Of a stretch of 36,477 nt of DNA, positions 1-36,477 are shown in pieces; positions within the stretch are counted from its first letter, which is position 1; the number at the start of each line of letters is the position of its first letter. The notes under the pieces were generated by a model. The model did not search any database, was not told the DNA's origin, and saw only the letters and a list, made by a program, of their open reading frames with translations. The stretch spans positions 1 to 36,477 of the forward strand of contig JALWLO010000117.1 in assembly GCA_027084135.1 (NCBI GenBank). The letters are read 5' to 3'. The translations under genes were made by a program, and so were the position numbers. Origin of the DNA: Campylobacterales bacterium (GTDB lineage Bacteria; Campylobacterota; Campylobacteria; Campylobacterales; QNZT01).

Positions 1-24
1 CCATCGCAAAATCGAAGAAACTGG

Positions 25-744
25 GTGTTGGCATTGTTCACTCTCCTTCTCTTTCTATGTTACTTTATTTTAACATTTATTGGTTGGTTTTTCAGAGGAC
101 TCAATTCGAAATTGAAAGATAAATATACTACTTCTCGTTCTATTTATATGCCTCTTCAAGGTTATAAATATAGTTTTGAGGGTGTAGCTTTGCACGAGTT
201 GGGACATGCATTAGGCTTAGGACATCAAGACAATACACTTGCAATTATGAATTCAGAATATCCACATTCAGGTGCTTTAGGTTATTATAATGAGTGGGAT
301 CCGCATGCAGACGATAGAACTGGTATCAGATATCTTTATCCAGACAATACAACAAAGGAGATAGATATAGCCGCATCTATTTATAAAAATAATGGTTCAA
401 CTTCAGGTATAGTTTCATCTGATATAGTTGTACAGAGAGGACATTATGTAAATTTTGAGTTTTCTTTTGATAACTTGAGTACTTCGGATATAAATTTTAA
501 GATTGCTTTTTATCTATCTAAAAATAACTATATATCAACCTATGATAAATTGTTAGGTACAGCCGATGCCCAAGCTCCTGAAGGAACTTCTGGAACTTTC
601 CAAGTATCACTATACATACCAAATGATATTCCAACTGGCTCATACTATTTAGGTTTTATTGTGGATTCCAATAATAACCTCGTGGAATCAAACGAAAATA
701 ATAATTTTGTGGCTGTTCCGCAAGAAATATTTGTTGCATATTAA
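25..744 (+). CDS. Matrixin-like zinc metalloprotease with CARDB domain, possibly 5' partial
   Basis: The protein carries the metzincin zinc signature HELGHALGLGH (residues 57-67: H57, H61, H67, catalytic E58) with a candidate Met-turn methionine at residue 75. DDRTGIRYLYP, typical of the end of a matrixin domain, follows. Residues about 135-235 resemble a CARDB (cell-adhesion-like, Ig-fold) domain, ending in SNENNNF. It is therefore probably a secreted or membrane-anchored peptidase. The start is uncertain: GTG at 25 is a formal start, but the frame is open to base 1, so the gene may begin outside the window. Only about 55 residues, largely one hydrophobic segment (residues 2-23), precede the zinc site, where matrixins normally have 80-100 residues of beta-sheet. 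The copy may therefore be truncated or decayed. Base composition is clearly more AT-rich than in the core genes. The family call is firm; activity is doubtful. Confidence 0.7.
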   Translation: MLALFTLLLFLCYFILTFIGWFFRGLNSKLKDKYTTSRSIYMPLQGYKYSFEGVALHELGHALGLGHQDNTLAIMNSEYPHSGALGYYNEWDPHADDRTGIRYLYPDNTTKEIDIAASIYKNNGSTSGIVSSDIVVQRGHYVNFEFSFDNLSTSDINFKIAFYLSKNNYISTYDKLLGTADAQAPEGTSGTFQVSLYIPNDIPTGSYYLGFIVDSNNNLVESNENNNFVAVPQEIFVAY

Positions 745-753
745 GGAAAATTG

Positions 754-1413
754 ATGCGAGCAATCTATATAATTTTTTTGTTTACAATAGCATTTTTTTC
801 TGCTTGTGGTGATGGGAAAAGTATTGAGGGAAAAACGGAGATAAATTGCATTCCGCTTCCTAAAGATTTAACAAAAGGTGAATATGCCAAATATCGCTTT
901 GTTACTGATAATTATCAAAAAGATGTGAGTGCAAAGATTGATGACATACATGATGATGCATACATCATATCTTTTGAGGATAATGGAACAAAGATAAATA
1001 ATTACAAATTATTTAAAGAGTGTAAAGATACAGTATCATTAAACCAGGATCAACATTTAGACAATACTAAAAAAGAGAATATCAAGTTAAACACTGAAGA
1101 AGAGTACATCATATGGAATACTTACTTTATAGATATAGGAAAATTTCATAATCCTGATGTAAAAATTTATGACATACTCAAAAGTGCTGAAGAGTGTAGT
1201 AATGAATGTATATCAGTCAAAGCCGGTAACTTTGAAGTAGAGAAATGTGTAATAACATATGATGATAACCGTACCAATATCAAAAAAATTATCTCTTATA
1301 TGATGTTAAAAACTGCAAAGAGTAGACCATTCTATGGGCATATTAAGGATGTTGTTATTTTAAATGATGATACTAACTTAACTTCTGAATTAGTGGAATG
1401 GAATAATTTGTAA
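754..1413 (+). CDS. Hypothetical lipoprotein
   Basis: I do not recognise the family. ATG 754 is preferred over the TTG at 751 because AAGGA lies six bases upstream of it. The 219-residue product starts with a short hydrophobic signal segment ending FFSAC, a plausible though imperfect lipobox with Cys18 as the lipidated residue. The mature part is hydrophilic, rich in Asp, Asn and Lys, with several further cysteines (an EECSNEC cluster in the middle). It follows the metalloprotease gene by nine bases on the same strand, so the two are probably co-transcribed and may act together in the envelope. The DNA is AT-rich like its neighbour and unlike the following minus-strand genes, suggesting an accessory segment. 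It ends convergently 16 bases from the next gene. Confidence 0.65.
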   Translation: MRAIYIIFLFTIAFFSACGDGKSIEGKTEINCIPLPKDLTKGEYAKYRFVTDNYQKDVSAKIDDIHDDAYIISFEDNGTKINNYKLFKECKDTVSLNQDQHLDNTKKENIKLNTEEEYIIWNTYFIDIGKFHNPDVKIYDILKSAEECSNECISVKAGNFEVEKCVITYDDNRTNIKKIISYMMLKTAKSRPFYGHIKDVVILNDDTNLTSELVEWNNL

Positions 1414-1429
1414 TATGTGGGGAACAACC

Positions 1430-2059
1430 CTAGCTATAAAGCTTAGGTGCTCCTACTCTCTCGTGGATAGCATTTGCCATCTCCGGTGAGATATTTAGTC
1501 CTTTGGCGAGTCTGTCAAGATACTGGGCTTCTTCTTGAGTATCGAGGTCGATAGCCATCAATGACATGAGATAGACCTGCTGCTCCATACCTTTTGGAAC
1601 TTCATTGATAAATCCCTCAATATCAAGCGGAGAGTTTAGAGCCTCTTTTACGATAGCAAGCTCCTCTTGACTTACTTCACCGATATGTTGCTCTATCTTC
1701 GCCTTCTCTTTTTCATCGATAACACCGTCAGCTTTAGCGGCATTGAGGATTGCTTTTAGAAGTATCTCTGCTTTCTCCTCTTGCGTTGGTGTAGCTTCGA
1801 CACTTTTCCCCGATAGTAGGTTAGAGAGTAGATCGCCGACCGATGAATTCTCTCTATCTCCTCCGAGTTGATTTAAAAGATCTGGAAGTCTGTTTCCTTG
1901 TGCGTTACTACTATTACCGGATTTACTACCTCCTAAGAAGTTACCGATGATATCTCCGAGTCCTCCTCCGCCACTGCTTCCGCCTGTTACCGCTTTACCG
2001 ACTGTTCTAGCCACCATAACACCTATCGCTATCTTACTCAATGTACTCATCATGCTCAT
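1430..2059 (-). CDS. DUF533/TerB-like (YebE-type) protein
   Basis: The 209-residue protein begins with a weakly hydrophobic helix (residues 4-25), followed by a Gly/Ser-rich low-complexity linker (about 27-75). Residues about 95-205 form an all-helical domain with AAKADGVIDEKEK, the acidic loop typical of DUF533 and TerB-like domains, and a second helix pair containing MAIDLDTQEEAQYL. YebE-type proteins are inner-membrane associated and of unknown biochemical role. The start is supported by AAGGAG eight bases upstream of ATG 2059. A candidate promoter lies just beyond the amidase stop codon, so this gene may be transcribed separately from the cluster upstream. The family assignment is good; function is unknown. 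Confidence 0.8.
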   Translation of the reverse strand: MSMMSTLSKIAIGVMVARTVGKAVTGGSSGGGGLGDIIGNFLGGSKSGNSSNAQGNRLPDLLNQLGGDRENSSVGDLLSNLLSGKSVEATPTQEEKAEILLKAILNAAKADGVIDEKEKAKIEQHIGEVSQEELAIVKEALNSPLDIEGFINEVPKGMEQQVYLMSLMAIDLDTQEEAQYLDRLAKGLNISPEMANAIHERVGAPKLYS

Positions 2060-2094
2060 CTGTGCTTCTCCTTTAACTTATTTAGTTCTCTATC

Positions 2095-2100
2095 ATTGTA
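2095..2100 (-). promoter_or_regulatory. Candidate -10 box for the DUF533 gene
   Basis: On the minus strand TACAAT is preceded by a T-rich tract (TTTTTTGC). That pattern is typical of housekeeping promoters in Campylobacterota, which often lack a conserved -35. It sits in the 53-base gap after the amidase gene, about 35 bases before the start codon. No good -35 is visible. Confidence 0.4.
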
Positions 2101-2112
2101 GCAAAAAATCTT

Positions 2113-3666
2113 TTACTTATTGTGTGCAAAGTAGTTGTTGATACCGTTATAGATGCCTTTGGCAAGCATCTTTTGATAAAAAGGGTTATAGAGTCTATCC
2201 CCCTCCATCGGGTTAGTGATATAACCGATCTCTACAAGAACCGCCGGCATCTGTGCTCCTACAAGCACCCAAAACGGTGCTTCTCTTACACCACCATCCT
2301 TCACGGAAGTAAATTTTGCTCTTGTCGCCGCCAAAAGTCCGCTTTGGATATCTATAGCGAGTTTATTGGATTGGATGATTTTGTTTCTATTGAGAAAATC
2401 AAGCAGCGTATCTTTGCTAACCTTATTGAGTTTGCCGGCAACGGCATTCTCTTTAGCGGCGACTCGTTTTGCTCTGTCACTTCTAGCCGGTGAGAGGAAA
2501 AATGTCTCTATCCCCTTGAGTGAGAGGTGTTTCCCCTTTGGAGCAGCATTTGCATGGATAGAGATAAAGAGATCGGCGTGCATTTTATTGGCAAATTTCG
2601 TTCTTTCGGTTAGTTTGATAAATCTATCCCCCTCTCTCGTCATAAAGACTCTATATCCCTTTTTAACCAGCATCTTTTTAAGCAGTTTGGCTACCTTTAG
2701 TACCGCCACCTTCTCTTTATGTTTTTTATAGCCTATGGCTCCGCTATCATGTCCGCCGTGACCGGGATCTAGTACTATGATTTTACTTGAGGCATAGATC
2801 TTATCGTCGTCACTCGGTATTGCCGCCGGGACGATTGCCGGTGCGGCTATCTTTTCCTCTTTTTTCTTTTGAGATTTTTTTGTATGGGTCTCTTTTTTGG
2901 GTTTTATTTTGGGTGTTGGAGAGAGGGTTTTTGTCTCTACTTTTGCCACTCTTCTTGGATTTTTGTGTACCATGATAAAGAGGTTGCCTTTTCGTATGAA
3001 GGCTTTTGAATAGATCATATTTTTATCTTGCAAAACGACTCTTACGAGATCACTTTGATGCTGTTTTACTTTTATCTTATCAATATTTGGAAGCTTGAAA
3101 AGTCTACTACTACTTAAGATCCTGGCTTTAATATCATAGACACTCTTATACCCCTCTTCAGTGAGGGTTTTAAAGTAGAATATATCATCATCTGTTAAGG
3201 GCTTATTGAATTTGATTATAAGAGTATTCTCTTTTGTAGAGATGGAGTTTATTTTTCTGGTTATCGGTTTGGATTTTGTCACTTTTTTCTTTATTGGCGC
3301 TTTTATGATAGAGTTTTTTTTACTGCTAGTACTAGCGATACTCTTGCTTTTATGCTTTTGAGGAGAAACGCTCTTTTGGGGGAGTTTTTTTGTTAGTGCT
3401 TCCAGCTCTTTTTGGTAGCTTCTGCTATCCATATTTAAGAGTCTTCTGCATCTGATAATCCCTCTAAGAGATTTTACGATGCTCTCTTTATCGTTTGCTA
3501 CGACGCTACTGATATAGATATTTTCAAATTGGTGCAGTATATCGACAGTCTGTGCCTTTGTTGCATAAGGTACTTTTTGATTGAGTTTATCTATCTTTTG
3601 GGAGAGCCCGCTTGCGAGAAGTAGGCTTGTCGTTAGTACTAAAAGATAGATAACCCTAACTAGCAT
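2113..3666 (-). CDS. N-acetylmuramoyl-L-alanine amidase (Amidase_3, AmiC type)
   Basis: This is a periplasmic zinc amidase that cleaves the bond between MurNAc and L-Ala during daughter-cell separation. An N-terminal signal segment (to about residue 22) is followed by about 270 residues of linker, including a Lys-rich stretch and an AMIN-like region (about 145-240). The C-terminal catalytic domain (about 297-519) has LDPGHGG, ISIHANA and VLVEIGYITN; the zinc/catalytic set is H305, E320, H373 and E481, counting from the GTG at 3672. ATG 3666 and GTG 3672 are both possible starts and neither has an ideal ribosome site. The start overlaps the end of the upstream monooxygenase gene. The equivalent Helicobacter pylori gene (amiA, HP0772) sits in the same order. 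It is a likely target of the FtsEX/EnvC-like system encoded further along. Confidence 0.92.
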   Translation of the reverse strand: MLVRVIYLLVLTTSLLLASGLSQKIDKLNQKVPYATKAQTVDILHQFENIYISSVVANDKESIVKSLRGIIRCRRLLNMDSRSYQKELEALTKKLPQKSVSPQKHKSKSIASTSSKKNSIIKAPIKKKVTKSKPITRKINSISTKENTLIIKFNKPLTDDDIFYFKTLTEEGYKSVYDIKARILSSSRLFKLPNIDKIKVKQHQSDLVRVVLQDKNMIYSKAFIRKGNLFIMVHKNPRRVAKVETKTLSPTPKIKPKKETHTKKSQKKKEEKIAAPAIVPAAIPSDDDKIYASSKIIVLDPGHGGHDSGAIGYKKHKEKVAVLKVAKLLKKMLVKKGYRVFMTREGDRFIKLTERTKFANKMHADLFISIHANAAPKGKHLSLKGIETFFLSPARSDRAKRVAAKENAVAGKLNKVSKDTLLDFLNRNKIIQSNKLAIDIQSGLLAATRAKFTSVKDGGVREAPFWVLVGAQMPAVLVEIGYITNPMEGDRLYNPFYQKMLAKGIYNGINNYFAHNK

Positions 3667-4765
3667 CTTCACCGTGGATTAATTTTTGCATGAGCTCTTT
3701 TACGGTTATCACCTCGTTGATCCTATAACCGTTGCTACCAGTAAAAAAGAGACCCGTTTCGGTATTTCCCATATAGGCATCCGACAATCTATCGGCTATA
3801 CAGTATCCTACAGCTTTTGCCTCTTCACCCCTTTTGCATGGTGCGACACAGTTGCTGATACATTTGATAGGGATAGGGGGTTTGGGGCTTGACTCAACCA
3901 TCTCTATCAGCTTGGTTTTCACACCTCTTGCGGGATAACCGACCGGCGATTTGAGAAGCTTGATATCCTCCTCTTTCGCTTCGATGAGAACTTTTTTAAA
4001 GGCTTCGGGAGCATCACACTCTTTGGTGGCTATAAATCTCGTAGCCATCTGAACACCGTCAGCTCCAAGAGAGATCATCCTCTCTATATCCTTTTTGTCC
4101 CAGATACCGCCTGCGGCTATGAGCGGAAAGTCTCCCCACTTCTTTATCTCCTCTTTGATCGGAGCGATCAAGTTTTCGAGTTGAAACTCCTCCATAAAGC
4201 ACTGCTCATAGGTAAATCCCTGGTGACCTCCACTCTTAGGACCCTCTACGATCACCGCATCCGGGAGTCTGTTATATCTCTGTTTCCATCGTTTACAGAT
4301 GATTTTCAACGCTTTGGCGGATGAGACGATCGGTACAAGTGCTACATCCGGAAAGCCTTGCGTAAACTCTGGCATATTTGTAGGTAAACCGGCGCCTGTT
4401 ACGATGATATCCGCTCCAGCCTCACAAGAGTCTCTCACAACTCTTCCGTAGTCATTGATAGCATACAAGACATTTGCGCCGAGCGGTTTGTCTCCACAGA
4501 TCTCTCTAGCACTCTTAAAAATCTCAATAAGTGCTTTTTTGCTATAGAAGTTTATCGTCTCGTAGGGTTTACCTTCTATATCTTTTTCTATAAAAGCTCT
4601 GTTTTTGTAGTAACCTGTTCCGACACTCGAGATGATGCCTAGACCACCCTCTTTGCTTACATTTCCAGCTAATTGATCCCAACTGATACCTACACCCATT
4701 CCACCTTGAAAGATAGGATATTCTATCTCATGTTTTCCTATCTTGATACTTTTAAAACTCATCAT
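3656..4765 (-). CDS. Nitronate monooxygenase / FMN-dependent 2-nitropropane dioxygenase family
   Basis: A 369-residue TIM-barrel flavoprotein. The N-terminal FQGGMGVGISWDQLAG, the central GPKSGGHQG (probable catalytic His181) and the FMN-phosphate loop regions IAAGGIWD and GADGVQMATRF are characteristic of the nitronate monooxygenase/FabK-like family. The C-terminal region has a cysteine cluster (Cys302, Cys306, Cys310, Cys322) in CISNCVAPC, which might bind a metal or cluster; I infer this only from spacing. The start ATG overlaps the tyrS stop as ATGA, indicating translational coupling. In H. pylori the same gene (HP0773) lies between tyrS and the amidase, so the position is ancient in this phylum although the physiological substrate is not known to me. 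Confidence 0.85.
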   Translation of the reverse strand: MMSFKSIKIGKHEIEYPIFQGGMGVGISWDQLAGNVSKEGGLGIISSVGTGYYKNRAFIEKDIEGKPYETINFYSKKALIEIFKSAREICGDKPLGANVLYAINDYGRVVRDSCEAGADIIVTGAGLPTNMPEFTQGFPDVALVPIVSSAKALKIICKRWKQRYNRLPDAVIVEGPKSGGHQGFTYEQCFMEEFQLENLIAPIKEEIKKWGDFPLIAAGGIWDKKDIERMISLGADGVQMATRFIATKECDAPEAFKKVLIEAKEEDIKLLKSPVGYPARGVKTKLIEMVESSPKPPIPIKCISNCVAPCKRGEEAKAVGYCIADRLSDAYMGNTETGLFFTGSNGYRINEVITVKELMQKLIHGEDAS

Positions 4766-5967
4766 ATAACCTTTACTTTAGCAAATCTTCTCTTTCCGAC
4801 TTGCAGTATATACTCACCGCTTGGAAGTGTTAAATTTTCATCTACAACTTTTTGACCGTCTATTTTGACAGCTCCCTGCTTGATATCTCTTCTGCCCTGA
4901 GAAGTTGACGGCTCTAGCCCTGTTTCGACCAACGCTTTAGCGATCCAGATACCGGCTTCTAATTCATAACTTTTGATATCACTCGGTATTTGAGACTTCT
5001 TGTGAACTCTCTCAAACTCATCTCTTGCCTTTATCGCATCCTCTTTGGAGTGGTATCGCTCGACGATCTCCATCGCCAGCATCTCTTTTGCCGTTTTTGG
5101 ATGGAGTGATCCCTCTTCTACACTCTTTTTAAGCGTATCGATCTCATCGAGTGTTTTGGAACTAAGCAGTTCATAATATCTCCACATCAACTCATCATTG
5201 ATACTGAGGATTTTACCGAACATATCGTTTGGTTCATCTGTTACGCCGATATAGTTTCCAAGAGATTTGCTCATCTTAGCTACTCCGTCAAGCCCCTCTA
5301 AAAGAGGCATCATAAGTACCGCTTGCTCTTTACCTATGTTGTAACTTTTTTGCAGTTGTCGTCCCATGAGAAGGTTGAACTTCTGATCCGTTCCGCCTAT
5401 CTCTATATCACTCTTGAGATGAACGCTGTCATACCCTTGCAGAAGCGGGTAGATAAACTCACTGATAGCTATCGGCGTTTGGGAGTTAAATCTCTTGTGA
5501 AAATCATCTCTCTCAAGCATTCTGGCTACGGTTTGGTGCATACATAAAGATATGATGCCGTCAGCTCCTAGCGCATTGAGCCAGTGTGAATTGTAGACAA
5601 CTTCACACCTCTCTCTATCCACTATCTTAAAAACTTGCTCCTGATATGTTTTGGCATTTTTTTCTACCTCCTCTTTGCTTAGAGGTTTTCTGAGTGAGTT
5701 TCTACCCGAAGGGTCACCGATAGTGGCTGTGAAATCACCGACCAAGAGTTGGACGATAGCCCCATATTTTTGAAACACGGCAAGTTTTTGCAAGAGTACG
5801 GTGTGACCTAAGTGGATATCTGGACTTGTCGGATCAAATCCAGCTTTGACATAATAGTGCTCTCCCGTTTCTAAATAATTCTTAAGAAGCGCCTTTATCT
5901 TATCCTCATCTATGACCTCAGCGATACCTCTTTTTATCTCATTGAAAGCCTCATCGATACTAAACAA
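4762..5967 (-). CDS. tyrS: Tyrosyl-tRNA synthetase
   Basis: Class I aminoacyl-tRNA synthetase that charges tRNA-Tyr. The HIGH-type motif HLGH is at residues 52-55 and the KMSKS loop at 231-235. The tyrosine-pocket segment IGGTDQKFN is at about 190-198, and a C-terminal S4 RNA-binding domain (about 340-401) contains GRRDIKQGAVKIDG. Length (401 residues) is normal for the bacterial TyrZ-like branch with HLGH and no long insertion. It is in the conserved run pyrH-rpoZ-spoT-tyrS, nine bases after spoT, and its stop codon overlaps the next start. Confidence 0.97.
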   Translation of the reverse strand: MFSIDEAFNEIKRGIAEVIDEDKIKALLKNYLETGEHYYVKAGFDPTSPDIHLGHTVLLQKLAVFQKYGAIVQLLVGDFTATIGDPSGRNSLRKPLSKEEVEKNAKTYQEQVFKIVDRERCEVVYNSHWLNALGADGIISLCMHQTVARMLERDDFHKRFNSQTPIAISEFIYPLLQGYDSVHLKSDIEIGGTDQKFNLLMGRQLQKSYNIGKEQAVLMMPLLEGLDGVAKMSKSLGNYIGVTDEPNDMFGKILSINDELMWRYYELLSSKTLDEIDTLKKSVEEGSLHPKTAKEMLAMEIVERYHSKEDAIKARDEFERVHKKSQIPSDIKSYELEAGIWIAKALVETGLEPSTSQGRRDIKQGAVKIDGQKVVDENLTLPSGEYILQVGKRRFAKVKVI

Positions 5968-5976
5968 TCTATATCC

Positions 5977-8142
5977 TTATACGCTTTTATATGCATCTGC
6001 TATCGGAACAAATTCGATAACTCTATATTTATTATTTTTAGCACTTATAAGTTTATCAATACTCTCTTTAGGAACCTCTACCTCCATCTTGAAAAAGATA
6101 GCTTCAGAGTTCTCATGTTCAGAGAGTTCGATAGTGACTAAATTTACATCTATTTTAGCTAAAAATTGTAAAAAGTCTGCCAAAGAGCCCTTTTTATTTT
6201 CAATACTCACAATAAGCTTATAGGTATCGGGTCTCTCTTTTGCCCACTCTACGAAAAATGTCGGAACCCTCTTTTTTAACTTCGTATAAGAGTTCGTACA
6301 AAACTGATGGTGTATGACGGCGTTTGATCCATCTTTAAAGGCGACGATATCATCACCTCGTTTAGGGTGGCAACAGTAGTCAAACATCACTTTTGAGATG
6401 CTTGTGGTCGTATGAAATATAAGGTTTTCAAATTTCTGGATTTTTAGTTTATACTTTCTGATAGGGGAGATGATCGGCAATATTTTAGTATCTTTGATGA
6501 TAGCTCTTTTGAGTTGCAATATGATCTCTTGAAGGTAGTCGTGATCTATCGCAAGTTTGTAGAGGTTTTGTTCAAGATGGAGTTTTTGGATATAAGGTTC
6601 TATCTCTTCATACTTTAGGTTAAATACATTGAGTAAAATATTTTCACCGATCAATATATTTAACTCTTTGCGCTTCTGTTTGCAGTTTAACTTCATTGCG
6701 TTTTTAGCTTTTGCTGTTTTGAGTGACTCTATCCAGCTACATCTAAGGATTAACTTGTCCGCAGTTTCGATATTGACGATATCTCCGTTTTTTAGCTCTG
6801 TTAAAAGCGGTACTCTGGTTTTGTTGATATAGGCTTTAAGTGCACGGTTTCCGACTTCGGTATGGACGGCATAGGCAAAGTCTAAGGCGGTCGCTCCGCG
6901 GGGAAGGGTATAGATATCCCCTTTAGGTGAAAAAACAGAGATATCTTCGCTATAGAGATCATCTTTAGCAAGAGAGTACATCTCAGTGATATCTTCACCC
7001 TCATCACTTTGGTTTTTGAGCTCATTGAGCCACTCGAGTTTCGGTGAGAGTCCGCTTACCCCCTTATATTTCCAGTGAGCCGCGATACCGTACTCAGCGG
7101 TTTTATGCATATCAAAGGTTCTGATTTGCGTCTCTATGATGGAGGTGTTGTTGAATATCGTCGTATGGATGGTTTGGTAGCCGTTATCTTTCGGTATGGC
7201 GATGTAGTCCTTAAATCTTGAGATCAAAGGGGTAAAATTTTGGTGAATGATCCCCAGTGCCTTATAGCAGTCAAGCGGCTCTTTGACAAGTACTCTAATT
7301 GCCATTAGATCTAGTACTTCATCGATACAGATACCCTTTCGATGCATCTTGGTATAGATAGAGTAGAGGTGTTTGATCCGCTTTTGTATCTCAAAGCTCT
7401 TATCGACAAAGCCATTTTGTAAAAGGAGCTTCGTCACCTCATCCGTGAAGCTGTTGAGTGCGAGTTGAAGCTCTTGATCTTTGGCAAAAAGCAAAGACTC
7501 TATCTTTTTATACTCTTCAGGCATCAGATAGTAAAAGCTAAGATCCTCTAAAGCATTTTTTAGCTTTGAGATACCCAGTCTGTGAGCGATGGGAGCATAA
7601 ACGACAAGTGTCTCTTCAGATATTCTTTTCTGCTTTGCGGGTGAGAGTGCGTCAAGTGTGAGCATATTGTGAAGTCTATCGCAGAGTTTGATAACAAGTA
7701 CCCGTACATCGGATATCGAAGCTAACAGCATTTTTCTAAAGCTAAGAGCGGAGCTGATAAGTCGCTCATCAGAAGTTGACGGGATCAGCTTCTCTTCTCT
7801 GATCTCGATGATCTTCGTTAAACCCTCGACGAGTTTACCTACATGTTCACCGAAGATCTCTACTATCTCTTCACTACTGCAGGGGGTATCCTCTAGCACA
7901 TCGTGCAAAAGGGCGGAGATAACCATCTCTTCATCCCCCCCGAAATAGCTTACGAAGGATGCCACCAAAATAGGGTGTATGATATAGGGTTCACCCGATT
8001 TTCTATATTGACCTTCATGCCATTTTGAAGCGAAGTCAAGGGCGGTTATAATCTTTTGGTTGTTGTCGATTTGTGATAGTAAGAGCGCTTTTGCATCATC
8101 AAGAGTATGGGTACTCTTGATCTTCTCTATAAATAGATCCAT
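5977..8142 (-). CDS. spoT: Bifunctional (p)ppGpp synthetase/hydrolase, RelA/SpoT family
   Basis: This cytosolic enzyme makes and degrades the stringent-response alarmone. The HD hydrolase domain is intact: H56 in IIHP, H80-D81 in LLHDVLED and D155 in LCDRLHN. The synthetase domain (about 250-365) has RFKD at 309-312, the charged loop typical of bifunctional enzymes rather than RelA-only ones, plus GYQTIHT at 321-327 and E337. A TGS domain (about 400-461) and a C-terminal ACT domain (about 645-721) follow, giving the standard full length of 721 residues. Campylobacterota normally carry this single long RSH protein. It starts 16 bases after rpoZ; the ribosome site is weak, so expression is probably coupled to the upstream genes. 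Confidence 0.96.
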   Translation of the reverse strand: MDLFIEKIKSTHTLDDAKALLLSQIDNNQKIITALDFASKWHEGQYRKSGEPYIIHPILVASFVSYFGGDEEMVISALLHDVLEDTPCSSEEIVEIFGEHVGKLVEGLTKIIEIREEKLIPSTSDERLISSALSFRKMLLASISDVRVLVIKLCDRLHNMLTLDALSPAKQKRISEETLVVYAPIAHRLGISKLKNALEDLSFYYLMPEEYKKIESLLFAKDQELQLALNSFTDEVTKLLLQNGFVDKSFEIQKRIKHLYSIYTKMHRKGICIDEVLDLMAIRVLVKEPLDCYKALGIIHQNFTPLISRFKDYIAIPKDNGYQTIHTTIFNNTSIIETQIRTFDMHKTAEYGIAAHWKYKGVSGLSPKLEWLNELKNQSDEGEDITEMYSLAKDDLYSEDISVFSPKGDIYTLPRGATALDFAYAVHTEVGNRALKAYINKTRVPLLTELKNGDIVNIETADKLILRCSWIESLKTAKAKNAMKLNCKQKRKELNILIGENILLNVFNLKYEEIEPYIQKLHLEQNLYKLAIDHDYLQEIILQLKRAIIKDTKILPIISPIRKYKLKIQKFENLIFHTTTSISKVMFDYCCHPKRGDDIVAFKDGSNAVIHHQFCTNSYTKLKKRVPTFFVEWAKERPDTYKLIVSIENKKGSLADFLQFLAKIDVNLVTIELSEHENSEAIFFKMEVEVPKESIDKLISAKNNKYRVIEFVPIADAYKSV

Positions 8143-8158
8143 CAGGTTTTGGCAGGTT

Positions 8159-8371
8159 TTACTTATCGATAACTTTATCTAAAGTGATTAAACCTTCTGC
8201 TATCTCTTTCAGGGCTATATCGGTGAGCTTCTCTTTATCTTTATTCGCTTTTACAAGAGGTTCTGCACCCTCTGCTAGTTGGTTTGCTCTTTGGGCAACC
8301 ATGAGTGAGAGTATATAACTATCATCATTTGCATATTTTAGTGCTTTTGATATCACTTTCTCCAGTCTCAT
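8159..8371 (-). CDS. rpoZ: RNA polymerase omega subunit
   Basis: Seventy residues, matching the short omega subunits of this phylum. The order MRLEKVISKAL...SYILSLMVAQRANQL, then LTDIALKEIAEG, is the omega core that wraps the C-terminal tail of the beta-prime subunit and aids assembly. ATG 8371 has AAGGA upstream. It lies between pyrH and spoT as in Helicobacter. In bacteria generally omega contributes to the ppGpp binding site of RNA polymerase, so its co-operonic position with spoT is functionally coherent. Confidence 0.93.
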   Translation of the reverse strand: MRLEKVISKALKYANDDSYILSLMVAQRANQLAEGAEPLVKANKDKEKLTDIALKEIAEGLITLDKVIDK

Positions 8372-8387
8372 TTTATTCCTTTTTCTT

Positions 8388-9113
<726 letters not shown>

Positions 9114-9117
9114 TTAA

Positions 9118-9132
9118 ACCCAAAGTTTGGGT
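9118..9132 (-). promoter_or_regulatory. Perfect inverted repeat in the pyrH leader
   Basis: ACCCAAAGTTTGGGT is a perfect 7+1+7 palindrome lying just upstream of the pyrH ribosome-binding site (9112-9117 on the minus strand). As RNA it can form a five-base-pair hairpin with a five-base loop directly before the AAGGAG. A further half-copy, TTTGGGTTTA at 9204-9213, is the reverse complement of TAAACCCAAA at 9115-9124. It could be an operator for a dimeric regulator or a translational control hairpin; the sequence does not decide. Confidence 0.5.
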
Positions 9133-9147
9133 CAAAATAATACGGGT

Positions 9148-9153
9148 ATTTTA
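9148..9153 (-). promoter_or_regulatory. pyrH: Candidate -10 box for pyrH
   Basis: TAAAAT on the minus strand, preceded by TATG as an extended -10. It would place transcription start about 37 bases before the TTG start codon and put the ACCCAAA palindrome inside the leader. The alternative TATTAT slightly downstream is also possible. No -35 is evident. Confidence 0.35.
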
Positions 9154-9216
9154 CATAAACTTCATAAGAGACAGGTAAATAGAACATGCGTACTAATGTA
9201 AATTTTGGGTTTAGTA

Positions 9217-10431
9217 CTACTTTATCATTCTAAGTGGGTTGATGTGTTTTTCGTTTTGGGTTACTTCAAAGGTAAGATCTCTTTTGACTCTGCCGATGAT
9301 ATACCCTTTTTTAACACGCTTCCCGACTCTTATCGTCGGTGCGATTTTAGATAGATGTGCATAGATGGTGTGGATATTGTTTTTATGCTTAATGATCACT
9401 ACATTTTCAAGCATAGGCGTTTTATCCGCATAGATCACGGTTCCATCTAAGACATTTCTTACCTTTGCATTTTTAGTAGATGCTCTCAAAACAACAGATT
9501 CGTTATAGATCTTAATTTTATAGATTGGGTCTATATAGTTACCGAACTTTTGTACAACCTTGTACTTTTTAAGTGGAGCGATCGTTTTGGGACCTTTATA
9601 TTTGACAATTTTGTCATGTTGGTAGGAAGAGCCGATTTTTCTTACATTGATCTTCCCTTTTGAGACCTCTTTGATGATCGTTTTATCTCTCTTCTCTTTT
9701 GTGATATGGAGTTTTTTAAGCGTTTTGGCAAGTGCATTTTGTTCAGTTTTGATCCTATTGAGTTTGTCGATATAACTTTGTTTCTTCTTTTTAAGCTCAA
9801 GAAGAGCATTTTTTTGAGACGCCTTTAACTCATTTAATGTTTTTTGTTTTTCCTTTAGTTTATCGACCCTATTGGCAAGTTTAGAGAGTTCGGTTTTGAT
9901 AAGGTCTATATTTTTGTTGAGAGCGATATACCTCTTTTTTGTCTTTTTAAATTTGTCTCTAAGGAGTTTAATATATTGGCGTAAGATCTCATTCATGATA
10001 AAGTCATCTTGCGTTAAATCATTTGCCTCAAGCTGTTTTGTACCGTTTACATCGATACCGCCGTCGCTTATCATCTCTATCGACAACTCTTTTGAGATGA
10101 TGGCTATCACTTTTGCACTAACCTCTCTCTCCTTTTTGGTTAACTCTCTATAGATCTTTGTCACTTTTTTGAGTTGAGAGCTTTTGATCTTGCTTCTTTT
10201 TTTTAGCTTTTGGATATCCGCTTCACATGCGCTTATGTCAGATGCGATCTTTTTGATATTTCTTTTTTGTTTCTCGATCTCTTTAGCTATGAGTTCGAGT
10301 TGATTTGCTATCTTCTTCTCTTGGGACTTTTTCTTGTCTATCTTCACTTGAGCAGACTCTATCTTGTCATCGATCGAGCTACTAGCTTGTAAAAAGAGCG
10401 ATAGAGCTAGTACTAACCAGATACCCCTCAT
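9217..10431 (-). CDS. EnvC-like murein hydrolase activator (coiled coil + degenerate LytM/M23)
   Basis: A signal peptide (to about residue 18) is followed by a long coiled coil (about 20-250, Lys/Glu/Leu heptads) and a C-terminal LytM/M23 domain (about 290-404). The M23 metal ligands are largely gone. Where active enzymes have HxGxD this protein has DPIYKIKIYNES, and the terminal HxH is replaced by LTFEV; only the YAH histidine remains. That is the EnvC pattern: a non-catalytic domain that activates cell-wall amidases. It directly follows ftsX with an ATGA overlap, so it is very likely the periplasmic partner of FtsEX and an activator of the Amidase_3 protein encoded at 2113-3666. The TAG stop codon is formed by a copy of the iterated TAGTACTA palindrome. 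Confidence 0.85.
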   Translation of the reverse strand: MRGIWLVLALSLFLQASSSIDDKIESAQVKIDKKKSQEKKIANQLELIAKEIEKQKRNIKKIASDISACEADIQKLKKRSKIKSSQLKKVTKIYRELTKKEREVSAKVIAIISKELSIEMISDGGIDVNGTKQLEANDLTQDDFIMNEILRQYIKLLRDKFKKTKKRYIALNKNIDLIKTELSKLANRVDKLKEKQKTLNELKASQKNALLELKKKKQSYIDKLNRIKTEQNALAKTLKKLHITKEKRDKTIIKEVSKGKINVRKIGSSYQHDKIVKYKGPKTIAPLKKYKVVQKFGNYIDPIYKIKIYNESVVLRASTKNAKVRNVLDGTVIYADKTPMLENVVIIKHKNNIHTIYAHLSKIAPTIRVGKRVKKGYIIGRVKRDLTFEVTQNEKHINPLRMIK

Positions 10432-11237
10432 TTATCCTCTTGCCTTATTATGATGATAGTTACGGAGACGATGGAGATGAGTAGCGAGATAAGTATCAAC
10501 CTGCTCGTATCGGCGAAGAAATGGAAATTTTGTAAATCTATCGACAAACTCTCTTTGATACTACCTAAATCTACAAAGTTTGGGAGGAGGTGGAAAAAGA
10601 GACCGACCAAAATAGCTGAAATGAGAGCATCGATAATGACGGACTTATACAAAGAGGCACTCTTCATCCAGTATGGAGCGCCGAAAAGCCCCATGACATA
10701 CATTCTGTTTTGATGCTGTAGGGTCCAGATCTCCATCTGTTTGATAATGAGTAGGAAACTGATGATAGAGATAAAGATGGTAAAGATAAAGGAGGCGGAC
10801 TTGGCAAGTTTTAAAAACTGATGAAATTTATTAAAAGTCTTTTTAAATGTTTCAACTTTTTTGATCCCCTTATAGGATTTGAGTTTTTGAGCTAGTAGAT
10901 TGAGCTCCTCGTCAGTCGGTAATTTTTTGAGTTTTATAGAATAAAATCTAGGAAGCGTGGCTTTGAGATAGACCAGATCGGCTTTGCTCATATCCCCCTT
11001 TAACTTTTCGATATATCTATCCTTTTTTATTTCCGTAACGGTAGAGATATTGGGGATAGCCTCCTTGATCTTAGCTGTAACGATCGGATTGTTGGAAACG
11101 ACGACGATGGAGTACTCATCGGTGAGTTTACTCTCATATGACTTTACCCCGCGATCGAGCATAAAGGAAAACTGCAGAGAGAAGAGAAGCATAAAGAGTG
11201 GAATGATAAAAGAGAGATGGTTTTTAAGAGACTTCAT
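10428..11237 (-). CDS. ftsX: Cell division protein FtsX, membrane subunit
   Basis: The 269-residue protein has the FtsX topology: one N-terminal membrane helix (about 8-27), a periplasmic domain (about 30-145), then three helices near 148-168, 200-222 and 246-264. The segment with MYVMGLFGAPYW after the second helix is the FtsX-family cytoplasmic region contacting the ATPase. It couples ATP hydrolysis by FtsE to activation of periplasmic hydrolase regulators. It overlaps ftsE by 14 bases upstream and envC by four downstream, so the three proteins are translated together. Confidence 0.92.
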   Translation of the reverse strand: MKSLKNHLSFIIPLFMLLFSLQFSFMLDRGVKSYESKLTDEYSIVVVSNNPIVTAKIKEAIPNISTVTEIKKDRYIEKLKGDMSKADLVYLKATLPRFYSIKLKKLPTDEELNLLAQKLKSYKGIKKVETFKKTFNKFHQFLKLAKSASFIFTIFISIISFLLIIKQMEIWTLQHQNRMYVMGLFGAPYWMKSASLYKSVIIDALISAILVGLFFHLLPNFVDLGSIKESLSIDLQNFHFFADTSRLILISLLISIVSVTIIIIRQEDK

Positions 11238-11901
11238 TTAAAACTCCATCATTTAAAAAATACTGTTTATAGTCAACTCCTAAAGTTTGCGGTATCTTAT
11301 GGGTGGCGACGATGATCGTACTACCGACATGAAGACGCACATTTTTCAAAAGCTCCCAAATGACCGAGCTTGAATACTCATCCAAGTTTCCCGTCGGTTC
11401 ATCCGCTATGATAAGTAGAGGGTTGTGTGCCAGCGCTCTAGCCATCGCTACTCTTTGCTGTTCGCCGCCGCTAAGCTCTAACGGAAACTTTTGCGCTTTG
11501 TGGAGAAGCTTGACATGCTTTAGCAGTTTATGGGCTTGGGCTTTGCATATCTCTTTGGAGTAGCCGGCTATCATAAGTGGGAGCATCACATTTTTCTCTA
11601 CACTCCACTCGTTGATTAGCTTATAGTCTTGAAAGATAACACCGATATGTTTGCGAAGGAGATTTTTCTTATCTCTAGGGATACCGTTGAGTGAAAAGCC
11701 GGCAACTCTAAGATCCCCGCTAAAAACCGGCAACTCCGCATAGAGGGATTTTAAGAGGGTCGATTTACCGCTACCGCTTTTTCCGGTGATAAATACAAAC
11801 TCTTTAGGTTTCACTCCAAAAGAGATATTTTTGATCACCGGCTCATCTTTTTTATATGCAAGCGTGAGGTGTCTCGCCTCTACAATGTAACTACTACCCA
11901 T
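11224..11901 (-). CDS. ftsE: Cell division ATP-binding protein FtsE
   Basis: An ABC ATPase of 225 residues with Walker [10 protein letters not shown] (40-48), signature LSGGEQQR (143-150), and Walker [15 protein letters not shown] (162-175). The Q-loop context [10 protein letters not shown] is typical of FtsE. It binds FtsX at the inner membrane and drives septal peptidoglycan hydrolysis. It overlaps trmB by eight bases upstream and ftsX by 14 bases downstream. The trmB-ftsE-ftsX-envC order matches the H. pylori HP0747-HP0750 block. Confidence 0.95.
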
Positions 11902-13066
11902 ATATCAACTCTTCAATTTTTTTGTGTGATTTTAAGTTTTGCTCGATCGGCAAAGCTTGATATGGAAAATATTGTATCTTATTATCATTAAATATAAGAT
12001 ACTTATGTTCCGGCATATCGAATGAACCGAAAGAGAGCCTTAAAATGCCGCTCTTATCATCGATAGTGAACGCCTTTTCAAAGTGTATAAAAAAGTCTTT
12101 CTCAACAACGGCTTTTTGAGGCAACTTCTCTACAGCTTGACGAAAGGGGATAAACTTCTCAAAATCAAACTTCGGTATCTGCTTTTTGGGTGGAGAGTGG
12201 AGAGTGTTTGTGTAGATGATATCATAGATATTTTTTTCAAGTCTTTTCCATCTATCTTCATATTTACTACTAATCTCAATCTCTCTATTTTTTCGTATCT
12301 CAAGCTCGAAACTGTTGAGCGAGTTAAAGAGTTCATATGCGTAGTTGTAGTAGTTATCGCTATCGGTTCTAAGTTCAACCGTTCCACCCACCTTTAGTAC
12401 CCGACTTGCCTCATCGATAAAGGCTTTGGAGATCACTCTTCTATGGGGTTTTTTATCCCAAGGAACCGGAAAGTGGACAAATATTTTGCCTACTATATTT
12501 GATGGAAGAAGTTGTAAAAATATCCGTGCGTCAAATTTAAGGACTTTGATGTTTTGGATATTTTGTATTTTGCACTGTTTGATTAACTGTTCGATCGAGG
12601 GAGAGTGTATCTCTAAACCGATAAAATCAATCTCAGGATGTTTTTTGGCCTGATAGAGCAGGTGTCTTCCGCTACCGAAACCTATCTCTATCCAGACCTC
12701 CTTTTGAAATTCCTTATCTATAAAATAGGAGACATCTTTGAGATATTCGTCAGATTTTTGAAAGTGGCTTTGACTCTTTTTGCTCTCGATGTTTGAAAAG
12801 GTAACCTCCAAGTTGTGGGCGCTACTAAAGGCTTTCAGCGCATTTTGGATGATCGATACAGGTGAGGGGCGGGTAAGTTTGTCATATTTGATGAGATAGT
12901 CCTTATCTCTTTGAATGATCCTGATGAAAAACTCTCTATCTCTATATCTCGTTAGTACTAAGGACTCTCTCTTATCATCTCTTGTGGCAGAGAGTAGAAA
13001 TTTAAACTCCCCCTCCTCAAAAGGGAGTGGTTTTAGTGCTAACGCTTTCGTTTGGATATTTGGCAT
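11894..13066 (-). CDS. trmB: tRNA (guanine-N7)-methyltransferase, long form
   Basis: Methylates G46 of tRNA using S-adenosylmethionine. The SAM-binding motif EIGFGSGRH is at 127-135, GLEIHSPS follows at about 150-157, and the TrmB signature HFPVPWDKKPHRR is at about 198-210 with ELRTDSDNYY beyond. At 390 residues it is much longer than the usual 210-240: about 110 extra residues precede the methyltransferase fold and about 120 follow. Long versions of this kind are known to me from Campylobacterota, so this is lineage-typical and not a fusion artefact. The role of the extra domains is unknown. Confidence 0.92.
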   Translation of the reverse strand: MPNIQTKALALKPLPFEEGEFKFLLSATRDDKRESLVLTRYRDREFFIRIIQRDKDYLIKYDKLTRPSPVSIIQNALKAFSSAHNLEVTFSNIESKKSQSHFQKSDEYLKDVSYFIDKEFQKEVWIEIGFGSGRHLLYQAKKHPEIDFIGLEIHSPSIEQLIKQCKIQNIQNIKVLKFDARIFLQLLPSNIVGKIFVHFPVPWDKKPHRRVISKAFIDEASRVLKVGGTVELRTDSDNYYNYAYELFNSLNSFELEIRKNREIEISSKYEDRWKRLEKNIYDIIYTNTLHSPPKKQIPKFDFEKFIPFRQAVEKLPQKAVVEKDFFIHFEKAFTIDDKSGILRLSFGSFDMPEHKYLIFNDNKIQYFPYQALPIEQNLKSHKKIEELIYG

Positions 13067-13081
13067 GGCAAGTGTCTCTTT

Positions 13082-14389
13082 TTAAAAAAACCAAGATTTT
13101 TTCTTTTTTAATCCTTCGATTTTGACATTGATGGCTCTGGACTTTTTAGATTGGATACCATATTTATCAACCGCTACGATGTAGTAGGTGTATGAGATGT
13201 CCGGTTTGATTTTTGGATCGATAAAGGTCGTTTTTTTGAAGTTTACGATCTTCTTTCTCTTTATCCGAAACTTATCCCAATACTCTTTATAGATGATATA
13301 GGAGACGGTTCTTGGATCATTACTTTGCCACTTAAGCTCAACTGCGTTGTTGATGATCCTTGCGGAGATAACGATCGGTCTTCTCAAATGACCCAATGTT
13401 TGCCCCTTCACCGGTTTGATCTGCTGGGTGGATTCCAAACCGTCTTTATCGACAACCGTTACTTTATAAAAGCGTATCTCACCATCACCGTCGAACTTGT
13501 CAACATAGTGAGTCGCTCTCGTTTTTGCTATAAAAGTAAAAAGCCCATCCACAAACTCACTCGCATAGACTTTGTAGTAGTCGACATCCTCTATAGGAGA
13601 GGGTTTCCAGATAAGCTCCACCTTTCTTGGAAGATTTGTGGTAGCCATGATTCCCGTTACCGGAGGTGGAAGCGGTTTTGAAGATCCGGTAAGGATATTT
13701 GATGGAGGCGATTTTACGCCGTAATCCGTAATGGCGATGATTCTATATTTGTAAGTGATACCCGGTTTTACATCTCTATCGATATACTCAACACTAAGTC
13801 TTTTATCTACCTTAGCTATCTGCTCCCACTTTCTTATGATTGGATTATACCTTTCGATGATATATCCGCTTACTCGAGGATCGTCACTATATTTCCATAA
13901 GAGTTGTATACGATTTGGCAGTCCGGAGTTTATTCTAGCAAACTTCACCGGCTTAAGTGGCTTGACATTAGGCTTAATATAAAACTTGGTAGGGACAGAG
14001 ACTCTTCCATCCTTGGTGTAGAGGGAGATAAGATAGCTATTTTGTACTCTTTGATTGATGTTTTTATCGGTATAGTGTGCGGCGTACGGATCATTGATGA
14101 TTTTAATAAGCGTGTATTTCCCTTCACGATTTTTTCTAAATATTCTATATCCGGCTACAAAAGGCTTTCTAACAGGCTCCCACTCTATCGTTACTTCACT
14201 CAGGCTACTTCTTGTTTTGATACCTTGAACCGTAGGCAGTGATCTATCTAACTTTAAGTTACTAAGATCTAATGCAGGTACGGATAACTTTGGTAAAGAT
14301 AGGCTAGAAAAGGGACTATTTTTTTGGTTACATCCATTAAACGAGAGCAGTAAAGCGCTCGATAATAGTATCAACTTTAAGCTTTTCAT
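13082..14389 (-). CDS. Fibronectin type III repeat lipoprotein
   Basis: A lipoprotein signal (lipobox SFNGC, Cys20) is followed by a short linker and four successive FN3-like domains of about 90 residues, beginning near residues 55, 150, 240 and 335. Each has the W/A...V.L.W pattern, then YxIxR and a Y.(Y/F).(I/V).A(V/I)D..G strand, for example TYKYRIIAITDYG and SYTYYIVAVDKYG. The tail KKKKSWFF is basic and aromatic. It is probably outer-membrane anchored and facing the periplasm. The start (ATG 14389, GAGGAG upstream) lies inside the preceding pseudouridine synthase gene, a 53-base overlap in another frame. The gene sits with trmB-ftsEX as in H. pylori (HP0746), hinting at an envelope or division role, but none is established that I know of. 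Confidence 0.82.
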   Translation of the reverse strand: MKSLKLILLSSALLLSFNGCNQKNSPFSSLSLPKLSVPALDLSNLKLDRSLPTVQGIKTRSSLSEVTIEWEPVRKPFVAGYRIFRKNREGKYTLIKIINDPYAAHYTDKNINQRVQNSYLISLYTKDGRVSVPTKFYIKPNVKPLKPVKFARINSGLPNRIQLLWKYSDDPRVSGYIIERYNPIIRKWEQIAKVDKRLSVEYIDRDVKPGITYKYRIIAITDYGVKSPPSNILTGSSKPLPPPVTGIMATTNLPRKVELIWKPSPIEDVDYYKVYASEFVDGLFTFIAKTRATHYVDKFDGDGEIRFYKVTVVDKDGLESTQQIKPVKGQTLGHLRRPIVISARIINNAVELKWQSNDPRTVSYIIYKEYWDKFRIKRKKIVNFKKTTFIDPKIKPDISYTYYIVAVDKYGIQSKKSRAINVKIEGLKKKKSWFF

Positions 14390-15299
14390 CTAAATTCTCC
14401 TCTTTAAACTCTTTTTCTATTATACTGATAAAATCTTCAAATAAGGGTGCCTCTTTGATCAGCATCCTACCGCTTGAAGGATCTTGAAAATAGATAGCCG
14501 CCGCATGTAGCATCACCCGCGGGATAGTGCCGTTTTTATCTTTGTAGCCGTAGAGTTTGTCCCCTATGATTACTCTATTGATACTTTTGAGGTGTGCTCT
14601 TATCTGATGTGTTCTACCGGTAAAGAGTTTAACGGCGATCAACTCTTTTTTAGTGCTTTTTGAGCTTGCCAGCTTTATGAAAGCACTCTTTGCCTCTCTT
14701 CCATAGCCGTTGGCTACCATCCTGGTACGGTAATTTCTATCTCTCGATATGGCTCTATCAACTATCATATCCTCTTTTAGAGGTAGATCGATGATAGCCA
14801 GATAGTATCTTCCCATACTCTTCTCTTGGAGTTGTTTGGCGAGTTTTTGATGAGCGCTATTGTTTTTGGCGATGAGGAGTGCGCCTGAAGTCTCTTTGTC
14901 GATACGGTGAACGATACCGTGCCTCTCTTCTCCGCTTAGTGTCGATAGGGTTATCTCCCTAGCCTTTAGCCAATCCACAACAGTAGCCTCTTTCACTGAA
15001 GGAGCCGGATGCACGGTGATGAAAGGGGGCTTGTTGATAACTAGGAGATCACTATTTTCATAGATGATATCTATATCAAAATCAACCTCCCTCAGGCTCT
15101 GCTCCTCCTTTTGGATTTGAGGGAGATCAAACTCTATCTCCTCTCCGCCTTTTAACTTGTATCCGCTCTTTTTGACGACCTTTCCGTCGATTTTCACCCC
15201 GTAGCGCTTGATAAGTCTCTCTATCTGATTTCTCGGTTCGTTGAGTCTTTGTTGCAAAAACTTATCTATCCTCTGGCTACTTTGTGCTATAATCTTCAA
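14337..15299 (-). CDS. RluD-type 23S rRNA pseudouridine synthase
   Basis: The N-terminal S4 domain (about 10-60) binds RNA and the PseudoU_synth_2 domain fills the rest. The catalytic motif HRIDKETSG places the nucleophile at Asp134; LFTGRTHQIRAHL and GDKLYG are also diagnostic for the RluA/RluD family. Length 320 is normal. The start is TTG 15297-15299, chosen because AAGGAG lies eight bases upstream and there is no in-frame ATG nearby. Its C-terminus overlaps the next gene by 53 bases. Only 24 bases separate its start from the divergent rodA start. Which uridines it modifies cannot be told from sequence. Confidence 0.9.
   Translation of the reverse strand: MKIIAQSSQRIDKFLQQRLNEPRNQIERLIKRYGVKIDGKVVKKSGYKLKGGEEIEFDLPQIQKEEQSLREVDFDIDIIYENSDLLVINKPPFITVHPAPSVKEATVVDWLKAREITLSTLSGEERHGIVHRIDKETSGALLIAKNNSAHQKLAKQLQEKSMGRYYLAIIDLPLKEDMIVDRAISRDRNYRTRMVANGYGREAKSAFIKLASSKSTKKELIAVKLFTGRTHQIRAHLKSINRVIIGDKLYGYKDKNGTIPRVMLHAAAIYFQDPSSGRMLIKEAPLFEDFISIIEKEFKEENLDEKLKVDTIIERFTALV
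15285..15293 (+). promoter_or_regulatory. rodA: Extended -10 promoter element for rodA, inside the divergent gene
   Basis: TGCTATAAT is a perfect extended -10 (TG-n-TATAAT). It would start transcription near 15300, giving a leader of about 25 bases to the rodA GTG at 15324. It lies wholly within the 5' coding part of the divergent pseudouridine synthase gene. The 12-base string TTGTGCTATAAT also occurs before the Uma2-family gene at 23775-23786. Confidence 0.6.
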
Positions 15300-15308
15300 A
15301 ACATCGGC

Positions 15309-15318
15309 TCCTTAAGGA
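15309..15318. promoter_or_regulatory. Back-to-back shared Shine-Dalgarno palindrome
   Basis: CTCCTTAAGGA contains the palindrome CCTTAAGG. On the plus strand AAGGA (15314-15318) serves the rodA GTG five bases downstream. On the minus strand AAGGAG (15314-15309) serves the TTG of the pseudouridine synthase eight bases downstream. One palindrome thus supplies the ribosome-binding sites of two divergent genes. Confidence 0.7.
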
Positions 15319-15323
15319 TATGA

Positions 15324-16424
15324 GTGATACAGATTGATAGACGGATCTTTACCCATTTTGACTACATTTTAGTGCTACTCATAGCACCTATTTTATCCAT
15401 ATCTTTCTATTTAGTGAATGAATTATATCCGGCTTTGGCAAACAGAGAATTAATCTACTTTATAGCCGGATTTGTAGTATTTGTTATCATGTTTCTATTT
15501 CCGATTCGAAGGTTTTTGTGGCTGATACCGCTATTTTATTGGTTCAATATAGCTCTTTTGATATTGGTGGAGCTATTTGGAGTGACAAAGCTTGGTGCGA
15601 AAAGGTGGCTAGAGATACCTTTTTTTCACCTCTCCCTTCAGCCTTCGGAGTTGATGAAGCCCGCACTCATATTGATGCTTGGGTTTTTGATCTATGAGAA
15701 ATCGCCGCCAAGTGAGAGCGGGTACGGTATTAAAGCCTTTGCAAAACTCTCTTTTTATATTTTACTTCCCGCGTTTTTGATCTATCAAGAGCCCGATCTA
15801 GGAACGGCACTCATGGTGATCTTTTTAGGGTTTGGGATTTTATTTGTGATAGGAGTAAACTATCGGATATGGGTAACGATTTTAGTACTTATTGCACTGA
15901 TCTCACCGTTTGTATATAGTTCGTTGAAAGATTATCAAAAAAAGAGGATAGCCGACTTTCTCTCAACAAAACCGAGCTATCATGTGAGACAATCGATCAT
16001 AGCAATAGGTAGCGGCGGTTTATACGGCAAAGAGAAAGAGCATGCGACTCAGGCGCATATGAAGTTTTTACCGATAGCCACAAGTGACTTTATATTTGCC
16101 TTTTTGGTTGAGAGATTTGGATTTTGGGGCGGGGTGCTTTTGATTGCGATATATACGCTCTTGATACTCCACTTTATGATGGTAACGCTCTATATGAAGG
16201 GTGACTACCTGATACAGGTTGTCTCCACCTCATTGGCGCTTCTTTTCTTTCTTTATGCAAGTGTCAATATCGCCATGACAATGGGTTATGCCCCTGTTGT
16301 AGGGATTCCACTTCCACTCTTTAGTTACGGTGGAAGTAGTTTTATCACATTCATGGTGCTTATGGGTATCTATGAGCATTTAGTAGCATTTAGATATAAG
16401 AAATATGATTCGGTTCTCTTATGA
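15324..16424 (+). CDS. rodA: Rod-shape SEDS peptidoglycan polymerase RodA
   Basis: A polytopic inner-membrane glycosyltransferase (about ten helices, 366 residues) that polymerises lipid II for cell elongation with a class B PBP. The SEDS hallmarks are KLGAKRWLEI...LQPSELMKP, YQEPDLGTA (conserved Asp of the active site) and PLPLFSYGGSS near the C-terminus. RodA rather than FtsW is preferred because a clear ftsW, next to murG, lies at 21094 and the H. pylori rodA equivalent (HP0743) is likewise near the RluD-like gene. The start is GTG 15324 with AAGGA five bases upstream; the nearby ATG at 15320 is out of frame and closes after five codons. Confidence 0.93.
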   Translation: MIQIDRRIFTHFDYILVLLIAPILSISFYLVNELYPALANRELIYFIAGFVVFVIMFLFPIRRFLWLIPLFYWFNIALLILVELFGVTKLGAKRWLEIPFFHLSLQPSELMKPALILMLGFLIYEKSPPSESGYGIKAFAKLSFYILLPAFLIYQEPDLGTALMVIFLGFGILFVIGVNYRIWVTILVLIALISPFVYSSLKDYQKKRIADFLSTKPSYHVRQSIIAIGSGGLYGKEKEHATQAHMKFLPIATSDFIFAFLVERFGFWGGVLLIAIYTLLILHFMMVTLYMKGDYLIQVVSTSLALLFFLYASVNIAMTMGYAPVVGIPLPLFSYGGSSFITFMVLMGIYEHLVAFRYKKYDSVLL

Positions 16425-16450
16425 TAAGTAAATATTAAGAAATTTTTGGA

Positions 16451-16456
16451 TAATAT
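16451..16456 (+). promoter_or_regulatory. Candidate -10 box for the tRNA gene
   Basis: TAATAT lies 20 bases upstream of the tRNA 5' end in an AT-rich spacer after rodA, a plausible position for the promoter of a single tRNA gene. No -35 match is obvious. Confidence 0.4.
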
Positions 16457-16475
16457 TTGCACTCTCATTTTTAGA

Positions 16476-16552
16476 GGGTCTATAGCTCAGTTGGTTAGAG
16501 CACTCGGCTCATAACCGAGTGGTCCCAGGTTCGAATCCTGGTGGACCCACCA
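16476..16552 (+). tRNA. tRNA with CAU anticodon (elongator Met most likely)
   Basis: The 77-base cloverleaf is complete. The acceptor stem GGGTCTA pairs with TGGACCC, the D-arm is GCTCAGTTGGTTAGAGC, the anticodon stem CTCGG/CCGAG closes loop CTCATAA with CAT at 16510-16512, and the T-arm contains GGTTCGAATCC. CCA is encoded. The G1-C72 pair and the lack of three consecutive G-C pairs below the anticodon loop argue against the initiator. An Ile2 tRNA read through lysidine modification also has CAU, so elongator Met is favoured but not proven. Confidence 0.95.
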
Positions 16553-16553
16553 C

Positions 16554-17747
16554 TTAATATAAAAATCCAAATAACCACATAGGCACTCTGTTTCCGCTAC
16601 CTACTTCTATATCATCAGCTACTACAAAAGAGTTAGCTATATCTTTGATCTGTCTATATTTTTTATTTTTACCGCCTACTTCTAAAGTGTACTTTTCATC
16701 TACAATAAAATCACCCCTCTTTGCCGCTTCTATAGTGTGCTTTTGCCCTAACATACTAGATACAAACACTTCTCTTAGTGTACCTGTATTACTGCTATTG
16801 CAGTAGGCATAGTGCAAGTTTGTATTATTCAAGTAGATTTTATCCGGTTTGACAAATATACTATCTCCTTTGGATAGCGGTTTTAGAGTAGTAAAGATTT
16901 TGGCACGGCTAAGATACTCTATATATCTATATAGTCCTTTGTAGTTATCCTTCATATCCATCTTTGCCAAAAGCTCTTTGATATTTGGTGTATATGGATG
17001 TGATTCGCATAGAAGCCGAACCAGTTTTTTTAGATTTTGCACACTACTGTAGTCTATAGGGAAGATAGAAGGTATATCTACCTCTATGACTGTATTTATC
17101 GTTTCATTGAGTCTTATTAGATAATCCTCTTTATCTTCAAAATAAAATGGATAATACCCACTTTTGATATACTCTCTAAACAGGAGAGTAAGATTAAATT
17201 TTTCTAAAAGCTCATATGCTATATTTATATGGTTTGTCAAAATCTCTTCAAGTCTGAAAGCTGGAAGTTCGATACCTTTTTCAAGCTCTATAAACTCTCT
17301 AAAACTAAGCCCCTCTACGCTATAAAGTCTTGCTCTTCTACTAAGGTCTGCTTTTGCATTATCGATACTTAAAGCACTACTGCCACTAAAGATAACTTTT
17401 AGATTTAATAAATCATAAATCTTTTTTAACTCTATCTCAAAATTTTTGTATTTGTGTATTTCGTCTATTATAAGTACTTCACCTTCCTCTTTACTAAAAG
17501 AGTTGGCTACTTCAAAAAGTGATGGAATGGTGATAATATCCGCACTAATATATAGCTTTTTATCAAAAGACAAGTCAAGCTCTTTTAGATATTGCAAAAG
17601 ATAAGTCGTCTTGCCGACCCCTCTTGCCCCAACGATACCTACAAGCTTTTTATCAAGATTGATAGTTTTATGAAAATATCTCTTATATGTAAAGTTACTC
17701 TTTTCAAAAAGTTTTCTTTGATACTCTCTTAGTTCATCTAGGTTCAT
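16554..17747 (-). CDS. AAA-type ATPase with DUF4143 C-terminal domain
   Basis: The 397-residue protein has Walker A GARGVGKTT (40-48) and Walker B VLIIDEIHK (91-99), then a sensor-like FSGSSAL. Next comes a winged-helix-like middle part with the SFREFIEL segment usual in this family, and a C-terminal DUF4143 region ending in EVGGKNKKYRQI and VADDIEVG. Proteins of this architecture are common, often mobile, and functionally uncharacterised. Its stop codon is separated from the CCA end of the tRNA by one base, in convergent orientation. It interrupts the stretch between rodA and ftsI and is AT-richer than its neighbours, which together suggest acquisition next to a tRNA. AAAGG seven bases before ATG 17747 supports the start. 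Confidence 0.85.
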   Translation of the reverse strand: MNLDELREYQRKLFEKSNFTYKRYFHKTINLDKKLVGIVGARGVGKTTYLLQYLKELDLSFDKKLYISADIITIPSLFEVANSFSKEEGEVLIIDEIHKYKNFEIELKKIYDLLNLKVIFSGSSALSIDNAKADLSRRARLYSVEGLSFREFIELEKGIELPAFRLEEILTNHINIAYELLEKFNLTLLFREYIKSGYYPFYFEDKEDYLIRLNETINTVIEVDIPSIFPIDYSSVQNLKKLVRLLCESHPYTPNIKELLAKMDMKDNYKGLYRYIEYLSRAKIFTTLKPLSKGDSIFVKPDKIYLNNTNLHYAYCNSSNTGTLREVFVSSMLGQKHTIEAAKRGDFIVDEKYTLEVGGKNKKYRQIKDIANSFVVADDIEVGSGNRVPMWLFGFLY

Positions 17748-17817
17748 AAATCAACCTTTTTTGACCTATATTATCAAAATTGTACTTATAAACCTAATTA
17801 TTTAGTAATTATTTGGC

Positions 17818-19608
17818 TTATAAGTCCAATTTTTGCATAAAGTTATTAGGGGTTTCATTCGGTTTTAGCATTTTGAGATCTATCATACTGTCAACTATCT
17901 CTTTAAAGACCGGTACGGCAGAAAATGATGCATAGTGTCTTCTGTCATCCGGATTTGGTTCGATAACTGTCACTCCGATAGTGTACCTATGGTGGCTATC
18001 GTTTGCAAAACCAAAAAAGGAGGTGTTGTATCGCTTGACATACTCGCCTCTCTCAGCTATTTGGGCAGTACCTGTTTTACCTCCCACTTGGATTCCCGGT
18101 GTTATCGCAAATTTTCCTGTTCCCTCATTGACTGTTTTTATCAGGATCCTTTGCATCTTCTGAGCTACACTATCACTGAGCACTCTCTTGAACTTTTTAT
18201 GGTAGAGAAGCTGCTTTTTATTTTCGGACATGATATATTTTCCGATAGTGGGGCGTATCAATAAACCGTCATTATTAAAGATATTATATGCTTGAAGTAG
18301 ATGAAAAAAGTTTACCTTGATACCATAACCGTAAGAGGTAGTTGCTTTAAAGACATAGTTTTTCAATCTATGTATATTTGGTATGGATCCGGCAAGTTCA
18401 TAAGCGATATCTATCTTGGTTTGCGTGCCAAATCCAAAATCTCTCAGTCCTTGGAAATAGTCTAAAGTATCGAGTTTTTGTGCAAGTTGGGCGATACCGA
18501 TATTGCTAGAGTGTACGATTACATTTTCTGCGCTGAGATAGGCATACTTATGTTCATCTGTGATCATTTTTTTACCGAGCATAAACTCTCCGTTGTAGGT
18601 TCTAACGATATCATCAAGTCTGATTTTGTCAGTTTGGAGAAGCAGAGAAAAGATGATAGGTTTCATAACGGAGCCGGGTTCGAAGATATATCTCACAGCT
18701 GAGATAGTGAGGGCGTTTGGATCTTCGATATGACCGTGAATATATCTTCTAGAACTTGCAACGGCTAAAATCTCACCCGTTTTACTATCCATAACGGCAG
18801 CCATCACCTCTTTCGCCTGGAGACTCTCTTGATATTGTGTGAGGATATTTTCGATACTCTTTTGAAGTTTGATGTCGATGGTGGTGATGATGCTATATCC
18901 GTCATATCTATTTTTAACTTTTGAGTTACTATCTAGGATAATATGATTTCTCACATCTCTTCTACCGACGATTTTCGTACTTTGAAGACCCTCCAACTCT
19001 TTTTCGTAATATTTCTCCAGTCCATACTTTCCCTTGATATGTGTGTAGCCGTTTTTTTCGTACTTTTTCACATAACCGATTACAGGGGTTAAAAGATCGT
19101 TTAAGGGGTAGATACGATACTCACCGCTCTCCCTTATCTCAAGTCCGTGTAGAAACTCTCGACCGCTTTTTGGATCGGTATAACTTTTAAACACCCCGAG
19201 TCTAAAGAGTTTACCTGCTAGCTGCTTTTCATATCTTGCCGCTTTTGAATCAAGTTTATAGGTGATGGTCACAAAGCCTTTTTTTGAGAGAAGTTTCTCT
19301 CTGATATACTCTTTGTCTATCCCGCTAAAGGTACTAAATAGCTCTATAAAGAGTTCCCTTTTCCCGGGATCTATACACCTTGTGTCAACTACCGCTTTAT
19401 AGAGTTTTTTACTACTTGCGATTGTAAATAGATTTCTTGAGAGTATATCTCCTCTTAGCGCTTTGTCGGTTTCAGATATCTTTAGTTTTGGGATCTTTTT
19501 ATCGCCGGTAGCGATATGGATAAATGCTCCGATGAGGATTAGAAAGAAGATAACAATAAGAAAAAATATAAAGGTGATTTTAAACTTTTTCGTTTCGTGT
19601 TGATTCAT
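17818..19608 (-). CDS. ftsI: Division-specific peptidoglycan transpeptidase (PBP3)
   Basis: A class B penicillin-binding protein of 596 residues. One membrane helix (about 11-33) is followed by a dimerisation domain and a transpeptidase domain with SVMK (catalytic Ser313, Lys316), SSN (367-369) and KTGT (511-514). It cross-links septal peptidoglycan together with FtsW. The assignment as FtsI rather than PBP2 rests on its place after fliE-flgC-flgB and near ftsW-murG, as in H. pylori HP1556-HP1560. No Shine-Dalgarno sequence is visible before ATG 19608, and a perfect TATAAT ends six bases upstream, so the message may be leaderless. Confidence 0.9.
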   Translation of the reverse strand: MNQHETKKFKITFIFFLIVIFFLILIGAFIHIATGDKKIPKLKISETDKALRGDILSRNLFTIASSKKLYKAVVDTRCIDPGKRELFIELFSTFSGIDKEYIREKLLSKKGFVTITYKLDSKAARYEKQLAGKLFRLGVFKSYTDPKSGREFLHGLEIRESGEYRIYPLNDLLTPVIGYVKKYEKNGYTHIKGKYGLEKYYEKELEGLQSTKIVGRRDVRNHIILDSNSKVKNRYDGYSIITTIDIKLQKSIENILTQYQESLQAKEVMAAVMDSKTGEILAVASSRRYIHGHIEDPNALTISAVRYIFEPGSVMKPIIFSLLLQTDKIRLDDIVRTYNGEFMLGKKMITDEHKYAYLSAENVIVHSSNIGIAQLAQKLDTLDYFQGLRDFGFGTQTKIDIAYELAGSIPNIHRLKNYVFKATTSYGYGIKVNFFHLLQAYNIFNNDGLLIRPTIGKYIMSENKKQLLYHKKFKRVLSDSVAQKMQRILIKTVNEGTGKFAITPGIQVGGKTGTAQIAERGEYVKRYNTSFFGFANDSHHRYTIGVTVIEPNPDDRRHYASFSAVPVFKEIVDSMIDLKMLKPNETPNNFMQKLDL

Positions 19609-19614
19609 GGGTTG

Positions 19615-19620
19615 ATTATA
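19615..19620 (-). promoter_or_regulatory. ftsI: TATAAT box abutting the ftsI start codon
   Basis: A perfect TATAAT on the minus strand ends six bases before the ftsI ATG. If used, transcription would begin at or next to the start codon. The 82-base fliE-ftsI gap is otherwise AT-rich and lacks a convincing terminator. Confidence 0.4.
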
Positions 19621-19690
19621 ATTAATATCTCTTTAAATCAAATAAATATTTTAAAATTTTGATTTTTTATTCCAAATTTTGGGCTAGAGA

Positions 19691-19993
19691 TTACAGCGGT
19701 GTTTTGAGTATCTCTTTATATGCGTTGAGTGCTTTGTTTCTAACCTCTAACATCATCTTCATACTGATCTCAGCTTTATCGATAGCGATGGCGGCTTGAT
19801 GGAGATCTTTTACTTCACCCGTAGCAATATCCCTTAGGGCGTTATCAGCTTTTATCTGTTTGTTATTTACATCATTGATCGCATCTTTTAGTATCGATAA
19901 AAAGTCACTATTTGTATTATTAGTACTACTATTGTTTACTTGATTGTTTAATGATCTATTTAATTGTGAAATGCTGCCTACTAGATTTGCCAT
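19691..19993 (-). CDS. fliE: Flagellar hook-basal body protein FliE
   Basis: One hundred residues, the usual FliE size. A variable Asn/Ser-rich N-terminus (to about 25) is followed by the conserved helical region DFLSILKDAINDVN...ALRDIATGEVKDLHQAAIAIDKAEISMKMMLEVRNKAL, in which the DLH and EVRNK segments are diagnostic. FliE joins the MS ring to the proximal rod. It starts three bases after flgC, in the flgB-flgC-fliE operon. Confidence 0.95.
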   Translation of the reverse strand: MANLVGSISQLNRSLNNQVNNSSTNNTNSDFLSILKDAINDVNNKQIKADNALRDIATGEVKDLHQAAIAIDKAEISMKMMLEVRNKALNAYKEILKTPL

Positions 19994-19996
19994 CTG

Positions 19997-20491
19997 TTAC
20001 CCTTTCATCATATCTATCGCGCTTTGGACTATTCCTTTGGTTGTTTGGAATGCCGCTACATTTGCTTGATAAGCCCTCGTTGCTTCTATTAAATCGGACA
20101 TCTCGATCACCGGATTAATGTTTGGCAGAGAAACATAGCCGTTTTCATCCGCATCCGGGTTTGATGGGTCAAATCGTAACCTAAAAGGCTTATCGTCTCT
20201 CACTATCTTATCAACGACTACGGTTGAGAGGATCGGATTTGGAAATAGCTTAGCGGTCGGATCGTCGATGTAGTTCTCATTTTCCATCTGATTTGTCTCT
20301 CGTGCAAGCGCTTGATTTAGTCTATCGTCAAAGCTTATCTCTCTAAACACCACCTCTCTTCTTCGATAGGGTCCGCCTTCGGCTGTTCTTGTGGTGTTGG
20401 CGTTGGCGATATTGGAGGAGATGATATTGATTCTATATCGTTGTGCCGATAGTCCGTAACCGCTGATATCAAAACTTCTTAAAAAACTCAT
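19997..20491 (-). CDS. flgC: Flagellar basal-body rod protein FlgC
   Basis: 164 residues with the N-terminal rod motif (SGYGLSAQRYRINIISSNIANANTT region, residues 10-34) and the C-terminal helix EATRAYQANVAAFQTTK, the usual heptad partner in axial proteins. The central PYRRREVVFRE is typical of FlgC. It forms part of the proximal rod and is exported by the flagellar type III system, so there is no signal peptide. It lies eight bases after flgB. Confidence 0.95.
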   Translation of the reverse strand: MSFLRSFDISGYGLSAQRYRINIISSNIANANTTRTAEGGPYRRREVVFREISFDDRLNQALARETNQMENENYIDDPTAKLFPNPILSTVVVDKIVRDDKPFRLRFDPSNPDADENGYVSLPNINPVIEMSDLIEATRAYQANVAAFQTTKGIVQSAIDMMKG

Positions 20492-20499
20492 CTATGCTC

Positions 20500-20931
20500 C
20501 TAATTTACCCTTGCGGAGTTGTCGATCACCGCTTTAAAGAGTTGTGATCTCTTTTTCAGCGCTACCGTGATAGCGTTGATCATGATCGAATTTTGACTCA
20601 TTTTTGTCGTCTCAATATCAAGATCGACGCTGTTTCCGTCATTTCTTGTTGCATGGTTTGGTCTAAAGTAGATAGAGGCTTTGGCATTATCTATCTTTTC
20701 ATATGGGGATAGGTGCATCGGATTGGTTTTGGCAAGTTGGAGTCTTTTTCCCTTTTTTCCCTCTATCGCCAGTGCCTCTCTTTTGAGTACCTTTTCAAAA
20801 GAGATATCTTTTGCCTTATAAAAAGGGGTATCGATATTTGCAAGATTACTAGCGATGATATCGGCTCTGATGCCCCTATATTTTAGCGCATCCATTGCTA
20901 CTTGCTGATATTTGCTTACCTTGATACCCAA
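20500..20931 (-). CDS. flgB: Flagellar basal-body rod protein FlgB
   Basis: 143 residues. The N-terminal axial motif DIIASNLANIDTPFYKAKDISFE (about 24-46) is split from the C-terminal helix MSQNSIMINAITVALKKRSQLFK by the variable centre, as in FlgB. The start is TTG 20929-20931, supported by GGAG six bases upstream; no in-frame ATG is nearby. It is the first gene of flgB-flgC-fliE, with a sigma-54 promoter immediately upstream. Confidence 0.95.
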   Translation of the reverse strand: MGIKVSKYQQVAMDALKYRGIRADIIASNLANIDTPFYKAKDISFEKVLKREALAIEGKKGKRLQLAKTNPMHLSPYEKIDNAKASIYFRPNHATRNDGNSVDLDIETTKMSQNSIMINAITVALKKRSQLFKAVIDNSARVN

Positions 20932-20963
20932 GCTATCTCCTTTGAATTTTATAACTTAGAAAA

Positions 20964-20978
20964 GCAAAAGTTGTGCCA
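20964..20978 (-). promoter_or_regulatory. Sigma-54 (RpoN) promoter for the flagellar rod operon
   Basis: On the minus strand TGGCAC-AACTT-TTGC matches the sigma-54 consensus TGGCAC-N5-TTGC exactly, with GG at -24 and GC at -12. It lies about 33 bases upstream of the flgB start codon. Flagellar rod and hook genes are RpoN-dependent in Helicobacter and Campylobacter under the FlgS-FlgR system, so both position and function agree. Confidence 0.9.
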
Positions 20979-21093
20979 AAACTTCAAAAAAAATGAAATT
21001 ATTTTAATTATTTTACGCAAATTGTATTTTAATCAACTTTAATGTAATCTTTAAAACTAAAAGATATTATTGAAGAAAAAAGGTAACTGCTTC

Positions 21094-22254
21094 TTGGAGA
21101 CGGATAAAAAGCTATTTTACTATGCGAGTGCATTTATCACTATTGGGATCATCTTCTCATACTCACTCTCCATATATGTTTCGACGATTTACGGTGTCAG
21201 TGAATTTTTCTTTTTCAAAAAGCAGTTTGTAGCGGGGATGCTGGGTATCCTTATCATGTGGTTGCTTTCGAGATTAGATCCCGATAAAGCATTTAGACCT
21301 ATTGGATTTACATTTTTTTTACTCTTTCTCTTTATGATGACGGCGATGCATTTTTTGCCGAGTTCACTGGTGACGGAAGTGGGAGGGGCGAAGCGCTGGA
21401 TCAAGTTGGCAGGTTTTTCCATCGCTCCGGTGGAGTTCTTCAAAGTGGGCTTCGTTTTTTTTCTAGCGTGGAGCTTCTCTAGAAAGATCGGAGTTCATAA
21501 GGCGACACTAAAGGAGGAGTTCATTACATTTGTACCCTATGTGATGGCTTTTGGAGTGGTTGTATATCTGATAGCTATTATGCAAAATGATTTGGGGCAG
21601 GTAGTGGTACTTGGCTTTACGCTGGCCATCATGGCGTTTATGGCTGGTACTAGTGCCAGGTTTTTCATGCTCTCAACCATCGGGGCGATCGCTGTTTTTA
21701 TCGTCTCTATCGTAACGAGTGAACATAGGATACTCAGGATAAAGCTATGGTGGAGCAATATCCAAGACCTTGTACTCTCATTTTTGCCAAGTAGTTTAGC
21801 AAATCACTTAAGGGTAAAAGATACCATTGAGCCTTATCAAATCTCAAACTCCTTTTATGCGATAAAAAACGGCGGTTTTTTGGGGCAAGGGCTTGGAAAT
21901 GGGACAGTGAAGCTTGGTTTTTTAACCGAAGTTCATACCGATTTTGTGCTAGCGGGAATTGCCGAAGAGATAGGTATCATAGGTGTTACGGCAGTGATCG
22001 TTCTCTTTTTTATGATGGTTTTTAGGATATTTGTCATCGCAAATAGGCTAGAAAATAGGATGGAATCCCTTTTCGTACTAGGGATCGGACTTATATTTAC
22101 TTTAGCTTTTTTTATCAATGCTTTCGGCATAACCGGTATCACCCCGATAAAAGGTATTGCCGTACCCTTTTTAAGTTACGGCGGAAGTTCGATCTTGGCT
22201 CATTCCATCGCTATTGGTATGGTTTTGATGTTGAGTAAAAAGGTGAGATGGTGA
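21094..22254 (+). CDS. ftsW: Septal SEDS peptidoglycan polymerase FtsW
   Basis: A polytopic membrane protein with about ten helices, paired with FtsI to polymerise septal peptidoglycan. Diagnostic segments are GGAKRWIKLAGFSIAPVEFFK, MQNDLGQ (conserved Asp) and KGIAVPFLSYGGSS near the C-terminus. The frame opens at TTG 21070, but no ribosome site precedes that codon. TTG 21094 has AAGG ten bases upstream and gives an N-terminus (LETDKKLFYYAS) like other FtsW proteins of the phylum, so I prefer it. It overlaps murG by seven bases and is divergent from flgB. Confidence 0.92.
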   Translation: METDKKLFYYASAFITIGIIFSYSLSIYVSTIYGVSEFFFFKKQFVAGMLGILIMWLLSRLDPDKAFRPIGFTFFLLFLFMMTAMHFLPSSLVTEVGGAKRWIKLAGFSIAPVEFFKVGFVFFLAWSFSRKIGVHKATLKEEFITFVPYVMAFGVVVYLIAIMQNDLGQVVVLGFTLAIMAFMAGTSARFFMLSTIGAIAVFIVSIVTSEHRILRIKLWWSNIQDLVLSFLPSSLANHLRVKDTIEPYQISNSFYAIKNGGFLGQGLGNGTVKLGFLTEVHTDFVLAGIAEEIGIIGVTAVIVLFFMMVFRIFVIANRLENRMESLFVLGIGLIFTLAFFINAFGITGITPIKGIAVPFLSYGGSSILAHSIAIGMVLMLSKKVRW

Positions 22255-23246
22255 GTATCGTGATAACTGGCGGCGGTACAGGCGGGCATCTAGCTATCGC
22301 TAAGGTGATCAAAGAGGAGTTAAATCGTCGAGGTATAGAACCTATCTTTATCGGCTCCACAAAAGGGCAAGATAGGCAGTGGTTTGGCACAGATAGCGGT
22401 TGGAGCAAAAAACTCTTTTTAGAGACAAGTGGAGTGGTCGATAAGAGAGGTCTGTCAAAACTGAGCTCTCTTTTTAGTATTCTCAAAGAGAGTTTAAAGT
22501 TACAAAGATTTTTCAAAGAAAATAGAGTTAAAGCGGTTTTAAGTGTAGGCGGATACTCCGCCGCCCCTGCTTCCTTTGCCGCTGTCATAACTCCTAGTAC
22601 TAAGCTCTATATCCAAGAGCAAAATGCCGTAATGGGTTCGCTAAATAGAGTGCTTACACCCTTTGCCGCAAAAGTATTTAATACCGATACCTTTCCAATA
22701 AGAGAGATATTTTTTGAAAAAGCGAGAGTGAGAGAGGAGCTTAAAACGATCATCTTTCTCGGCGGAAGTCAAGGAGCAAGAGCTATCAATAACTTTGCAA
22801 GAAGTATCGCTAAAACATTAGATGCTAAAGGTATAAAAATCATTCACCAATGCGGTAAAAATGATTATCAGAATTTAAAAGAGTTTTATACAGAAGCGGG
22901 GATAGATGCGGAGCTTTTTAGCTTTAGCAGGGAGTTGGTTGATTTTATGTTTCGAGCCGATTTTGCCATTAGCAGGGCGGGGGCGAGTACACTATGGGAA
23001 CTTACGGCTAACGGACTTCCCGCACTCTTTGTACCATACCCGTACGCAGCCGGAGATCATCAATACTACAATGCAAAATATCTTGCCGATAAGGGTTTGG
23101 CACTTCTGAAAAGAGAGGGGGAGTTAAATAGTTTAGTACTAAAGGAGATAGAGCGTATCAATCTTAAAGAGATTAGTACTAAATTGATGCATGTAGCCAA
23201 AAGGGATGGTGCTAAGAGAATAGTGGATGCACTACTCTCTGCTTAG
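22248..23246 (+). CDS. murG: UDP-GlcNAc:undecaprenyl-PP-MurNAc-pentapeptide GlcNAc transferase
   Basis: Makes lipid II from lipid I on the inner face of the membrane. The GT28 N-terminal motif GGGTGGH is at residues 8-14, the acceptor-side SVGGYSAAPA follows, and the donor-binding segment SRAGASTLWELTANGLP...GDHQYYNA is present in the C-terminal half. Length 332 is slightly short but complete. ATG 22248 and GTG 22251 are both possible; AAAGG upstream fits either, and GTG would give a GTGA overlap with the ftsW stop. Three copies of the TAGTACTA palindrome lie within it. Its 3' end overlaps a convergent gene by 15 bases. Confidence 0.95.
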   Translation: MVSIVITGGGTGGHLAIAKVIKEELNRRGIEPIFIGSTKGQDRQWFGTDSGWSKKLFLETSGVVDKRGLSKLSSLFSILKESLKLQRFFKENRVKAVLSVGGYSAAPASFAAVITPSTKLYIQEQNAVMGSLNRVLTPFAAKVFNTDTFPIREIFFEKARVREELKTIIFLGGSQGARAINNFARSIAKTLDAKGIKIIHQCGKNDYQNLKEFYTEAGIDAELFSFSRELVDFMFRADFAISRAGASTLWELTANGLPALFVPYPYAAGDHQYYNAKYLADKGLALLKREGELNSLVLKEIERINLKEISTKLMHVAKRDGAKRIVDALLSA

Positions 23247-23744
23247 AAGCCAAAGCCGTAGTTTGAGCTTCAGAGTACTAGTGTAGCCGACCTCTGCCGC
23301 TACAACTTTGCCGCTTTTGTCTAATATGAAAGTTGTCGGAAAAGCCTCCACGCCGAAATAGTTTGCAAGCTTCCCGCTTTGGTCATTGATCACTTTGATT
23401 CTCAATCCCCGCTTCTCTAAAAACGCTTTTATCTCACTATCGCTTCCGGAGTTCACCGCTACCGTTATGACCTCATACTCTTTTGAAAGAGCGTTGAAGT
23501 TGGATATCTCAAGTTTGCAGGTAGGACACCAAGTTGCCCAGAAGTGCAAGATAAAAGCTCTATCTTTTAACGCATCGGTACTAAATCTCTTTCCATCCAC
23601 TAGTGTGGTTTGAAATTGCGGCATCGTTTTGTTTTGTAGATCATCAGGTTTTCTAAGAAAACTTATGAGGTTTGCCATGATAAAAATGATAATAGCGGTG
23701 ATGATGATATCTTTGAGCCACTTTTTAATATCGATCTTTTTCAT
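23232..23744 (-). CDS. TlpA/ScsD-like membrane-anchored thioredoxin-fold protein
   Basis: One N-terminal membrane helix (about 12-30) anchors a periplasmic thioredoxin fold (about 40-165). The redox motif WCPTC gives Cys73 and Cys76, preceded by LHFWATW. FPTTFILDKSG carries the cis-proline. This is the TlpA/ResA/ScsD group, which handle disulfides in cytochrome c maturation or oxidative repair; the exact role is not evident here since no ccm genes are in view. It overlaps the murG 3' end by 15 bases and is divergent from the following nuclease-like gene. Confidence 0.88.
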   Translation of the reverse strand: MKKIDIKKWLKDIIITAIIIFIMANLISFLRKPDDLQNKTMPQFQTTLVDGKRFSTDALKDRAFILHFWATWCPTCKLEISNFNALSKEYEVITVAVNSGSDSEIKAFLEKRGLRIKVINDQSGKLANYFGVEAFPTTFILDKSGKVVAAEVGYTSTLKLKLRLWLLSRE

Positions 23745-23777
23745 AACTTAAGGATAGCTAAATCTAGCTTGGAATTG

Positions 23778-23786
23778 TGCTATAAT
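23778..23786 (+). promoter_or_regulatory. Extended -10 promoter element for the Uma2-family gene
   Basis: TGCTATAAT, a perfect extended -10, lies 28 bases before GTG 23815. Its location shows that the in-frame ATG at 23788 is too close to the transcription start to be the real initiator. TTGTGCTATAAT is identical to the element before rodA. Confidence 0.6.
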
Positions 23787-23814
23787 AATGAAAATTAACC
23801 CAAAGGAGCTTTTT

Positions 23815-24372
23815 GTGAGTGTAGCAGTTGAAAACTATAGCTATGATGACTATAAAAATTGGGAGGGTGATTGGGAGTTGATAGAGGGCTATCCGGTTGC
23901 GATGGCACCGTCGCCTATGAAGATTCATCAAAATATTTCTGCAGAGTTTATCTTTGAGATAAAAAAACAGCTTGAAGATAAAGAGGATTGCGAAGAGTGC
24001 GAAGTGCTGGCGGAGATGGATTATAAGATAAGTGATGATACCGTTGTGCGTCCCGACATTGTACTCACTTGCGGGGAAGAGGGTGAATACTATCTAACAA
24101 AAGCTCCAAAAATCATCGTTGAAATCATCTCTAAAGCTACCGCAAGAAGGGATGAGAAGGTAAAGTTTGAGCTCTACGAGAGAGAGAAAGTTGCCTACTA
24201 TATCATCGTCTATCCGGATGATTTAGTAGCAAAACTCTATAAAATCAGAGACTCCAAATATGACAAAGTGGGCGATATGACAAAAGAAATATATACATTT
24301 GATGATTTAGAGTGTGAGTTGAGTATCGATTTTAATAACATTTTTAAAAGATTTCGAGCCACTTCCAAATAA
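23815..24372 (+). CDS. Uma2 family (DUF820) putative endonuclease
   Basis: 185 residues from GTG 23815, which has AAAGGAG six bases upstream; the longer version from ATG 23788 overlaps the promoter. The PD-(D/E)XK-like pattern of the Uma2 family is present: YEL-type entry as WELIEGYPV (20-28), VRPDIV with Asp81, IVEIISKAT with Glu103, then RRDEKVKFELYE and the Tyr-rich AYYIIV. A central cysteine cluster (DCEECEV, 58-64) is unusual. Uma2 proteins are widespread, often in multiple copies, with no settled biological role. It lies between murG and alaS with its own promoter. Confidence 0.85.
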   Translation: MSVAVENYSYDDYKNWEGDWELIEGYPVAMAPSPMKIHQNISAEFIFEIKKQLEDKEDCEECEVLAEMDYKISDDTVVRPDIVLTCGEEGEYYLTKAPKIIVEIISKATARRDEKVKFELYEREKVAYYIIVYPDDLVAKLYKIRDSKYDKVGDMTKEIYTFDDLECELSIDFNNIFKRFRATSK

Positions 24373-24401
24373 ACACCTTTCCCTTTTTATCATACTTTCG
24401 G

Positions 24402-24407
24402 TAAAAT
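24402..24407 (+). promoter_or_regulatory. alaS: Candidate -10 box for alaS
   Basis: TAAAAT in the 64-base gap between the nuclease-like gene and alaS, about 30 bases before ATG 24437. No -35 match is seen. Confidence 0.3.
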
Positions 24408-24436
24408 ATTATTATTTTGTTGAATAGGATTTGTTT

Positions 24437-24466
24437 ATGGATGTGAGAAAAATGGATGTCAGAAAA
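24437..24466 (+). repeat. Imperfect 15-base tandem duplication at the alaS start
   Basis: ATGGATGTGAGAAAA is followed directly by ATGGATGTCAGAAAA (14 of 15 identical). Both begin with an in-frame ATG and both encode MDVRK; the single difference is synonymous. Confidence 0.9.
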
Positions 24467-26989
24467 GAGTTTTTGGATTTTTTTGAAAAAAAGGGGCATA
24501 AAGTTGTTCCAAGTTCCCCACTTGTTCCGGATGATGCTACGCTTCTCTTTACCAATGCCGGTATGGTACAATTTAAAAATATCTTTACCGGTGAAATCCC
24601 TGCACCAAACCCGCCAAGAGCAGCCTCTTCACAAACCTGCATAAGAGCCGGCGGTAAACACAACGACCTTGAAAATGTCGGTTACACAAACCGCCACCAC
24701 ACCTTTTTTGAGATGCTTGGCAACTTCTCTTTCGGCGACTATTTTAAAGAGGAGGCGATTGCCTATGCTTGGGAGTTTGTAACCGAAGTTCTAAAGTTTC
24801 CGATTGAGAGGCTTTGGGTGACGGTGCATGAGAGTGATGATGAGGCTGAGGAGATATGGAAAAAGTTTGTCGCACCGGATAGGATACTGAGATTTGGTGA
24901 TAAAGATAACTTTTGGCAGATGGGCGATACCGGTCCTTGCGGTCCATGTAGTGAGATCTTTTATGATCAGGGAGCTGAAAAGTTTAACTCCGATGAAGAT
25001 GTGATGGGAGGTGAGGGTGATCGCTTCCTTGAGATTTGGAATCTGGTATTTATGCAGTATGAGCGAGATGAGAGCGGAGTGTTACATCCGCTTCCAAAAC
25101 CTTCTATTGATACCGGAATGGGACTTGAGAGAGTAACGGCTCTCTTGGAGGGGAAAAGCTCAAACTACGATAGCTCTCTCTTTATGCCTTTGATCGAAGA
25201 GGTTGCCAAAATAAGCGGTAAAGAGTATATCTATGATGAGGGGGCGAGTTTTAGGGTTATCGCCGATCACATCAGAAGTGTCACATTTCTACTCTCGCAA
25301 GGGGTAAACTTCTCCAATGAGGGTAGGGGATATGTCCTTAGAAGAATTCTTAGAAGAGCGGTACGACACGGATATCTGCTTGGTATCAGAGAGCCTTTTC
25401 TCTATAAGCTTGTGGATACTCTCGGCAATATAATGGGTGAGCAATATCCCTATATCATCGAAAAAGCGCCTCAAACCAAAGAGGCTATCAGACTTGAAGA
25501 GGAGAGGTTTTTAAGAACCATCAGCGAGGGGCTTGAGATATTTAACGAAGAGTTGAAAAAGAGTACGAAACGCTTTAGCGGAGATGTGGCGTTTAAACTC
25601 TACGATACCCACGGGTTTCCTTTGGATCTAACGCAAGATATGCTCAAAGATAAGGGCTTAGAGGTTGATATCGATCGTTTTGAAGAGTTGATGAAGCAGC
25701 AAAGAGAAAAAGCAAAAGCCGCTTGGAAGGGAAGTGGAGATGAAGCGGTTAGCGGCGATTTCAAAGCTCTTCTTGAAAAGTATGGGGAGAATGAATTTAC
25801 CGGATATGATGAGACAAAGCGTACTTCCAAGATATTGGCTCTACTTGATAGCAACTTCAAAGAGGTTGATAGCTTAGAGAGCGAAGGATGGGTGATGCTT
25901 GATAAAACGCCATTTTATGCAGAAAGCGGCGGTCAGGTGGGAGATAAGGGGAAGATCGGAAGTGCCGAAGTAGAGGATACAAAGAAGTTTTTCGGACTTA
26001 ATCTATCCAAAGTGAGTACTAACGAAACATTAAGCGTCGGTGATGAGGTGGAAGTCGAGGTAGATATAAGCAGGTTGGAGATTCGCAGACACCACTCTGC
26101 GACCCATCTTTTGCATAAGGCTTTAAGAGTGGTACTCGGAGATCATATCTCTCAAGCGGGAAGTTTGAATGATGACAAGAGGCTTAGATTTGACTTTACC
26201 CACCCAAAACCGCTAAGTGCCGATGAGATAGAGAGGATTGAGCGTTTAGTACAGGAGTGGATAGCAAGAGGTGCAAAAGCTAGCGTTGAAGTGATGAGTA
26301 TCGAGGAGGCAAAAAGCAGCGGTGCGGTTGCGCAATTTGGTGAAAAGTACGGCGATAAAGTCAGAGTGGTAACGATAGGAGAGAGTAAAGAGCTTTGCGG
26401 TGGAACGCATGTAGAGGATGCGAGTGAGATAGGGGCGTTTTTCATCACCAAAGAGAGCGGTGTGAGTGCCGGAGTGAGACGGATAGAGGCTGTCTGTTCG
26501 CTCTCAGCTGTAAAGTATGCTAAAGAGATGCGAGAGAAGCTCTCTAAGATTTCGCAAGAGGTTAAAAACGCTGATCCTCTAATAGGTGTTAATCGACTCA
26601 AAAAGGAGATAAAATCACTAAAAGATGAGATCCACTCCCTTAGCTCGGCTTCAAAAAAGTCTATCTCATTTGAAAAGATAGGGGATGTGGATGTGGCTGT
26701 CGAAGTGGTTGAGAGCGGAGATATAAAATCGATGATCGATGAGATCAAAAACCAAAAAGAGAGCGTTGCTGTGATGCTTTTGCAAAGAAAGGGCGACAAA
26801 GTGATGATGGCTGCCGGAGTCAAGGGAGCCGGGCTTAAAGCCGGTGAGTGGATCAAAGAGATAGCCCCGATTGTCGGCGGTGGTGGCGGCGGAAGAGATG
26901 ACTTTGCGCAAGCGGGCGGAAAAGATATCTCCAAAATAGGCGAGGCGAAAGAGAGAGCCTTGCAATATGCAAAAGAGAAGCTTAGCTGA
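24437..26989 (+). CDS. alaS: Alanyl-tRNA synthetase
   Basis: Class II synthetase of 850 residues with all domains. The catalytic core has the [17 protein letters not shown] region, then ADHIRS and [15 protein letters not shown]. The editing domain has HHSATHLLH and CGGTHV (zinc ligands), and the C-terminal C-Ala domain ends in [18 protein letters not shown] 24437 is chosen because AGGA sits seven bases upstream. The first ten residues are a tandem duplication (MDVRK twice), and ATG 24452 may be the ancestral start. It is followed by a membrane protein gene with a one-base TGATG overlap. The alaS-maf-pbpA neighbourhood is also seen in Campylobacter. Confidence 0.97.
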
Positions 26990-27474
26990 TGGAGAGTTTT
27001 TTAAAAGAGTATGAAGCGATCATATTGCCGCTTCACCTGCTTTCAGCTATCGTTTGGATAGGCGGTATGATCATGTTTATTTTTGCTGTTTATCCGTCGT
27101 TAAAACAGATACCCAATGAAAAGAGTATGACAAGAACGGCGCTTAGAACCTTTAGAAGATATTTTAACTTTCTCTTCTTTTTTATCATCATCTCAATGAT
27201 AACCGGTGTAGTGATGGAGATGGGGGGCGGTTATGAGAGCAGATCGCCCACTCTTGGAGCTATCGTTAGTACCAAAGAGGCGATATGGGTCTTGATGTTT
27301 TTGAATTTTCTCTTTTCATACTTTAAGATCATAGAAGCCAAAAACAAGTGCCTCAATAGCGATGTAGATGCCGCAAAGGATAATATCAGACTGATCACCT
27401 ACTACCTCTTTGGGATCAATATTTTTTTGGGAATTGTGGCACTCTATTTTGGTTTGATACTGCAGGGGGCGTAA
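26989..27474 (+). CDS. Small integral membrane protein (CopD/YqaA-like four-helix)
   Basis: 161 residues with four hydrophobic helices near 13-33, 56-76, 97-114 and 136-157. LHLLSAIVWIGGMIMF in helix 1 (His plus WxGG) resembles CopD-domain and related haem-binding membrane proteins. I do not recognise a specific function. It is translationally coupled to alaS (TGATG) and to maf (TAATG), so it is inside one operon. Confidence 0.75.
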   Translation: MESFLKEYEAIILPLHLLSAIVWIGGMIMFIFAVYPSLKQIPNEKSMTRTALRTFRRYFNFLFFFIIISMITGVVMEMGGGYESRSPTLGAIVSTKEAIWVLMFLNFLFSYFKIIEAKNKCLNSDVDAAKDNIRLITYYLFGINIFLGIVALYFGLILQGA

Positions 27475-28022
27475 TGATACGGCTTGCTTCAAACTCTAGT
27501 ACTAGGGCAAAACTACTTAAAGATGCGGGAGTAGTCTTTATACAAGAGGGTGTTGACTTCGATGAGGAGTTAGTACGAGCAGAAACTCCTAAAAGTTTTG
27601 TCTATCAAGCTACCCTTGGAAAATATCACGCAGCGCTTGAGAAGTTTGGCTATAAGATCCCCCTTTTAGTAGCCGATACCGTCATAACTGCACACGGTAA
27701 AATCCTTAGAAAAGCAAAAGGTGAAGCAGATGCAAGGAGGATATTATCACTACAAAGCGGCTCTGTTACCTCTATCATAACCGCTATGATCTATAAGAGT
27801 AGCACTATGGAGCTTGTAGATATCTCGGCTACTCACTACAAATTTAATAGATTTGATGAGAAGGATTTAGAGGCGTATCTCAAAAGCGGTGAGTGGAGAG
27901 GAAAAGCGGGTGCTTGCATGGTTGAGGGATTTTGCAAAAAGTATATCAAAGAGGTTAAGGGATATGAGAGTACGGCGATGGGGCTCTGTGTGGAGAAGTT
28001 GCTGCCCTTTTTGGAGAGATAG
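27474..28022 (+). CDS. maf: Maf-like nucleoside triphosphate pyrophosphatase
   Basis: 182 residues of the Maf/HAM1-type fold that hydrolyses non-canonical or modified NTPs. The N-terminal signature LASNSSTRAKLL (P-loop-like), VADTVI with the catalytic Asp, and the C-terminal KAGACMVEGF and GYESTAMGL are diagnostic. It starts at a TAATG overlap with the preceding membrane protein. The N-terminal Ser-Ser-Thr is encoded by a copy of the TAGTACTA palindrome. Confidence 0.92.
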   Translation: MIRLASNSSTRAKLLKDAGVVFIQEGVDFDEELVRAETPKSFVYQATLGKYHAALEKFGYKIPLLVADTVITAHGKILRKAKGEADARRILSLQSGSVTSIITAMIYKSSTMELVDISATHYKFNRFDEKDLEAYLKSGEWRGKAGACMVEGFCKKYIKEVKGYESTAMGLCVEKLLPFLER

Positions 28023-28024
28023 CG

Positions 28025-29119
28025 GTGTTTTATGATGATGAGCTAAAAGCGTTAAAGAGGAGCTCTCTCTTTCGAGAAAGAACGCTTTATGATGAGGGTT
28101 TGGTGGATTTGGCCTCAAACGACTATCTCTCGCTTAGCAGTAACAAAGAGCTATTTGAGAAAGCGGTGGAGAGAGTTAAAAACTATCCACACCATGCGCC
28201 GAGAGCTTCACAGCTTGTAAACGGTTATCATCCTGTACACAAAGCGTTTGAAGAGTATTTGGTTAGTACTAACGGATTTGAGGATGCGATCGTTGTAGGG
28301 AGTGGATTTTTAGCCAATATCGCTCTTTTGGAGGCGCTACCCAGAAAGGGGGATCTCCTTTTGGTAGATGAGGAGTATCATGCAAGCGGCATCTTGGCAT
28401 CCAAGCTAACCGGTGCAAAGGTGGTGTTTTTTAGTCACAATAGCGGTGTAGCGTTGGAGAAGTTGTTAAAGGAGAATAGCTACAAAAGAGCGATCGTAGC
28501 CGTTGAGGGTATCTACTCTATGAGCGGGGATCTCTTAAAGAGAGAGATATTTGATGTGGCTGATAAGTATGGTGCACTACTGGTTGTAGATGAGGCGCAT
28601 AGTTCGGGCGTAGTGGGTGAGAACTTTTTGGGGGTCTTTGATCTTTTTGGCATTACCCCCAAACCAAACCATATCAAGATGGGAACTCTCGGCAAAGCTA
28701 TCGGAAGTTACGGTGCTTATATCTTAGCCTCCAAAGAGATCATTCACTTTTTACAAAATCGGGCAAAGTCCATCATCTATGCTACCGCACCTTCACTTTT
28801 TGATATCGCTTTAGCTCATGAGGGGATGAAGTTTATAGAAGCAAACAGAATGGGTTTTATAGAAAAGCGTAATAGAGCCCAAGCGTTGACTAGGGAGATA
28901 TTTGATAAGCAAGTCGAGGGCTTAGTACTAAATATCGAGATAGCTGATAATAGAAAGGTGCTACAGATAAAAGAGAGACTTTTAGAGAGAGGAATTATCG
29001 TAGGGGCTATTAGACCTCCGACGGTTAAGAGGGCGATACTTAGAGTGATATTAAATCTCGGTGTGGAGGATTTGGAAACGACTCTGCTCAAGATCAAAGA
29101 GGCGATAGATGAGCTTTAA
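28025..29119 (+). CDS. bioF: 8-amino-7-oxononanoate synthase / AONS-KBL family aminotransferase
   Basis: A PLP-dependent alpha-oxoamine synthase of 364 residues. LVVDEAHSSGVVG gives Asp189 and His192, and MGTLGKAIGSYG gives the Schiff-base Lys224; SNDYLSLS and GSGFLAN are also family-typical. BioF, condensing pimeloyl-ACP with alanine for biotin synthesis, is the likeliest member, although glycine C-acetyltransferase and related enzymes look alike. The start is GTG 28025, three bases after the maf stop, with GGAGAG upstream. No other biotin gene is in view. Confidence 0.85.
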   Translation: MFYDDELKALKRSSLFRERTLYDEGLVDLASNDYLSLSSNKELFEKAVERVKNYPHHAPRASQLVNGYHPVHKAFEEYLVSTNGFEDAIVVGSGFLANIALLEALPRKGDLLLVDEEYHASGILASKLTGAKVVFFSHNSGVALEKLLKENSYKRAIVAVEGIYSMSGDLLKREIFDVADKYGALLVVDEAHSSGVVGENFLGVFDLFGITPKPNHIKMGTLGKAIGSYGAYILASKEIIHFLQNRAKSIIYATAPSLFDIALAHEGMKFIEANRMGFIEKRNRAQALTREIFDKQVEGLVLNIEIADNRKVLQIKERLLERGIIVGAIRPPTVKRAILRVILNLGVEDLETTLLKIKEAIDEL

Positions 29120-29804
29120 AGTCGAAAAACTTCTTATCAAGAATGGAGAGAAAAGTCTGGTTGATATCTCATTTGAGATAAAAAATGCTTTTGCGTTGGT
29201 AGGAGAGAGCGGAAGCGGGAAGTCGCTGACACTAAAGGCGCTTCTTGGACTGCTTCCCTCAAATCTGACTCTTGATATGAGTGTCGATAGTAGTTTTGAA
29301 CTTAAGAGAGGAAAGAGTGTGGCAATTATCGTTCAAAACCCGTTTACCGCCCTTTCACCGTTGACAAAAATCAAAAAGCAGTTCTTTATCGACATCGACA
29401 GGGCAGAGAAGTATATGGAGATGGTCGGACTTAGCAAAGAGTTGCTTGAGAGATTTCCGAGTGAGTTAAGTGGCGGGCAGCTTCAGCGCGTGGTGATCGC
29501 TATGGCTTTGAGTCTGAAACCCAAACTTCTACTTTTAGATGAACCGACAACGGCACTTGATGAAGATACGAAATACGAAATCATCTCTCTTTTAAAAACG
29601 CTTCAAAAAAAAGAGGGTTTTTTGATGCTGTTTGTCACGCATGAGATAGATATTACAAAGGATATTTGCCAAGAGATTGCTATACTAAAAGATGGTAAGA
29701 TTGTAGAGAGCGGAGAGATTTTAGAGGTTTTGGAAAAACCGAAGGAGAGCTATACCAAGTCTCTCATAGAGGCAACTTTTAGACATAGGAAGTTTAGGCA
29801 ATGA
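29109..29804 (+). CDS. ABC transporter ATPase, dipeptide/nickel-import type
   Basis: 231 residues with Walker A GESGSGKS (32-39), Q-loop VQNPFTALSP, signature LSGGQLQR (120-127) and Walker B LLLLDEPTTALDE (139-151). GESGSGKS together with QNPxxALxP is the DppD/OppD/NikD subclass. It lacks the C-terminal oligopeptide extension of OppD/DppD (about 320 residues), making it NikD-sized. No permease or binding-protein gene is adjacent. It overlaps bioF by 11 bases and pbpA by four (ATGA), so it is co-translated with a peptidoglycan synthase. Its substrate is unknown; murein-peptide uptake would be a guess. Confidence 0.85.
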   Translation: MSFKVEKLLIKNGEKSLVDISFEIKNAFALVGESGSGKSLTLKALLGLLPSNLTLDMSVDSSFELKRGKSVAIIVQNPFTALSPLTKIKKQFFIDIDRAEKYMEMVGLSKELLERFPSELSGGQLQRVVIAMALSLKPKLLLLDEPTTALDEDTKYEIISLLKTLQKKEGFLMLFVTHEIDITKDICQEIAILKDGKIVESGEILEVLEKPKESYTKSLIEATFRHRKFRQ

Positions 29805-31768
29805 AATATATCGTGAGATTTTTTTTAGTACTAATTGTCATTGCGGTAGTCTCTCTCTTTGCTTTAGTACTAAAATATAAAGATGAACTAAAATTTGATA
29901 CCGATAAGCTAGTTAATTACCATGTAAACTTAACGACTAAGATATATGATCGAAACGGCAAACTTATCTCAAATATCTTTGAGGGTGAGCATAGAGAGTA
30001 TGTAAATTTTAAAGATATTCCGCCAAGGATGGTTGAAGCGGTTGTTGCGATAGAGGATACCGCATTTTTCGAGCATAGCGGAGTTAATTTTGAGGCGATT
30101 TTGAGAGCGGTACTCAAGGCTGTAAAGTATGGAAGATTGAAAGAGGGTGCATCAACCATCACTCAGCAGCTTGTAAAAAATGTCCTCTTAACACCTAAAA
30201 AGACGCTCAAGAGAAAGATCAACGAAGCGGTGCTGGCTATGAAGGTGGAGCGAGAGCTTACAAAAGAGCAGATCATGGAGCGTTACCTCAATGAGATATA
30301 TTACGGACATCGGTACTATGGGGTGAAAACGGCTGCTCATGGCTACTTTAAAAAGGATCTTGAAGATCTTAACTTAAAAGAGATAGCGATACTTGCCGGT
30401 ATCCCCCAAAGACCAAACGCTTATGATCCTACTAAACATTATGATCTCTCACTCTCAAGGGCAAATACCGTTTTAGAGAGGATGTACAATCTCGGATGGA
30501 TAAGCAAAGAGGAGCTTGAAAAGTATCAAAAGTTAAGACCCAAAGTCTATAACCAGCCTCTTAAAAGAAAGCGAAATCTCTATATCGAAAATATGATTAC
30601 AAAGAGTCTAAAGGGTGAGTTTAGTGACTTGAAAAAGGGAGGATATAAAGTCTATACGACACTAGATTTGGAGATACAAGAGTTAGCGCAAAAGGCACTT
30701 GATCATGCTTATGAAAATATCTTACAAAGAGGTGACGAAGCTATCAAAAAGGGAGTAGAGGTTGATTATAGCGACTTGAATGGGGCTATGGTCGTACTTG
30801 ATAGCCATAGCGGTGAAGTGTTGGCGGTAATCGGTAGCGTTAGTAGTAAGCAGAGTGAATTTAATAGAGCCTTGCAAGGTAAAAGGCAGCCCGGTTCTAG
30901 CTTCAAACCTTTTATCTATCAGGTTGCTTTGAATCTTGGCTACTCTCCAAGTAGTAAATTGGCCGATATTTCAAGAAGTTTTACATTTCGAGACGGTGAT
31001 GAGGATAAAGAGTGGAAACCGAAAAATTATGAGAAAAATTTTGAGGGACTTATCACTCTAAGGGATGCGCTAGTTCACTCAAGAAATCTAGCGACGATAA
31101 ATCTCGTCAATGAGATAGGGCTTAGTACAGTGCATAGTGAGGTAGAGAAGATGGGATTTGAGGATATTCCTATGGATCTCTCTATCTCACTTGGAACTTT
31201 TAACATCTCACCGTTGAAGTTTGCTTCAATGTGGACTATATTTTCAAATAGCGGTATAAGAGTGGAGCCGAAATTTGTAAGAAGTATCGTAATGAGTGAC
31301 GGCACAAAAGAGGTGATGAAAAGTATTGAACACAATGTTACAACTCCGGCTCAAACATACCTAATGACAACGATTTTAGAAGATGTGATCAAGCGAGGTA
31401 CCGGTAGAAGGATAAAAGTAAACGGCATAGAGTTAGCCGGAAAGACCGGTACGACAAACGGATATAAAGATGCGTGGTTTTGCGGTTACTCTCCGGAACT
31501 TACCGTTATCGTTTGGTTTGGTAGAGATAGTAATATGGCGATGTATAAAGAGACGGGGGGTAAAGCGGCGGCACCCGCTTTTGCGGAATTTTTCAGTGAG
31601 TATTTAAAGGTTCATCCTGAAACCAAAAGGGAGTTTGATAAACCTGAAGGTGTAAGAGAGGTAACACTGCCTAACGGACAAAAAGAGTACTATACGGATA
31701 TCTCCGCACCGAGCGATGAGAGTAGAGATAGTGCGGAGGATTTGATGGATGAGGAGTTATTGTTTTAA
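29801..31768 (+). CDS. pbpA: Class A penicillin-binding protein 1A
   Basis: A bifunctional peptidoglycan synthase of 655 residues. One membrane helix (about 5-25) is followed by a GT51 glycosyltransferase domain with EDTAFFEH (85-92, catalytic Glu85) and GASTITQQLVKN (115-126). The transpeptidase domain has SSFK (365-368), SRN (426-428) and KTGT (547-550). The final 40 residues are acidic and probably unstructured. The membrane helix contains two copies of the TTAGTACTAA palindrome 39 bases apart, each read as Leu-Val-Leu. It lies in the alaS-maf-pbpA order also found in Campylobacter jejuni, and its 3' end overlaps a convergent gene by 12 bases. Confidence 0.94.
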   Translation: MKYIVRFFLVLIVIAVVSLFALVLKYKDELKFDTDKLVNYHVNLTTKIYDRNGKLISNIFEGEHREYVNFKDIPPRMVEAVVAIEDTAFFEHSGVNFEAILRAVLKAVKYGRLKEGASTITQQLVKNVLLTPKKTLKRKINEAVLAMKVERELTKEQIMERYLNEIYYGHRYYGVKTAAHGYFKKDLEDLNLKEIAILAGIPQRPNAYDPTKHYDLSLSRANTVLERMYNLGWISKEELEKYQKLRPKVYNQPLKRKRNLYIENMITKSLKGEFSDLKKGGYKVYTTLDLEIQELAQKALDHAYENILQRGDEAIKKGVEVDYSDLNGAMVVLDSHSGEVLAVIGSVSSKQSEFNRALQGKRQPGSSFKPFIYQVALNLGYSPSSKLADISRSFTFRDGDEDKEWKPKNYEKNFEGLITLRDALVHSRNLATINLVNEIGLSTVHSEVEKMGFEDIPMDLSISLGTFNISPLKFASMWTIFSNSGIRVEPKFVRSIVMSDGTKEVMKSIEHNVTTPAQTYLMTTILEDVIKRGTGRRIKVNGIELAGKTGTTNGYKDAWFCGYSPELTVIVWFGRDSNMAMYKETGGKAAAPAFAEFFSEYLKVHPETKREFDKPEGVREVTLPNGQKEYYTDISAPSDESRDSAEDLMDEELLF

Positions 31769-32785
31769 AGGTTTACTATATAATATATCTTTTGTATCGA
31801 AGTTATAGACAAAACCGAGTCTAATATAGCCGTATCTATCATCAAATTGATCAGAGGTATATTTGTTGTAGGTGTACGGAATGATTCCGTTTAAATTATC
31901 AAACATAATCGTACCTCCTAAGTAGAGTAAAAGACCTTTATGAATCACTCTTGAGAGGTTGAGGTTTATGATGAGATTTGATTTTTTATCGTTTGGAACT
32001 TGACCACTCCGATACAATCTTCTATACTCAATACTCTTATCCAAGATAAAATTTCCAAATTCAGCCGAGTAGCTAATACCAAAAATAAGAGCCTTTTCTG
32101 TTCTATCAAGCTTCTCTTTTTTACTATTTATTGTTAGATTTAGGCTGTTTTTGATATCTTGATTGATTATTGTGTTGATTTTGGAGTATGAGAGACCGGC
32201 ATATAGATTGATGATAGAGCTGTGAAATCTATTTCCCAATATAAATCTAAGATAGTATGAGTTGTCACTAAGGTCTTTGAGTGAGAGTTCTACATTGTCA
32301 TCCAAGTTGCTATATATAGCACTCCTCGACGCTTTTGATATATCTATATTTGAAGCGGAGTTATTGACATATCCTATATCCATTGTAAAGGCATCCATGA
32401 TATAGTAGGGGACATCATAAAAGTTTACCCTAGCTACTATCTCATTTTTTCTATTTTTTAGCATATCATTTAGATAGTCGATATTTAAGAAATCCAGATT
32501 ATACAATATAGTAAAAAATTTATTAGCTCCATATCCTATGCGTATATCAACTCCATTTGCATCTCCCAAGGCACCATAATTTTTCTCAAGTTCATCTCTA
32601 TCTTTATGGAGGTGAAGTATGTCAAAACTGTCACTTAGATTTTGGTAGCTTAGATTGATTGAGGCGATATTTACAGGATATGTAAATGCGCTTATATTTA
32701 GGGTAGTCGGTGTGACATCTCTTTTGGCATAAATGATCGTTGTAAATAGAGAAATGATAGCTAATATCTTTAAATAATTTTTCAT
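31757..32785 (-). CDS. Putative outer-membrane beta-barrel protein, family not recognised
   Basis: 342 residues with a signal peptide (to about residue 20, ending IIYA-K). A series of alternating polar/hydrophobic strands follows, for example SINLSYQNLS, YYLRFILGNRF, INLYAGLSYS, LIFGISYSAEF and YIRLGFVYNF, which suggests a barrel of about 12-16 strands. It does not end on an aromatic residue; a short tail (about 14 residues) follows the last apparent strand. It lies downstream of the Wzz-like and SLBB export genes on the same strand, with its own candidate promoter. A role in surface polysaccharide export or assembly is suggested by position only. Confidence 0.6.
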   Translation of the reverse strand: MKNYLKILAIISLFTTIIYAKRDVTPTTLNISAFTYPVNIASINLSYQNLSDSFDILHLHKDRDELEKNYGALGDANGVDIRIGYGANKFFTILYNLDFLNIDYLNDMLKNRKNEIVARVNFYDVPYYIMDAFTMDIGYVNNSASNIDISKASRSAIYSNLDDNVELSLKDLSDNSYYLRFILGNRFHSSIINLYAGLSYSKINTIINQDIKNSLNLTINSKKEKLDRTEKALIFGISYSAEFGNFILDKSIEYRRLYRSGQVPNDKKSNLIINLNLSRVIHKGLLLYLGGTIMFDNLNGIIPYTYNKYTSDQFDDRYGYIRLGFVYNFDTKDILYSKPLKQ

Positions 32786-32821
32786 TTTATATCCTAACTC
32801 TAATCTTTTAAAAACTGCACT

Positions 32822-32827
32822 ATTATA
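32822..32827 (-). promoter_or_regulatory. Candidate -10 box for the barrel protein gene
   Basis: A perfect TATAAT on the minus strand (context TTTTGACTATAATAG) lies in the 71-base gap between the Wzz-like gene and the barrel gene, 36 bases before its ATG. AGGA precedes the ATG by six bases. Confidence 0.5.
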
Positions 32828-32856
32828 GTCAAAAGAAAGTAAAGTGTGGATGAAAA

Positions 32857-33933
32857 TTAGAAAGAGAGATCGCTCTCTCTTTTCGTTGTTTGAGTTGTGA
32901 TTGTTGTGGTTGGCATATCATTTTTCTCTTTTAGATCTTCAACTTTTTGATCGATCTCGATCTCATCCTTATCCTCATCCTCCTCACCCTTTAAAAACTC
33001 CATAAAAAAGATCCAAAAGATACCAAGGATGATAGAGGTGATAAATGCCACAACTAGTATAAGTGCTCTTTTAGGCTTGGTTTTGTCTTTGATATAGGCA
33101 ACTTCCGGTTTTGTGAGCTGTTTTACCATATAGTATTCACCGGCTTGAGAAAGTACTTTCTTTTTGATGAGACTTGAGATAAGTTCAGTAATATTTTGTT
33201 TTAGATCGACATTGGTTGTGGAACTTAGTTCATTTTGATAGTAATTTAGTTGAGCATCCATCTCCTTGAAGTCCAACTTTTTGATATATTCGCTCATCTC
33301 TCTTAGATAGATCTCTACCAACTCTTTAGCTAAAAATCTATCCTCAACGGTAGCACTAAGTGTTATAGCGCCACTCTCTTTATCGGTGCTCACTGACATA
33401 ATTTTTTTTAGTTTTTTATAGATTTCAAAAACAATTTCGTCTTGATTTTTTTCTTTTTGATGACTACTGAATATATGTGAGAAAAAGTTTATTATATTCT
33501 TTCTCATCTCATCACCATTTAAAACAAAAACCATATGTTTGCTCATATTTTGAGGATCTAGTTTTTGATCTAAACGGTATTTAATGATGATTTCTCTATT
33601 AAACGGATAGTCTTCTATTAAGTTTTTAAAGAGGTTTGCCACATCTATTCCGCCTCCGCTTCCACCTAAATTTATTCCTGCCATTGAAGCTAACGCCGCG
33701 GCGCCTCCTCCGATCGAGGGCTTGCTTTGCTCCTTTGGTACTAAAATCGTTTTAGAGGTATAACTATTTGGAGTGACAATCACATATATAAGCGTAAGTG
33801 AAGTTATCAGTGTTGTGATGAGAAAAAGTTTAAACTTATTTCTCCAAATAGTACCAAAGAGTTCTCTTAGATCTATCTCATCCTCTTCATAATAGGGTGG
33901 CTGATAAATAGGTTCACACTCAACTTTTTGCAT
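32857..33933 (-). CDS. Wzz/KpsE-like polysaccharide co-polymerase
   Basis: 358 residues from ATG 33933, which has AAGGAG five bases upstream (a TTG one codon earlier is less well placed). The N-terminal Wzz domain contains EIDLRELFGTIWRNK and the first membrane helix (about 36-55). The periplasmic part includes a Gly/Ala-rich loop (about 74-98) and helical coiled regions. TKPKRALILVVAFITSIILGIFW is the proline-marked second helix, followed by a cytoplasmic acidic tail of about 50 residues. Such proteins set chain length or bridge inner and outer membrane in capsule or O-antigen export. It follows the SLBB export gene by nine bases, a standard pairing. No tyrosine-kinase domain is fused. Confidence 0.88.
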   Translation of the reverse strand: MQKVECEPIYQPPYYEEDEIDLRELFGTIWRNKFKLFLITTLITSLTLIYVIVTPNSYTSKTILVPKEQSKPSIGGGAAALASMAGINLGGSGGGIDVANLFKNLIEDYPFNREIIIKYRLDQKLDPQNMSKHMVFVLNGDEMRKNIINFFSHIFSSHQKEKNQDEIVFEIYKKLKKIMSVSTDKESGAITLSATVEDRFLAKELVEIYLREMSEYIKKLDFKEMDAQLNYYQNELSSTTNVDLKQNITELISSLIKKKVLSQAGEYYMVKQLTKPEVAYIKDKTKPKRALILVVAFITSIILGIFWIFFMEFLKGEEDEDKDEIEIDQKVEDLKEKNDMPTTTITTQTTKRESDLSF

Positions 33934-33942
33934 CAAAGCTCC

Positions 33943-36477
33943 TTATATCGCACCGACAGTATGTGCCGCCGCGATTGTGAGTGAAATTTTATACATAATA
34001 TCAGCTATATCTTTAGAGATATCCATCGTTCTTGTGTCATAGTAAAATTTCTTCGGAACCGTTATCACATCACCTCTTTTGATACATACATCATCCCCGC
34101 CAAAGAGGAAAGATCCCATATTGACCTTTCTAGCTTCACCGTTTGCGTGGATGACAAAGATGTGTTCATTGTCAGCTAGTGCCGTTAAGCCGCCGCTTCT
34201 TTTGATATAGTACTCTATATCATCACTGCTATAGGCAACGGCACTTGGCATCATCACCTCTCCATTAACCACGACGGTATCGTTAAAGGATGGGATATAG
34301 AGCTTATCACCGGCTTGGAGAGTAAGATCACTTTCTGAACCTTTGAATGCTTCTAGATCTTCATTAAGCGCGATGGTAATCCTTCCCTTTGGTTCAAACT
34401 TTTTAGCTTCCGCTATCAAGGAATCAACGGCTTGAACGATAGCGGCAATATTTGCGCTATTTTTACCAACTGAACTATTTCTGATATTGATAACGATCAC
34501 TTGCTCTTTTAATTTAGATAGCTCTTTTTGAAGTGCCTCTTTTTGGAGTTGCTTTACACTCTCTCTCGTAAATACCGCTCCATATAAAAAGGCTTGCTCG
34601 GTAAATCCGCCGGCTCTCTCAATTACTGAAGAGAGCTTTTCACCAGAGTGAATCACATAGGTTCCAGGAAATCTCACCTCTCCGGAGAGTGTGATGGTTT
34701 CTCTTTTATTCCAGTAAGGGGTTCTTTTGATATGTATCTCATCAAATTTTTTGACGACAAAAGCGGAAGCTTCATGAAGTGGGATATTGATAATCTTCTT
34801 CACTCTATCCCCATTTTCATTAACATTGTATCTAATGATTTCCGCTTCTCTTTTATAGGCTTTTGGAGTTAGTCCTCCGGCACTATCGATAAACTCTTTC
34901 AGTGTCATGCCCGGACTGATTGGGTATGTACCGGGTTTGATAACTTCACCTGCAATAGTCGCTTGGTTTAATGGATGTGTTTCATTTAAGTCATATAGTG
35001 TGACACTATCTCTCTCTTTTAGAGGATAGTTTGGATATCGATTTACATCAATCACATCAACATTCACATCACCGTTTTGATTTTGTGCTGAAGTGATCTT
35101 GACTTTGGATTTATCATAGGGCTCTTTTATCCCGGCTTGATTGATCAAATCTGTTATAGTCATACCCTGACTATAGATATATTTCCCCTCTTTGATAACT
35201 GGGGCACCGTGAATGGTCACATAGGGTGCCGTCCCGGTATCAAGTCGATTAAAAATATACAATTCGTCTCTATTCTTTAAGATAAAATCATTTCTGCCCT
35301 CTAGAATATCTTTGAGATTTATTTTGTAGACTCTTGGCTTTAGATTTTTATCAACTCTTTTAATGAGTGCATAATCAAGCTTGGTATTTTCTAAAAAGAG
35401 ACTATCCAAACCTCTACCGTTTAACTCTCTTTTCAAAAATGTTGAAAGTCTCATTTTAGTACCGCTTATCGCTCTTTTTCCCTCCCTAACGACATTTCCG
35501 GTAAGTAGAATATATCTATCTTGAGTAGGGTTTAGTGGCTGGAGATAAATCTCATCACCGTTTTTGAGACTAAAAGATTGCGCTTCATTCATAGAGATGG
35601 TTAGGTTTTGAATGAGCCTATTGTTTTGATATCTTTTGATAAGAATAGAGGATGCGTCCGCATTTGGTTTAACACCACCGGCATATTGCAGTATATCATA
35701 GAGAGTCTCCCCCTCTTTAAACTCATAGATCGCCTCTTTGTAAACATTTCCCTCTATACTCACAAGACCATAAGCACGCGGTACATGTATCACATCACCG
35801 GGTTTGAGCAAAAAATCACCATGATCGATACCGTTTGCAATCAAACTATAGTAGTCTATAGTCTCTACATTAACTCCATCTCTGATGATCTGAATACTCC
35901 TTACCGATCCTATATCATCCACACCACCGGCTTCTATCAATATATCTTTGACTGTCGATATAGAGGTTGTGTTGTAGAGTCCCGGTGCTTTGACAAAACC
36001 TGTTACGGTAACTTGCGCATTTGAAAATGTTTTAAGTGTGACTACAACTTTCGAGTTTTTATAGGAGCTGGCTAAATAGTTTGAAAGAAGTCTTTTAACT
36101 TCACTATACTTTTCACCGGCAACTCTAACTGGTCCTACTTGAGGTATATCTATATTACCTTCATTATTGATTTTGAGATGCAGTCTTTTATCGATATTGC
36201 TACCGTAGATCCAAATATCCAAAGTATCACCGATATTGAGTAGATAGTTTGAGGGTGCCGGTATGTTTTGTTGAAGACGCTTGTTTTTATTTCTAAAAAA
36301 CTCTGTAGAAAATCTCTCAAGATACTTTTTCCTTTTTAATTGTACTTGATTTGATTTTATTCTTCTAATCTCTTCATCATCACTTTTATATTGAAGTGGT
36401 GTTAATCGTAAAGAACCATCTTTTTGTAGATTCTCTTTTAACTTTTTATTTATTAACTTTTCATCATCAGTTAATTC
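33943..36477 (-). CDS. Polysaccharide export protein with seven SLBB repeats, 5' end outside window
   Basis: The reading frame is open from the right edge; TTG 36222 is an internal codon (context LLNIGDTLDIWIYGS) and not a start, so at least 844 residues are present. The sequence begins with a charged helical region (36300-36477), then the Poly_export domain (NEGNIDIPQVGPVRVAG). Seven SLBB-type units follow, each with a G-x-V turn, at residues 75, 158, 242, 339, 425, 514 and 654 counted from 36222 (TGFVKAPG, EGNVYKEA, TGNVVREG, HGAPVIKEG, AGEVIKPG, SGEVRFPG, NGEVMMPS). A helical insertion of about 80 residues separates the last two. It resembles Wza/KpsD-type outer-membrane export channels but is far longer than Wza (about 380). 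It is upstream of the Wzz-like gene. Confidence 0.88.
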   Translation of the reverse strand, partial: ELTDDEKLINKKLKENLQKDGSLRLTPLQYKSDDEEIRRIKSNQVQLKRKKYLERFSTEFFRNKNKRLQQNIPAPSNYLLNIGDTLDIWIYGSNIDKRLHLKINNEGNIDIPQVGPVRVAGEKYSEVKRLLSNYLASSYKNSKVVVTLKTFSNAQVTVTGFVKAPGLYNTTSISTVKDILIEAGGVDDIGSVRSIQIIRDGVNVETIDYYSLIANGIDHGDFLLKPGDVIHVPRAYGLVSIEGNVYKEAIYEFKEGETLYDILQYAGGVKPNADASSILIKRYQNNRLIQNLTISMNEAQSFSLKNGDEIYLQPLNPTQDRYILLTGNVVREGKRAISGTKMRLSTFLKRELNGRGLDSLFLENTKLDYALIKRVDKNLKPRVYKINLKDILEGRNDFILKNRDELYIFNRLDTGTAPYVTIHGAPVIKEGKYIYSQGMTITDLINQAGIKEPYDKSKVKITSAQNQNGDVNVDVIDVNRYPNYPLKERDSVTLYDLNETHPLNQATIAGEVIKPGTYPISPGMTLKEFIDSAGGLTPKAYKREAEIIRYNVNENGDRVKKIINIPLHEASAFVVKKFDEIHIKRTPYWNKRETITLSGEVRFPGTYVIHSGEKLSSVIERAGGFTEQAFLYGAVFTRESVKQLQKEALQKELSKLKEQVIVINIRNSSVGKNSANIAAIVQAVDSLIAEAKKFEPKGRITIALNEDLEAFKGSESDLTLQAGDKLYIPSFNDTVVVNGEVMMPSAVAYSSDDIEYYIKRSGGLTALADNEHIFVIHANGEARKVNMGSFLFGGDDVCIKRGDVITVPKKFYYDTRTMDISKDIADIMYKISLTIAAAHTVGAI

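Follow-up and report, generated by a model that had tools for sequence, protein, structure and literature searches.

The window, a 36,477-nucleotide stretch of a Campylobacterales contig, includes a PBP1A-like gene (29801-31768, plus strand) with Transgly and Transpeptidase domains. Two exact copies of the palindrome TTAGTACTAA, at 29825-29834 (codons 9-11) and 29864-29873 (codons 22-24), lie 39 bases apart in this gene, and both are read as Leu-Val-Leu in one N-terminal membrane helix, as a first-pass annotation had described. The whole window holds eight exact copies of this 10-mer, against 0.03 expected from dinucleotide shuffles, and 15 copies of its octamer core, TAGTACTA; none is assigned a strand. 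A further exact copy in the N-terminal segment of an Amidase_3 gene (3633-3642, codons 11-13; gene 2113-3672, minus strand) also encodes Leu-Val-Leu, again as annotated. The supposed copy in the M23 peptidase (envC-like) gene (9217-10431, minus strand) is indeed read as Leu-Val-Leu (codons 6-8) and contains the full core, but it is CTAGTACTAA, at 10407-10416, one base off the 10-mer. Likewise, the pair noted in the murG-like gene (22248-23246, plus strand) is 40 bases apart, at 23133-23142 and 23173-23182, but only the first copy encodes Leu-Val-Leu, the second falling in a Ser-Thr frame. The other exact copies lie in a methyltransferase-like gene (PF02390; copy 12952-12961, gene 11894-13066, minus strand; Leu-Val-Leu) and in an aminotransferase gene (28025-29119, plus strand), once in the Ser-Thr frame (28263-28272) and once as Leu-Val-Leu (28922-28931). 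Core copies with other flanks are CTAGTACTAT at 2769-2778 (Amidase_3 gene, Ile-Val-Leu); CTAGTACTAG at 3326-3335 (Amidase_3 gene, Ser-Thr frame) and 27496-27505 (codon 8 of a Maf-like gene, 27474-28022, plus strand, Ser-Thr frame); TTAGTACTAC at 9211-9220 (overlapping the 3′ end of the ORF at 9217-10431, minus strand, and classed as intergenic) and 19920-19929 (a small ORF, 19691-19993, minus strand, Ser-Thr frame); and a second CTAGTACTAA at 22594-22603 (murG-like gene, Ser-Thr frame).

The genome from which the window comes (G000; 1.98 Mb in 144 contigs, 92% complete) contains 553 copies of the 10-mer and only 4 of the reversed word. Flanking bases of the octamer, tallied over 682 kb, were most commonly T/A and then C/G, which gives the consensus YTAGTACTAR; beyond a few bases the profile was near background, as for single dispersed copies with no longer shared repeat. 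The octamer occurred 560 times in 895 kb, compared with 22 expected under a third-order Markov model. A 1.126-Mb sample (87 pieces, including 15,676 N) contained 308 10-mers and 701 octamers, or 0.63 octamers per kb, which extrapolates to about 1,250 per genome. Octamer counts were even across the 63 pieces that were 5 kb or longer (chi2 = 52.8, df 62, p = 0.79), and a macrodomain marker was rejected on this evidence. Variants one base off the core had observed-to-expected ratios of 0.64-3.55 (895 kb), without clear depletion; those raised were at the outer position (to C) and the adjacent A (to C or G), and variants of the central GTAC were near expectation. The hexamer AGTACT lacking the outer T/A was not enriched (620 minus 427, or 193, versus 224 expected). 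A polar guide word was also rejected; strand polarity is the defining feature of KOPS and Chi, and a perfect palindrome has none. What was found, a perfect palindrome over-represented genome-wide with copies dispersed both in and between genes, is what marks a highly iterated palindrome (HIP), and the word is almost certainly of this type.

Octamers numbered 602 in coding DNA (19.7 expected) and 78 between genes (1.8 expected). Since the enrichment is alike in the two compartments, it is not a codon-pair effect. One reading frame of the word has stop codons, and the other two give Leu-Val-Leu and Ser-Thr; enrichment in both of these frames and between genes bears out the first-pass suggestion of a signal at the DNA level. 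The effect on the proteome is strong. Among 1,091 ORFs (1.13 Mb), the word spells 280 of 421 Leu-Val-Leu tripeptides, compared with 6.2 expected from codon use, and 241 of 1,405 Ser-Thr dipeptides. The frequency of Leu-Val-Leu is roughly threefold that of a genus-mate (12.3 versus 4.3 per 10,000 residues), whereas the control tripeptide Val-Leu-Leu is not raised (5.1 versus 5.3). With two thirds of the Leu-Val-Leu in the sampled ORFs spelled by it, the DNA word here clearly overrides protein sequence.

Protein constraint was assessed by comparison with the genus-mate, covering 722 kb partly picked for word-bearing contigs and 274 reciprocal-best ORF pairs (median identity 64%). ORFs were called mechanically (at least 80 amino acids, longest first), leaving out ORFs with stretches of N and sites truncated at ORF ends. 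Of the 165 octamers in ortholog pairs, 151 align ungapped, usually opposite unrelated bases in the genus-mate, and 14 touch an alignment gap (8.5% versus 3.5% for controls). These ungapped alignments and the unrelated flanks refute an interspersed repeat (REP or MITE) for this genome. Amino-acid identity at site codons was 0.41, compared with 0.60 at codons drawn at random from the same genes in matching frame, a difference that the word itself may partly cause; in flanking codons untouched by the word it was still 0.488 versus 0.580 ± 0.0135, and none of 2000 random placements was as low. Density per kb varied with gene identity, from 0.69 (<50%) and 0.97 (50-60%) through 0.67 (60-70%) and 0.40 (70-80%) to 0.21 (>80%). 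In PBP1A, 19 relatives (G000 left out) have a mean pairwise identity of 0.22 over the helix (residues 6-25) and 0.57 across the full-length protein; the six residues encoded by the two sites include one, Leu11, with good conservation (0.63). Both the codon identities, at sites and flanks, and the variability of the PBP1A helix uphold the earlier proposal that copies gather where protein constraint is low. An over-represented word in permissive positions is also what characterizes a DNA-uptake sequence.

Relative to genes, copies are most frequent 10-50 bases past the start codon and scarce in the preceding 70 bases (starts being assigned heuristically). Intergenic density is 1.47 per kb in co-directional, 1.17 in convergent and 0.46 in divergent regions, the last holding 7 copies where 21 are expected (P = 0.0003). 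Low counts before starts and in divergent regions led us to reject a transcription-factor operator. Hydrophobic contexts contain 89 of 601 sites and 5.8% of codons. A preference for transmembrane segments beyond the encoded amino acids, which the first-pass annotation had anticipated, was not borne out: the word spells 83 of the 156 Leu/Ile/Val-Val-Leu tripeptides that lie in hydrophobic context and 274 of the 579 elsewhere (p = 0.21) or, counted the other way, 83 of 357 word-spelled and 73 of 378 otherwise-spelled tripeptides are in such context (p = 0.21). Of the tripeptides within residues 1-25, 90 of 154 use the word, versus 267 of 581 elsewhere (p = 0.0065), so that of the expected enrichment in signal-peptide and transmembrane codons a modest N-terminal excess stands and the membrane part is not significant. 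The membrane preference is thus explained by the encoded residues, save for this N-terminal excess.

A preferred spacing of 39-40 bases, close to four helical turns, had been proposed from the PBP1A and murG pairs. Three of 239 neighbor spacings of the 10-mer fall at 39-40 bp (0.20 in simulations), two of these being the very window pairs that gave rise to the idea; one remaining pair is ordinary, the simulated chance of at least one being 0.19. Octamer spacings at this distance number 3 of 628, versus 0.87 simulated. The proposed genome-wide excess therefore lacks independent support beyond the two window pairs, and helical phasing fared no better, as no 10-11 bp periodicity was present in copy positions of the 1.126-Mb sample. 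Short spacings are mildly in excess (24 versus 10 at 8-30 bp, self-overlaps left out). The clearest peak is at 12 bp, with seven octamer pairs versus 0.46 simulated; such pairs (for example, at C19 23223 and L180 7379) may reflect in-frame duplication or paired binding.

We then consider how widely the word occurs. Across 398 searched genomes of the order, the highest count after 553 was 20, in G184 of family f13, which has 2 copies of the reversed word. The genus-mates have 7 copies (99% complete genome) and 0 copies (57% complete genome), the more complete one corresponding to locus L088, a Campylobacterales MAG of a public collection. These analyses demonstrate a DNA-level word that is specific to one lineage and restrained by protein constraint. 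Scanning the public genome collection for closely paired copies returned 91 stretches, and among 20 genomes counted from them two Clostridia were highest, with 88 and 40 copies. Clostridia E09__bin234 (88 copies versus 2) was rejected as a second genome with the word, since in the loci read the copies mostly flank a hairpin repeat some 60 bp long; the 10-mer bounds a dispersed hairpin repeat of this size in L016-L089 of that genome and in L059 of E02__bin331. In viral contigs, 45 stretches with the word were counted; these were rejected as parallels, the seven examined being local arrays or repeats. In L272, L289, L261, L268 and L266 the palindromes form short arrays with steps of about 15-60 bp, resembling operator arrays. 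Full-text literature searches (10-mer, octamer, highly iterated palindrome and related terms) gave no report of the word among the listed matches; the match to the 10-mer, a VanB paper, is unrelated.

Candidate partner proteins were sought in G000. Whole-genome family searches of this 92% complete genome gave no match to D12 (PF02086) or C5 (PF00145) methyltransferases and no MutL. PF01555 matched a type III-like Mod and a TdeIII-type methyltransferase adjoining a TdeIII endonuclease, PF02384 matched a type I-like HsdM, and Eco57I matches were weak. The TdeIII-family restriction endonuclease and its neighboring methyltransferase lie at L130:17579-19920 (contig C19). A motif scan of ORFs from 57% of the genome revealed no further recognizable DNA methyltransferase. 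One ComEC-like gene is present; ComEC was found in 11 of 11 genomes searched and therefore does not discriminate. The published HIP1 model, as given in the available part of its source, requires a methyltransferase and mismatch repair (PMC4390886). Its parts are apparently not found in G000, 8% of which is missing.

Our leading proposal, held tentatively and unproven, is that the word serves in self-DNA recognition and was spread by biased DNA uptake. Because the word is a full palindrome, it would be read by a symmetric, putatively homodimeric, sequence-specific DNA-binding activity. DNA bearing it would be preferentially taken up or retained in natural transformation and would replace word-less alleles through homologous recombination, so that copies would rise by molecular drive until halted by protein and promoter constraint. 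Consistent with this are the copy numbers in G000 and its relatives, the even spread, the ungapped alignments, the low identity of site and flanking codons, the fall in density in conserved genes, the Leu-Val-Leu excess and the ComEC-like gene. We favor drive because individual selection would struggle to maintain about 1,250 interchangeable, protein-changing sites; redundant sites altering hundreds of residues are, we infer, easier to reconcile with transmission bias than with selection site by site. Two further reasons are that uptake words have been reported to favor permissive locations and gene termini (PMC2397512 and PMC2346458, in the parts accessible) and that Campylobacter jejuni, a member of this order, relies for uptake on a methylated palindrome, RAATTY, according to the accessible text of PMC10046745. 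Against it, the uptake words of Neisseria and Haemophilus are not palindromic and no methyltransferase marking the word was found in the family searches and motif scan of G000, a 92% complete multi-contig assembly. The depletion in divergent intergenic regions (7 versus 21) is also what binding by an intracellular protein could produce. Such a protein is the basis of the main rival, a realistic although doubtful possibility, in which a putative homodimeric nucleoid, repair or segregation protein would occupy the roughly 1,250 (extrapolated) sites in the manner of a HIP1-like chromosomal site, kept by selection for occupancy. Palindromy, even spread, the avoidance of divergent promoters and of the 70 bases before starts, and a density of the same order as HIP1 (PMC4390886, available part) are consistent with it, but each interchangeable site would need a selective advantage of its own, the spread across the 63 pieces is without a macrodomain pattern, and no reader protein can be named. 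The data do not discriminate between uptake drive and an intracellular binding site maintained by selection.

Sequence-biased repair or mutation could instead convert near-matches to the word as a by-product, through a methyl-directed mismatch-repair ratchet as put forward for HIP1 (PMC4390886, in the part available) or a Vsr-like process. The analogy with HIP1 and the commonness of near-matches off at outer positions speak for it, yet one-off variants, which as precursors should be depleted, are not clearly so (0.64-3.55), MutL and D12 and C5 methyltransferases were not found, and the methyltransferases that were found resemble type I, type III and TdeIII types; we consider this unlikely. Still less probable is accumulation under the protection of a palindrome-specific methyltransferase mark, orphan or from a restriction-modification system. 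HIPs elsewhere are tied to methyltransferases, as the consulted portion of PMC4390886 has it, but four whole-genome family searches and the motif scan of ORFs from 57% of the genome gave no suitable type (the missing 8% could hide one), and AGTACT shows no enrichment when the outer T/A are absent (193 versus 224). Interspersed repeats or mobile elements, operator sites and chance are most improbable of all: the 10-mer does lie within or beside hairpin repeats in two Clostridia genomes and in short arrays in some viral contigs, but in G000 flanks are unrelated, copies are mostly intragenic, 151 of 165 align ungapped, and chance predicts 0.03 in the window.

Among known systems, HIP1 (GCGATCGC) and the alternate cyanobacterial HIPs are similar in being short perfect palindromes far above expectation in and between genes, with conserved central and variable outer positions and a core hexamer that shows no enrichment apart from the full word; the alternate HIPs are also sporadic among relatives. 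The G000 word differs in being AT-rich, confined to one Campylobacterales lineage, unaccompanied by any D12/C5 methyltransferase or MutL that we could find, and associated with a strong measured proteome shift. Known DUS and USS words recur across families. Those of Neisseria and Haemophilus resemble the G000 word in numbering hundreds of copies in about 2 Mb, in permissive locations and inside coding sequence, and Pasteurellaceae uptake words share the gene-terminus bias; they are oriented, however, whereas ours is a perfect palindrome and so is not classed as a DUS, its uptake role being putative. The SlmA binding site, GTGAGTACTCAC, is a palindromic chromosomal site with tens of gammaproteobacterial sites. 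It has AGTACT in common with our word, which is likewise palindromic, but differs in its few sites and its host group. The RAATTY motif of C. jejuni is palindromic and from the same order, but it has six bases, is degenerate and needs the CtsM methylase, whereas G000 has no D12 methyltransferase match. Both the non-palindromic nature of the Neisseria and Haemophilus words (PMC1939737) and the rule that cyanobacterial HIPs usually have a cognate methyltransferase, with exceptions (PMC4390886), are taken from the accessible parts of those sources.

The word resembles a recognition signal distributed over the whole genome, mostly at positions where proteins can accommodate change. We speculate, with more doubt than confidence, that a palindromic self-DNA word of recent origin, which may act in uptake independently of methylation, swept one lineage by molecular drive and rewrote its proteome. 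What causes HIPs to accumulate in bacteria is a long-standing question studied mainly in cyanobacteria, in which methyltransferases and mismatch repair are confounded with the HIP word. Here, a word present in one lineage, with at most 20 copies in sampled relatives and apparently without those partners, allows its gain to be studied against a clean outgroup.
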